From contig KQ965731.1 in the NCBI GenBank assembly GCA_001574975.1, positions 720,478 to 784,477 of the forward strand: a stretch of DNA of 64,000 nt. The letters run 5' to 3'. The stretch is from Gonapodya prolifera JEL478. Taxonomy: Eukaryota; Monoblepharomycota; Monoblepharidomycetes; Monoblepharidales; Gonapodyaceae. The translations under genes and the position numbers were made by a program. Every line of letters starts with the position of its first letter. The stretch's first letter is position 1. Under the pieces are notes generated by a model that worked only from the letters and a program-made list of their open reading frames with translations, ran no database searches and was not told the origin of the DNA. Positions 1 through 64,000 of this stretch are shown here, piece after piece.

Positions 1-96
1 TTTTCAATTTTTATGCAGTGCCGTTCATGAAGTCGTCCAAAACTGGAGGCAATTATTATGTTTCATTTTGAACAAATCAGGGGTTAAAGATACGAT

Positions 97-1307
97 TCAA
101 TCAAAGATCAAGCCATGAAATCCCGGCAGAATGGTATCATTCCTCTTTGACCCACGACCTTGCTGCCATTTCTGCTTCGCCACGACAAACTCTTCCATGG
201 TGGGTACCTTAAGCCCCTGCTTCTCAAACTCGTTCTCCTTGCCCTTCAGAACAGGAGCATCGATTGTGCTCAGCACGAGGTCGTTCTTCGGGCGCGCGAA
301 GTAGAGCAAACCGAGGCGATCGACGTGGCGCTGATCGACCGGGGGTGCGGCAACTCGGTGGATCGTGGATTTGATGTAGCCGCCGGTCAAGAAGCTGAGC
401 GCGTCGCAAGCGTTGACAGTGAACGTGTTGTTTTGAGGCTTGACCCAAGCCCACTGGCCGGTCGTGTGATCCCGGATCTGGAGCGCCGCGACGGGTTGCC
501 GGGCGAGGAGTGTGTAAGTGCCCAGGTCGGTGTGTCCCTTCCCCCAGAGGTACCCCAACGCCGCCGTCTCTTCTTCGCTATACTTGGAATATTTCATGTA
601 TCGTAAGTGGTCTTCGCTGAGGTTCTCGTACTTGTGGAGATCGCGCAGGTAGTGTTCGGGCAGGCCAAGTGCGATCGAGGTCAGGTCGAAGAGGGGATCG
701 AGGACGTAAGTGTGAAGGTCACGCGCGAACAGCTCGATCTCGACAATGTTGTCGGCAATAATGGGGGGGTAGTTGGCGTGCTTGGCGGCGAAGTGAGGGA
801 GGAACTCTGCGAACCCATCCCCGCGTGAGCGAAGGGGCTCCACGATGAGTGCTGATCATGCATCCACTTACTCGGAAGGTTGAAAACCTCGGTTCGGTCC
901 GTAAGTCCGGTCTTTTCGTCAATGCTGAGAAAATCAAAGAGTCAGCACCAAAATCGTTTCTTCCGGCAAGAGGATTATACTTGCATCCGCCGACCAGCCG
1001 GCCTGTACCCGTTGTAGTCCCCTGACTCAAGGTCGGGCACGAGCTTCAGCTTCTCTTCGAGGGGGAGCTCATAGAACTTTTGGCCGATGGCGAACTGCGC
1101 ATCAATGCGGGCTTGAGAGATTGCGTAGCCCGTCACGTAAAAGAAACCTTTGGTGCGGACGGCGTCGATGAGCACCTGAGCCTGTTGTTGCTTCCCTTCC
1201 GGCGTGTCGATTTTGGAGAGGTCGACCGTAGGCAGGTCCGCCCACTCTAGGTTCTCTTTCGTCTCCGGGACGTAATCATATGAGGAGAGTGGGACAGCAA
1301 CGGGCAT
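97..1307 (-). CDS. 2-oxoglutarate/Fe(II)-dependent oxygenase (isopenicillin N synthase-like fold)
   Basis: Three exons join in phase: 1307-981, 911-872 and 806-97 (introns 71 and 65 nt), giving about 358 residues, the usual size of this family. The N-terminal DIOX_N-type region contains a GFFYVTGY motif. In the C-terminal jelly roll the iron ligands are visible: the HTD pair of GKGHTDLG (about H214, D216) and the distal histidine in STIHRVAAP (about H272). A following Arg (about 286) could bind 2-oxoglutarate. Family members hydroxylate, desaturate or cyclise small molecules using 2-oxoglutarate and O2; the substrate cannot be read from sequence. The second intron must be the 65-nt form: a 20-nt GT-AG alternative also keeps frame but is implausibly short. 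It has no signal peptide, so a cytosolic enzyme is expected. No biosynthetic partner is obvious next to it. Confidence 0.85.
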
Positions 1308-1952
1308 ATCTGCGACGAAGACGAAACTATCGGATTTTGAAAGCGTGAAATATGCATTCGCTGCGAAGACAGTTGCCCAACAAGAATTATTGCACCATCA
1401 GACACGCCATTTCGGGGAGCAGTGTTGGGAGGACGCATAATGCGGGTATCCGTATGCGCTCCGCCACGAGCGGATAGCAATTTGCTAACCGCTTCGCGCG
1501 CAGCCAAATATGACTTATTGTATTCGATCGGATACTCCGTCTTTCGCTATGTTCGCTTCGCAAAAAATCAGCTTCTCGTGTCGGCGGAATCAAAAATGCT
1601 TCCGGAGGCCGCTTTTCTCGCGATTTCCACCGCAAAAACACTCCACCACACATCTCCTGCGAGTGGATGGTGCGATACGTCCAAGATTCAGTCCGTGAAC
1701 ATCAATAACTCTTTACCAGACCGTATGACTTTGCTATGCATCTGTGTTTGCTTCACGACTGCAACCCTGTCGTCCAACTGCTTCAGAACGAATATGCCTG
1801 AAATTACTTGTGATTTTTTGGAAGGATGGTCATCCTCCTGTCGACCTAATTGGGCGGTATCAGCTTACTTGACTCTGGCCTTAGCGTGGAAGTAATAAAT
1901 TACTTTATCTAGTGTCATGGCCGACAAAACTACAAAATTAAATTCTCCTGAG
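1308..1952. other. Intergenic stretch, no supported gene
   Basis: About 645 bp between the oxygenase start and the pectin lyase stop. Open frames on both strands are short, do not show family motifs and overlap each other. It should hold the oxygenase promoter and the 3' region of the pectin lyase gene. I see no repeat or RNA gene. Confidence 0.5.
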
Positions 1953-3830
1953 CTATAGGGTATTTCCAGCAGATGCGACAACTGACGCCTTCACAGCCGA
2001 CGCCGCCACGGCAGGAACGCTCGGGTACCCGCTGAATCTCGCAAACATGGTTGTGTCCGTCCCAGTGAGTAGCCCTCCCGTGTTGACAAAACTGTTGGCC
2101 ACACAAGCTCGACCGAGCGCAGTTGTGCATTTAGCGTTATTTGGAGCGTCGGGAGCCGTGAAAAGTTTGGCGGTGACTGGGGTCGAGAAGAGGGTTTTGA
2201 TGTTCTCAAACACTGATGAAGGCGCTACTGTGAGCACGGCTTACATTGACGAAAACGATGCCAGCGTCTCACCGTTGCCCTCAATTATTGCATTTGCCCC
2301 GAGTTGATCCTGCCCTTCAAACGCATGTCCGACGTTATCGCTCCAATAGTTGTTGACCTAGGTGAGGTGGAGATGGATAAATCGGTTTCCGGGGGGAGAT
2401 ATACCTTCACCATCACTCACTAGGTGCAACGTTGTGTTGCCATCCAATTTGGGACTCCTTCCTTGCCCGTGAAACACATAGTTGCCCTTCATTGTGATTT
2501 TGTCCGCCGTCCCAACAAAGAATATTCCCCAATAGTGATATCCATTGCCACCAGCACCCGTGCAGGATGTATCGAAGGATGTGCGTCCGTCAATGAAGGA
2601 ATTAGATAACGTGACTCGAGGGCTTGGATTGAAACCGAGAACAATATGCTGGCGACCTATTCGAGCCGTCTAATGGAACAGCCACAAGCGGAGGGTGTTG
2701 CAAGGGGGAATGTCACTACGAGTTTCGACGCATCCTCACCGTAACGTGGTCAATCCAGACAAGATCCGTGCCCGCGAGCTGAATGGCGTCACCGCCCCAC
2801 ACATACTGGGGGTTAATATCCGTTATTGCGATGTTTCTAGCGGAAGTGGGTGAACTTTCTTGTGAGTGCAAGGAACCTGCTCAAGGAGACTCACTGAATT
2901 ATGACGTTTTTGGCGTTCACGATTCTCAGTCCTCGCCCCTTTATGACACCCGTCTTTCCAACGCCGACGATGGTCTTGTCGGAAGTGACTGTGAGCGCCG
3001 AAGGGCCGGCTGAATTGCTGGCAGAGGTCGGCGTGGGGAAAGGTGTCGAGATCGAAGCAATTATTAACTCCCGCACTCTGTGAAAGCGCTTTGGAACGTA
3101 CTATTGGACCGTGACAGGAGGCGCCGCTGCTGGGCCGGCGGTCGTGCACCAGTTGTTTGCATTGATTGCTTGCTGGCAGCCTGCGCCGGTACCCCACGGC
3201 GCACAACCTGTCGCAGTGACGGTTGTACCAGCCGCCGCAAAATCAATACTGAAGCGAAAGTTCCAGTGAGAAACGCCCGTGAGTGGTGGACGCAGACGGG
3301 GCTCTTACGTTTGTTGTAGCACAATGACGCGCGGAACAGTGTCCTTGAGGTATTGCTCCAGTTGAGCGGGAGTTGTGGGGAACACCGGAGCAGCAGTGCC
3401 GCCTCCTGTCACACCTCGTGCGAATCCCTCAGCGGCGCCCTTCACATACGACGAGGTTCCGGACCCCGGAGAAGGTGTCGCGGCAGCCTGATTTGCTGCA
3501 GGTGCCGGTACAGGAGCGGTTGCTATAGGTTCAGGTGCCGGTGAAGGATTTGGAGCTGGTGCCGGAACCACCGCTAAATCGGATCGTGTCTGAGCTTTGA
3601 GATGTGGTGCATCCAGAAGGAGAGGTCATACACCTACCTGCTTGGCTTCCAGGTATACACTGAGAGTACCATACGTTCATGGACATACACGTGAATCCTG
3701 CGGGGCAGCACTTCGGTCCAAGGTACGTTTGACCACCGCATTGGCCCCATTGTACCGCGCAGATTTGAGCGAGCGCTCCATTGGATGCGAAGAGGATGAT
3801 GCCAAGAACCGTCCAGAGGATGTGGTGCAT
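1953..3830 (-). CDS. Secreted pectin lyase (PL1) with N-terminal CBM1
   Basis: The start at 3830 gives a signal peptide ([21 protein letters not shown]) followed directly by a family 1 cellulose-binding module with the pattern QWGQCGG...CCPAGFTC...YSQC. A Pro/Ala-rich linker follows, then the PL1 beta-helix. Recognisable pectin-lyase stretches are [47 protein letters not shown] (its Arg corresponds to the catalytic Arg of pectin lyases), [11 protein letters not shown] and [10 protein letters not shown]. Several introns of about 50-70 nt interrupt it. The C-terminus ends in ASAGNTL. The enzyme cleaves methyl-esterified homogalacturonan by beta-elimination outside the cell; the CBM1 would anchor it to cellulose. 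Exact borders of the internal exons were not all fixed. It is divergent from the transporter at 4500. Confidence 0.9.
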
Positions 3831-4499
3831 CGCGCGATTCGGAGCACGTTCGGAAGACCCGAGGGTATGATCATCGCCGCATAAAGTTTCCAGCGGCGCA
3901 GGTGTTGGCCGCACCACCCACAACAATGTTTATCCGCGAATAATGCCGAACTACACGTCAAACAGCACTCATCATCGCACCCGGACTCCCAATATGAAGG
4001 TAATCGTCACCCCATTGCAATTCATCCTCTAAGGCACCAACCGAAGTCGACTCGGGCGAATTGATGTATTAACATTCGCCAGCCACACGGTAGCGACCCA
4101 AACGCTGAGCACTGGTAGGCACCAGTGGCAGCGTGCTGGGACTTAACAATGATGGGCATGCTTTGTCATGTACCATCTTTGTCGCAGCACTGTAACTGCA
4201 TCATGAAAGCTCGCCTGCCAATGCCTGCAATAATCATAGATCTAACTCTCGTGGATCCAAAACATCTCCGACTCCTATGTACAGATTTCTGTCTACATGT
4301 ACTTTGATTACGATGATGTTGCAGTGCGGGGTGGAAATCCCCCGAATCATGATGACACGGCCCGCTAGGAGGCAGCCATCGACTGCAGCCATCTCAACTT
4401 CCGACACCTGACCGTCGTTCAGCCCCCGAGCATCTCTAAAGCGTGTGGATGCTGTAAATCGGAAAGGCAGCAGGACGGAATCGAAAGTTTCAAGCGACG
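3831..4499. other. Divergent intergenic region between pectin lyase and transporter
   Basis: About 670 bp that should contain the promoters of both flanking genes. A 125-codon open frame on the minus strand (4234-4611) overlaps the first exon of the transporter and shows no family features, so it is not called. No repeat is apparent. Confidence 0.5.
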
Positions 4500-6484
4500 A
4501 TGGCCGAGACAGACCCACTTCTCCCGCGGCAGTACAGCAGCGCAGACACAGCTCTTGGAGGAGACGATGGCTCAGTAGTCTTTGAGCAGGTATCTTTGGC
4601 CGGAGTGACAATCAACCACATCAAGTGAGCAACACGAGTTTTCTGGGAGGCGGGGCGGGGGGGGNGGGGGGGGGTTGACGACGACAGTACTTATTCCGAA
4701 CGCATGACTACATAGCTACATAGCGAGCTCCATTCTGGTGGCAGCTCCGTTTGTGTGGGCGAGCGGTGGCTGGATTGGTGGATTCGGGCTATGCATCACC
4801 TACACGGCGGGGTTGTTCCTTACCGGGAAGTGGTTGTGCCAAGCCGTGGAGCACTCTGGACGGGGTACTCCGGACTGGCCTGGTAAGGCGAAACCCTATA
4901 TTCTTGAAGGATAATTTGGGGACTCAAGGCTTGAACCTGCAGCGGTGTCTCTACCGGACCTGTGTCGCGTCACTTTCAAATCGGAGATTATTTTCTGGAT
5001 CAACTGGTTCACCTTCTTCTTGGAGTTGTTTGGTGACAATGTGGGCGCGGTAATTTTGATATGTAAGCTTCAACTACACATCCGTTGTTCTGCATCCGTC
5101 ATCTCATCTTTTCTGGTTACAGCGGGACAAGTCGAACTCCTTCTCCCCACCATATCGCCAATCGCCATCAAAATTTGCACCATCCCACTCTTGCTCCTGT
5201 TCTCCAGCATCCCCATGTCCCAAATGCAGGCGGTTGCCTCTCTGGGAATGATCTGTGCAGTCTTCATCACATTTGTCGTCTACTACGACGGCCTTACGTC
5301 GACAACATCTCCCGGGTCCCTTCTCAATCCCGCTCCGACGCAGCTTTTGCCGGACATGACCTCTCCTTCTGGCTTGAGCGGCCTTGCAATGGCGTCTGGT
5401 GTTGTTGTTCATGCGTTGGCGGGACACGCACCACTGCCGCCAATGTACCTATCCCTCGTGAACAGGGAGGCGAATAGGAATTGGGAAATCGCGTTGGCGT
5501 TCGGAGGGAGTATTTCTCTCTTCATGATTACCGGAGTTGCGGGGTACTTGGAGTGGGGATCCAAGACGAAGGATATGGTAGGTGTGACTCGAGAGTTTAT
5601 GCGGGCCTGTAAGCGGTGACTATAACTTGTGATTCCTGCAGATCACCAAAAACTTGATCAAACTCCCCCGCAACCGGGCGCTGAACCACTTCCTGTGAGC
5701 ACTCAAGAAGCGTCACTTTGTATAGCAACGATAACTGATCCTCTTCACAATCAGGTCCATAGTCCTCACCATCATACCGTTCACAATGCTCAGCACCGCA
5801 AGTGAGCCGCTCGTGCTCGACCTGGAGTCTATGTTGGATCGGTGGACCTCCTCGGTTCCAATTGAGACACCAACCCCAGCTCCGAAGAGGACTCGCACGA
5901 ACAGTGTGACCTCCATACACATCCGGAGACCATCCCGAATACGCGTCAACAGTATCACCGACCTGGATGGGAGCGCCGCGTTTTATTCATCATCCTCGTC
6001 AAACACAACTCTCGTGCCCGAACCCTCCATCACGAGCATCCCCGCGACACTCACTTCTTCCACCTCGACTCTTCGAAAACCCTCTCCTCTTCGTCGATTT
6101 GTATTGCGTATCGTTTTGGCCACCGTCATCATAACGGTGGCGATCGCCGTCCCCAGTTTTGCATTCTTGCTTGGGGTCCTTGGTGGCAGTGTTACCGGCA
6201 TCAACAGCATTCTCGTACCCACCGCTTGCTTCTTGGCGCTCGCCAAAGCAGAGCCGTCTGAGCCGAAAGGAGGTGATGGTGTGTCAAGGATCAAAAGTGA
6301 TTGCGATTGCTTTCTGTTGAATTGTCTCTTGTCTCGTTCAATTGAAGGTCCGTCTACGGCTTACGACTCTGTGATTCGAACATCAAATTTGGAAATTGCT
6401 CTGGCGTGGTTTGTGCTCGTTTCTGGTGTATTTATTTGCATTTTCTCCACCGTGGGAACCGTTTATAGCGAGATTCGGCATTGA
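4500..6484 (+). CDS. Amino-acid/auxin permease (AAAP, Aa_trans) family transporter
   Basis: The start at 4500 opens a short acidic cytosolic N-terminus (MAETDPLLPRQYSS). Exons that join in phase are 4500-4624, 4728-4882, 4943-5062, 5123-5577, 5642-5694, 5755 to about 6278, and about 6346-6484. The product has about ten hydrophobic segments, beginning with NSILVAAPFVWASGGWIGGF, which fits the PF01490 secondary transporters that move amino acids across plasma or vacuolar membranes with proton coupling. A serine/threonine-rich hydrophilic loop of about 90 residues between late membrane segments is longer than usual and may be regulatory. The donor of the last intron is ambiguous between two nearby GT sites. 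The first intron contains the undetermined base at 4665, so sequence may be missing there. Substrate is unknown. Confidence 0.82.
4651..4674. other. G-rich tract with one undetermined base (N at 4665)
   Basis: A run of G interrupted only by one C and one N lies inside the first intron of the transporter. It marks an unresolved homopolymer or small assembly gap. The splice phase across it still works. Confidence 0.9.
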
Positions 6485-6754
6485 ACTGTTTCGTACATCA
6501 CTGTAGTGCTTATTCATGTAATGAAGCAAACGAACAAAGACACGGAACTCTTTCTCCTTTTTTTTGAAATGTTGTGCAACACTTTCCAACACTGAAACGC
6601 GCGAAAAGCTGTCCAGTAAAGCTTGCATTCATTTTGGAACACGTGAATTTAATGGTGGAATACGTCGGTTGTGTGTCAAGGGAGCGGAAAAAAAAAGCTC
6701 TTCGGCTAAAATAGATGCTTTGAGCTCACCCAGCATTCCACCAGCTTTGTCGCT

Positions 6755-9700
6755 ATGACTACGATGGAGCACCCAGATGACGACGTCTTCAGCGTGGAGG
6801 GTACGAATGGTGTCCCTTCGACCTCGGAACAGCACGGAAACGTTGCGAGCGACGTTCCACTCGCCGACGCTATCTTTGTCACAGGTCGACGCCTGCAAAC
6901 GCGCCAGGCAACGCCCGACCCCCTCGCGGACCACGAATCCGCAGAACATGTGCACCATCTCTTGGTCAATCTGCCCTCCCATATACCTCGTGGATTCCCC
7001 CGTTCTCGTATCCACGTGCCAAACCTGCACGCCAGAATCCCCCTTGACGGTTCCTTCAAGACTCCTGGAAACCTACCCGTGGAGCTTCTTAGGATGGTTG
7101 TACTCCACTTATCCATTGATGGGAGGATACAGACGCAATGGGCGTTGGCAGCGCTATGTTTGACCTCCAGAGGTGAGTTGCGTCCATTGCGGATGCGTAG
7201 CAGGAATCGCTCGACTCAGGCGAAAGCATTGATCCCTTTCTTGCACCATGGTACCAATTGGCTTGACCTGCTCTCCTCCACGATGTTCACTATGCTCCCC
7301 GTCACAAGTTCTGAACCGTGTCACTACTCCTTATCTGTACTCCCGTCCCCGCTTCACCTCCACGCTCTCGTGGGCCCAATTCATCACCACGATATCCCGC
7401 TCGCGCACCTTCACTCCCAACCTCGGCCTCTATGTTCGCCGACTTGACCTGATCTACCGGAACCCAGATTCAGAAGGTGGCGACCAGGACAAGGTGCGCA
7501 GTCCGGACGGATCAGCAATGCTTACTGAGCTGAGAAGGGCGAGGCAGCAAGAGCGGCAATCGGCACTGAGTCAGTTCTTGTCCTCGGCCCAGTCGACTCA
7601 ATCGAGCTCAAGCACAGCGACTCCTGGTGGCACCGGAAAACTGGACCCGCCCGATTCTGACTCTGACTTGGCCTTCTTCAACCATTTTGTGATGGGAGAT
7701 GACCTTGACGATATGCCAGGAACGGAGTCGCTCGATCCGTTGCAAACCACAGCTGTGAATTACCTCGACAACGAGATTAATGACAGTTCTAGTACTGGTG
7801 AAGACGACAGCGATGTCGATGTGGATGGAGATGAGGAATTTGTCCCAATGGAGGTTTCGTCCCCTGCGCCGGCTACGGAAACTTCCATCACCTCAACGCC
7901 AATTGGGACTAAAGGGTCAGCATATGCTGGTAGTCTCACCATCGGTGCCTTCTTCGCCCCGCAGCGTTCTCCATCTGGCACCCCAGCATCATGTATTAGT
8001 CCAACTTCCGCTTGGGGGTCAGCGTCTTCTGGAGGTTTCAACGTCACTACATTCTTTGCCCCGCCACGTCCTCCATCTGGCATCACAGCATCATCTATGG
8101 CCTCATTGTCAAGTACTACTGGAGGGTCAGCGTCTGCTGGAGGTCTCAACATCGGTACCTTCTTCCCTCCACCACGTCCACCAGATCCACCATCTAACAT
8201 CACAGCATTATCTCTACATTCTGAAGACGGACCTCCCATCCAAGGGACTGGCAGCAACTCGCCTCCCTCTGGGGCTCCGAATGCCGGAGGTAGGGAACTT
8301 CAAAGCTGGGGTGCTCCACGACACATTTCTCCGCCCCTGGACAGCTCCGAAGAACCTCCTCGGGAGCTCGGCAATGGACGACCTTTTGTCTCGGAGCCCC
8401 CGACCTCAAGCACCCTCGTCGACCCCATGGATGCTTCCGACGACTTTGCCATGGAACTATCTCGCCCGTCTTACTCGGACTTGGGTTTTTCCGCCCAATG
8501 GTCCTTGACGATTGACGCAACGATGGTTAACGAGGCGTTGGATGCGGCCATGAGGGTTGTAGAGGGTGCAGGACGACGGGCGGGCGACGAAAGGTCGGTG
8601 TTGATGAGCTTGTGGAACACTGCAACCGTGAATTTAAATTGCAGTCAATATCACTTATATCAGCAGCACTCCCGAAAACAACTCCGCCCCTTCTTCTGCA
8701 GATGATATTCCTTCATCGGCTCAGTCACAAGCCTCGCAAACTGGTCCTCCTACAACCGGTCTCACACCCTCATTCAACCGCCTCTGGTCCAAACCTCCCA
8801 CCCAAATTGATACCGACAACCCACTTGAAGAAGACTCAGAGCCGGACAGCCCCATGGCATCTGGTAGTGATGGTGGGGCCACAAGTTTCCAAATCCTCCC
8901 AGTCACGAGATCACAGTCAAGGTCTGGGTCTAACCCCAGCCGCTACTCTACGCTGCGTCGGTCTGGTGCGAGCTCTTCTTCAGCTCCTTATTCCATTTTG
9001 GGGTCGGGTAGGCTGGGGTTGAGTGGAAGTAGGGGTGCAAGCCGCACGGCCTTCTTGGGACGGTTACTGGACACCAGTCGTGCGCCGACTTCAAGTGTGG
9101 GAGGGGTGGCTGGAGGCACTGGGGCTTCTAGCTCAATGGGGCTGGGGAGTGGCTCAGCCAGCAGTTCATCTGGCATTGGGAATTCCCGCCCGACCCCTAC
9201 TATCACGACAATCACCACGACATCAACCACTCATACCACCTCCCAACGCACTGGTAGCTCCTTGTCTTCGTCCTCACAAAGCAAACCCCCTGAACCCCGC
9301 CGTCTGATGGTGACGGCGTACTCCCTGGTGGTCGTCGCGGTGTTCTGCAGGAATCTGCGAGTGTTGAATGTGAGGGGAATCGTCGTAGGGAACGACGGTG
9401 GGTGCATGTTTGTTGCTCACAGGCGGATTGATTATTATAACTACATTTTTCTGTTTTGGTAATGTAACAGTGTTTTATCCAGCCCTCAACCAACCCCTCT
9501 CGATTCAAACGTCCCCACCTGCGTCCTACCTTGCCTCTGTACCTCTCACCACCCCAACGGCTATCTCTTACCTCGCGACGCTGCCGGACCTTGAGGTTGT
9601 AGACTTGAGCAGAGGCGCGTGGGTGACAGACGGGATTGCCCGGAGGTTTATCGTGGGAACGACCGAAAATGTGGTTGACGTGGCTGGAGTACAGCCCACA

Positions 9701-10291
9701 CCAGCGAAGGGTGGACTGGGGTATGGATTCCCAAGACTGAGACAGGTCAGCCTAGAGGGTTGTGAGAATGTGGTTGAGGCTGCACGTAAGGTGTGGACGG
9801 AGAAAGTGGATGTCGTGGAGAATCAGGACGATGATGATTCGTCCAGTTCAGATGACTCGGACACAGAGGGAGTGTCACAGACAAGCGAGCCTATCCTGGG
9901 CGAGGAGTACATACAAGCAAGGGCGAGGTTGGGAGGGAGGTTCGAGGTGAAGCCGGAGGATCAGGACCATACATCTTTGTCGCAGCCCACTTCCACATCA
10001 TCAACGGATACTCTCACGGAGGACGATCAACTCACACCATCCGAGGCAGAACGACTTGCGGAGAAGCGGGCCGGCAAGCGCAAGGCCACCGAGGACCCAA
10101 CATGTGACGGATCCTACCGCAATTCTTCTACGGAACCTTCACGCCGGCGACCGCCACCACACAGTCAACTACTCGGGTCAACAACTCCCAACCCACCCCC
10201 TATTCCAATGCCCAAAAGTGATTTGAAGCTGCAGTTGGAAAAGCGGAGCACAAGTGGAATGGCAGACGAGGCGGATAAAGTTCTGAAGTAG
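6755..10291 (+). CDS. Large F-box protein with low-complexity middle and leucine-rich C-terminal segments
   Basis: The start at 6755 gives an acidic N-terminus, then an F-box-like motif (GNLPVELLRMVVLHL...WALAALCLTSR) that continues across an intron (7172-7308) into VLNRVTTPYLYSR, the standard fungal F-box continuation. Such proteins recruit substrates to SCF ubiquitin ligases through Skp1. A Ser/Pro/Gly-rich middle of several hundred residues contains three imperfect repeats (7914-8220). The C-terminal part returns to leucine-rich-repeat-like strands (CRNLRVLNVRG, LPDLEVVDLS, LRQVSLEGCENV) that would bind substrate. Further in-phase introns are near 8603-8655 (about 53 nt) and 9392-9466 (75 nt). 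The end is a basic/acidic tail finishing DEADKVLK. The low-complexity insertion splits what would normally be one repeat domain, which is unusual. The substrate is unknown. Confidence 0.75.
7914..8220 (+). repeat. Three coding tandem repeats of about 34-36 codons
   Basis: Units begin at 7914, 8016 and 8124. Each encodes G-S-A-x-(A/S)-G-(S/G) followed by a hydrophobic stretch ending in FFAP or FFPP, then (Q/P)R(S/P)PSG-like residues and a Ser-rich spacer. Lengths are multiples of three, so frame is kept. They lie inside the F-box protein. Confidence 0.8.
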
Positions 10292-10521
10292 CCGGGTGGG
10301 CGGACTTAGCGGAGGAGAGGGATGAGGGGGCAGTTGCTGTACATTGTTCTATACGCACATGCTTTTCATGAATATTAATAGATAATCGCACAGCTGACGT
10401 TTCAACTTTGAAAGGTGAAGAAAGAGGAAAGGAAGAAGGAAACCAACGTTTTTACATCTCAAGCAGTACTCAATACTAGAGTATGAATCTTTCAATTTAC
10501 TCCGAGTATTACGTTTTCATG

Positions 10522-11079
10522 TTACGGGCGATAATACCGGAACGTACCCTCCTTCCGACGTTTACAAACAGGGCAGGCAGTAAGCTGGTCCGCGCATTCG
10601 ATGCAGATCGCATGATGACCACAGGGAACAAGGAACGCCGTGCGAGGACTGTCCCAGCATACGATGCACTCTTCTTCGTGCCCGCTTTCATGACGTCGTC
10701 CGCGATGTCGACTGGAATTGGGCGGTTCGTCGTACCAGCCGTCATCGCCTGCTGCAGCAGACGGTCGGTCAGGCGCCCCCGTCCAATCCGATCCCCTGAG
10801 GTCCGCGACACACGCTTTGACAATGGCCTCCTCCGATTGATCTCTCAGTCCGCCGCGTAGCCGCATCAGACGAGACACGGCCGCTCGGGCAGCAGAAGGC
10901 GGGCAGTTCGCATTCTCCGAAATGCGGAACAGGGCAGAGTCCGATAAGGGAGAATTTGCACGGCGCGAGGAAGACGCGATGTTCGCAATGCTGCTGGCAT
11001 TACGATGGGAGGATGGAACATAGTGATTCACCGTGGCGACTCCCACTGAGCGGCGATTGCTATCACCCAAAGCCGGCAT
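10522..11079 (-). CDS. RING-finger protein, putative E3 ubiquitin ligase
   Basis: An uninterrupted 185-codon frame. The last 50 residues form a C3HC4-type RING: CIVC, then CGHHAICIEC, then CPVC, ending KRRKEGTFRYYRP. A RING at the extreme C-terminus with this spacing is typical of the C3HC4_3 group, which recruits ubiquitin-charged E2 enzymes. The first 130 residues are Ser/Arg-rich and likely disordered. The ATG at 11079 is the first in frame. An overlapping frame upstream (11063-11413) encodes hydrophobic stretches in a different phase; it could be an upstream spliced exon with a membrane anchor, but no convincing junction was found. It converges with the F-box gene, 230 bp apart. Confidence 0.8.
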   Translation of the reverse strand: MPALGDSNRRSVGVATVNHYVPSSHRNASSIANIASSSRRANSPLSDSALFRISENANCPPSAARAAVSRLMRLRGGLRDQSEEAIVKACVADLRGSDWTGAPDRPSAAAGDDGWYDEPPNSSRHRGRRHESGHEEECIVCWDSPRTAFLVPCGHHAICIECADQLTACPVCKRRKEGTFRYYRP

Positions 11080-11856
11080 CTTTGCAATCAGTGCTTTGAG
11101 GACTCTGTGAGCATTTACGCAAACTTGAGCGCCACGTCAGATAATTACTGGCGTTGAGACGAGCATGCAGGCGCTCACCAAAAGCCGCAGAACAGAGCAT
11201 ATACAGAAGTACCATCCCGGTGAGCGCTTTGTGGTCAAACTCGGAGCATCGATCAGAGCACAAAAGCGTCGATAATCCGTCCGCCGCCAGGGGCACAACG
11301 GCAGCAACGCGATACGCCTGCCACGGGAGACGAAGAATTGCGAAGAAGCCAGAAGAAATGACGCCTCCCAGCCAATGGGCCTTGACAACTAGACACGCGT
11401 TGTCGTTAAACAATTTCGATGTTAAAAGTACGGAATCTTACCGCTCAAAGAGTCCAAAAGAAACGCCGTTCGGACACTATATTGCATCCATGCAAGCTGG
11501 AAGGTTGCAGAGTACCACAGGTGAAGCGCGCGATGTAATTGGTACATAAGAGAAATTGCAGTTGCAGGGTGGGAAGTGCGGTGGTGCGGCCGTATGTTCT
11601 CATCCCCTAAGAAGGACGGTCATTCCAATATCCGCTCCACATGGGAAGCTTCCCTCACATAATGAAAACCCTTTCGACATGACTTTAGAAACGAAGAAAC
11701 AGAAATAGGTCCGAACGACGATGAAAAATCCGCTGCTTGGAGGTCCGAAGAGCCTGTCCCATAAATTGGATAAATTGTACGGGTGCAGCTCCAACAAGCG
11801 TGTAGAGTCGGGTATAACTTTTGGTATCCAGGATATATCTCTCCAAGAAGCTGGAG
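11080..11856. other. Intergenic stretch upstream of the RING gene
   Basis: About 780 bp with one 116-codon minus-strand frame (11063-11413) that encodes two weak hydrophobic stretches and overlaps the RING start. It could be an unrecognised upstream exon or chance. Nothing else is supported. Confidence 0.4.
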
Positions 11857-12711
11857 TCAAATAATCAATGGGAGGTGAGACTTTTTTTGGGGTGGGTGAG
11901 TTTGCAGAAGCGACGTCACAACATGGGAGAAACACGCACTAATTCCCCATAACATCGTTCCAGTAAATACAAGCACCGAACGAATCAAGTACCACAGAAT
12001 TAGGAACGGGAACGCGACCCACGAGAGCACTTGGGTTGCCGCCCAGAATACATAGAGGCCTGAATAAACACCGCACGACGATACGTCAGCACCCAGAGGG
12101 TCCCAAGCAGTGCACGATGGTAGCGTACCAGCAGACCAAAGCGCGCCAGCCCCCCATGAGACCCCCGAGAACACGAACATGCATGGAGGCCCCAGGACGA
12201 CCCATACGAGGCCCCATACGGACGCCCCTAGTAGCAAAGTGAGACACACGACGTCTCCATGCCGTTTAGCAGAGGGTTCGGCTCACCGAATGTCCAGAAC
12301 ATTCGCAGAACAAAGGTCCCGATGCCCAGCACCAACTTGAAAGGGGCCATGAGGACAGTCACGAGAGCGTTGCCGAGGAACACTAGGGCGTTGAATCCTA
12401 GCCCTGCCGCCGAAACGTGAGCTCTCTTGGGGCCGTGAGGCGAGGTCTCTCGGAATCAATCGAAGCTCACAACCGCTTTCCTCCACATCTTCACCATCCC
12501 CGCGGCCTGACCAGACAATCCACCCTCCGAGCAGGACAGCCACGGCAATCACGAGGGTCGTGCGGGCACTTGATTTCGCCAAAGAATCAGCCCATGAGGC
12601 TATAGGCGGTACGTAGTGCGGGGAGAAGGACGGACCAAAGGTGAACTGGAACGTCGCGGACATGCCGGCGCGGGGTTTCCGCGGCGACCGCGGCAGCCGG
12701 ATGTCGTCCAT
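11857..12711 (-). CDS. Polytopic membrane protein of unknown function
   Basis: Three exons join in phase. Exon 1 starts at 12711 and ends with a hydrophobic segment (TTLVIAVAVLLGGWIVWSG) and a short acidic loop. Exon 2 adds LGFNALVFLGNALVTVLM and a further hydrophobic stretch. Exon 3 begins ASVWGLVWVVLGPPCMFVF and continues to the stop at 11857. About five or six membrane segments result, in some 220 residues. Donors are GTGAGC in both introns and acceptors are GGCAG and CTAG. An internal ATG at codon 17 could be the true start. I do not recognise the family. The first 45 residues are Pro/Ser/Arg-rich and probably cytosolic. It lies head-to-tail after the LysM gene on the same strand, about 150 bp apart. 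Confidence 0.65.
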
Positions 12712-12857
12712 TGGGGCCTCGCAGTGTGGACTGCTGCTTTATTGATTGAACTGGGATTGTTGAATCGGATGAATGCCTCCCAACCGAAGTACAATCTTCT
12801 CAAATATGTTCCCTCGACCCCAGTTTTTCCAAACACACACACTCTGACCCCTCACTG

Positions 12858-14309
12858 CTACGCCCACAAGCTTACAGCCTCCCCCGGCGCCCACGTGTAT
12901 AAGCTCGTGTGCGCTTGGATGCAACGCCATGAACGGCCGTTGTGAAAGACAACTTCGCCGATGGAGTACGCCCGCCCGTTGGGGATCCAGGGTGCCCCGC
13001 CGCCGGGCGATGGAGGGACGTAGCCGACTGGCCCGCCGCCGCCGCCGGGGAGGTGGAGGACTTGTCCGACAAGGATGGAGTCACTGGAAGGTTGTGGTAG
13101 GGGGGGAGGGGGCGCGGGGGAGTGCGAGGAAGGTAGTGGATGCGACGTGGGTGTGGAGGGAGACGTGTTAAAGCCCTCCGTGCGCGAGCGCGATGAGACC
13201 CCACGCCGTCCACTTAACGCACTAGTTCACCCCTGGGTTGGCCGCCTTGAGTGCGTCCAGGGTACACCCAACTCGCTGGCTGATTGACCAGAATGTGTCG
13301 CCAGGCTGGACGGAGTAGGTGCCTCCAGCGCCCAGAGGAGGGTATGGCTGGACCGGGGGCTGCTGGACGACGGGAGGCGCGGACCATGTTGGCGCGGGCT
13401 GTGTGGCGGATTGTGGACGTGGGGTGCGGATGGCGGATGGGGGGCCAGAGAGAGAGGGGGGGACGGAGAAGAAAGGAGGGATCGCGAGGTAAGTGGGCAG
13501 GCCACCGACAGTATTTCCATGTTCCATGCTCTCTCACCTGCTGCTGCGGCGGTGGGTAGTACGGTGCGGGTGCCGGGGTCGGAGCGGAAACAGGAGGTGA
13601 AGCGAACTGCTGTTGCTGCTGCAAGTGTTGCTGGTGCTTTTGCTCCTCTTGGTGCTGGTTGTGCTTGTGAATACCAACGCCGATACCGACAGCCCCAGCG
13701 AGAAGGGCAGCGCCGCCTACGAGTCCCAGGCCCTGTTTTGGTAGGGTTTGGTGAGATGATTGATGGGGAGTCCGTGCCTTGAACTGGGAATAAACAAACA
13801 CACAATTTTTTGAGCAGCGGACATGTGGTTTCCGTGGTCGCTCGATTCCTGTTGGCCGCCTTGGTAAGGAATCGGTGCGGGAGCTGGAGTGAAGTCGCCA
13901 TGTGATTGCGATTGCGACGAGAGTGTTGCCGAGCCTGCGCTGGAGGTGGGGCCGGCCGGGGCGGGCAGGGGCGCGGACCAGTTGCTCTCTGATGGCGGCG
14001 CGGACGGAGGCGGCCCGAGTTCTGCAAGCGCGGCTGCGAATGCATCGTCGGACGGAGGCGACACTGTTTGCAAGCGAGGGATGAGTAAACATGAGCACGG
14101 CCAGCGGATTGCGCGGGCTACGCACCGATCGCGCGCTCCTTGTTGCTACCGTGATTTGAGTGTGCGCCGGCTGTGAATTCATTGCGTGGCAGAAGTGATG
14201 GCAAGCCGACGAAGCAACATGTGACGGCAGATTGCGCGAAGGGACAGTGCGGGATGAGAAAACGCGTGGGAAGAAAGAGTAAAGTCATTGAGGCAGTCGC
14301 ACCTGACAT
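12858..14309 (-). CDS. Membrane protein with LysM and CBM5/12-like chitin-binding domains
   Basis: Exons join in phase from a tiny first exon (ATG TCA G at 14309) to the stop at 12858, giving about 299 residues. Order: a Ser/Pro/Gln-rich N-terminus (1-104), a Gly/Ala membrane segment GLGLVGGAALLAGAVGIGVG (about 105-125), a His/Gln-rich stretch, a Pro-rich spacer, a LysM domain (about 195-240: YSVQPGDTFWSIS...LDALKAANPG, then ILVGQVLHLP after an intron), and a CBM5/12-like module (about 256-299: YSIGEVVFHNGRSWRCIQAH...W..PGEAVSLW). LysM and CBM5/12 both bind N-acetylglucosamine polymers. No cleavable signal peptide is seen, so a type II membrane topology with the sugar-binding domains outside is my inference. 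Stopping at the apparent LysM end (13222) would truncate the domain; the intron there restores it. It is divergent from the SDR gene, 242 bp away. Confidence 0.78.
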
Positions 14310-14551
14310 TGTCGCTGTCTGTTGCTCTTTGCGTGGTGTTGTGGTCCCCTGACCGCCGGTGTGGGCTGTGGCCACACCTAGTCCATCGCCCCAAGCAAGA
14401 TTCTCGTATCTTGGAATCATCCAAACGCAACCGTGAATTGAATTTTACTCGTTTTCCCCAGCAGAGGCTGCTGCGCAAGGTCCAGGCTGAACAGTCTCCA
14501 GAACTCCCTGGTTTGGTTTTCAGGCTTCGGCCCCAAAGTTCCCGAATCCGA
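14310..14551. promoter_or_regulatory. Divergent promoter region, LysM protein / SDR
   Basis: 242 bp between the two start codons of oppositely transcribed genes. No element identified. Confidence 0.5.
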
Positions 14552-16078
14552 ATGGTCTTCCAAGTGAAAGGTGGCGTACTACGCGACTTCCCACGACCCT
14601 GTGCGAGTGTCATTCTCATCCTTGCACATAGGCAAAAGCGCCATCGTCACCGGTGAGCGATCGTGTGTGACAACTTGGCTTGGACTCCGGAATCAATTCA
14701 CCATTTAGGCGGAGCAAGCGGCATTGGTGAAGCATTGGTCAAACGACTGGCAACTTTGGGGTGCGTGAGCGCCGTTTCTCGTGTCTCCGTGGTTCCCAAC
14801 GACGCCTTGGTCCTCTAGCGTGTTCGTCACAGTCGTGGACAGGAATGCCGACCTTGGCAACCGTGTCGTGAACGCTCTTGTAAAACAGTACGTCAGAACT
14901 TTGCCAGGAGGTTGATTGAGAGTCTCTTACAGTTTGGGGCGCCGTTCTAGGTACGGTCCCCACTTCCAGTTTGTGAAAGCCGATGTATCGAGCAGACAAG
15001 ACATGCTCGAGGTGTTCAAACAAACAAAGGCACGCTTTGGCAAAGGTGATTTTCCACTCTATAGATCCGCTGGCCTTGCCAGTAGATAACCATATGTCCT
15101 CACCCCCATCCCCGTCACCACAAACCGAAGTGGACATCGTTGTCCTGAACGCAGGCATCGACGAAAACATTGACTACCTCCGCGACGAGACGGGTGCGTT
15201 CCGAGACGCCACGTTCTCATTCGAATATTGAGCACTGACAGGACGTCTACAGACCCTTGGGCCAACATCTTCCCCGTGAACGTTCACGGCGTACTTCTCG
15301 GAACGCGCATGGCCGTCGCGGAATTCGTGGGTTTTCATTTGGACGTTGCATCTCTCTCGTGTACTGTTCTCACACCTCTCACGCATCAGACGAAACAAAA
15401 AACTCCCGGCGTCATCTCCATCACAGCCTCCATGGCCGGTCTCTACCCACAGGAATACGGCCCTGTCTACGTGAGTCGCATCCCCGCTGCATTCCACTTG
15501 ACGGCATCTCAGCTTGTGCTATCCTTTGCACAGGCCGCTTCCAAAGGCGCCGTAGTGCACTTCGTCAGGGGTCTTAGCCTTTCGACCGCAAAACTGACGC
15601 CCAAAGTCCGGGTCAACTGCGTGTGCCCGGGGGTTGTTCTGACTCCGGTACGTGCCCCCGGCAGTTCGCACTCTTGACACACCCCATTCACGCACACCCT
15701 CCACCCTCGCAACCCAGCTCCTCTTCGAAGGCCGCGGCCGGCCCGACAGTCCCACCCACCAACCATCCTTGATGCAGATGCCACCCACCCCTATCGAAAC
15801 AGTCGTCGGTAAGTGACATGTCGCACGGCTCAGGCACCATTTCACGTCGTTCTGACGCGGGGTCGTGGACCGCAAGACGCCCACATGCGCGCGATAGAAG
15901 ACGAGGGCTTGAATGGTGAGGCTATAAGGGCGGCGAGCGGGAAAGTGAGTTGTGACTGTGTCTTTCGGTGCCGAGTGATGACTGTTGACGAGAGGTACTG
16001 AACACCAAGCGTGGCCCGGAGCTCGTCAAGTTCCAGCAAGTTAAGACCGTAGCGCTTTCTGGGATTGCGAAATTGTAA
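14552..16078 (+). CDS. Short-chain dehydrogenase/reductase (15-PGDH-like)
   Basis: Many very short exons join to MVFQVKGKSAIVTGGASGIGEAL, so the TGxxxGIG nucleotide loop spans two introns. An Asp after the second strand (VDRNADLG) suggests NAD(H) preference. Next come NAGID, ASMAGLYPQ and the catalytic Tyr/Lys pair in PVYAASKGAV (split by an intron), then RVNCVCPGVV. The C-terminal exons read ETVV, AIEDEGLNGEAIRAAS and GPELVKFQQVKTV, stopping at 16078. Family members oxidise or reduce alcohols/ketones in the cytosol; the substrate is not evident. The start is fixed by the classical N-terminal strand. It shares a 242-bp divergent region with the LysM gene and is followed 198 bp later by S-formylglutathione hydrolase on the same strand. 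Confidence 0.85.
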
Positions 16079-16276
16079 ATGTGACCGGGCAATAGCATCT
16101 AAGCTTTGTCCTTGAAGCAGAGTGCGAATTTGCTGTATCGTTGGATCTGCTAAAGCGCGATATTTGAATTTGCTCAACTACATATCAACCTCACTCAACG
16201 AAACCGGCTCCTGCCGAATTCACCCGCCAAAAACCTTTCCTCCGTCTCCTTTTGCACCACAACATCAACGCCTGAA

Positions 16277-17645
16277 ATGTCGGATTTCAAGGAAATCTCG
16301 TCGTCCCAATGCTACGGCGGAACGGTCAAGAAGGTAAGAGAGGAAATCGCTCATGGACCAGTAATCTTCGCCGATGTATCCAACACTATATCCACAAAAA
16401 TCCCACATCCTCACCCGCTGCTATCACCCACGTCTCTCCGCACGCGCGAATTCCTCTCAATCGGCTCGATCGCGCCCCTCCTTCCTCAATGATGCCGACA
16501 GTACCAACACACATCGCACGTGCTCCTGGGCTCCGTCATGAAATTCGTCGTGTTCACGCCGCCTGGTGCGACGGTCGAGAAACCCGCCGCGGGGGTGTGG
16601 TTTCTCTCGGGATTGGTGCGTGTTGAAATCGATGGTGTGTGGGGAAACCGGGCGAACGGCTTCATCGGTCCGCCCTGCAGACGTGCAACGAGGACAACTT
16701 CATCACCAAGGCCGGTGCCTGCCGCAAGGCATCTGAACTGGGTGCGTATTGAGCGCTACCTGGCCCTTGTAAGCACTGTTTGGACGTGCGGACTTCCTTC
16801 TCGTAAGGTATCGCCCTCATTTGCCCGGACACGTCCCCGCGCGGCATCAAGGTGGAGGGTGACGATGCCAGTTGGGACTTTGGCGTGTCTGCAGGCTTTT
16901 ACGTCGACGCTACCGATCCCAAGTGGGCGGCGTACCAAATGGTGGGTGCGATACCAGTTTCAATCACGACCCCGGCGGTATTTCTGATGTCATTGTCTCA
17001 AGTACTCGTACATAACCAAAGAGCTCACAGACCTTATCGATGCCAACATCAAGAACGTTGATGTTGCGGAGCGGACTGCCGTTATGGGACACAGCAGTGA
17101 GTATTCCCCCGTCGTTCCTTGCTTCTCGTGTCTGTGGAACTGACACTTGAATTTTGCTATTGTATTTGCGACGTTAAGTGGGTGGCCACGGCGCTCTCAT
17201 CACTGCGCTCAAGAACCCCGGTCGCTTCAAATGCGCTGCTGCATTCTCCCCAATCGTGACGCCCACTGACGTTCCCTGGGGTCAAAAAGCCTTCACAGGC
17301 TACCTTGGCTCCATCGAAGCTGGGCGGGCTTACGATGCGGCGGAGTTGCTCGGCAAGTACCCAGCGGAGGGACCCAAGCTGCCCCTTAAAGTTGTGCAGG
17401 GCACCGCGGACAGCTTCTACCCTTCACAATTGCAGCCTGAGGTGTTTGAAGCGAAACTCAAAGTGGCCAAAAACGAGAATTTATCGGTGGAAATTACGAT
17501 GGCAGAAGGTTACGACCATTCCTACTGGTTTATTGTGAGTCTGTACCGCGGGGTTCGTTCTCTTGACCTCAACATGATTCGACTCTCCCGTCATAAGCAA
17601 ACGTACATTGACGAAGTCCTCCTTTGGATCAACAAGTATCTTTGA
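16277..17645 (+). CDS. S-formylglutathione hydrolase (esterase D family)
   Basis: The start at 16277 gives [15 protein letters not shown], the usual N-terminus. Later exons show [43 protein letters not shown] and [13 protein letters not shown]. The nucleophile elbow GHSMGG is assembled across an intron (GHS before it, MGGHGA after it). The acid is in GTADSFYP and the histidine in [10 protein letters not shown], completing the Ser-Asp-His triad. The last exon ends [12 protein letters not shown]. The enzyme hydrolyses S-formylglutathione to formate and glutathione, the second step of glutathione-dependent formaldehyde detoxification, in the cytosol. Formaldehyde arises in fungi from demethylation of methoxylated aromatics and of pectin-derived methanol, which fits the neighbourhood but is only inference. 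Introns are about 50-70 nt. Confidence 0.93.
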
Positions 17646-17879
17646 AAAGCCTGTTTCGACACCCATTTTGTGCATCCCATGTATTGAGCGAAATATAAAA
17701 CCAATCGCGCACGATGATTGGGTAGACTTCCTGTCAAGAACCACTGGCAACGACTGACCGCGCTTTGGCTGAAAGAAACGCGATATATCATCCAATTGGT
17801 CACTCTACACTAAACGCCTATCTCAGCACTGATGCCACCTTCACTACCCTCGATACCAACCCCACCCTACCTCTCACCC

Positions 17880-19681
17880 CTAGCAGCAACCACCCGCCTG
17901 CTGTGCCGGGAGCTTCTCTCCAGGCTTGACGGTCGAGGCTTTCGCGGGCTGAGCGGCGGGCATGGCGCCCATTCTGTGTGACGTGAGGAATCATGCGAAG
18001 GGAGTATTGAGCGTCGAAAACCATCGTACTCCACGACAAAGCGCACCTGTCCTTAATTTGTTTCGCCATGGTCAAGAACGCCTGTTCGACATTGGTGGCG
18101 TTCTTGGCAGAAGTCTCCAGGAAGGGGATTCCGAGACTGTCGGCAAATTCCTGTTGCGTGTTGGGACCGAGGCGAGAGTGGAGAGTGGCGAGGGCGGATT
18201 AAGGCACGGTTGAAGATGATGCAAACAGACGTCCAACCAGAACTCCCACAACGCACCTTCGCCTCTGCCGTTTCTACCTGCCTCTTGTTCACCAAATCCG
18301 CCTTGTTTCCTACCAACAGCTTGTTCACTCCCTCGCTAGCGTAGCGGTCAATCTCCTGCATCCATTGGCGGACATTGTGGAACGTATCCTTGTCGGTTGT
18401 GTCGTAGACAACAATGATGCCGTGCGCACCACGGTAATAGGAGGAGGTGATGGTGCGGAAGCGCTCTTGACCGGCGGTGTCCCACTGAGTGATGGAACAA
18501 GTGGGAGGCACAGGAAGGAACAGCACCCTGATCAGTAATTCGCTACATCGAAATTTACCGTGAGCCTCAGAAAAGCACCAGCGGTCATTCCATGGCTTTC
18601 GCGTCAAAAAAAACTGATCCATTCCATCGTGAACACTCCTTGCACATCCTTCCAGTATCATCCCGCAGCACTTTGACCAAGGTGTCTCGACAAAAATTAC
18701 ACCTGCAATATCAAGAGACCACCCAACAGTGTCTCCAGAACAGGCGGAACTGTGATCACTCGTCCAACGTCCTGAAATCGGAACCGATGTGAACTCGACC
18801 GTTCCCGGGGATTTAACCAGTCTTTCCAATCCTTAAAGCCTCCAACCCCAGATACGCACAATTTGGAGCTTGACGGTTTTACCCTCGAGTTCGATAGTGC
18901 GGATTTTCTGCAAGACGTTCACCACGGTGAGGACCCAAAAGAGCAGAAAACAAATTGCGAGCCTTACAAAGTCGACACCAATTGTAGAGATGTAAGATTC
19001 TGTGTATGTGTCGTCCTGGATCAAGGTAGGAGCAAGTATGATGAGCGCTCCCAAACCATTCTTTCACGAAGATGGTGGGACGCACCGCAAAACGAAGCAG
19101 CAAGCAGGACTTTCCGACACCGGAATCACCGATAAGGAGGAGCTTGAATAGGTAGTCGCTGATTCGGAATTGCGTGAGCAATTTGCAAAGGAAGTTCCAC
19201 AGATACAGAAACCCCATAGACCAGCGAGGTCCAGTTTCACGACGTCTCTCGCATCCAAAAATCAGCCAGATATGATTCCTTCCGATTGCACTTCGTCGTG
19301 ACTTTTTGTAGTGGTCTTTCCATCCACATCCATCACCATCGCACTGAGCCCATATACACGCTCCCCCAGAACCATGACCCAATCCAAAAGCAACCTTGGA
19401 TTCACATGCAAGTGGGTGATCCTTCCCTGCTTCGTCTGCGCGCTTTGTTGTCCTCCATGTTCTGCCGGGTCGCGGAGCGGGACGCAGCCACCCCGCCCGC
19501 TTCAGTCGCCACCATCCTTATTCACTGCTCTTGACGACTGCTTCCCGGTCGCCCCTGCCTTATCGATCCTGCTCCCTTCTTCGATCCCCGATCCTTCTCA
19601 ATTCCATTCAGTCACAGCCTAACTGGTCCCACCAGGGATCTCATCCATCGTCCTGACGATAACTCACTATTCAGGGTTCAT
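17880..19681 (-). CDS. YPT1: Rab GTPase Ypt1/Rab1
   Basis: The protein begins [20 protein letters not shown]. The first exon is only 14 nt (19681-19668) and is followed by a 509-nt intron; exon 2 begins at 19158. All GTPase motifs are seen: P-loop GDSGVGKSC, switch [25 protein letters not shown] and ETSAKN. The effector region and [14 protein letters not shown] match Rab1 closely. The C-terminus is QQAGGCC with the double-cysteine prenylation signal. Ypt1 directs ER-to-Golgi transport and early autophagosome formation. Another long intron (about 350 nt) separates KLQI from WDTAGQ. It converges with the formylglutathione hydrolase gene. High conservation makes the assignment secure. Confidence 0.97.
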
Positions 19682-21061
19682 TGCAGTGTTGTGAAATGGG
19701 GGGACTCAATGTTGGTTGAGGTCGAACAATTTACCGGGGAACCGTTGCCACAATTCGCAAACCGCACAAGAAAAGTGGCGACCTTCAACGCACAGCCACT
19801 TTTGTAACTTTCAACAATTTCGCTTTGTACGCGCCCAAATCATCCGAAAATGCCGTACTTCTTCCTCAACTGTGCTGCAAACTATCATCAAGCTGCAAAC
19901 TTCAAAGATCCTTTGGAAGATGGCAACATTTAAACAATTGGCACAATGGCATGTTCCAATACCAACCCTTCCGGTTGTTCTCTCCCCCTGATTTTTCATC
20001 TCTCGAACTATTACCCGACTCTTTGAAAGCCCAATGTTGCCGACCCTCCTCGAATGAAGGTCGAACATGTCTTCAAAGAACCTGAATGAATATATGCGCT
20101 CACTTGCCAATTCCTGGGAGAACGACTTCGGGCCATCCTACTACATCTTCAACCCTTCAAATATGCGGAGCCAAATATCGCGGCGAAAGAAATCAATGGG
20201 GGAGAGCTGTATTATTCAAAGGCTTGGAGGTGTCCCCCCTTCTGATATTTTCTCTCTTACCGCAACATCTGTTCGGTGCTCTTTCTGTTGATCACCCTAA
20301 AAGAATCGCAATCAAGGCGCGCCTCTTGTGGTGGAGAGCTTCACCTTGTTTCAGTTTATGTGGATGTCATTGGATCGAGCCAATGACTAGCACCCCAACA
20401 CATGCCTAGTTAGAACATCGCAAATGAAGATAAAGAGAAGTTGGATGCTGTTTTCTTTGAAGACCTTCCCCCACGCCCACCCCCGCCCCGAAATTCCCCC
20501 CCCAATGGCCCCCTCCCCAGTAGAAAGTAAAAGATTGCTTGCGTTGCATCTCAAACCCAAGCGAATAAACAATCAAGAGAAGCTGCCCACATCGCCAAAG
20601 CCAATGAGTAGCACAGGTACATAATGTGCTGACGTTAAAGTTCGATTATTCAAGTCTACGCTTTCCTGTGGTTGAGCAAGGTCAGCACGCGGCAAAGAAC
20701 CTCGTACGGAAGGGCGTCCATCAATAGCATCCTGCTTTGACCTTCACTAGCTCTTCAACAACAATAATTTTGAATAGTTCCGACTATCAATTTTGTCGGA
20801 ATATGTACTGTCCACGAGTCTTCTCCATGGGGTTCTCGGACTCATAATGGTGGCAAAATCGCCTTTGGAGTCTTGTTGGCACCACTGCCACACGTAATAC
20901 AAACGTTTATTTGGGAATCACCCGACAAGGTTTGTCAACCCCGAGTCACCCGAGGTCCTGCGGCCACAGGGGATAATTGATCATCCCTTCCCGATAACAT
21001 CTTCCGTTTCCCGTCGTTCGCAAACTCCTGAAGCCATCCCGCACTAGGATCTTCTTCGGAA
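19682..21061. other. Gene-poor stretch between YPT1 and the dioxygenase
   Basis: About 1.4 kb of mixed composition with a C-rich patch near 20465-20520. Open frames (for example 19825-20085 and 20067-20291) are short, overlap and carry no motif I can recognise. It includes both divergent promoters. A degenerate or lineage-specific gene cannot be excluded. Confidence 0.4.
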
Positions 21062-22348
21062 ATGGCATCTCAAGCTTACGCTGGTGAGTTTCTCCAGCCC
21101 TTCTCCAGCGACATCCTCTCATGTTGTTCGGTCACTCAAACTCAATGAAAAGCATACACCGAAAACGTTATTAATGCGACTGGACCCAATGTAATCATTA
21201 TTTTGCTGGTCAAGCCTGTTTCCACTTGCTGAACTTCCGTTGGACAGGCATCATCTCGAGTGAAGAAAGTGCTCCCTATTCTTTTCAAGCACCTCCACGC
21301 AGCTGTCATCGAGGCGGAAATCACCTTTGATGAGCTCAGTGAGTTCTTCTACAGTGATGCCACTCTCGCAAAAGACCATTGGATAGCTCTCGCTGAATTC
21401 ACCTAGTCGCCACATTGGAATTTCTCGGCGAAACTGGAAAGATGACCACGGAAAAACGACAAGAATTTGTGCTCGTGTCAGATATTCTCGGCGTCTCTTC
21501 GCTTGTGGATATGTAGGTTCTCGGCTGGCTGTAATGAACCTGCCGTTCAACTTTACTTGGTGATCAGGCTTAGCCACAACAAGTTAACCGCGAAGGATCC
21601 AGCTCCTTCCACTCCTTCTGCTGTCCTCGGTCCCTTTTATGTACATGGTGTGCCTCCTCAACCACTGGGCACCACTGTCGTTAGATACCCGGAACCTGAC
21701 GGCGTCTTGACCCACATCTTCGGTCGGGTGAAATCGTCGGTCACTGGCGCTCCCATTCCCGGAGCAATTATTGACGTGTGGGAAGGCGCCCCAGATGGAG
21801 AATACAGCACGCAGACACCTCACAAGGGCGATTACCACTGCCGTGGCCGCTTCATCGCTGATGAGTCTGGACGATACTCGGTTCTGGTACTCAAGCCAGT
21901 TGCCTACCCGATTCCGACCGATGGGACTGGCGGAAAGCTTCTTAAGTTGTTGGATCGTCATTGCATGCGCCCCGCGCACGTTCACGTGAGTGCAGCACTG
22001 TTTTAACGCTCCTTGATTTGAGCTCAACGTATGATGATTTGTTTGCTACTCAAAAGTTCATGGTTATTGCTCCCGGATACAAAACATTGGTCACTCAAGT
22101 ATTCGACCGCAAATCCGATTACCTCCAAAATGACGCCGTATTCGCGGTCAAGTGGGTCTAACGACTTTCATCTCACTTAAACTATTACTAACGTCCATTC
22201 GATTGAAAGGGAATCGCTCATTGTCGACTTTGTTCCCGCGAAGTCCCCCGCCCCAAGTGGTCCGAATGGAGAAAAGCCTGTTCTGGAGTTGGAGTATGAC
22301 CTCGTGATAACAGAAGAGAAGAAATCGGAGGCCGTAGCGGCGCTCTAA
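21062..22348 (+). CDS. Intradiol ring-cleavage dioxygenase (hydroxyquinol/catechol 1,2-dioxygenase type)
   Basis: Small exons start MASQAYA, then YTENVINATGPN, VKKVLPILFKHLH and EFVLVSDILG (the N-terminal dimerisation helices). They lead to the core: SAVLGPFYVHG, GAPIPGAIIDVWE and DYHCRGRFIADESGRY. The four Fe(III) ligands are in GRY (Tyr), AYPIPTDG (Tyr), DRHCMRPAHVH (two His). After an intron follow FMVIAPGYKTLVTQVF and the end ITEEKKSEAVAAL. Enzymes of this type open catechol or 1,2,4-trihydroxybenzene between the hydroxyls to cis,cis-muconate-type acids, feeding the beta-ketoadipate route; hydroxyquinol is the usual substrate in lignin-associated basidiomycetes, but substrate choice is inferred. 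It acts in the cytosol. The full-length N-terminal helical region argues against the shorter extracellular fungal intradiol enzymes. Confidence 0.9.
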
Positions 22349-22408
22349 GAGCTTCATTTTGATGTTGTAGTTGGGAGGTCCTCCTGTCGCAAAATATTTT
22401 GAGATATA

Positions 22409-22859
22409 TCAGACTTGATGAGAGAGCATTGTGTCATTATTATATTTCGCTAGCCGCATGGATGTTCCATTAATCAGCACTTCATATGTGTGGTGCTTTG
22501 GGGAGAATGGATGGCTGTGTTCCATCTCACTCACACCCTCTTCTGAAGTGCCAGGTCCGTCAGAAACTCTATCGCAGCAACTTGGCGTCACCAAGCACTT
22601 TTTAACGCCACAAAATCTCTCCACGCTGTATGATAGCCCAGTGTGTCGAGCGATATTCCAGCTCTTTCGTGCTATCTCCGCCTGTCTGATGAAGCAGGCG
22701 AGGATGAACGTACCGAAAGGAGAACAAGAACTGGAGCATGACGGCTTTCGCTTGTGTGCGAACGATGACGTAAAATGGGACGAAGATGAGAAATGTCACC
22801 AACACCAGGAGGATATAGGCAGTGATGCGGCAAGCGGAGACAAGTGCATTTGGAGTCAA
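22409..22859 (-). CDS. Possible small single-pass membrane protein
   Basis: A frame starting at 22859 encodes MTPNALVSACRITAYILLVL followed by more hydrophobic residues, a convincing membrane segment, up to a possible donor after FLFSF. A second frame downstream (ending 22409) encodes a Cys/Ser/His-containing tail that ends MLSHQV. The junction that would join them is only about 32 nt long, shorter than other introns here, so the model may be wrong. No family is recognised. It converges with the dioxygenase gene, about 60 bp apart. Confidence 0.3.
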
Positions 22860-23022
22860 CTGTGATCGGGTGACGCGTGGCGGAGATGCTCCTTTTTGCA
22901 GAAAGCGGTGCAGAATTCAGACAAACGCGGATGAAAATATGAAAAAACTGGTGTCCTCAAATCTATTCGGCAATAAAATTGGCACTTTGACAGGCAAGAT
23001 TCACGACAGGCACACGACAGTT

Positions 23023-24837
23023 TCACGCCAAAGCAGCCACGCCCTCCACCCACCGTTCCCACAAACCCTCCCACCGCTCAGTAAGCTCACGCTTTTCCGC
23101 CTCTCCACCCACCTCAGGCCACTCCACGCTCCATCTCGCCACCCTCTCCAATGCCTCCAGCAGGGTCACCCCGATGTCTCCACCACCGCGTCCCCAAGGG
23201 AACGCTACCGCCACATAAACAAGGTCCCATCCCGTCAAGTTGGTCGCGCGAGAGCCCGTGGCTCCCAATCCCCAGCACGCTGGGTCGTCTGGACCGATGA
23301 CCACGGAAAGCGTTTGGGCAGTGATGGAGGAGGGTGAAGTGAAGGACTTGTGCACCGCGGTGGGTAAGTGGGACCACTCGGAAGCCCAGTCGCGGATGCC
23401 GAGGAAGAGGTGGTTGGAGATGGGTTGGGATTCGAGGCAGAGGCGGGGAAGCGGCTCTGCAGAGACGGAGAGAGAAGAAGAGGATGCCGGATCCAGGTAC
23501 GCAGAGAGGAGGTCCACCGCCGACGATGGAGGAGCGAATACCGCTGGTGTGTCCTCGGCACCACCCGCCATATTTCCCCCCCGCACTGCACACGCTAGGC
23601 ACCCGTGCCCCACTCTGACCGCCCGGCCCACTTTCTTCCCTTGCCCGACGTGCACCCCGCCTACAGCGGTCTCGAGGTTCGCCCAACCTTGCCGTGACGC
23701 ACAACTTTCCAGTTCCTGTCCCGCGTGCCAAAAATACTTTGTCGACTCGACAATCTCGGGGATGGTCTCGTAAGCGCGGGGGAGGAACTCTGGCAAGGAC
23801 CAGCCCGCGGCCGAGTCGGCTCCTACGACGTCAAAGCCCGCGAAGAGCGCCGGGCAAGTGGAGCGTAAGGCAGTGAACTCGTCGAGGTGCGAGGCCAGGT
23901 CGTGCCAGCTTGTGATGGCGGATCGGGGCACCGCGTAGATGAGCCGGACGGAAGGACGTCCCGCAGGGAGAGAGGAGATGTGGCGAGACAAGGCTGCCAT
24001 GGCGTGTGAGAAAGTGAGAGTGGCCGAGATGGGGTGGGTGAGGCCCAGAGAGGCGGTGTTATCGGAAGGTAGAACGTAAGGAGTGAAGGGGCACATGCGG
24101 AGCTCGATGTGGGGAACGGGGCAAGGTGGGAGGGAGAGGTGGGTGAAGAGGAGGGTATGGTATGCAAGGAAAGTGGGGAGATGGTGGAAGAGGCCTGGGG
24201 TCGAGGAGGATGAGGGAGCGAAGATTTTAAGGGGCAACAAACGATGTCCCTCTACCCGCACAGAATCACCTTCAAACGCGACCATCTTGTCCACAAACTT
24301 GCTCCATATAATACCTCCACCATCTGCGCCGTCGTCCTCCCCAACTTCAAACCTCGAGCGAAGCCACTGATCGAATGCATTCGCACCCCTCTTGTGCTCT
24401 GCTCGCATCTCGTGCAACGGCCGCCAAACCGCCGATACGTCCCCAGCGGGCGGTGGAGGCAAGTCACGGGAATGGTCCGCCAGGCGAAGCAGGATGGCAC
24501 CCGAGGCCATTACAAGGCAGAAAATGCGCCGATCAGCTGGATAGAAGGTCAGATTCATGACTTCACAGCTCGCTTCCCCCACGTGCCCTTGGCGATCAAC
24601 CCACCCACCACACAACTCGTGGACCACCACTCCGAAATCGACGGCCGCCTCCGCATGCACGTGCAGGACTGCCATCGGCATGGTCTCCAGCACGTTCAGC
24701 AGCTTTGACCGATCGCGCATCCTGTCTCTGGATCGCAAGATTGAGTGTTTCCCGTCGATTCCGTCTGCGATGTCGTATTCGCGAAATGAGGAGAGGACGG
24801 AAGATGCGAGAGAGCGCGTGTGCTGGGAGAGCGGCAT
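23023..24837 (-). CDS. ADA2/ADGF-like adenosine deaminase family protein, probably catalytically altered
   Basis: One uninterrupted frame of 604 codons, unusual among intron-rich neighbours. It follows the ADGF/ADA2 layout: metal pair LHVHAEAAVDF (about H59, H61), GFDVVGAD, FWHAGQ (about 369-374), RVGHG, PISNHL and a PDDPA segment. In active deaminases the third motif is HAGE, its Glu being the proton donor; here it is Gln. The other metal and substrate landmarks are kept. The family deaminates adenosine to inosine; ADA2 forms are secreted in animals, but no signal peptide is seen here. The protein may be inactive, act on another substrate, or carry an assembly error (one base changes Glu to Gln). 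Long opposite-strand frames here are shadows of its codon bias. Confidence 0.75.
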   Translation of the reverse strand: MPLSQHTRSLASSVLSSFREYDIADGIDGKHSILRSRDRMRDRSKLLNVLETMPMAVLHVHAEAAVDFGVVVHELCGGWVDRQGHVGEASCEVMNLTFYPADRRIFCLVMASGAILLRLADHSRDLPPPPAGDVSAVWRPLHEMRAEHKRGANAFDQWLRSRFEVGEDDGADGGGIIWSKFVDKMVAFEGDSVRVEGHRLLPLKIFAPSSSSTPGLFHHLPTFLAYHTLLFTHLSLPPCPVPHIELRMCPFTPYVLPSDNTASLGLTHPISATLTFSHAMAALSRHISSLPAGRPSVRLIYAVPRSAITSWHDLASHLDEFTALRSTCPALFAGFDVVGADSAAGWSLPEFLPRAYETIPEIVESTKYFWHAGQELESCASRQGWANLETAVGGVHVGQGKKVGRAVRVGHGCLACAVRGGNMAGGAEDTPAVFAPPSSAVDLLSAYLDPASSSSLSVSAEPLPRLCLESQPISNHLFLGIRDWASEWSHLPTAVHKSFTSPSSITAQTLSVVIGPDDPACWGLGATGSRATNLTGWDLVYVAVAFPWGRGGGDIGVTLLEALERVARWSVEWPEVGGEAEKRELTERWEGLWERWVEGVAALA

Positions 24838-25338
24838 GGCGAGACGGCGATCGCGATGAAAAATGAGTGGAGTGCGACTGATCGTCTGTGGTCAAAGATC
24901 CATAAAAGCAATGGCGGATGGCAGTGCATTTTCCGTTCGACGTATTCCACTTTAGAAGGCGTCCTGAAGACGCCAGCACGGTTGGTCACCTCTAAATTCG
25001 GGGCGCCCACCTCCTCAAAAAGCCGGCCTGACTCCTTAATGTGACGGACAAGCGCATCGAAAACAGAGCTCCATCTCACCCTGGCAAGTTTGGCACCTTG
25101 TGAAGCAGCACAACTCTTGACCCAAACAATGCGTTCAAACAGAGGAACATTTTCGACGAAGTGCGCTGTTTGTGCGAGCTTACATAGGAAGGTGTGAGGG
25201 TGTGACTTGTTTTCGTGATATGTACAATCCAACAAAATCGTGCAGCAATTCCTTTGACTATATAAAACAACGTCCAGATGTAAGGCGCGGTCGCTGACAA
25301 CGATCCACGTGGACAATCTCGGTCCTCGTTTGCCCAGG
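24838..25338. other. Intergenic stretch, no supported gene
   Basis: About 500 bp between the ADA2-like start and the SUS1 stop. Open frames on the minus strand (24696-25361) run into the ADA2-like gene in another phase and show no motif. It should hold the ADA2-like promoter and the SUS1 3' end. Confidence 0.5.
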
Positions 25339-25888
25339 TCAGGCCATCCCAAATCCAACATCTCCGTCCTCCCCTTGTGTCAAGATATCCTTAATCCTCC
25401 TCACAAGCTGCTCTTTCACTTCATCAGGCACTCGTTGTCTGGCGTACTGCAGCGCTCGTGACGCAACGTCCTCGGTTGTAACACGATCGACACCCTGTTG
25501 GCGAATAATGGCTGGAGTGGAGATGGGTGAACAATTTGAGCATTATGTTGAGCGGTGTTGGATTTGAACGAGAGAGAAGTGTTGGTTTGGTTTGAATGTC
25601 AACGGAGTCATTTCCAAATCCTCCTCACTTTTACAGTACTCCTTCACCTCCTGCCGCCATCCGGACCGTGTTAGACTCTGCTTAAGTTCTTCCATCAACC
25701 TGGTGCGTTCGGATTCAGCCAACGGCGTTTTCATCGAACGGTTCACAGGGCCAGAGTTCGGTAGACGTCGTCAAGCGCAGGAACTCATAGAAGACAAGCG
25801 CCGGTCCAACGTACCGCTGCTTGTGCCCCCCATCTATGAGTTTCTGCATCATCAGCGCGCGCGCTTGAGCTTTTTGTTCGTCGTCCAT
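25339..25888 (-). CDS. SUS1: Sus1/ENY2, SAGA deubiquitinase-module and TREX-2 subunit
   Basis: Three exons: MDDEQKAQARALMMQKLIDG (start 25888), then ERTRLMEELKQSLTRSGWR continuing EVKEYCK, then IIRQQGVDRVTTEDVASRAL through VPDEVKEQLVRRIKDIL to the stop at 25339. This is the whole Sus1/ENY2 helical fold of about 100 residues, and the W in SGWR plus KEYCK are hallmark positions. Sus1 wraps around Sgf11 in the histone H2B deubiquitinase module and around Sac3 in TREX-2, linking transcription to mRNA export in the nucleus. It heads a minus-strand series with SmD2, eL27 and GST further right. An extra upstream in-frame ATG exists seven codons earlier (25909). Confidence 0.92.
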
Positions 25889-26479
25889 TATCAGATTGAA
25901 TCCAGTCACCTGTTCTTGGCCGAAGTCATATCCAACTAAAGCACAGTCACATTCCCTGAATAGACGGATTCAAATGTGCGTCTGGTATTCACATGATACA
26001 ATCTCTCAACCAAACAACCCAAACGCCTATGACCACTCCGACCGTATGATACTTGCACGCCGCCATTCTAGCTTCGAAAAGTTGGAACGCGGGGAACAAG
26101 GGAAACCTACAAATCCCCTGTCGACAAGGGTAACACTCTATGCGCCAGCTCTGCGAGGAAAGACGATCCGAACGAACGGATATATGGTGAGATATCGTTA
26201 ACGATGCCCAAGAGCGAACAAGCTCAAACGCTCGATGAAGACGTAACACTGCTTCACAAAACCCTTGCGAATGGTCATTCCCATTGTCGTGCGGCGACAA
26301 GGCTCGCACGCTCCTGATGAAATGAAACGACAGCCTTGCCCAAGTTTCCGTTGTGCCTCCTCAGAGCATAAGTGCTCCCAAATTCATTCCTTCATTCTCG
26401 AAGAGTGGACTTCCGCCAAACTTTGCGCTCCTTTATGGAGATATTGTTCCAAAAGGCCACACTGTCGATCAACCCATAC
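25889..26479. other. Intergenic stretch between SUS1 and SMD2
   Basis: About 590 bp. It should include the SUS1 promoter and the SMD2 3' end, possibly a very short terminal SMD2 exon. No independent gene is visible. Confidence 0.45.
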
Positions 26480-27304
26480 TCACCTTAAGCACAAGATAAC
26501 GCTATCCCCCCGCAAGAACATTTTTGAAATGAATCTGTCCTTGTTGATGGGCTTCGCCTTCTTCTTGCCTTTACCGGATTTGGGGGTTTCTGTCCACATC
26601 TAGGCGTCCATAAGTGAAAGATGCAATGGGCGTTGGAAAAGGGAACCATGTCAGTAACGCAACGCATACAGGTGATAATCAAAAAGAATAAAGTCTTTTG
26701 GGGATGTATCATTCGAAAGCCTGGAGACTTCTCATATCGTGTCCAAGTTCCACCTTAAACATACTCCTTGTACTCGTCCCAACACTCCCGTCGTCACTTG
26801 CCAAAGGCCACCATGCGTTCCCACATGAGATAGACTTCGTCTCAGAACCACAAATGCGTTCCTCACAGCCTAAACCGTCCACTTCTGCTTCGACCGACAC
26901 TCACCTCCTTCACATTCTCCAGGACCATGTTCATATGTCTATCGAACGCTTTGATCCGCCCCAACAATTTCCTGTTGTTTCGGCACGACACGAGAACCTG
27001 GGCGTTGGCGCGCACGGCGTTGGTGAGGAGGGAGAGGGGTCCGGTTTGGAACTCCTCGTCTTCGATCTTCCGGAGCTCCTCCTCCGTCTTGAAAATAGTG
27101 ACCGAAACAACGTAGAATGATTGGTGCCGTGTGATATGTCCATGGAGTGAAACGGTTGCGATGGGAGAGGTTAAAGTTGCATTCCACTTCCACGAGAACC
27201 ATTTCCTCTCTCCCCAAGGTCAAATCCAAATGCGATTCCAATCGAAAGGGTTTGAAAGTAACCATAAAACGGCATTACTCACCATCTCAGACTTAGGTTT
27301 GTTG
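26480..27304 (-). CDS. SMD2: Small nuclear ribonucleoprotein SmD2 (first exon not located)
   Basis: Exons recognised: NKPKSEM (from 27304), then [20 protein letters not shown] through [20 protein letters not shown] to NMVLENVKE, then [20 protein letters not shown] through [17 protein letters not shown]. These are Sm motif 1 (with the [17 protein letters not shown] core) and Sm motif 2 (FLRGDSVI) separated by the characteristic SmD2 basic loop. The protein is part of the seven-member Sm ring on U1, U2, U4 and U5 snRNAs in the nucleus. The last codons may be read directly into a TGA (26480) or spliced onward, since an AG|GTGAGT donor overlaps it. The initiating exon, needing only a few codons, lies somewhere beyond 27305; a candidate ATGAG at about 27415 has a weak donor. 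Confidence 0.93.
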
Positions 27305-27692
27305 CTGCGCTCCAGGACATATGGACACAGATGGGGCAAGAGAGGGAAGTAATAAGAGATGCATCCATGGAACGAGCTCCCATAATGAGCGCGAAAGACG
27401 AGCAATTGCCTACGAACCTCATTATTTTACACTTCCCTAGTTGAAGAGTTGGGGACAAAATATTTGGCATGTGAACTTGCCAATGGTGCATGGGCTCTTC
27501 GGCTTCCTCGCGGTAGTCGAAATTCAAAAACATCTATCAATCATGTCTCCACCATATGTCACGTCGGGGGTATATGCAAAATTGTCAAGGTGATATGTGC
27601 AATTTCATTCCCGGCCACTCGTACATCTCAAATACCCTAGCCATGACCACGACCAACCACCGCCCTACAACCCAGTCACCAACGCGGGGCTC
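27305..27692. other. Stretch between SMD2 and RPL27, should contain the SMD2 first exon
   Basis: About 390 bp with no independent gene. The initiating exon of SMD2 must lie here or in the eL27 3' flank, because the first recognised exon starts mid-codon. Confidence 0.5.
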
Positions 27693-28824
27693 TTAGAACC
27701 GCAGCTTGGTGAAGAACCACTTGTTTTTACCGGTTTGGTACCTGTGGGGCGAAAGAAAGACGAGGAGACGTTAGACTAACGTTAAGCAGGCTTCGAGCAA
27801 GCGGTTTGATGCCCGCTCTGTCCATTTCCTCCGGTCAAAGCTGCGGTTCCATATCCGAAATTCGAAAGGAAATGCCGATCCACCTCACGAAGCTCGTATC
27901 ATCGAGGACCTGTAATGAATGCTCACCTCTCCTCGAAAAATTTCTTGAGCCCCTTGCGCGACTCCACACGCTTAGCGGGGTCAGCCAGGGCCTCAGAGGT
28001 CACGAGTGTCTTGAGGTCACCCTCGAAGTTGTACCTGGAACGGAGTGCACAGAATCAGTAGGTAGTTTTGGGACCAAAAACATTTATTCCTTTTTTTGTC
28101 CAGTTCTCCGACCATTCTGCCTCAGCATATTATGAAAATCGTGTAAACGCACCTAGTGGGCATGATGTGGTTGTAGTTGACACTCTTGAGGAAAGGCTTC
28201 ACCCGGGACCTCTTGGCGACTCGGCGGGCACCCATACGCTTGGTGACACGGAGGGGGGATTTCGCAACGCCTGCTACGACAGCGTGGGGGTACTTGCGGT
28301 CGTTGGTGCCGTCATCGTGGTCTACCGGAGAGTGAAATCGTTGGAACGTTGGCCAATGTCATTCTGTCACTACGTCCAGGTTCCAGCCCTCTTATTCTAA
28401 GCACAACCACCACATCTGTCCAAGCCTGTACGTCCATACCAGACATTCCCCCCAAATTCCTGTTCCGACTCTCACGATGGCGGGACCACGTCGGCCTCAC
28501 ATGACAATCCCCGGGCATTTCTTTGATTTAGTTTGACGTGGACCTTAGTTCCGAACGGCGCCAACTCTGCGCGGTACTGGTGCTCGTTGATTCCAAGTAT
28601 AGCTTTGATTCCTCCAACCATCTTTTTCTCTGCCCACTTGGACCAACAAGATTGCCTTGCCATCCGTACTCACTTCTCACGATCACCGCCTTCTTTCCTG
28701 CGTATCGCCCCTGCAGAATCAGCACGACCTTTCCAGCCTATTGTGTGTCCAACAAGCAACTCGTCAGTTCCACGTTCAATATCCATTGAGTCTGCTCCCG
28801 CCGCACCTTCAGGAACTTGGGCAT
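27693..28824 (-). CDS. RPL27: 60S ribosomal protein eL27
   Basis: The start at 28824 gives MPKFLK, and after an intron AGKVVLILQGRYAGKKAVIV, the classical KOW-containing N-terminus. Later exons carry DGTNDRKYPHAVVAGVAK, RVTKRMGARRVAKRSRVKPF continuing LKSVNYNHIMPTR, then NFEGDLKTLVTSEALADPAK and finally YQTGKNKWFFTKLRF with the stop at 27693. Exons in between supply the usual helix. The protein is a structural component of the cytosolic large subunit. Introns here are larger than average (about 95 nt for the first, over 100 nt for others), which is common in highly expressed fungal ribosomal protein genes. The gene lies between SMD2 and GST, all on the minus strand. Confidence 0.96.
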
Positions 28825-29044
28825 CGTTGTGGGTGTCGGGGACGGGGAAGGAGTTGCTGAAATGGATGGATGGACAGTGTACACTGTGTGCGCGAGTGGG
28901 TCCCGGCACACGACCCGTGTTGCCAAATTTTTAGTGCACTGTGGTCACGAGCTGGTGAGATTTCGTTTCAGGCCATTCTTTTACATTCGCAACATTTGAG
29001 CTTCCCCTTCCCTTCAACTCCGCGCGTCGCAATCAAAGTTACAA

Positions 29045-30207
29045 TCACAGTTTCCCCCCTTTCTCGAACACATCGTCGGGAACAAAGCGAATGTTGCCTT
29101 TCGACAACCCTTCTGCCACGATGCTAATGCCCCCAGTACGAATCATCCACTCAAGTCGGTGGTCCCGATCTGGAGATCCCAGCAGTCAGCTCGACGACTT
29201 TCTGCTGTAAACCAGCTTTCACGGAACAACTTACATTCCCTCTTGAACGCACCATCATTCAGAGCTTTGATAGCGCCACCGGCACCTGCACGGGATGCGG
29301 ACATCTCCTGGAGCTCCTGCAAGGAAGGATTGGAGTTTCAGTCTACAATACGCCTCCCTGTTGTCACGTCAACGAGTCTCACCTCCTCCAACACCTTCTT
29401 CACACTTGGCCTCCGTTGCACCAGACTCCACCATTTTGCCAATCTTGATCCTGCAGCGGGAACGTTTCCAAGTCCCACACTTCTGATGACTTGGGACACC
29501 ACAGCGCAGTCAGTAATTGAAAACACAGCTCCCCCAAAGTAAGGTGAAGCTGGGTCATCAGACAGCTGAGTGGAGAGCCAAGTGAAGAAGCGTGCGGTCT
29601 GGTCCTTGGAAGCGGCCACCATGGACTTGTGGAGAGGAGTAGAAGGCCCGCCGGCTCGTTGGAATGTGTAGAGCTCGCCAAGCTTCCCAGGAGAAACGAA
29701 TGACATGGGAGGGTTCTACTAAGAATGTATGCAGACAGAGTTGAAGAAATGCCAAACTCACTCCCCAGCTTTCAAAATTTGAATTTGAAGTCGTCAGACG
29801 TCCACCTCCAAATTGCATTGTAGGATCACTCACTTGATGGCCTCTAAATGGGTATCCACAACGTCCATCACTGTCCTGGCTCTCGCCCTTTCTAAAGGCT
29901 CCGTTGGCCATAAGCTCGGTTTGGGATATTTGTCTTCCTACGAAATTCAAATGGAATGTCACGAATTCAAATGCAAGCGGGATCCACCCGCCGGAATGAT
30001 TTGACCCACCAGATATTCGCTAATGATTCTGGAGTCCACTACGACATCTTTTCCGTCTCTGAGAACTGGAACCTGTCTTCGGGGATGATCTTCGAGATTC
30101 CACGGCAGGGCTTTTTCGAGATAGTACGGAATGCCTTTCTCCAGCAAAATAAGTTTCACTTTGATCCCATAAGGCGAAAGACCGGCGTGCACAAGTGTCA
30201 AAGCCAT
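29045..30207 (-). CDS. Glutathione S-transferase
   Basis: The start at 30207 gives MALTLVHAGLSPYGIKVKLI, a thioredoxin-fold N-terminus in which SPYGIKVKL places the catalytic Ser/Tyr region. It continues with EKGIPYYLEKAL, RRQVPVLRDGKDVVVDSRII (cis-Pro in QVPVL and the glutathione-contacting DS pair). The all-helical C-terminal domain is in exons with RFFTWLSTQL, FGGAVFSITDCAVVSQVIRS and LAKWWSLVQRRPSVKKVLEE. The final exon ends NIRFVPDDVFEKGGKL at 29045. GSTs conjugate or reduce electrophiles with glutathione in the cytosol. The class cannot be fixed by eye; the general layout resembles fungal theta/omega-like enzymes. It is divergent from the histidine kinase gene (202 bp). Confidence 0.9.
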
Positions 30208-30409
30208 GATGCGAGCGAGAAATTATCGGAAATATTGTGCCGCCGACGGGCGAACCAAATCAAGTAAATGCAAAGTTATTTTCATGCCCCCAGGTCAAAG
30301 AAAATGAAAGTGTGTAAGCTTAATAACGATAACTGTTAACTTGCTGTAAGTTTATGCATTTTGTAGTGTAATCAGTGAGTTATGCCAGGGTAGTTCTCAT
30401 CTCCCTTTC
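30208..30409. promoter_or_regulatory. Divergent promoter region, GST / histidine kinase
   Basis: 202 bp, AT-rich, between oppositely oriented start codons. No element identified. Confidence 0.5.
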
Positions 30410-33276
30410 ATGACTCACCCCACCTTCCCACCGAACACGTTCCCTTCCATGAGCAGCGGCGCGGATACATTGCCCTCTCCTCCGCTATCGGTGGGCGCGG
30501 GATGTTGCTCCGAATGCCGAGAGGAACGAGCGCTCCTAACCTTGCGAGTCGCCGGACTTGAGGAGGAGAATGCGGCGCTCAAGCAAGCAAAGTCGCTACA
30601 GAATGGTAGCATCAACATTTCTCTGGCGGTTTCCAACACAAACGAGACGAAGGTAACGGTGATCGCCAACCTGTGCCAAGCTTTTTGATGTACGTTCGTC
30701 TGGAAGCCAACCATAAACATCCAATACAGATGCCGAAGTTTATGAAGTCATCTTATCTCCTATGCTTGGAAAAAAGCATCACGGGGCATCCAATCAATGT
30801 TCGCCCGATTTGGTCAAACCGTCCAATAATGGGAGACGAGAGCGAACTAAACAGCCAGATGCTTCTGAGCGAGCAAGTGACTGCCATTCTCACTGAATGC
30901 TGGGATACTGGGCAAAATGGGTGCTGGAGAGTGGGACTGCAGTCCCACAAGGAGAACGAACCCTCCTTAACCTACCAGAGAGTCGAAGGTCTCGCTGGCT
31001 CTTCTGTACGAGAGATTCTCGAAGTCATGAGAGCAGCTGCGGATCGAGGACGCCTACCAGGAGACAAGCTGATGACTGTTGAGTGTTTTGGGACATGTGA
31101 TGCGGGGCCGCTGTTTCTTTGCTCCCGTGAGTTGTTGCAAAATGGGCACCATTTTACAAGATCTCATGCATACGCTCGTTACAGTATATGACGAAATTGA
31201 AAAGGTTGGAAACCAGCGCTCACAAATACTACAAACAATACTAGACATCACGCCAGCATGGTATGTTACCTTGCATCACAAGAAGCTTCACGATAGACTC
31301 AAAAGAATATTATAGGTTTTCTATCACAGACGTCACTCATCATGTTCTTTTTGTCAACGATAATCGATACTTTCGCGAACTCAGTGGTTGTACCCCTTCG
31401 GAGGTCACAGACTTCGGCTGGGCCGCGCACGCCGAAGCTGGGAATGGCCCCGAGATAGCAGACTCCGTAACGGGGGCTGGTGTGGTTGAGATGGGGTGGC
31501 GACGATGGGATGGATCAGTCGCGCAGATCCGAACAACGAGCATTCCTTTCAAAGATGAGGTGACGGGAGAGGTCTTCCGAGTGGGATGCAGTGTCGATCG
31601 GGCATTGGAATACCAACTCGAACTCAAGAATAAGGAACTGGACGTGGCTCTACATAAAGCAGAAGAGGCTTCTCGCACGAAAGGTATCTTTTTCTTTCAT
31701 GCTCGTTATCACAAAGTACAATCTTCATCGTTTTTTCAGATCTACTCATTGCGAAAGTGTCACACGAGCTTCGAACGCCTCTGTGAGTCCACCAATATTG
31801 TACTATCAGATCTTTTCGCTCCAATGATCTTGTTGTCGCACTTGTAAGAAACGGGATCATGGGTATGACAAGGCTACTCCGAGACTCGGAGGATTTGTCT
31901 CCCGAGTTGCAAGACTACCTCAATGTGATCTGGGAGAGTGGTAGTGGCTTGCAAACGGTTATTAACGATCTTCTTGACTATTCCAGGATGGAGCTGTGAG
32001 TGGAGTCATACGCCTCTTTTCGTTGTGGAGTTTCACACCCTTATCAAATGCAGGGGAAAATTCGAACTAGAGCCTTCCTCCATTGAGATTCGAGGTCTTT
32101 GCGAGGCAGTCATGGCCACTTTCCGCGCTGCGGTGCTCGCGAACAAGTCGCTCAAACTCTCTTTGGACGTCTCACCTGATATCCCCACTACTGTCCTTGC
32201 GGATGGTCCCAGACTTCGTCAGATACTGCTAAACTTGGTGGGAAATAGTCTAAAGTTTACAGAAAAGGGCCACGTTCTCCTGCGGGTTCGAAAACCAGAC
32301 TCAGCGTCACAGCGGAAGCAGAATCAAATTACCTTGCTCTTTGAAGTTGAGGACACCGGGATAGGAATTCCACCACGCTTGCAAGGGAAGCTTTTCAAAC
32401 CGTTTAGGTAAGCAATGCCAACACTTCCAGACTAGTGTTAAACTGATTTTCTTTATACCTTCAGCCAAGTCGATGATTCGATAAAGTAGGTTGCTGCGGT
32501 ATTCCGTTCGATCATCTCCATTGATCAAACTACATCAGGCGGAGCTATGGTGGAACAGGGTTAGGTGAGAGATTCTCGATGAAATTCTCATGAAACTTTG
32601 ACATCACTGCTCATTGTAGGCTTGGCCATCGCGAAGCAGATTGTTGAATTGATGTCGGGGAGGATTTGGGTGTCGAGTGAAACTGGCCGTGGCAGCACAT
32701 TCAGCTTCACTGCCATTTTCCCCGAGGAACTGCCAGCTGCAAAGAAAAGCCGGACGGGTGGATCCCCGCGATACGCATCGTTTCAGCTTTCTGCCCAGTC
32801 CCCATTGCGTAAAGTGAAGCCGCGCATCCTGCTGGCAGAAGATAACAGAATCAATCAAATCGTCGCGATAAAGTTCTTGGAGAAGGTTGGCTTGTCTGCG
32901 GAGATTGCTGTGAATGGGCGGGAAGCTGTAGACACGGTCATCGAAGGAGCTCGAAAGGGAGAGCCATTTGACATTATCCTCATGGTGTGTTGGCATCTCG
33001 GAAAGCGAATGTCCATTCTCGCTGATTAACTCTTCAATTTGTGTCAAGGACGTGATGATGCCGACTATGTCTGGAATAGATGCCGCAGAAGAAATTGCGC
33101 GACGCCGTGATGAGTTACCCCGACGACCACATATCATCGCCCTCACGGCCAGTGCATCCGAAGGAGACATTCGAAAGTGTCTGGTTTACATGCAAGACTT
33201 TTTGTCCAAACCAGTGCTTTTGGAGAGATTAGTTGAACTTCTGGAACGCGTAGCTAACTCGATGTTAGGACATTGA
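30410..33276 (+). CDS. Cytosolic hybrid histidine kinase (coiled coil, PAS, HisKA, HATPase, receiver)
   Basis: The N-terminal exon (start 30410) has a CxxC pair and a heptad-like stretch (LRVAGLEEENAALKQAK). After several small exons that I could only partly place (30700-31260), a PAS domain appears (VLFVNDNRYFRELSG ... RTTSIPFKDEVTGEVFRVG) with a linking helix. The H box is KVSHELRTPL; then come NGIMGMTRLL, the N box LNLVGNSLKFTEKG, G1 DTGIGIPP and G2 YGGTGLGLAI (assembled over two introns). The receiver has ILLAEDN, the phospho-acceptor in ILMDVMMP (split by an intron), and the Lys in FLSKPVLL. No membrane segment is seen, so it senses a cytosolic signal. Output presumably goes through an HPt protein such as Ypd1. 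The stop is at 33276. Confidence 0.88.
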
Positions 33277-34002
33277 TTTTTCATCTTTCTTGCCTTTCAC
33301 CATTTTCATGTTTTAAGAGATTTGAGAGAAATTGGAAAACTTCTGTCTTTCGGTTTTTCATATATTAAGGTGTTTACTTTTCGGTCAAGGGAGACAACCC
33401 CGCCGGATGTATCGCGTCACGAAGATTGCGGAAAGACTAAGTCGTGGATAGTTGGACATACCTCTCCCGGAGTTCTCCTACTGTCTGTTCGCAACGGGAA
33501 CACCGAACACAGAGTACATGATGTGCATTCGATTCTGAAGGACGGAGAGGCCGAGTATGATCGGCGAGGAGCTCGCACCATGCACAGAAGAAGCTTTGAG
33601 CTGCGACGCGTCAGATAAGACACAGTTGCACTTGAAACCGAGGTCATTTCTGATGAGCGTCGCACAATTCGGATGTTGATGGTCTCCCAACAGGGATTCC
33701 ACCGAAGCACATGTAAAATCGCAATTGTACTATTTCACCAAAAAGACTGAAGTTCGATAAAATTCGTAATTCGCCAAAAGGGGGCAAAACTTCAAATTCC
33801 TTAGTCGAAACGGTTGCATTATTTCAGTGGCCGAAAAGTCACGTTATAGCATTGTGTTGGACTAAAAATTTAATCGTGTTTTTCTCTCGTGACTCAATCA
33901 CTCCCACTTACTTTGGCCAGCGTGTGTCGGCAGAGGTTTCCCGACTCCTCTGTATAAATTTGTCGATTTCCACGAGGATTCCATCATTTCCGACTCAACA
34001 GT
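33277..34002. other. Intergenic stretch, possible minor minus-strand ORF
   Basis: About 725 bp. Two overlapping minus-strand frames (33417-33710 and 33478-33702) have no recognised motif. The stretch is AT-rich towards 33720-33900. It contains the promoter of the monooxygenase at 34003. Confidence 0.4.
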
Positions 34003-37000
34003 ATGACCATCGCAGAGCCATTTGCTTTCGACTTCGATCCAGAAGCAGTAAGTCTGAATCTTCATATTCTTGAGTGCCGGATCTTCCCTCATCGAACTTT
34101 CCGAACTCTCTGCGTCAGCTTTGGAAAAAGTACCTGCAAGAGAGAGACAGAAGGTGCTTTTCTCTGACCCTGGCTTGCTTGCGCGATCCACTTAACAAGA
34201 ACATGACTTGCATTTAAGGCTGCGTGAAGACCACCAAGGCCAATATGTCACAATTGGCGAGGGTAAAGGCGCCAAGTAGGTAACTCAAGCTCTCTCTTTT
34301 GCTGGTAACAGCCAGTGAAGCGGGAGATTCGATTCATTATTCCTCGCTTCCAGATATGCCGAATGGTTCGAGGACCACTGGACTCCGAAAGTGGAACGGG
34401 CACCTTTGACCATTAACACGACTGTCGTTGTTCTCGGGTCGGGATTTTCTGGGATTCAGATGGGAGCCAAACTGAAGCAGTATGGCGTCACCGACTTCAA
34501 GATCATCGACAGTGAGAATCATCCCGCACTTCCTGCGTCGAGCCTCAGTTTCACCTTCTTTTCTCTAAAACAGGAGCAGGAGACTTTGGTGGAACATGGT
34601 ACTGGAACGTGAGTGACCAAAAAATAGTGGTAGATGTTGTTGGTTCAAATTTTCCGTGTTTCCCAGAGATATCCCGGCGTAGCGTGTGGTGAGTTTTCAA
34701 CGCAGGGATTGTCAAGATTGATACTGATCTCAACCGTGCTCAAACAGATTCCGAGGCATATTGCTACCTTCCGCTTCTGGAAGAAACAAACTACTGCCCC
34801 ACATACAAGTATGCAGGGGGACCAGAGATTCGGGCACACTGCGCACGCATGGTACGCGATTGTCTTTACATTGCAAGAAAGTATACGATGACTGTGTTTC
34901 TTTTCGAAAAGGGACGGCATTTTGGCTTATATGACCATGCCATCTTTTCTACCGCGGTGAAAGAATTTTCGTGGGATGATGACGCGAAAGTATGGATCGG
35001 CACAACCGACCGCGACGACAAAATAACCACGAAGTTCCTCGTTGTGTGCGGAGGCCCCATCAAGTGAGAAATGGTTGTTACGGTTTACTGAGAAATTTTC
35101 TCACCGGATCCGTCCCAAGCCACCCACATTTGCCCGATGTTGAAGGAATTGAGACCTTTGCGGGTAAGGAATTTCACACGGCGAGATGGGATTACGAGTT
35201 CACTGGTGGCGAGTAAGTGATATCTCTTTCGAGCACTCATTACGTGCCGACTCAAATCGCACATGTAGCTCTAATGGCGACTACAACATGACGAAGCTCG
35301 GTGACAAAACCGTTGCTATTATTGGTACGCACTTTGCAATCTTGAGCGTATAATCCTCCTGCTAACGTCGTTCTCCATCATAGGGACGGGAGCGACTGCC
35401 ATCCAATGTATTCCTTACCTTGGCCAAAGGTTCGTCCGTTGTTAATTCATCCAAATTGGCTCTTCTTTTACGTGTCTTTTTCTTTAGCTGCAAGAAGCTC
35501 ATTGTTTTCCAACGAACGCCATCGGCGGTGGACGTTCGCGATAACACTCCAACCGATCAAGAGTGGTTCAAGTCACTAGAGCCTGGGTGGCAGGCCAAGC
35601 GGGTGAGGAAAATCGCCCCCGAAAACGTTTGTCTGTGTTAACATCTGCGAGTCAGGACTGGGCCTTCCAATTGACCGGGGCTGGTGGCGAGCCTGAAATT
35701 GAGCTCGATGACGGGTTTTCTCGTTCGTGAGTGCTGCAGACTCAAAGTTACATCGTCATAAGAAGATCCCTTAAGCGTTTTGCTTTTTCCGATACTTCCA
35801 GTTTCCGAGGCTGGTTTGAGCTTGCAAAACTTCAAGCCAAGACTGGCGAGGGAAAGGATTATACACTACCTCAGCTGCTTCAATTCGGCGACTTCAAGTG
35901 GATGGAGCGGATTCGGAGGCGGTGTGACGAAATCGTAAAGGACAAGAAGACGGCCGAGGCGTTAAAACCTTGGTGTGAGATTCATTCTTTGTGCTTTGTT
36001 CAAAGCTCAATCGGTGATGTTAATTGTTCTTTTACAGATAACCTGTGGTGTAAACGACCAGTCTGTACTTGACTGCTCTTTGTTTCATAATCGTCCTTCT
36101 CACCACATCATTCAATCAGGTTTACTCGGACACGTACCTTCAGACCTTTAACCGTCCAAACGTCGAGCTTGTGGATACGTGAGTTGGTTAAACTTGCTTA
36201 TCCTCTTCGGGTTAATCTGAAACGGCTTCAAGTTCTGTGTCGAAGGGAATCGAAAAGATCACCCCTAAGGGCATCGTCGTTGCCGGCGTTGAGCACGAGG
36301 TTGATGTCATTATCTGGAGCACCGGTGTGTTTCTTGCACTGCCCTTTCTCTCCAAAGAGCTATGTTGAAGGTTGACACTTTTTGCCAGGATACACTCTTC
36401 CCGTTGAAGGAACACATCACGACTTGTAAGTGAATTCTCCCGCTGCTTGTACAAGAGCACCGCTTATCCACCGTCATTCGTATTATCTAGTGTGATCCGA
36501 GGCCGAGGAGGTGTCACTTGGAACGAGAAAATGGAAAAGAAGGGAGGATATGCCTCCCTTTACGGGCTCGTTACGTCTGACTTCCCGAACTACCTTCAAT
36601 TCGGAAATCGTCAGGTGGGTTTTATGGCATCTCCTGTTCGCATGCCCACACTACATCTCAACCCCTTCCTCCTCGTGTTTTCTGTAGGCTGCTGTTTCGG
36701 TCAACTTCCCCAGTTCGTAATGCGTGCCCAGATCTTGTTCTTATTCACCTCTCAAAATTCCATTTATTCCACAGGCGTGTACAACGACCAAGCCATCTTC
36801 ACCGCGTACGTCCTGGCACAAGCAATCAAACTGGGCGCTAAAACTATCGAGTGCACAAAAGAAGCGGAAGAAGAGTGGACGCAACAGGTTTTGGCGAAGT
36901 CAAGGGCGAACCCGGAGTTCCGAGAGTCTTGCACACCTGGTGAGTTGGCCAAGCGACAGTGCTTATATCCGGGACACGTGTGGATTGACCAATGTCGTAT

Positions 37001-37153
37001 CCAGGCTATTACAACGCTGAGGGAGACTCTAAGAAGCTGTCCAAGTATGTGCGCTCGCAGGTGTACGGAGGTGGCCCCCTCGAGTATCGCAGTATCATTC
37101 TCGATTATGTCAAGAGCGGCGAACTTAAAGGTTTTGAAGTTGTTGTGGCGTGA
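34003..37153 (+). CDS. Baeyer-Villiger-type FAD/NADPH monooxygenase
   Basis: The start at 34003 gives [15 protein letters not shown]. Twelve or more exons follow. Visible motifs in order are the FAD Rossmann loop [14 protein letters not shown], the [17 protein letters not shown] stretch, [13 protein letters not shown], and [12 protein letters not shown], which matches the type I Baeyer-Villiger fingerprint FxGxxxHxxxW(P/D). A second Rossmann loop for NADPH is [12 protein letters not shown]. The C-terminal part has DVIIWSTG and YLQFGNRQ. The stop follows GFEVVVA at 37153. Such enzymes insert oxygen next to a carbonyl or oxidise heteroatoms; the substrate is unknown. Exon 2 (about 34221-34276) and its following intron have a decayed copy near 40571. 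The preceding gene is the histidine kinase, same strand. Confidence 0.88.
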
Positions 37154-37621
37154 GAATGGCAGCACAATAGATTATAAATGTATTTGATTATAGCGGCCTC
37201 CATTACGATTCTTATCTTGGCCAAGAAGTTGGTCCCGTCCAGCTTGAGTTGCGCAGTGAGATCCGTTGAATTTTACAAAGACCACGTCACCGAAAGGAGT
37301 GGAGAAGGTGTAAGGCAGAAAAAAGAAGCGGTAAATTTCGAAGTTGGCGTTACGATCTTTAGATGACAGAAAAGCAAGCAGTGAGGCAGATGTGAACGTC
37401 CGAGATCCAGTGGCGACGACTGGTGTGCGAAACACTTGCATGTAAATGAATGGTCGTGTGCATGCTTGCGAATTTAGAGAGACAACAGAGGACAACGGGT
37501 CGTGCAGGGAAACTGGCAGCATTTCTGAGGGTGACCACCACAGGAGGCACGCCGGATGAACCCGAAGCTGACTCACTCTTCATGCATTCTTTCCCTGTTC
37601 TCCCCCACTTTCCCTAACGAT
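37154..37621. other. Intergenic stretch between monooxygenase and fasciclin gene
   Basis: About 470 bp holding the terminator of the monooxygenase and promoter of the next gene. Short frames on both strands have no recognisable motif. No repeat seen. Confidence 0.5.
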
Positions 37622-40409
37622 ATGGTGAAGATCTTCCCCACGCTCGCGCTCGCGCTCCTACTCTGCGTGCCACAAACCCACGGCGCCACTTCCTTGTTGA
37701 GTGTTCTCAGTGCGTTCTGAACTAAGTGTCCCTGAAATGCTTGAACCCTCAACCTCACACTTTGTCATGTCCTGCATTCTTCAGCGACATACAACACAAC
37801 AGGCAAACCCTACAACATTACATTCGTCAATCGGTTGCTCTCCCCGGCGTTTATCGGCGACGCAAACTTCGCGACCATTACATCCGCCCTCAACTCGTCC
37901 GTTCAAAACCACACAATTTTTGTGTAGGTGGATGCGCGGATCTTTTTCAATTGCAATTGCACACTCAAGGCATTTCTCTGGCGGGCTTTTTTGATCGTGC
38001 AAGTCCAACTGACGCCGCGTTCGCTGCTGCTCTGCAAAGGTAGAGTCCAAATACATCTCTAATGAGTGCACACGAAAAGATCGCACCAACCCTCCCACAG
38101 ATTCGGCGACTCCAACCTCATCAGCGGTCTCAGCGGGCAGATCTTCTCCTACCACATCTCCCCCGTCCTCGTCGATTCAAACTTCCTTGGCAACCTGAAC
38201 ACAACACTCCGCAGGGGCATCATCCCGACACTCCTCACCAACACGACAAACGCAACTCTGGCCGGTTGGATCAACGCCCGTATTTCGCCTCAGGTTCTAA
38301 GGCTGGTGGTGAATGACACCGCAAGTACGCATGTGCTGTTGCACAGCGAGTGCGCGGTCAGAGTCAACAATCACGTTTCCGTTACTCCCACCCAGTTGAA
38401 CTTAATTCTGCGTATGGCTGGTCGGCCGCCGTGATCGACAACGTCACGACCGACAATGGAATCGCATACATCAGTGAGTTGCTTCTCCGATCCCTTGCAA
38501 TATCAAACAACCCAACTGCATAATGCCAGTTTCTTCAATGCTTCTCCCACCTCTGAGCTTCTCGGCAACCTTGCTGGTACGGATCTGACTGTTACAATTA
38601 AAGCTTCCGTTTTCTTTTTTTGAACCGCTCCCCACAAGGCTGCCAACACCACTATGAGCGCTGCGGGCCACACGTTCCAGAAATTCAACGCGTACTACTC
38701 CGCGTTTCCCCAAGTGAGCCACATTGCAAACACGTATGCACCAATCACAGTGTGAGTTGTGTGCCGAGGTGCTCTCTTATCTCACCATCTCTAAGCTCCA
38801 CCGACGCTGTTTCTATTTCAGATTTGCCCTAACGGACGCCGCGTTCAACAATCTCTCCAACGTAGATGCGCATTCGGCTGAAATACTCAAGTACAACTGT
38901 AGGTACTGATGTCAAACTCAACATCGTCGAATTCCTCATCAAATAAACGCCTAGCGATTCTCGGCGGCACCGACTATCTCCTACCAAGTGGCAGCTGGCT
39001 GACTGGAAACGCTGAAACTATCACCGTCGTGAACAGTAGCCCGGCAAACGACGTGGGAAGCATCACCGTCAATGGACAAGAAGTGGTGCTTTTGGTGTGT
39101 TCTATTCACACGAATTTCTCCTTTTCGCTATATTTTTATATTGATTGGGTCAGGGAAGTGCACTGATTGAGAATGGTCTCGTGTACTTTGTCCGTGATGC
39201 AATCGTGCCACCCGACCTAAAAACAGCTCTTCAGGGTACAACAACACCTCCGGCGACAACCGCTGACCCGGCTTCGCCAACGGGTACCTCTGATTTGACA
39301 GGAGGTTTGTTTGGCTTCAATTCACATTTACAACCTTTTACAATCTGACTCTCAAACTTGCGTATTCTTTCCTAGCGCCTAGCTCCCTCAACGTGGGAGT
39401 TGTAATAGGTGCTAGTGCTGCGGGAGTCGTAGCACTAGCTCTCCTTGGAGGGACTGTAGTATACAGAGTCAGGAGGGCAAAGGTAACGACACTTTACAGC
39501 AAACAACTTGGAGGTAAGTGATCTCATTCAGAGAACCAAAATGTGGTATGACAAGTAAAGAGAACCAATTAAATTTTTGTAGATCAGGAAACAATTACTC
39601 CCTTTCACCCTGATCAAAGCAAAAGCGCAACGAAAGAACCCTTCGCAGTGCAACCCAATACATTTGTTCCACCTCTGCCATCGGAACAACTACTTTCTCT
39701 CCCGCAAGCCATGGGAAGTCCTCCGGAAACCTCACACTCGCGCTCTGTTACCACTTCAAGTGCTACATTATCATCAGGATACCTTTCTGGGGCATTGAAT
39801 TCCAGTCATATTCGAGATATTCATGCGTTGATGCAGAGCGAAAGCAAAGCATTGGGTCTTTTGCCAGCGTCAAGCAGTGAGGTAGTGTTTTCTGAATCGC
39901 AAATTGGATCGTTTACATTGAAATGACGGCGAGGAACATATTTGCAGCCACATCGTCATTACCGGCTTCTTGTTGGTGAGCTCATGTGGGATAAACCAAA
40001 CGTTCCCGCACCACCGCAAACGGTGTTCGAAGTTTCAGCACCAGTAAGTGCGACACTGCGGTGGATGCACCCAAGAAAACGTTTAAGAATTTTTGTCTTT
40101 GCATTTTGGCTTGGAGTTCGCGGCTACGGCACCAGACGAAATCTCATTGAATGTTGGGGATATGGTGAAATTAAAGATCTTGTTCCGTGATGGATGGTCG
40201 TGGGGCGTAAATGTGGAGACCGAGCAGACGGGAATGCTTCCATTGTGAGCACAATGTCAGTTCCTCATCATTATGTCATGTCCGTTGACGTGCAACAATT
40301 ACTTCCTGAAAGAGACTGCCTCTGGATTCCGGGGTCGAGTGGTACTCTGAGAAGCCAATCCGTTCGTTATGAATCGCGCCAGGCGTTTGACCAAGGTTTA
40401 GACTTCTAA
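37622..40409 (+). CDS. Membrane protein with two FAS1 domains and a cytoplasmic SH3 domain
   Basis: The start at 37622 gives a signal peptide (MVKIFPTLALALLLCVPQTHG). The first fasciclin domain shows TIFVPTDAAFAAAL (spliced), IFSYHISPVLV and VIDNVTTDNGIAYI. The second shows TVFALTDAAFNNLSN, TDYLLPSGSWLTGN, VNGQEVVLL and ALIENGLVYFVRDAI. A Thr/Pro-rich stalk precedes one membrane segment (VGVVIGASAAGVVALALLGG) with RVRRAK on the cytosolic side, then a Ser/Pro-rich tail. Introns of 77 nt (39865-39941) and about 80 nt join this tail in phase to VPAPPQTVFEVSAP, then PDEISLNVGDMVKLKI and FRDGWSWGVN and TGMLPL, an SH3 domain. A last in-phase splice adds DCLWIPGSS to QGLDF (stop 40409). FAS1 domains mediate adhesion; SH3 binds proline motifs. 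If the tail exons are not joined, the first stop is at 39926. Confidence 0.75.
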
Positions 40410-40570
40410 TGTTGGAGATAGCTCTGATTCGTAATGAGTGAACGAGAGTAATTAATCAGGTAATCATAAGTAACTATCATATGAAAAACCCTCTCAAACA
40501 TAACTAGAAACAAAGATATATGGTGATTTGTTGATAGGATTGTGACCAACTCTACGGTGAGACTCATGTA

Positions 40571-40670
40571 AATTGACTTGCATATAAGGTCGACATCTCA
40601 CAATCGGAGAGGGTAAAGGCGTCAAGTACATAACTCAAGTTCTCTTTTGTGCTGGAAGCAGCAAATGAAG
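40571..40670 (+). pseudogene. Decayed copy of a monooxygenase exon and intron fragment
   Basis: This stretch aligns with 34201-34320 in the monooxygenase gene: both have gacttgcat(t/a)taagg, then tcacaat(t/c)gg, gagggtaaaggcg(c/t)caagta, taactcaag and gctgg, then aatgaag or agtgaag. About 18 bp of the exon are deleted in the copy. It includes the coding part for TIGEGKG and the following intron. It lies about 100 bp upstream of RPN8, so it may now be part of that promoter or 5' UTR. Confidence 0.75.
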
Positions 40671-40766
40671 TTGGGGGTGATGTGAATGATTTCATAGCAT
40701 TTTATTGGTGCTGTGGTCAACTCAAGCAGTCCACCAGTCAAGTGATTGAATTCATACCGCCCAAAA

Positions 40767-42585
40767 TGCCGGTTTCCACCACCGCGACCCCAGAAAATGT
40801 CGTTGTTCACCCACTGGTACTCCTTTCTGTGACTGACCACTACAACCGAATGGCGCGCAATACGAACAAACGTGTGGTCGGCGTCCTGTTGGGACAGTGG
40901 AAGGGGAAATCGGTCAACATCGCCAATTCGTACGCCCGTGAGTTCTCTCTACTTGGTGCGGCATGGATGCTTTGCGAGCGCTAATGAATTCCTTACGCGG
41001 TGGGTGCTTGCGGAACCACATTTGCACCATGGATTCGCGGCGTTTTCCTATCGCAGTCCCATTCGAAGAGGACGAAAAAGACCCTTCAGTTTGGTTTATT
41101 GACCACAATTACCACGAGGCGATGTACGACATGTTCAAGAAGGTCAACGGTGAGCGTTGTGATCCTAACACAACTCCGGCGACCAAACCCACATCCGGGG
41201 AGTCACAGAACAGATGGAATTCGGGCTTGGAAGGATGCTTTTTGAACTGGAGGTTGAGGGATGATTGGACTCCAGCTTCGAGGATGATTTTTGGACGGTA
41301 GGCGTAGTGGAATGGCAGCGAACTCGCTGATTGGCGCTGCACCCGGCCCGACACAAGACTCGTATCGCTGTTGAGGCGAGATGAGACACCGTAAACAATC
41401 GTGGGAATCAGATTCGCAAAGAGGCAGGATGGCATTACAGTATCACACCAACAGGAGATATTTCATTGGAGCTACTTATGTCGGCCCAATCACCTACTGA
41501 TTATCGCACTTTGCTTTCTTCCAATTCATGTGTCCCACCCTCAGCCAAGGAGAAGCTTGTCGGATGGTACCACACCGGACCCCGACTTCGCGGTTCGGAT
41601 TTAGAAATCAATGCTCTCTTCCGTCGCTACACCCCCAACCCTGTTCTTGTCGTCATCGACGTTCGACCAAAGGATTTGGGAGTTCCTACAGACGCTTACT
41701 TTGCGGTGGAGGAGATTCATGATGTGAGTTGTGGGTACATTCAGAAAGGTGGATGGGAGTGGAGGAGTGTCGGTATGCGGCATTCACAAAGTGGCACAAG
41801 ACTCGGTGGTCAATGAATGATTTCTGGAATGGTGTCAACATCCGCAAAACGTATCCCGAACCTGTTTTGTGAGCGCCGCAATAATCACTGTATTGACGTA
41901 GGACGGCACCGCAACAACGCAAACCTTCGCACACGTTCCATCGCTTATCGAAGCCGAGGAGTCCGAAGAAATCGGCGTCGAACATCTCCTTCGCGATGTG
42001 AAAGACATTTCGCACGGAACTCTGTCGTCCAATATCACCACGCAGCTGGAATCTTTGAAGGGACTTCACGCCCGGGTTGAAGACGTGCGACATTATCTGG
42101 ACAAAGTCGTCAAGGGGGAACTTCCGGTGAACCACCGGATTATTGCGAATTTGCAGGATGTGTTCAACCTGATGCCGGATCTCGGCGTGGAAGAAGTGGC
42201 ACGGGCATTCAGCGTCAAGACGAACGATGAGATGCTGGTCATTTATCTTAGTAGTCTGGTACGGGCAACTGTTGCTCTGCACAATCTCATAAACAACAAA
42301 GTAAGTCAACGTGTGCAATGCAATTGATGCCAGAGCGATTGGATGAATCTTCCTTGGTACCCACAAAGATCCAACTTCGAGATGCTGAGCGGGAAGAATC
42401 GAAGAAGTCGGAGGAAAAGGAGAAGGTGAGAATCACGTAAATTGGTGGTGTTTGCAGACTCGATCTAACTCTGGGTTTATGAAAAGGATAAAGAGAAGAA
42501 GGAGACGGAGAAGAAAGAGGAAAGCGACGCCAAGGGGAAAGAAAGCCCCAAGGAAGCGTCCAATGATGGGAAGGGGAAGAAGTAG
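40767..42585 (+). CDS. RPN8: 26S proteasome regulatory subunit Rpn8 (MPN domain)
   Basis: The start at 40767 gives [20 protein letters not shown], followed by [19 protein letters not shown], the beginning of the MPN domain. Later exons carry [60 protein letters not shown] and the helical C-terminal part ([36 protein letters not shown]). The tail is Lys/Glu-rich, ending NDGKGKK. Rpn8 pairs with the deubiquitinase Rpn11 in the proteasome lid and lacks the JAMM zinc ligands itself. The intron between MFKKVNG and EKLVGWYH is about 400 nt (41152-41550), several times the local norm. The N-terminal sequence is preceded by the decayed monooxygenase fragment. Confidence 0.96.
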
Positions 42586-42712
42586 TCCACTTGTTTGTAC
42601 CTCAAGCCCCGGCAATAGTAGAAGATCAATGTGCATATTTCTCATTAAATCGTCAAATTATATTTTTAGTTTTCGTATTTTTCAGGAGAGAAAGATCATT
42701 GGATATCAATCC

Positions 42713-45700
42713 TCAACGAGCACGCTTCACCCGGGTGATGGGAGGTAGCACCTCACCCGCCTCGGTACACTTTCGCATCCACTCGCACGATCTCTCGACT
42801 GCACGCCTCCACCGTTCGGGGTCTGCGGTACCTGCTGGCGTAGCTTTGAGTCTAGCTTCCTGGTATTCTTTGGTCCACCCTAACGGGCCAGGCCAAGGGA
42901 ATTCGAGCGAATGGCCGTGGCGGTTGGGTCCGGACTCCCTCTTGCACGTCATAGTCTTGAGCAGCGCCTCCTTTATCGCGTCTTGAGACTCACACCCCTC
43001 AAAGAGTTCCAAAATCACTTTGTAGCTCCTTCTCAAAGACGACGGCTCCATTGTTGTCCAGCCCCCAAGGACCAAAATCTTTCCAACAGTGTCCATTTTC
43101 TCCTTGGGTACACGCGTGAGGAGATCGGGAACATCCATTCGGGACAGCTTGAACTCCCGACCGAGCACCGTGGTGGTCAACTTCTCGCGCATTTGGGCCA
43201 CGATGGAGGCTTCCTTCTCAGCTGACAGCTTCCCGCCTGGAACCTTCTTGATCACCTTGTCCTCAACCATCTTGACGAGTGTATCGCGAGCAAAGGTCGA
43301 CCGCTGTTCCCACCAAGCCTTCACTTGGGGCGCAACGCAATCCGCCACAATTGACCGGCCCATTTCAATGAGGGAATACTCGGATGGGTCCCGGCGTCGC
43401 CACTCCTGATCCTTAGGCTCATCGGCATTCATCAGTTCGAAACGCGCAGGACGTCTCCCGAGCAGAGCAGACTCAACCATGATACCCCTTGCCGTGTCTT
43501 CATCAAGAGTACCTTGCACCGTTGTGGGTATCGCTCGGGACGGATCACGCGCCTTCACGTCAGCACCAACGACGATTCGACAGAGGAGCTGGTGCGCCTT
43601 GTAGCTTCCTTTAAAGAGTTCCGTCTCAGCGAGTCGCTCTCCCAATCGCTTCTCCCACCCAGGCGCGTCACGCTCTGGTGCTTTGGTGCTTTCGGTCTCT
43701 CGCTTCGCTGCGAAAATCTCACATGGATGCAACTCCTCCAGGGGCTTCACTTTGTCAAAGTCCCAATCCTCCAAAAAGCACCTTCCAATCTCTTCAGGGG
43801 AGAGCCATCCCGGATAGATCGGCTCCTTGCCGTCCGCAGCGCGGCGGTTGTTGACGTTCTGAATGGCAGCGACTCGGCCCGCGGTCATTTCCTCAAAGAG
43901 TTCCTTCAACACTCTAGGCTGGGGGCTATCCGTGGGGACCATCTTCTTGCGGCGCAAGAACGCGAGCAGCGCGGCCACCAGTTTGGGGATTGCGTCAGAC
44001 GGGTTGTTGAACCCTTTCCCGTCTCTGAGACTGCGCACAATGTCCATCGCCGGAACGATGGTCTGCTTCTTGAGAGTCCACAGGAGCGACCTCATCACCT
44101 CCCACTCCGCCTCGGTCGGGTCGCGCCCCTTGGCCGAGATCTCAAAGGCCATCTGCACCAACGCTGCCGAAGTCAGCCCGGGGGACAGGGAGGGGAACAG
44201 CTGGTATCCTCCCGAAACGAGGTTTCCCTGAATGACTCCATGCAAGACAGGAAGCCCAGAGAGCACCTGGAAACCTCGCGTGAGGACCGCGTCGTCCGGG
44301 TGCGCGATAATGAGCGCGGTGGAGTACTCCTTCTTGGACATGGGGTCCTTGTACACGAGGTGTCCGTCGGACGACGTCTCTGCGCGCATGCCGATCGCCG
44401 CCAGCGCCGAGACGACGGATGAGGTGGACACGGACCGAATGTTGGCAGCCCACGCGTCGGCAAAGTCCACGAGGGCCGGGTTCAGCTTGTCCCGGGGAAA
44501 GCGGACGTCCACGAACCTGACCATGAGCGTCTCGATTGTGAGCGTGAGCCATTTGGTGAGATCCTCCTCGTTCTTGATCGGGAGCTCCTTGAGCGATGTG
44601 ATGGCGCCGACCGCCGACTCGAGCAGCACCGCGCACTGGACCGCGCCCTCGGACGCTCCAATCTCTTCGGCGGTGAGGGGGGGTAAGGGCTCCAGAATCA
44701 AGGGCGAGACCACCGACTTGTCGGTTTCAGCGAGCTTGCGCATCTCGTCCCTGACTTCCGTGGCAAGAGCGCCCTCCTCGCCGAGAAGGTCCGTGCGGCC
44801 AAGTGCCTCCAGCATCGACACGACAAAGAACTTGACCGACGCTGCTGCCGCGTTGGTGTCGACTCCCTTCACGCGCTTCGTCGCGCGCTTGCCCTTGAAC
44901 CTGTCGGTGGCAGTGTCGAGCAAGCGCCCCAGCGCGCCTCGCATGTCGTCGGTCCCCGTGACGTGTGCGCTTCCACTCGCACGAACACCGGGATCTTCCT
45001 CAAGAGGTTCGAAGTTGTCCGTGTCTGGCGCCGACACGCGGAATCCTCGGAGCTCGTGCAGAGTGGCCTCGCTGATAGCGGCGCCGCCACCGAGAACGCG
45101 GGCCTGGAGAGAGGTGAGAAGAGCGCCGAGCCCGGATGCGAGAAGCCTGCTGTCGCCGTGTTGAGGAAAGAGAATGAGACCGTTTGTGAGGGCGGCACCT
45201 TGCTGTGAGGTTCGTAGGGACCGTTTGTGTTAGATTTCAGTCTCAAGCAGATGAACGCAACTGAAATAGAGACACGCACCGTGTACCATCTGAGGTCCGG
45301 GGTGGAGTAAATTATCGGCACGAGAGTAATGTTAAGTGTTTCGCACACCAGGTTGAGCACTTGGAAGATGTCAGTGGGGTATCCGTTCTCTCGGAGCAGC
45401 TCAGCCTCGCGTTGAGCCTCTTGCGAGGTCCCGTGGTGCCGGTAGTGCGGGTCGGCATCCGTTATGAGGAATGTGATCACGTTGTCGCTCTGGGCAGTGG
45501 GGAAGGTGGGACCGCGTGTTAGTGAATGCCAAGATTTCGCTGAAAACCCTCGGACGTGATTACAACTCTACATGTTGAAAACAGAAACATCTCCAAAGTT
45601 CCTCCTCGCTCCTGCAAGGAATGTCAATCCAAAGCTCCTCCTGGCTCCTGAATGGAATGGTCAATCCAAAGCTCCCCCTCGCTCCTGAATGGTCAAACAA

Positions 45701-46127
45701 TAACTTAACGCTCTCTTTTACTTACCGACGTGAACTTTTTCATCAGAAAAGCCAAACCAGCCGCCGAGTTTTCGGGTCCGTCCCCTCCATAGGCGTTGGT
45801 TTCACGCATGTCGGGCGGCGAGTTCAACTTGAGCTTGTTCCAAACATAGCTCCTGACATCGGACTGCGACATGTCGCGGGAAGTCATTGTGACGAAGGAC
45901 TGCTTTGTTGTTTCGGTGAACGTGTGGAGGTGGAGGGCGACGCCAGGCCGGTCGACGGCGCAGAATTCAGAGACCATTGCCTTGACACCCTCAATCTGGG
46001 TGCCCACTGCGACGGGGTGAGAGAGAATAAGCAGAGTTGGTTGGCGCAGTGCAAGGCTGGGAGACGACTCACTGCTGCCTGTGATATCGACGAGAAATAC
46101 GACATGGAGGATCCTGTCTGCCGCCAT
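42713..46127 (-). CDS. Large vWA-domain protein of unknown function
   Basis: The likely start at 46127 gives MAADRILHVVFLVDITGS, whose DxTxS is the MIDAS metal motif of von Willebrand A domains. It is completed by splicing to MGTQIEGVKAMVSEF. The domain continues with LHLHTFTETT, YGGDGPENSAAGLAFLM and, after an intron with a minisatellite, NVITFLITDADPHYR. The next exon starts QQGAALTNGLILFPQHGD and runs without interruption for about 2.4 kb to 42713. This C-terminal part of about 800 residues contains no domain I recognise; a conserved-looking block is RHGHSLEFPWPGPLGW near the end. It is probably cytosolic. A stand-alone 774-codon gene from 45037 is not supported because that start is GTG inside the same open exon. 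It is divergent from the prolyl-tRNA synthetase gene (177 bp). Confidence 0.72.
45592..45692. repeat. Minisatellite, three copies of about 36 bp, in the vWA gene intron
   Basis: Three successive units of the form aaagctcctcctggctcctg followed by aatggaatggtcaatcc, with small differences. The unit lies between donor at about 45719 and acceptor near 45485 of one intron of the vWA gene. Confidence 0.85.
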
Positions 46128-46304
46128 CTGGACGCTTCGTGAGAGTGGAGAGTGTGCGCGATTAAGACCTGATGAGGCTGGGCGAATATTCGGGCGAATG
46201 GAGTCGCAGGCCACGGCCAAGGATCGGGCGACCGCAGCACACTGGCCGGGTGCAGGCGCATCCCACGTCACGGTTCAGAAATCGTTTCGGTGTCTGCAAT
46301 CGCC
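46128..46304. promoter_or_regulatory. Divergent promoter region, vWA gene / prolyl-tRNA synthetase
   Basis: Only 177 bp separate the two start codons, so both promoters must lie here or in the transcribed leaders. No specific element is identified. Confidence 0.5.
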
Positions 46305-49050
46305 ATGCATCGGCCACTTTCTCGCGTGGCATCGTCACTGCGTGTCACGTGCCAACCTGAATCGATCACATGGGCCCACCTCCTGCGATTCTCCAGCTCT
46401 CGAAGCACAAAGGTCCAATCAACGTGTCTCACCCGCTCTCGCCACTCCCTCACACATGCGTTTCTCCCAACGCAAAAATTGGCGCCGGATCAGGACGGAG
46501 CGTCCCAGAATTCGTTTGCGTTGATGGTCAGCGCGGGACTCGTGAGGCAGGTATGTGTATCCTGCGGAATTTGATGATACCGGGAGCCATATTCAACTCT
46601 TTTTGCTACGATCATTTTGAATGTCCTTCGATGGAATTGGTGGAATCGGTGGGACGGACGCAATGAAATGGAAAGTCATCCTCAGGCATCTTTTCGCTTT
46701 TACCATTTGGCCTGCGAACTCTGACCAAGATTGAAGCCATTATCGACGATGAGATGCAAGCGATTGGTAAGTCTTTGTCTCAACCATCCCACCTTCTGGA
46801 TGAAAAAGTGAATGAAACGGGACGGGAACCGGTGGGACGAGCGCTCCACATCTCGTAACGTCAGCCCGAAAGTATCGCGGAGAGTCTTTTGTTGCTCTTG
46901 AAACGAAGCGTTGATATCGAGTCCTGCGATCACTCCGGTTCTGATGCTATTATTTCGAATGTCCTTCAGGCGCACAAAAGCTCCGCCTTCCCCTTCTCCT
47001 CTCTCCCGAAAACTGGCAAATCACCGGACGATACGAGGCCTACGGACAAGACGTGAGCGATCCATTTCCCCACCAAACTCTTCCTCCCTTGACCCCACCT
47101 CACTTCATAACATCCCAACCAGCTATTCCTCCTGAACGACCGCAAACGCTCCCCCTTCCTCCTCAGCCCCACGCACGAAGAAGAAATCACCGCGCTCGTC
47201 GCACCTTACCTCACGTCCAGCCGCCACCTGCCTCTGCGACTGTACCAAGTAGGAACCAAATTCAGGGACGAACCTCGCCCACGGGCGGGGCTGTTGCGGG
47301 CTAGAGAGTTTGTCATGAAGGACCTGTACACGTTCGATGCCGACGAGACCGCGGCAATCGAAACGTACGAGCACGTACGCGCCGCGTATCGACGCATGTT
47401 TGCGAGGATCGGTGTGCAAGTGGTCCAAGTGGGTTTTCGCGAACGCGAGCACCGGCGCCGGCGCCGGCGCGGGTGTCGCTGTCACTCTCGCTGGTGCTGG
47501 TGGTGGTGGTGGTGCTGATGCTGTCGCTGTTGCTGTCCCCATTCCTCTTTCTAATATGTCTCGGTTCGCATCAAGGCTGAAGCCGACAGTGGAACGATCG
47601 GGGGCACGCGGTCGCACGAGTACCACATGATTACCCCAGGTGCGTGTTTGAGGTTGGGCTCCCCGCCTGAGTGTCCACGAGTGCTCATCGACAATCGACG
47701 CCAGTTGGCGAAGACACGCTTCTGCATTGCCCCAAGTGCAACTACGCCGCCAATGTAGAACGAGCCGTGGGGCTTCCCGTTGCTGCGCCTTCCAACACCT
47801 TAACACCCACTTCGACACTTACCGCCGCATCACGGGTCTCTACCGACGCGGAGCGACGTATCGCAAACGCTCTGTCGCGAGGCGGACTCGCGACGGTGTT
47901 GGGGTATGAACTGGGCCTTGCCTCGTCGGCCGACGTGGTGTCCAGCACGGCCTCTGTTCGACTTGCCACGGTTCGCGACCGAAGTTCAGGCGCACCGGCA
48001 CAACAGCAGGCAGAGACGCCGAAATCAGACCTTGTTGTGGTCCTAGTGCGCCCAGACAGGCACCTCAACGAGGTCAAGTTGCGAGGCCTACCCGGGTTCA
48101 AGGGCAAGGACGTGGTGATGCTCGACGGGTCACCTGCTCAGAGCGATGTGTGGCCGGACGGGCAAGAAATGTCGGGAAAGGCAATTGTGCTCGTGGACCA
48201 GAGTTTGCGGTACCCAAATAATACTGCCGCTGCCACCACCGAGGCAGGAGAAGGCGAGGAAGGTGACGGTGATGGGAGCGCGTGGCTCGGGGATGCATTT
48301 TCCGGAATGACGAAGCGGGTGGAGTGGGCTGACGTCCACAACGTCGAACAAGGCGACCACTGCTCCACCTGCGCACAAGCCTACGCCCACATCCACCAAA
48401 CCGACCACTCGCCTTCGCCTTCCCCACCACCATCCCTCCTCTCCCACCGCGCCGTCGAGGTCGCCCACGCATTCTACCTCGGCACGCGCTATTCCGAACC
48501 TCTACGTGCGACGTTCCCGCAGGTCGACGCCGCATCTGGCAAAACGGCCCGCGTCCCGGCCCAAATGGGGTGCTACGGCGTGGGCGTGTCCCGCGTCCTC
48601 GCGGCGGTCGTGGAGGCGTGCAGGGACGATAAGGGGATCGTGTGGCCTGCCGCTGTGGCGCCGTATACGGTGTGTATCGTGCCGCTTATCGGGACGGCGG
48701 GCGGAGCTGAGGGAGCGCAGGGGCAGGGGCAAGCGCCCGTGTCGGAAAAGGCAAAGGCGATGCAGAGGGACAATGCGCTTCTGCTCGACGCGTCGGCGGC
48801 GCTGTACGATGCGCTGGCAGAGTCGCGGGTCCTGCCACGGTACTTTGATTGTGTGATTGATGACCGGCGCGTCTCGGCCGGGTATAAGCTGACCGACGCC
48901 GAGTTGGTGGGGTACCCGTATGTAGTCATTTTGGGGAAACGGTTTCTTAAGGAGGGGAAAGTCGAGGTTGTGGCGCGGACGGGTAGAAGGGATGTCGTGG
49001 GTGCGGAGGCGGAGGTCATCGTGAAGTATTTCAAGGATGTGGTGGTGTAG
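46305..49050 (+). CDS. AIM10: Mitochondrial prolyl-tRNA synthetase
   Basis: The first ATG in frame at 46305 gives an Arg/Ser-rich, acid-poor N-terminus (MHRPLSRVASSLRV), a likely mitochondrial presequence. The class II core follows across exons: LLPFGLRTLTKIEAIIDDEM, LPLLLSPENWQITGRYEAYG, LLSPTHEEEITALV, motif 2 FRDEPRPRAGLLRAREFVMK, EADSGTIGG, SHEYHMITP and CPKCNYAANVERAV. The long last exon carries the insertion region, VEVAHAFYLGTRYSEPLRAT, GCYGVGVSRVLAAVVEA (motif 3) and the anticodon-binding domain, stopping at 49050. The organisation is of the bacterial/mitochondrial ProRS type. It charges mitochondrial tRNA-Pro. A Gly/Ala-coding GC-rich segment (47446-47535) lies in an intron, not in the protein. 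Confidence 0.9.
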
Positions 49051-49228
49051 CGGTGATTTATTTATTTTGGGAGGATACCATGTAATCTCAACTAGAATGT
49101 TTGTGAATGGGGGGAGAGTAAGACTCTTCGAAGGTGAATCGCTCAATGAGGGGAAGAGAGTGTGTGAAGAGGCTCTTCTTCGCATGTGATCGGTTACCCA
49201 AAAAATCTCCGAAAAGAGGTTCCACATC

Positions 49229-49937
49229 ATGTTCTTCAACGCCCTGTTTTCTCCCGTTGTGCGAGTGCTTGTGATCGGCCTGGATGCCTCGGGCAAATCG
49301 TGAGGATACTGTGGTACAACCGTGCTGACACAAAAATCGACCTGCTCCATCCTTCAAGAACTCTCCTCAACCACCTCTCTCACGGTCACAGCCAAACCAC
49401 TACCGACGGTCCACCCCCCGTCTGTCCACCCACGGTAGCCTTCCGGCGTGTGCGATTTCAATACGGTGCTCTACACATTGACGCAATCGACATGAGCGGG
49501 CAAGGGCGATACCGCGACATGTGGAAACGACACGCCGATGTCGATGCAATCGTGTGGACAATAGATGACGAGCGGGACAGAATCGGCGTGGTCAGGGATG
49601 AGATGCAAATGTTTGTGGATGAAGTTGAACGTCAGAGGTTGTTGTGTGAGTCGTGTGCGGGAACTTAGCGTCAGGCGTTTGTAGGTCACGTGCTTCGTGG
49701 CGTCAAATTATGTAATGGGTAGCGTCCACTCGACGGCGGCCTCCCCCGATCGTGATATTTGCGGGGAGTTCGTCAGACACCCCGCTCTCGCTCCGGGAGA
49801 TTTCTGGACTCTTGGACCTTCCACGACGGCTGAAATCGCACGACTGGTTCTTCTGCAGATGGAATCGGACAAATGGTAATGGCCTGGAATGCGGAATGGA
49901 TTGGTTAACAGCTCAGGTCAAACGGCGCATCTGCTGA
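49229..49937 (+). CDS. ARL6-like small GTPase with degenerate G4 motif
   Basis: Three exons join in phase. The first (start 49229) gives MFFNALFSPVVRVLVIGLDA with the P-loop GLDASGKST completed by exon 2. Exon 2 has a switch I PTVAF, then the G3 motif DMSGQGRYRDMW, where SGQGRYR is the mark of ARL6 rather than other Arf-like proteins (which have GGQ). Exon 3 reads PPPIVIFAGSSSDTPLSLRE and GMDWLTAQVKRRIC. At the position of the guanine-specificity motif NKxD there is SSSD, so nucleotide binding may be altered. No N-terminal glycine for myristoylation is present. In ciliated organisms ARL6 recruits the BBSome; a role in a non-flagellate fungus would be different. About 180 residues. It follows the prolyl-tRNA synthetase on the same strand. 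Confidence 0.68.
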
Positions 49938-50698
49938 TGCCATTCTTGTATTTCGGTCTATTATTTGTTTCTTGATATGTATGTTTTTTACAACTATACG
50001 AAGGCAACAAGCCGATATGTACTATCACTCGATTCGTGAAAATGGACCAAGGTTGAAGAGTGATGATGAGTAAGAACGAACCACCATTTCCATAAACTCG
50101 TTTTGATTGCAGTTTCAAGGCGTACAATCCCTTACGAAGAATTATGAAAGAGAAGAAGAAATAATTTTTCCACCGGAGCGGCCGGAACGGCGTGCAACGT
50201 AGCTCGTCACCAGGGCGGCGCCCCACTCGGCCCAGCATGAATCATCTCTTTAAATCTGCTGACAGTTCGGAAAAACCCCAACTTGAAATACCAACGGATT
50301 CACTCGCGGTGACGCTAATTATTATTCGTTGACCGGACGCCGTCGATTTGCCAAAGTTTTTTCTCAACTGAAGGTGCATATGAGTCGACGATTTGGTTCC
50401 GATGTCATTCACCCGTCACAACACACACGTGTCCACCTCCACACAGACACACCTACCGCACACCGACACGCACACATGACAACGATCGAGCAGGCAGTCG
50501 TGTCGGACATCGTCATGGGCGGGCAGTATGGCCAGTGCGTCCTCGCGCTTCTTTTTCGCTGCAGGAAAACACATCTCACGCTGACTCGCGCCGCTTCCTT
50601 CAAACTCACAACCCCCGCCTGTCGCGTGATGGCTGAACTCGCTTGCGCTGCTGTTGAATAGAGCTGCCAATGCCGCCCGGTCCAAACAGGAGAAGGAC
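49938..50698. other. Stretch between ARL6-like gene and RCF2
   Basis: About 760 bp. An AC-rich tract is at 50418-50478. Upstream coding exons of RCF2 may be hidden here, because a frame with ARSKQEKD precedes the chosen ATG. The minus-strand frame 49918-50238 shows no family features. Confidence 0.45.
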
Positions 50699-52043
50699 AT
50701 GATTCACAAGTACACCATCGAGTGAGTTGGTCTTGGCGACATCTCCTCTCCCCCTTGATATACTCACTTTACTCATATCGTTCCTCTATTCCCTATTCTC
50801 ACTTTCCATGGCGTCGGTGCCGGCCTTGTCCTCGACATGCCCACGTCCACCTCATCTCCCACTTCCAAACCACCTCATCATCTCCAGACAAGCCATGAAA
50901 GGCGGTTTCTACGGCACAATCTTTGGTGTCGGATTCCACCTCATCGCTACCCGTTACTGGCCACGATACGCCCGATTCCACTACACCCCCAAATGGATTT
51001 TCACCCTCATCTGGCCCATTGCCGGGTTCACAATCTACGGAGAGCAGAGCGCCCTGGATTTGGAGAGGAAGATTGCTGCGAGGAAGAGTGTTGTCGATGT
51101 GAGTATGGGAGGGGAGACGGAATGAATGAGGCGCCGAGTCAAATGGAGTCGAACCCAGCGAGATCCGAGCGGCGCTGGCCGAGCTCGAGGCCTGAGCACG
51201 AAGTGCTGACGAGGGCTCTGCCGGAGGCGAATACACCTGCGGAGCAGAATACGTTCGCAGAGTGCGAGCGAGGCTGTCTGCCGGAGGCGAATATTCCCAC
51301 GGAGCGAGAACGAGGCATTGGTGTGAGGCACTGACAGGGGCGTCTGCCGGAGGTGAATTGTCCCAAGCGGAGCACCGAACGGAGTGAGATGTCCACCTCC
51401 GCTGGCGAGTTTGAGGAGAGCCTTGAGATTCAATGTCTGGAGCGAAGAGTATGCCCGAGGCGGATAGCGAGTTTGAAGGTAGCCTTGGGATTCAATGTCT
51501 GACCATTTCCATCACTCGACTCCAACCCCCTCCAGCTCGGTGCCCTCGCGACTCCCAAACCGGACGCCGCCGACACGCTCACCTCCTTCTCGTGGCTGCC
51601 CACTCCCACCGAAGTCCAGAAATACGTCCTGGACAACCGATACAAGGTCGTCGGCATGGGCTGGCTCACCGTGACCAGCTTGACGTTGGCAGCGCTGTGG
51701 GCCAACAAGGGAATGCCCGTCAGTCAGAAGCTGATCCATGCGCGTATGTACGCCCAGGTGAGTTGAAGAAGAACGAAGGGTTTGCTGTGCTCGTTGTTTC
51801 TCACATCGGTCTCCTTCCACCCGACTCTCTCAGGGCACGGCGCTCGCCTCATTCGTCGCGTTCGCCTTCGCCGCCAACGTCCCCGTCGACCGTTCGTCTG
51901 AAATGGACCGCATGTCGGAGCGGTACTTCAGGGCCGTGCTCGAGCAGCGTGACGTGTCGGGCGAGGAGCTCAAGAAGAGGCACGCCGAGGAGCACAAGGT
52001 GCACAGCATTTCGGACGCGGGCGTTATGGTCAGGGGAGGTTAA
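50699..52043 (+). CDS. RCF2: Respiratory supercomplex factor Rcf2-like (HIG1 domain)
   Basis: Exons read MIHKYTIE, QAMKGGFYGTIFGVGFHLIA through WIFTLIWPIAGFTIYGEQSA to KSVVD, then YVLDNRYKVVGMGWLTVTSL through SQKLIHARMYAQ (the HIG1 hallmark: two membrane helices with an R-K/R-rich turn), then GTALASFVAFAFAANV and the end DAGVMVRGG at 52043. N-terminal helix pair plus C-terminal HIG1 pair is the Rcf2 architecture of the mitochondrial inner membrane, where it helps cytochrome c oxidase and supercomplex assembly. The start is uncertain: the ATG at 50699 matches the family but an upstream frame continues without a clear splice site. The intron between KSVVD and LGALATPKPD is about 430 nt and holds degenerate tandem repeats. 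Confidence 0.82.
51215..51501. repeat. Degenerate tandem duplications in an RCF2 intron
   Basis: The motif ctgccggagg(c/t)gaat occurs near 51218, 51278 and 51344 (about 60-66 bp apart). A second pair is gcgagtttga followed by agccttg(a/g)gattcaatgtctg at 51404-51439 and 51466-51501 (62 bp apart). All lie in the intron. Confidence 0.8.
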
Positions 52044-52416
52044 GGGGGAGAGATGCGTCGATTTTTGGTAGGGGAGCGATATCCAGACGAGAGGAGAGTG
52101 TCTTCGCGTTGTTGAGCAAGAGCAGATTGGGCTGGGGGGCGATGGAGAGAATGTATATGGTCTCGCATGTAAAACTGGACTCACATTTGCTTTAGCTTTT
52201 GTGTATTTTTCATAGATTTGTGGGTACCAAGCGCTGCCGTAATGCAATAGAATGCGCATTCACATCGAATGATGCTTTTTGTTCAAAACTTTATCAGAAG
52301 TTGCGCATGATTGTTTGATTGTTTGACTTACAGTAATGTCAAATGCAAAGGCGTCATAGCGAAGCTCACGTATCAACTGTTTGTGCACAGCGGCCGGAGG
52401 CCACAGTTGCGTTCAA
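52044..52416. other. Intergenic region between RCF2 and ARH1
   Basis: About 370 bp holding the RCF2 3' end and ARH1 promoter. No element identified. Confidence 0.5.
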
Positions 52417-54497
52417 ATGCGCATTCCCAGAAATGTTTATCGTGCCCCCCTTCTACCATCCGCTCTTTCCTCCCCATCTCATTTCAATGCGGTCAATCGC
52501 ACCGCAGCAAGGTTTTTCGAACCGCGTCCTGTCTGGCCTCGTATCGCCTGTGAGACTGCACGGGGAGTTGTGCGACCGTTCTCGTCGACTGTCGATCAGA
52601 GCTCCGGCGGACCAAAGGATCAGGCACTGTGGTTTGCAATCGTAGGAAGCGGCCCTGGTGAGCTGCATCGGGTGGGGGAGCGAAACCGACATGACGATTT
52701 GTAATCAAGCTTGTCATCATCTTGCGCGATTGCATCAGCGGGATTCTACACGGCGGATAAGCTGCTCTCCAATTTTCCTAACGCTCGAGTAGACATTTTC
52801 GAGAAGCTCCCCTTCCCTTATGGGCTCGCGCGGTACGGGGTCGCCCCAGACCATCCCGAAGTGAAGGTGAAGCTTCCCCACACGACTTCACCGAGACACA
52901 CTTGTATCACCATAGACTTCCTCTTACAAGAATGTCGTCAACAAATTCGATTCTATAGCTTCCTCTCCCCGAGTCCGCTTCTTCGGCAGTGTCACGTTCC
53001 CCACCCATATCGACCTCCCCACGTTGCGTTCCCTGTACGACGCTACCGTGCTTTCCTACGGCGCCTCACTGGATCGCCGCCTAGGCATTCCCGGCGAAGA
53101 TGCACGAGGCGTTTTGTCGGCGCGCGATTTTGTCGCGTGGTACAACGGCCTCCCTGGGTTTCAGAACCTGAACCCGCGCCTGGAAGACACGGACCACGTG
53201 GCAATTGTGGGGCACGGAAACGTGGCGCTAGACGTTGCCAGAATGCTACTGGCGCCCGTGGAGTGGCTGGCCAAGACGGACATGACGCAGTATGCAATCG
53301 AGACATTCGCAAGAAGTAGAGTGAGAAGGGTCACCTTGATTGGAAGGCGGGGTCCACTACAGGTGAGCTCCGGCTCGGCGGGCTAACGGGCCTCCATCCG
53401 CGCCCAACGGCATCGGTGATGTTGAATCACACATTGTCTGACCCGGATCGCCTCACTACTTCGAACCAGGTCTCATTCACCGCTAAAGAACTGCGCGAAA
53501 TGCTTACGCTCCCCTCCGCGCAGTTTCTCGTCGACGTACCCCTTCTCCGCCGGGAGATCGAACAGGGATCTGAATTGCTGGACCGGGACCGCGCCCGGAA
53601 ACGCCTATTGAGCATTCTGACCCGCGGCCTCGAGGACGCGTCGAGTGTGTCCACCAAGCGTACTCGCGCTCGAGCTGGCGCTGCCGTCGCTGACGGGAGC
53701 GCCGCTGAGCTCGCTCCCAATCTGCCCACACCCAACACCGCTGCAGCGCGCTCCTGGGAGCTCAAGTTCTGGCGAACGCCCAAAGCGGTCCTCACCTCTG
53801 CAGACGGCGCTGTAGTGGGACTCGAACTGCAGGTGACGCGCCCAGATGGCCCTCCCGAACGACCCCGTGCCTTGCCTACCGGGGAGACGGATGTTGTTGA
53901 GTGCGGGATGTTGGTCAAGAGCGTCGGATACCGCAGTGAGAAGTTGCCGGGTGTACCGTATGACGAGGAGCGAGGGTGCGTGCCCAATGTTAAGGGGAGG
54001 GTGATTCAGGGGGCAGATGTGAGTAAAGATGACTGTTTGGTGGCCGTGTTGGCGTCGTGACGTCCTTTCGGTTTCTAACTGCCCACCACCCCCATCCCCC
54101 CTTTACGCTAATGCAGCCCACTATCCCCACCCCCTTCCTCGAATACCTCCCCGCTCCCGCTCCACCCTCGGGCCCGCCACCTACACCGCTGTACGTATCC
54201 GGGTGGCTCAAACGCGGGCCCACGGGGGTGATCGCCTCGACCCTTGCCGACGCGCACGAGACCGCACAGAGCGTCGTCGAAGACGTTATTGCGGGGACTG
54301 TACGCGCGCGGACAGAGCGGGGTGCAGGGACCGTGGAGAGCGTAGGCGACCTTCTGCGTGCGAAGGGTGCCCGGCCGGTTTCGTTTTCGGAGTGGAAAGT
54401 GGTGGAGCGAGAGGAAGAGCGCAAGGGTGCAGAGCGGGGGAAAGTGAGGGAGAAGCTTACAGATGTGGGCGAGGTGTGGAAGGTGTTGGATGGGTGA
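52417..54497 (+). CDS. ARH1: Mitochondrial NADPH:adrenodoxin reductase
   Basis: The ATG at 52417 gives a basic presequence (MRIPRNVYRAPLLPSAL) before the FAD loop WFAIVGSGP/AGFYTADKLL. Then follow VDIFEKLPFPYGLARYGVAP and DHPEVK, VRFFGSVTFPTHIDLPTLR, VLSYGASLDRRLGIPGED, GLPGFQNLNP and the NADP-binding DHVAIVGHGNVALDVARMLL. Later exons contain VRRVTLIGRRGPLQ and VSFTAKELREMLTLP, LKFWRTPKAVL, LVKSVGYRSEKLPGVPYDE and LYVSGWLKRGPTGVIASTLA. The stop is at 54497. The enzyme passes electrons from NADPH to the mitochondrial [2Fe-2S] ferredoxin Yah1, needed for Fe-S cluster, haem A and ubiquinone synthesis. An Ala/Arg-rich insertion (about ASSVSTKRTRARAGA) is longer than usual. Confidence 0.95.
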
Positions 54498-56128
54498 GAC
54501 TCGAAAACTAACAAAGTGAAATCAAAATGTATCAAAGTAATAAATACCTGGTCGTTTTACAAGCAGATCCTGGAATTACGAATATCCTGGTTATGCTGAA
54601 CCTGGGGTTCGTCGCCGTTTCAATAAAAATGAGGATTCGGCTAAACTTCCAGCGTCACTTTCAAAACAGCAAGCAATGATGGAGTGGAAAGGGCTTCTCG
54701 CAGCTTTGGTAAGCTGCGCGATGATCGGATTCTCTGTTGTATAGGCTATCGCTGAGCGCGCCTTTGTTTGCCCAGGGATTGTCTGTCTGCTTCATCGATG
54801 TGCCTTCCTCCTTCTTCGATTTTCCACTCTCTTCTCGTGGCTTTCCCTGGCATATGCCACGCCGGTCTCCTCTACGAAAAGAGCAATGCCCGCTGGCCCG
54901 AAATGTAGCCGCTCGCACCGGGGAGGAAGGCCTGCGTGGCGATGACTCTGCCCCACGAGGTCGACCATTTCCTGCCCCGGCAGGCGGTGAAGGGTCTTCG
55001 GACCACGTTCAAGGAGATTGAAGCTGGGACCCGGTCGCCGACGGGCGAATCCGGGGCTGCGTCTGTCATCTTGAAGAGATCCAAGGGTCGCAACTTAACT
55101 GTCGCGCCGGTCTGCGTTATGTGGGGCGGCGGCAGAGATGGCAAGATGAATAATAGTTTCTGGGACTCGGGGAAGTAACACGTCGCTTCTTTCTGAGTAC
55201 TCAGAGTGCAGGGACAGCGTCACTGAGTTGCGCTCGACGCGTTAAACCGCGTTCAATTGTCCCTTTTTCAATATCAAATTGAAGCCAATGAAAAAAAAAA
55301 AGATGGGATATCTGGAGAAGGACTTCCTCGATCTGCCGATGTGTAACTCTGAAACACTGGCACGCTTGGCAAGCTTGGTTCCAATTACATGATGGAAATG
55401 ACCTACATTTCCATTTTATTGAATAAGGTCGGGAGGAATGACATCACAGCTTCATCTTCGACGGACTGACCCATGATATTCCTGGGACACATGAACACAA
55501 TCTCCCAGACATCGGGGAACGTCGAAGACGGATAACAATCCCACATGACAAATTCTAATTCTGAGTAAAGATGCGCTATTTGCTCAGTTGCAGCTTCCTT
55601 TCTGTTCCAGGAGTGGGGATACAGGGACAATCATATGTATCCACCCAAGTTTGGATTCAAGAATCGATTTTACCTCACGCAAAGCCGACAAATAAAATTC
55701 GTTCCACTCTTCTTGAAATTCACACGTCCGCCGCCATCTTGGACTTTTTGTCCCAACCCGCTTTTGTTGTCTTGCTTTTTCCGCCCCAGCGATGTCTCAA
55801 CCGAACACCAGGACAACCCACCACAAGTGCGCATACATGTACAATGCATAAACCCCCGTCATCACTGCTATTTCAATTACAAAAAACAGAAAAGAAAAGA
55901 AAAGCCCTATCCTATCGCAAGGTCCCCCCATCCAGATGCACTATGGATGAACGTAGGGATTTTGGAACCAACAGCGCGAGAAAGGCCCACAGCGTGCAAG
56001 CATGCACGGTCCCAACAAGTTCCATCCCCCATTGCACTCCCCTCCAACTTCGACACACCACGCCCAACAAACCGCCAACCGCTCCCCGCCCCAACATCCT
56101 CCAACGCGACCCCCCCCCCCCCCCCGCT
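54498..56128. other. Stretch between ARH1 and ATG8
   Basis: About 1.6 kb. It contains one doubtful coding relic (54682-55178), an A-run near 55290-55300 and a C-run (56110-56125) just outside the ATG8 stop. Remaining frames, including 55571-56236 which is Pro-rich because it reads the ATG8 3' region backwards, are not supported. Confidence 0.45.
54682..55178 (+). pseudogene. Possible decayed gene for a small protein
   Basis: An ATG near 54682 followed by a 35-nt GT-AG segment could open a hydrophobic N-terminus, and the frame 54936-55178 ends in a basic segment (RQAVKGLRTTFKEIEAG ... NNSFWDSGK) that looks coding. The frame that connects smoothly upstream (AGLLYEKSNARWPEM) is cut by a TAG just before it. 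This may be a pseudogene, a missed intron, or chance. No family is recognised. Confidence 0.25.
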
Positions 56129-58064
56129 CTACGCCTCCACCTCCTCCGCGACCTCCTCGAGCCCCAACTCGCCGAACGTGTTCTCGCCCGAGTAGGTGAT
56201 GTAGAGGAAGCCCTGTGTCGGGAGTGGAGGTTGTGAGGGGTGGTGGTCGTGAGGTTTGGGTAGGAAGGAAACAGAGGATAAAACGGTGAATACCCATGAT
56301 CCGCAAAACACAACATGAAGAAAGACAGACAGGCCTTAACCGCCGCCCGTTCAAAGTACGCGACCCCACATCGCACGCGCTTCCACGTGCACTGCTCCAA
56401 TGTTTCCCCTTCCTTCCCCCTTGTTCTTTCCCAAAGCGCCCGACCGATCCCGTCCCTCCCTTCCCATACCATCCCGCCCCGCCCCTCAAACACTCACATC
56501 CTCATCCTTATGCTCCTCGTACACGAGCGACATGAGCGCGTTGGTGGGCGGCAGGACGTTGTTGACGAAGATGAAGATGGCCTTTTCAGGGGACAGTTTG
56601 ATGCGTTTGCTGTGGGGGTGGTACGGTAAGGGTGGGTTGTGAGGTGCGAGGTGGGAGGTTAAGTGGGGGGCGGGAGCGAAAGAAGAGGAAGAGAGGGAGT
56701 CAGCGGATTCGGCCAAACGAGTAAGAATAAGATAAAGAAAGAGCAGGAGTAAGAGCAAGAACGGGGGCGATAACACGTGGTGCGTGACGAAGTGGCGACG
56801 TGTGATTACGAAACACGTTCCTGTCCGTCCGTTCGTCCGTCCGTACATGAGCGGATCGACACATGCGCGTTCCCGGTAATAAGTAAACACGTCCTCTCCC
56901 GTCCCCTTCGTGCGAGCGTACACCGGAGGATCGCCCACATCCATGTGCATGTGATTACGAAACACGAACGCGTCCTGTCCTCCACCAACAACACTTTCCA
57001 CGGTGCTTTGACACAACGTTTCTCCGATCACGATAACGAGAATGAACGGAGCCCCGCCCCGTCCCTGTCCTGCAATGCCACTCGTGCCAAACCCTAACCA
57101 CCACAACCTCCTCCTCCTCCTCCACTGAGGCTGATCCGAACCGATCCGTGCCATGCAGTGAAAGAAAAGAACATTTCGTATCGCTGGACGTAGACTGCCA
57201 AGGTCGCGGCAGAACTGGCCTCGACGTGAGCGCTTGTGCATCCCCTCAACTCCCTCCATCCCGTCAACTCCCAACCGAACCCGATCCTATCTCTGGCATG
57301 CTTTGAAAGACGAGATATTTCGTATTGTCGAATGAAGACTTTCCCCGGCCGCGGCAGAACCTCGACGTGTGCACTTGCGCATCCCCCCATTTCCCCATCC
57401 CCCCTTGTCTGCAGACCCAACCCAACCCACAACCTAACCAACCCGCCCACCACGACAAGAATACGCACCGAATGACGTAGACGAACTGGACGACTGTCAG
57501 GTCCGAGGGGACGAGATACTTTTTCTTGTCGATCTGGGCAATGTCTGACTTTTCGGCCTTTTCGACGATGCTGTGTGGAGTGTTGTGGGTTGTTGGGCAG
57601 TGGGGGAGTGAGAGTAGGGGAAGGGAGGGAGGAAGAAAAGGAAAGAGTGGAAGGAGTGGAAAAAGGCGAGTAAGTGAGCAAAAGAGACAAAGGCTCGGCA
57701 GCCGATGCAGGAGGCCCACGCACCAGGGGATTCTGTCTGGGTACTTTGCCCTGATGCGTTCGGCCTCGAGCTTTCGCTTTTCTGTGAGCGGAGAGCGTGG
57801 GAGAGAGGAGGAGCGGAGGAATGGGGAGGGGAGGGAGCGAGTGCGGGCGAGTGAGCGAGTGAGCGAGGGACGTGGAATGACAGAGAGAGTGTGTGAGCAG
57901 GAGAGAGAGAGGGAGCGGGAGGGAAAGCAGCAACGCACCGAAAGGGTGTTCGTCCTGCGAGAAAGAGGGGGTATCGGTGGAGGAGCGAGCGGGGAGAGAG
58001 TGAGCAGGCCGCAGAGGGGAGGGAGAGAGAGCGAGGGCTGACGCACCTTGAACTTTGAGCGCAT
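56129..58064 (-). CDS. ATG8: Autophagy ubiquitin-like protein Atg8
   Basis: Exon 1 (start 58064) is MRSKFK; exon 2 DEHPF; exon 3 [19 protein letters not shown]; exon 4 [20 protein letters not shown] continuing [13 protein letters not shown]; exon 5 [20 protein letters not shown] through [11 protein letters not shown]; exon 6 [20 protein letters not shown] with a short acidic tail ending at 56129. This is full-length Atg8: the LIR-binding hydrophobic pockets and the ENTFG glycine, to which phosphatidylethanolamine is attached after Atg4 removes the tail, are intact. Atg8 coats and expands autophagosomal membranes. Some positions usually invariant vary slightly (VVQF for VGQF). The intron between exons 4 and 5 is about 870 nt and carries duplications. 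The gene is divergent from the VPS9-domain gene. Confidence 0.97.
57131..57390. repeat. Diverged tandem duplication of about 117 bp in an ATG8 intron
   Basis: Copy 1 (57131-57247) and copy 2 (57274-57390) share, in order, ccgaacc(c)gatcc, catgc..tgaaag, atttcgtat, cgcggcagaa, cctcgacgtg, gc.cttg and gcatcccc. The starts are 143 bp apart. They lie in the long fourth intron. Confidence 0.8.
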
Positions 58065-58353
58065 CTGAGACAGCGAGTGGGAAGGGCGCGAGAAGAGTGC
58101 GAGCGGGATTCGGGTGTCAAGAGCGTGGTCACAGCAAAGTGGTGCTTGCGAGGCCCGAGGTCACGAGTGCTGCTGCGGTCGGCGGCTGAACTGGTTGGTG
58201 GTTCTGCCGATGGATTTGGCAACGCGGGCAGCGCAGTGTGGGCGTAAAGAAGTGGCTGCTATTTGTGCGAGTTTTGTGCGAATGCGAATGAAACGAGTGC
58301 AGACTTGCGTGGTGGTGAGCTGAGGGCAGGCGTGTCCGCAGCCACACTCGGCC
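58065..58353. promoter_or_regulatory. Divergent promoter region, ATG8 / VPS9-domain gene
   Basis: 289 bp separate the two start codons, so ATG8 and a Rab5-activator-type gene share one intergenic control region. No specific factor site is claimed. Confidence 0.55.
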
Positions 58354-59342
58354 ATGGAGGGCACGCTCAAGCGACCACACATACACAATATGGCATCGCC
58401 CACGCAGGCGGACGCGGACACGCTCAACGACGAGGAGATCGCCCGTGTGCTGCAGGATGCAGAGGACGTCGAGGCATTGGCATCAAGACGCAGGCAGGAG
58501 GAGGAGGACAGGTATGTTCGTGCTCGGACAGTGGGAAGGCGGTGGGAAGGCGAGGCGAGGGCGGGTCGGGGCAGACCAAGTCGGCGAGAGGGAATGGAAA
58601 CACGAAACGCCCCGTGCGAAGGGCGACGAGACGAGAATGGGAAGTGTGCGGTCGAGGTCTGGAGTGCGAAGAAGCACGCAAGACCGCGCACCGAGGCCTA
58701 AAGCCCCGCTAGACGCTGAACGAGGACCTTTTTCTTTCGCGGAGTCGATCCGAGGCCTAGGCGCGGTATACGCCGACCGAGGCGATTGTACCTCAGATTG
58801 GACTTGCAGTAGGAAGCACCACAATGTCGAAACGGACTTGGAACGTGAGGGCAGACGGGGTGACTACTGGGAGCAGCCCCGCACATGGCGTCGACGACGT
58901 GGAAGTAGACTGTGAACGTGAAGGCTAACGGGCGACGACTGGGGAGCAGCAGCGCACGTGGCGTCGATGACATGACTGTCTTGCGTTCCATCTGTTCGCG
59001 TCTCGCTCACGTACCCCACTCCTACTCTGCTCGATCTCCGCCTTAATCTCCGGACACGCGCCACACAGTCGCTTAGCACGCACGCTCCTGCAGCAGGAAC
59101 ACAACGCAATCGTGCAGGCGACATACCCCGCTCAAGGTCCACATCCCACTGGTCCTCTTCCTCCTGGTGCTGGTCCTCCGCCTGGCCCTCCACTACACCC
59201 ATATCCGCAACCGCCAAGCGCCTACCCAGCCTTCGCCGCACCCGTCGCGCCTCCCGCTCCAAACTCCAACTCCTACCCCATCCCGCCTCCACACCTCAAC
59301 CATCCTCCACCTCCACCGGCGCACTACCTCCCACCCCAACCC

Positions 59343-59377
<35 letters not shown>

Positions 59378-62300
59378 ACAACAGCAACAACAACCCCAAG
59401 ACGCCTCATCCCCATTCTGGCATCCGGCGTCCCTCTTCTCTGTCATTGCGGGCCCCGCAGCCGCGTCGCGGGTATCCTCTCTCCTTTCCTCCTCCCCATC
59501 CCCATCCACCTCCTCCACCGCACCTGCTCCTTCCTCTTCCACCACAACCCCTCCATCCCGCCCCCCGCTCCCCCCCCGAGACCGCTCCACATCCCCATCC
59601 CGCTCTACCGGCCCGGCAACGTCCCACGCGCGCGCCCACGTCCCGACCCCGCCCGTCCTCTCGACCGCCACGGCCGCCGCAACGCCCTCGCTCGGCGGGC
59701 AGGGAGGCCACGGGTACACCTCGGCGGCGGCGCACCTGTCGCACACGCACGCGGCGTCCATCGCGTCCATCTCCGCCCCGCAGTCGCCCGTGGCTGTCGG
59801 GCCCGAAGTCGGCGCGGACGGGGTGGCGTTGGCGGATGCGGCGTGGGCGGTGTTGGCGGGTCGCGGGGCTGCTGGTGGTAGTGGTGGTGCCGGCGGCGGC
59901 GGTGGGGGAACGGCGAGGGACGGGACGCGCGAGGGTGAAGCAGATGAAGATGGGGACGGAGCAGAGCAGGTCCAGTACAGGGACAAGGACGCGACGCGGC
60001 TCAATTTCGTGTGGTTTGTCGAACGGCTCAAGAGGGAGGACGCGATGGCGCTCAGGCATTATTTGCGAAAGTGAGTGTTTTTGGGTTGAGTGGGTGTGTG
60101 GTTGTGAGGGGGGGTTGGAGGGTTTTTGGTGGGTGGAGTGTGAGGAAGCCGGGATGGGAGAACAGAACGGAGGAGAGTGGTGGATTGGTAACCAACGCGA
60201 GAACGATGGCCGGGGAATGGTTCCACCGCTGAGTTTCGTTGTCGAGCGGCGATGAGACAGGACAGGTCGGGTCGGGAACGAGCGGGGGTTTTCTTTGCAA
60301 GACGTCAACTCGAGGCGGCAAGACGGGTTGCGCTCCAGCGAGCATTTCTTCGGAGGAGCGTTGAAGGGATAGGACTGGTTATGTGCGAGGGAGAGTTTCG
60401 CCATGGCTCGAGAAGACAGGTCGTGTCATTTCGTGGTGTGGAGACCACCGCTTCCTCTTTCCTCGTCTTTCGAGCGGCCTGGATTGTGCGTCCTCGGAGA
60501 ACTCGCTGCACGGGCGGGCGGAGTGAGATGGGGCTAGCGTGGATGAGTTGGCGTCACGTTCCAACAACCCTCTCACCGCGACCCCCTCGACGCTCCCCTA
60601 CCCCCTAATTACTCCACCACAAAAGCTTCCTCACACATTTTCTCGCACACGCGGGTACCTCGCCGGCGAGACAGGCTGCGACCGTGCATCAATTTTTGCA
60701 GGTGAGTAGGGGTGGGGGTGGAGTGGGTGCGCGTATTGTGTGACGTGTGAATGATGAAGGGAAGAAGAAGTCAGAGTGTCAAAACCTGGAAAAGTTGACA
60801 TGGCGAGGGAGCAGGTTGGGTGGAAGGCAGGCGGAGCTGGAACGAGCCTCAAGGTGACGAGAACTCGGGTGAGCAAGGAGCGAGGAGCGAGGAATGTCTC
60901 AAAGATTCGGCACAGAGTGCAGGCACCCATGTTGGTTGCACCCGTGAAGACCTTTCCACTTCGCTCCCACCTGCACGTTCCTCACCATGGCTCCTGGTCT
61001 CATCCTTTCCAACAACCCCCCTCCATGCCACCTCCAGTTCATGTCAGTCCGCGTCCGCGACAGTCCCGCGTTCCGCGGAGCCTCCGAAGCAGAGCTCGAC
61101 GCCGCAGGCGAGGGCGTAGAGAAGCTTGTGATGAGCAAGTTGGCGCACCTGTGAGTGTGTGTGTGTGAGTGGTGTCAGCTGGGCGGGGAGAGAGGAAGTG
61201 TGGCCTCCAGTGTCGGGGTCCGAGGTGAAGTGGTGGAAAACTCGTAAGGCTCGGTGCCCGCTGCGAATCTTTGCGATAATGCGCACAGGTGCGGCGGTTG
61301 AAAGTGGCTCGAGTGAGGTTGGAGTGTCGCCACGACGTTGAGAGGGAATCCCGTTCTGCAACTGAAATCATCCTCTTCCCCCTTTCCGCCCGTCCACTCC
61401 ATGCATATATTCAGCACCTTTGCACCCCCCGAAGACACCGAGCGCGACACTCTTCTCGACCACAAGATCCGTCTGCACTCTTGGATCGAAGAGCGGCACC
61501 TGGACCTCGAAACCGACCCAAAGCGGAAGGCGCTGTGGGGATTGGCGGGGAAAGGTGAGTATCGTGCGTCGCTTGCGGTAGGTGGTGTGAGACTGACCGG
61601 TTTGCTTCCTCGCGCGGGTCTCTAGAGCTCCACCGGATGAACCAGTACAAGGCCCCCAAGGACAAGATGATCTGCGTGACGAATTGCATACGGATAATAG
61701 TAGGTTTGTTGCGAATTCTGGGGGAGTCGGGCGCGCGTCCTTTTCGACTGCGAAATCGATCGTTTACATCAATCCCTCCCTTCCGCCAGGCCTCCTCGCG
61801 CCCACACCTCCCGCTCCACCTCCACCCCCAACCTCCAGCGACGATGACGACGCCGCTTCCCAATCTGCCGCAGAAACCACCACGTCAACGCCTCCCCTAC
61901 AAACAGCGAATGCGGACGACATTGTGCCTTCGCTCGTGTACGTTATTGTGAAGCACCGTCCGGACAAGCTCCACTCGAACTTGCAGTATATCGCACGATT
62001 TCGAAACCCCGAGCACGTGCATGGGGGCTACGGTGGGTGGGCCGTTATAACTATGGTGCGTACGGAGGGTTCAGATATTGGGTTTATGTTGGTGTTTGAC
62101 AGTTTTGTGTCTTTTGTTTGGGGCAACACCAGATGGGCGCAGCGGCTTTTATCGAGTCTATGAACGTGAAATCATTGACGATCGACCCAGAGGATTACGC
62201 GAGGTGAGTTGGTGTGGTGGAAAAGGTTGGCTGATAACAACAATCCCCAACATCTTTTCGAATGGGTCCTTCTCCATGCATTCCTCACGCGCACCCTCCC

Positions 62301-62799
62301 TCCATACTCTCTTTCCACCAGGCTTATGGAAATTTCCGCTGCGCGTATTCGTGAGGAGGGCGCGACAGCGCCTCCCCAGCCTTGGTCACCTATCGACATG
62401 CCAGCTCCTCGATCATTAACCACCACGGTTGGGCCGCAGGGTTTGAAACCGGCTCCCTCCCCATCGTTCGCACCCGATTTGTCCCAGCTGACCTCGTGGG
62501 TCGGCACTGGGTTCGAGCGAGTTGGGCAAGGTCTAGACTCATTGGTGCGGACATTGGACATTGCGGGGGGTAAACCCCCAGGCCAAGCTGTGCAGCCGGC
62601 GCTGCCTCAGCCGCCTCTTCCGCCCCGTCCCCCTCCGGACCAACCCGCACGAACCTCCCTGAGCGAGCCACCTCGAGATCCCGCCCAAGGCAGGGTGGAG
62701 GACGTTGCGGAGGACGAGGAATTTGAGCTACAGGTGGCGATTGCATTGTCGTTGAGCGAAAAGGATGCGGCGGCTGCAGGGGTTGTGGGGACTACTTGA
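58354..62799 (+). CDS. VPS9-domain protein, putative Rab5/Vps21 exchange factor
   Basis: The start at 58354 gives MEGTLKRPHIHNMASPTQAD and a charged helix (NDEEIARVLQDAEDVEALAS). A 580-nt intron leads to QEHNAIVQATYP and a long Pro/Ser/Gln-rich region with about 17 Gln. The helical bundle and VPS9 domain are split over exons: NFVWFVERLKREDAMALRHY, SFLTHFLAHAG, GEGVEKLVMSKLAHL, FAPPEDTERDTLLDHKIRLH, LHRMNQYKAPKDKMICVTNC, DDIVPSLVYVIVKHRPDKLH and GAAAFIESMNVKSLTIDPED. The DDIVPSLVYVIVK segment is the VPS9 core with the catalytic Asp. Near the C-terminus EDEEFELQVAIALSLSEKD fits a ubiquitin-interacting motif. The end is at 62799. Such proteins activate Rab5/Vps21 on endosomes, here probably guided by ubiquitinated cargo (inference). 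Two introns exceed 500 nt. Confidence 0.87.
58840..58972. repeat. Tandem duplication of about 61 bp in a VPS9-gene intron
   Basis: Copies at 58840-58901 and 58912-58972 (72 bp apart) share gaacgtga.ggc, cgac and gggagcagc, gcgcac(a/g)tggcgtcgacgacgtg-type sequence with about 80 percent identity by eye. Confidence 0.8.
59338..59396 (+). repeat. Polyglutamine-coding CAR microsatellite
   Basis: A run of caa/cag codons encodes about 17 consecutive Gln in the disordered part of the VPS9-domain protein. The mixed codons would slow slippage. Confidence 0.9.
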
Positions 62800-64000
62800 G
62801 GACATCCGTGTTGCGTGTAAAGTGGGTGCGGAGGAGTGACTTTGTACCTCAAAACAGAATGCGGATTTGCTCTTAGTAGTCTGCAGAAGCGTAATATTTG
62901 AAATTGCTGGTCCTGGAAATATACATTTTGACTCGTTCACGTTTCAGGTTGTATGAAGCGATTGGTATGTACCAAGTGTGAATTGCGATACATTGCAAGC
63001 AAGGGAGACAGGTGATGGCGCAGGCATCTAAGGAGGTGTCAGAGGTGTCGAATGGACTTCAGGGAGAAATCGCGACAAAGAAGAGTGTTAAAATTGGTTG
63101 TGAAAAGCATATGTTGCTCATAATACTGAGCATTTCCCCCAGTCCAATTGGATGATTCACTTTAGCCGCAAAACTTCCCCGAATGCTTGCGGTCCACAAA
63201 CACCGTAGTCACGAAATTTGATGGCAATCGTGATTTAAGTACTCGTATATTTGTACTTAGCTCGCTCTCTTTTGAAACAAAGTTGTAGTGGCTCCAATCT
63301 TTGAAATCGCGCCAAATGTACCAAGTCATTTTCACGTCGACGGTTGTGGTCCCGTTTACACCAGCGCAATGATTACAGTCATGCGCACAAACTTGCGTCA
63401 GCTTTTGGCGATGCGATTAAGGCTCTCGTTCGTGAGATTTCCCGACCTCGTCCGCACAAATAAGTGCCACTAATTTGTATGGAAGGGTGAGCTGCTCACA
63501 ACATTACTGACGACTCCGAATCTGTTTGCAAGCGTCCCGTGGAGCTCCGAGCAAAGCAAGGGGTGTAGCAGATGTGCAAACAATATGGCAGAATACAGGC
63601 TCTCACATGATCAAAACAAATTTAGAACAATGACCACAAAATATGACTGAACAATGGTTTTCTGCCAAAGCACTTTTGTTTTCTCTTCAAATATACTTTG
63701 CTGTTAGTTCTTTCCCTTGTACTTGACTATCACCCATTTTCCAAATGGGTGCCAGTAAAGCCATGAATGAGCGAGTTGAAAACTCACTCATTAACTCACT
63801 CAACTCGCTCGGAGCGAGTTGAGGGAGTATTATTTTTTACACCAGCGAGTTGCGAGTTTTTTTTTGGAACACAATGAGTAAACTCGAAAACTCGTTCGCT
63901 CGGGTAAATACCTGTGGCCACCGTGGACTCCGAACGGCAAACCACAAACTGCGGGCACCTTTTGTGGCCATCTCAAATAGCAATATATAAACATTTGTAA
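62800..64000. other. Right-edge non-coding stretch
   Basis: About 1.2 kb after the VPS9-domain gene, AT-rich with T and A runs. The only frame of note (63288-63473) shows no motif. It contains the palindrome at 63799-63823 amid repeated gagcgagtt/aactcgctc words. Confidence 0.5.
63799..63823. repeat. Perfect 12-bp inverted repeat with one-base centre
   Basis: ctcaactcgctc, a single g, then gagcgagttgag. Flanking sequence repeats the same words in both orientations (aactcactca and gcgagttg, gagtaaactcgaaaactcg) between about 63770 and 63905. Confidence 0.9.

Follow-up and report, generated by a model that had tools for sequence, protein, structure and literature searches.

A FAS1 gene with a membrane-SH3 tail in a flagellated fungus, probably part of a modular receptor-like family

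The window analysed here is a stretch of 64,000 nucleotides, in which we reconstructed one gene of 15 exons over positions 37622-40409 of the forward strand. The model runs from an ATG at 37622 to an end at 40409 and would encode 616 amino acids. Each of the 14 introns in this joined model is of the GT-AG type and 56-80 nt long, and the frame is unbroken over 616 codons. Read from its N-terminus, the predicted protein opens with a signal peptide and a pair of FAS1 domains; a Thr/Pro stalk leads to the membrane segment, which is followed by a Pro/Ser-rich tail and, at the C-terminus, an SH3 domain. The features are distributed as follows.

37622-37709, forward strand: exon 1, signal peptide MVKIFPTLALALLLCVPQTHG, judged by eye
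37785-38576, forward strand: exons 2-6, first FAS1 domain, with the motifs TIFVPTDAAF, YH and ..YIISSMLLPP; best Pfam Fasciclin stretch at residues 57-195
37924-38003, 38040-38100, 38325-38395 and 38474-38529, forward strand: introns within the span of exons 2-6
38639-39304, forward strand: exons 7-10, second FAS1 domain (TVFALTDAAF ... YFVRDAIVPP), placed by eye, and Thr/Pro-rich stalk
39376-39513, forward strand: exon 11, membrane segment VGVVIGASAAGVVALALLGGTVVY by a hydropathy rule, then RVRRAK
39583-39881, forward strand: exon 12, proline/serine-rich tail, predicted to be cytosolic
39882-39947, forward strand: intron 12, whose donor GTAGTG is weak; splicing here, in phase 0, decides the join to the SH3 exons
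39948-40043, forward strand: exon 13 (96 nt), the conserved exon with PH..Y..LVG, in phase 0-0
40117-40244, forward strand: exon 14, SH3 core FAATAPDEISLNVGDMVKLKILFRDGWSWGVNVETEQTGMLP, acceptor GAG
40313-40409, forward strand: exon 15, end of the SH3 domain (DCL, with Cys at position 54) and a short end ..SVRYESRQ.. similar to ..RLES.. of the relatives

A preliminary description of this DNA, made from the letters alone, had proposed a single gene ordered from outside through the membrane to the inside. This order is borne out by the open frame of 616 codons and by the match of the SH3 exons to a conserved, phase-compatible module, and the individual elements (signal peptide by eye, two FAS1 domains, membrane segment with RVRRAK, SH3 domain) were recovered by the joined model together with Pfam and an SH3 profile. 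Twelve of the 13 N-glycosylation sequons lie N-terminal to the membrane segment. The domain search of the joined protein gave a divided answer: Fasciclin (PF02469) reaches 48.7 bits against a Pfam cut-off of 22, with two stretches reported, but the SH3 domain taken alone stays below its thresholds (SH3_1 17.4 bits, E 0.003, cut-off 22.9; SH3_9 16.7, cut-off 30). The same Pfam scan found no LRR in the protein. By eye, the frame at 40766-41816, 3' of the gene, resembles the proteasome subunit RPN8, and the gene on its 5' side, ending at about 37153, resembles the end of a flavin monooxygenase.

The join between the tail and the SH3 exons is the delicate part of this model. Retention of intron 12 would bring in a stop at 39926, which finishes 45 nt into the intron, and would yield a protein of 524 amino acids without SH3. 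G occupies position +5 in 12 of the 14 introns and is absent from the intron 12 donor, and intron 13 has the acceptor GAG. A codon-based gene finder that took the SH3 exon as its anchor, and part of whose training came from this very gene, recovered 10 of 14 introns exactly, missed introns 3, 12, 13 and 14, and started at the upstream in-frame ATG 37556 instead of 37622. It gave very low splice scores to two donors (introns 3 and 12) and one acceptor (intron 13), and the codon score over residues 500-616 was 1.5, where the first 300 residues had 13-14 per 100. Given these weak splice sites, the missed introns and the poor codon score towards the end, this locus does not by its own DNA decide for or against the join. 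The main product could end at 39926 as a FAS1-membrane protein, with the SH3 form as a minor splice product; the weak GTAGTG donor, the in-frame stop within intron 12 and the low codon score over the last 116 residues would all fit such a product. Alternatively, two adjacent genes or a decaying copy could have been joined by chance at the SH3 exons, which the low codon score of the tail and the weak splice signals at introns 12 and 13 would equally suit.

Support for the doubtful join past 39926 comes from relatives elsewhere in this genome, which share splice positions, phase and a PH(W)-type exon. Searching the genome with the window protein gave at least 77 places up to E 1, at least 59 of which are SH3 places outside the window gene; these counts are lower bounds, as 71 of 155 candidates were scored for the place list, and they may include haplotypes or recent duplicates, since C96/C17, C40/C130 and C59/C89 look near-identical. 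The DNA was read at the 25 best-scoring of the other SH3 places. An AG located 72 nt before the DGW codon, in phase 0, is present at 18 of these 25 and in the window gene (base rate 5.2%), and so is a GT located 56 nt after it, in phase 2 (18 of 25 and the window gene; base rate 6.0%). Both sites occur at exactly the positions of the window gene in 16 of the 25, which upholds the in-phase splices into SH3 read in the preliminary description and, given the low base rates, makes a chance join unlikely. Among the remainder, L075, L077, L079, L080 and L065c have neither site at the exact position, L066 and L073 miss the donor, and the acceptor is absent from L067 and L069. No membrane segment is apparent in the protein read at L077. 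L079 and L080 (C89, C59), near-identical to each other, combine a membrane segment with an SH3 domain that lacks the conserved splice sites; they are perhaps a second membrane-SH3 type.

At 14 of 21 modelled places, a PH(W)-type exon precedes the SH3 exon and is spliced to it in phase 0; in L067 the motif lies inside the SH3 exon itself. These models are rough, and those of L060, L066, L067, L069, L074, L076 and others are partial. The exon measures 102 nt in L059, L060, L063, L066, L070, L073 and L081. That of the window gene has 96 nt, reads PHRHY and thus has no W. Pfam reported no family over this conserved PH(W)AF..LVG exon between tail and SH3 (39948-40043 in the window). Those relatives whose last exon could be read continue there with DCLR...RLES or similar, and the window gene with DCLWIPGSSGTLRSQSVRYES. 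A strict test for a membrane segment 5' of the SH3 domain was passed at 17 of 26 places, the window included, and failed at nine, compared with 0 of 26 on the antisense strand of the same stretch and 1 of 26 on the antisense strand of the other side. The 30 loci of the SH3 search, minus six that belong to the list of relatives of the window protein, served as a further control: 2 of these 24 passed, and one of the two, L041, seems to have a genuine membrane segment. With its -72 acceptor, +56 donor, PH(W)-type exon and upstream membrane segment, the window gene fits the TM-SH3 family of this genome. As a single-protein query against prokaryote and viral contigs, its tail found no relatives at E 1e-3.

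Several relatives also share the FAS1 ectodomain. At C20:54528 and C96:103355, single models run FAS1-FAS1-membrane-PHP.F-SH3, the middle of the C96 model being doubtful; at C133:76760 and C17:373747 the same pieces are ordered on one strand, in pieces rather than as one model. The C96 and C17 genes are near-identical by eye, and all four carry an extra intron inside the SH3 exon. Their SH3 domain is recognised by alignment with the family, as Pfam by itself barely detects it. The possibility, raised in the preliminary description, that the two halves are always separate genes in homologs fails on these four loci. A separate-gene reading of the window locus is disfavoured by the single models at C20 and C96 and by the shared splice positions. 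A chance join appears highly improbable to us despite the weak splice sites, considering that the splice positions are identical in relatives, that the joined model has no broken frame and that other FAS1 genes show the same order. For a main product ending at 39926 the difficulty is that exons 13-15 match many relatives, FAS1 genes included, in frame, phase and motif, a match which would hardly persist in an unused SH3 domain; we judge this alternative improbable. The joined gene of 616 codons is thus preferred, and retention of intron 12 may regulate the presence of its SH3 domain.

Other relatives have an ectodomain of a different kind. In the models L061, L062, L068, L070, L072 and L078, a Cys-pair cap with the motif DC..(F)E.L(F/Y).QS...W....CC precedes plant-type LRRs, 5' of the TM-SH3 tail; a signal-like start is visible by eye in all of them except L070. 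In the four models scanned with Pfam (L061, L062, L068, L070), LRR families exceed the cut-off in each case and SH3 in none. Searched against the PDB, the L070 ectodomain retrieves the plant proteins GSO1, FLS2 and BRI1, with a best E of 6.9e-75. This resembles plant LRR receptor-like proteins and kinases, from which the relatives differ in that a cytosolic SH3 replaces the kinase; the window gene has FAS1 and no LRR.

The association between LRR and SH3 is not confined to single models. Matches to Pfam LRR_8 (64 places) occur on the same strand, no more than 3 kb upstream, at 11 of the 59 listed SH3 places; 2000 shifts gave a mean of 0.08 and never more than 2, the downstream count was 2 and that of the other strand 0. 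With the L062 ectodomain as the query (best 150 of 154 matches), and among the matches listed, 30 of 59 SH3 places have a match within 2.5 kb upstream on the same strand, although in tandem clusters (C72) such a match may belong to a neighbouring gene; 2000 shifts gave an expected mean of 0.19 and never more than 3, and the counts downstream and on the other strand were 3 and 0. Such an upstream match is absent, among the matches listed, from all 31 other SH3 places that head the SH3-search list. It is this share of SH3 places with an LRR match upstream, among the matches listed, that makes the window gene the FAS1 variant of a larger family. The architecture, described at first as unusual for a fungus, is not a one-off in this genome, since the tail recurs at dozens of places. 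Similar LRR clusters surround a FAS1-membrane-SH3 gene at C96:95626-120663 and C17:361770-382084, in mirrored orientation, and are either haplotypes or a recent segmental duplication.

In the available text of their survey, Soanes and Talbot define an LRR receptor by at least one LRR and one membrane helix, and report such receptors as missing from 45 of 49 fungal genomes (PMC2939053). Five genes from four species are named there, namely from B. dendrobatidis, two zygomycetes and Postia placenta, none of them with another predicted functional domain (PMC2939053). The relatives found here share with them the combination of LRR and one membrane helix, and L061, L062, L068 and L070, with LRR and membrane segment, correspond to that definition as given in the available text (PMC2939053). 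They differ in the further domain, which that text reports for none of the five (PMC2939053), whereas 30 SH3 places of one genome here, among the matches listed, have an LRR match close upstream.

How the FAS1 pair came to lie on this tail is a separate matter. The FAS1 genes of C5, C3, C22 and C23 give models without SH3, and the ends of those on C22 and C23 (L001, L003, L006) are GPI-like by eye. Fungal FAS1 proteins are mostly known as secreted or GPI-anchored. The window gene has the FAS1 pair in common with them; the window, C20, C96, C133 and C17 genes differ in possessing a membrane segment and an SH3 domain besides. At C5:459919-460372 (L008 1501-1656 and flanks), two FAS1 domains are followed by a Cys-rich stretch similar to chitin-recognition domains, below the Pfam cut-off at E 0.54. 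The first FAS1 domain of the window gene is 40% identical to that of C5 and 27-28% to those of C20, C133 and C96. In a FAS1 tree of seven rows, in which the root is uncertain, it groups with C5 and C22 at a modest support of 83/90. In a tail tree of 14 rows, the window tail is nearer to those of the LRR genes, and forcing the FAS1-type tails (window, C96, C20, C133) into one clade changed the likelihood by -7.25, with a p-AU of 0.042. With its FAS1 nearer to the tail-less C5 gene and its tail nearer to LRR-gene tails, the window gene suggests that a FAS1 ectodomain may have been coupled to the membrane-SH3 tail at least twice; these trees are suggestive only.

The SH3 domain itself was characterised by a profile of 19 family exons, window first, which matched 24 PDB sequences at E<=0.001 (best E 1.2e-8), including SH3 domains of vinexin, sorbin, RasGAP and others. 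The underlying alignment (A1) has 19 rows, from 25 listed members, and leaves out L063, L066, L069, L073, L074 and C17 as near-duplicates or odd, together with five non-fitting places. The W of DGW and the P of the G..P stretch are invariant in all 19. Pfam recognises these domains poorly: among six relatives scanned, only L071 passes the SH3 cut-off (SH3_1 26.6), no SH3 is reported at E 0.01 for L068 or C20, and the C96 domain has E 0.13. In the numbering of the alignment made in this analysis, position 54 is Cys in nine of 12 genes with a recognisable ..ES last exon, the window gene included; L060 has His there, and L065b and L065c have Tyr. At position 37, C20, C133, C96 and C17 have Cys and the window gene has Ser.

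These positions invite comparison with Fus1, a yeast membrane protein of cell fusion at mating, which has one membrane segment and a C-terminal cytosolic SH3 domain; to our knowledge it has neither a FAS1 nor an LRR ectodomain. The window protein would share with it the single membrane segment and the C-terminal cytosolic SH3. In the available text on yeast Fus1, its SH3 domain carries Cys at both 37 and 54, and PxxP is absent from the targets (PMC5823434). Cys54 recurs in the window gene, and Cys37 in the four FAS1 relatives but not in the window gene with its Ser37. The PH(W) exon before SH3 and the large tail family belong to the fungal genes described here and not to Fus1. The assumption in the preliminary description that this SH3 domain reads proline motifs becomes doubtful, because Cys54 replaces the last conserved aromatic, as it does in Fus1 with its PxxP-free targets (PMC5823434). 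By analogy, the ligands of the window SH3 domain are probably non-PxxP peptides.

The preliminary description had supposed the host to be a basidiomycete, which is ruled out by flagellar genes. A radial-spoke gene is present in the genome, with no match in any of 14 control genomes, and IFT57 pieces were found, three of them over the cut-off; these two genes point to a flagellated organism. Pieces of an LYS2-type aminoadipate reductase span 1-1365 of 1390 at one place, although none alone passes the cut-off of 1030. The eight pieces, on C8, sum to about 1433 bits, with a model that also rings below the cut-off in 12 of 14 prokaryote controls. Together with two partial matches to Chitin_synth_1N over the cut-off, they point to the Fungi, and so to a zoosporic, chytrid-type fungus. 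About 2 kb separate the radial-spoke gene from one of the listed SH3 places, both being on a contig of 1.04 Mb, which argues against contamination.

Taken as a working model, the window gene would produce a single-pass membrane protein whose two FAS1 domains bind wall, matrix or a partner surface on the outside. Inside, the flexible tail and its Fus1-like SH3 domain would recruit cytosolic partners to the contact site, probably through non-PxxP peptides. Adhesion coupled to recruitment of cytosolic partners is the most likely, as yet unproven, working of this protein; its ligand, its SH3 partners and the direction of signalling are what we infer from this architecture, and wiring to actin or signalling proteins, as the preliminary description suggested, may follow from it. 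SH3 domains of cortical proteins often serve trafficking or polarity, and the same tail lies under unrelated ectodomains, so that the tail could instead act as a tag for endocytosis or for delivery to a growth site, with the FAS1 part as a passive adhesin. Its spread under receptor-type LRR ectodomains better suits sensing, without being decisive, and we regard such a tag as possible but rather unlikely. As a stock module of the flagellated fungus, the tail would be placed under LRR, FAS1 and other ectodomains, and this exchangeability supports the role of an adhesion or contact receptor within a larger modular receptor-like family. We consider it probable that one gene here joins FAS1 adhesion outside to Fus1-like SH3 recruitment inside, as a member of that family.

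On the sequence evidence, then, the window gene is the FAS1 variant of an expanded LRR/FAS1-membrane-SH3 receptor-like family, and the set as a whole looks like a fungal family of cell-surface receptors. We found no description of LRR/FAS1-membrane-SH3 proteins in the openly accessible journal papers searched; the single paper retrieved for fasciclin and SH3 in basidiomycetes has the two words in its reference list alone. That the SH3 domain is split by introns and often falls below the Pfam cut-off suggests that such genes have perhaps been overlooked. In a broader proposal, which we hold to be evenly poised, this flagellated fungus would possess an expanded modular receptor system for contact or non-self sensing, in which plant-type LRR and FAS1 ectodomains are exchanged on a shared membrane-SH3 tail, possibly assembled within the fungi, with FAS1 coupled to it at least twice. 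Fungi are reported to be nearly devoid of LRR surface receptors (PMC2939053), which raises the question of how microbes, hosts and surfaces are sensed by them. If the proposal is true, dozens of membrane-SH3 genes under LRR or FAS1 ectodomains would be concrete candidates for such receptors, and their common intracellular domain would be usable as bait. Adhesion, Fus1-like SH3 tails and the evolution of receptors would thereby be linked.
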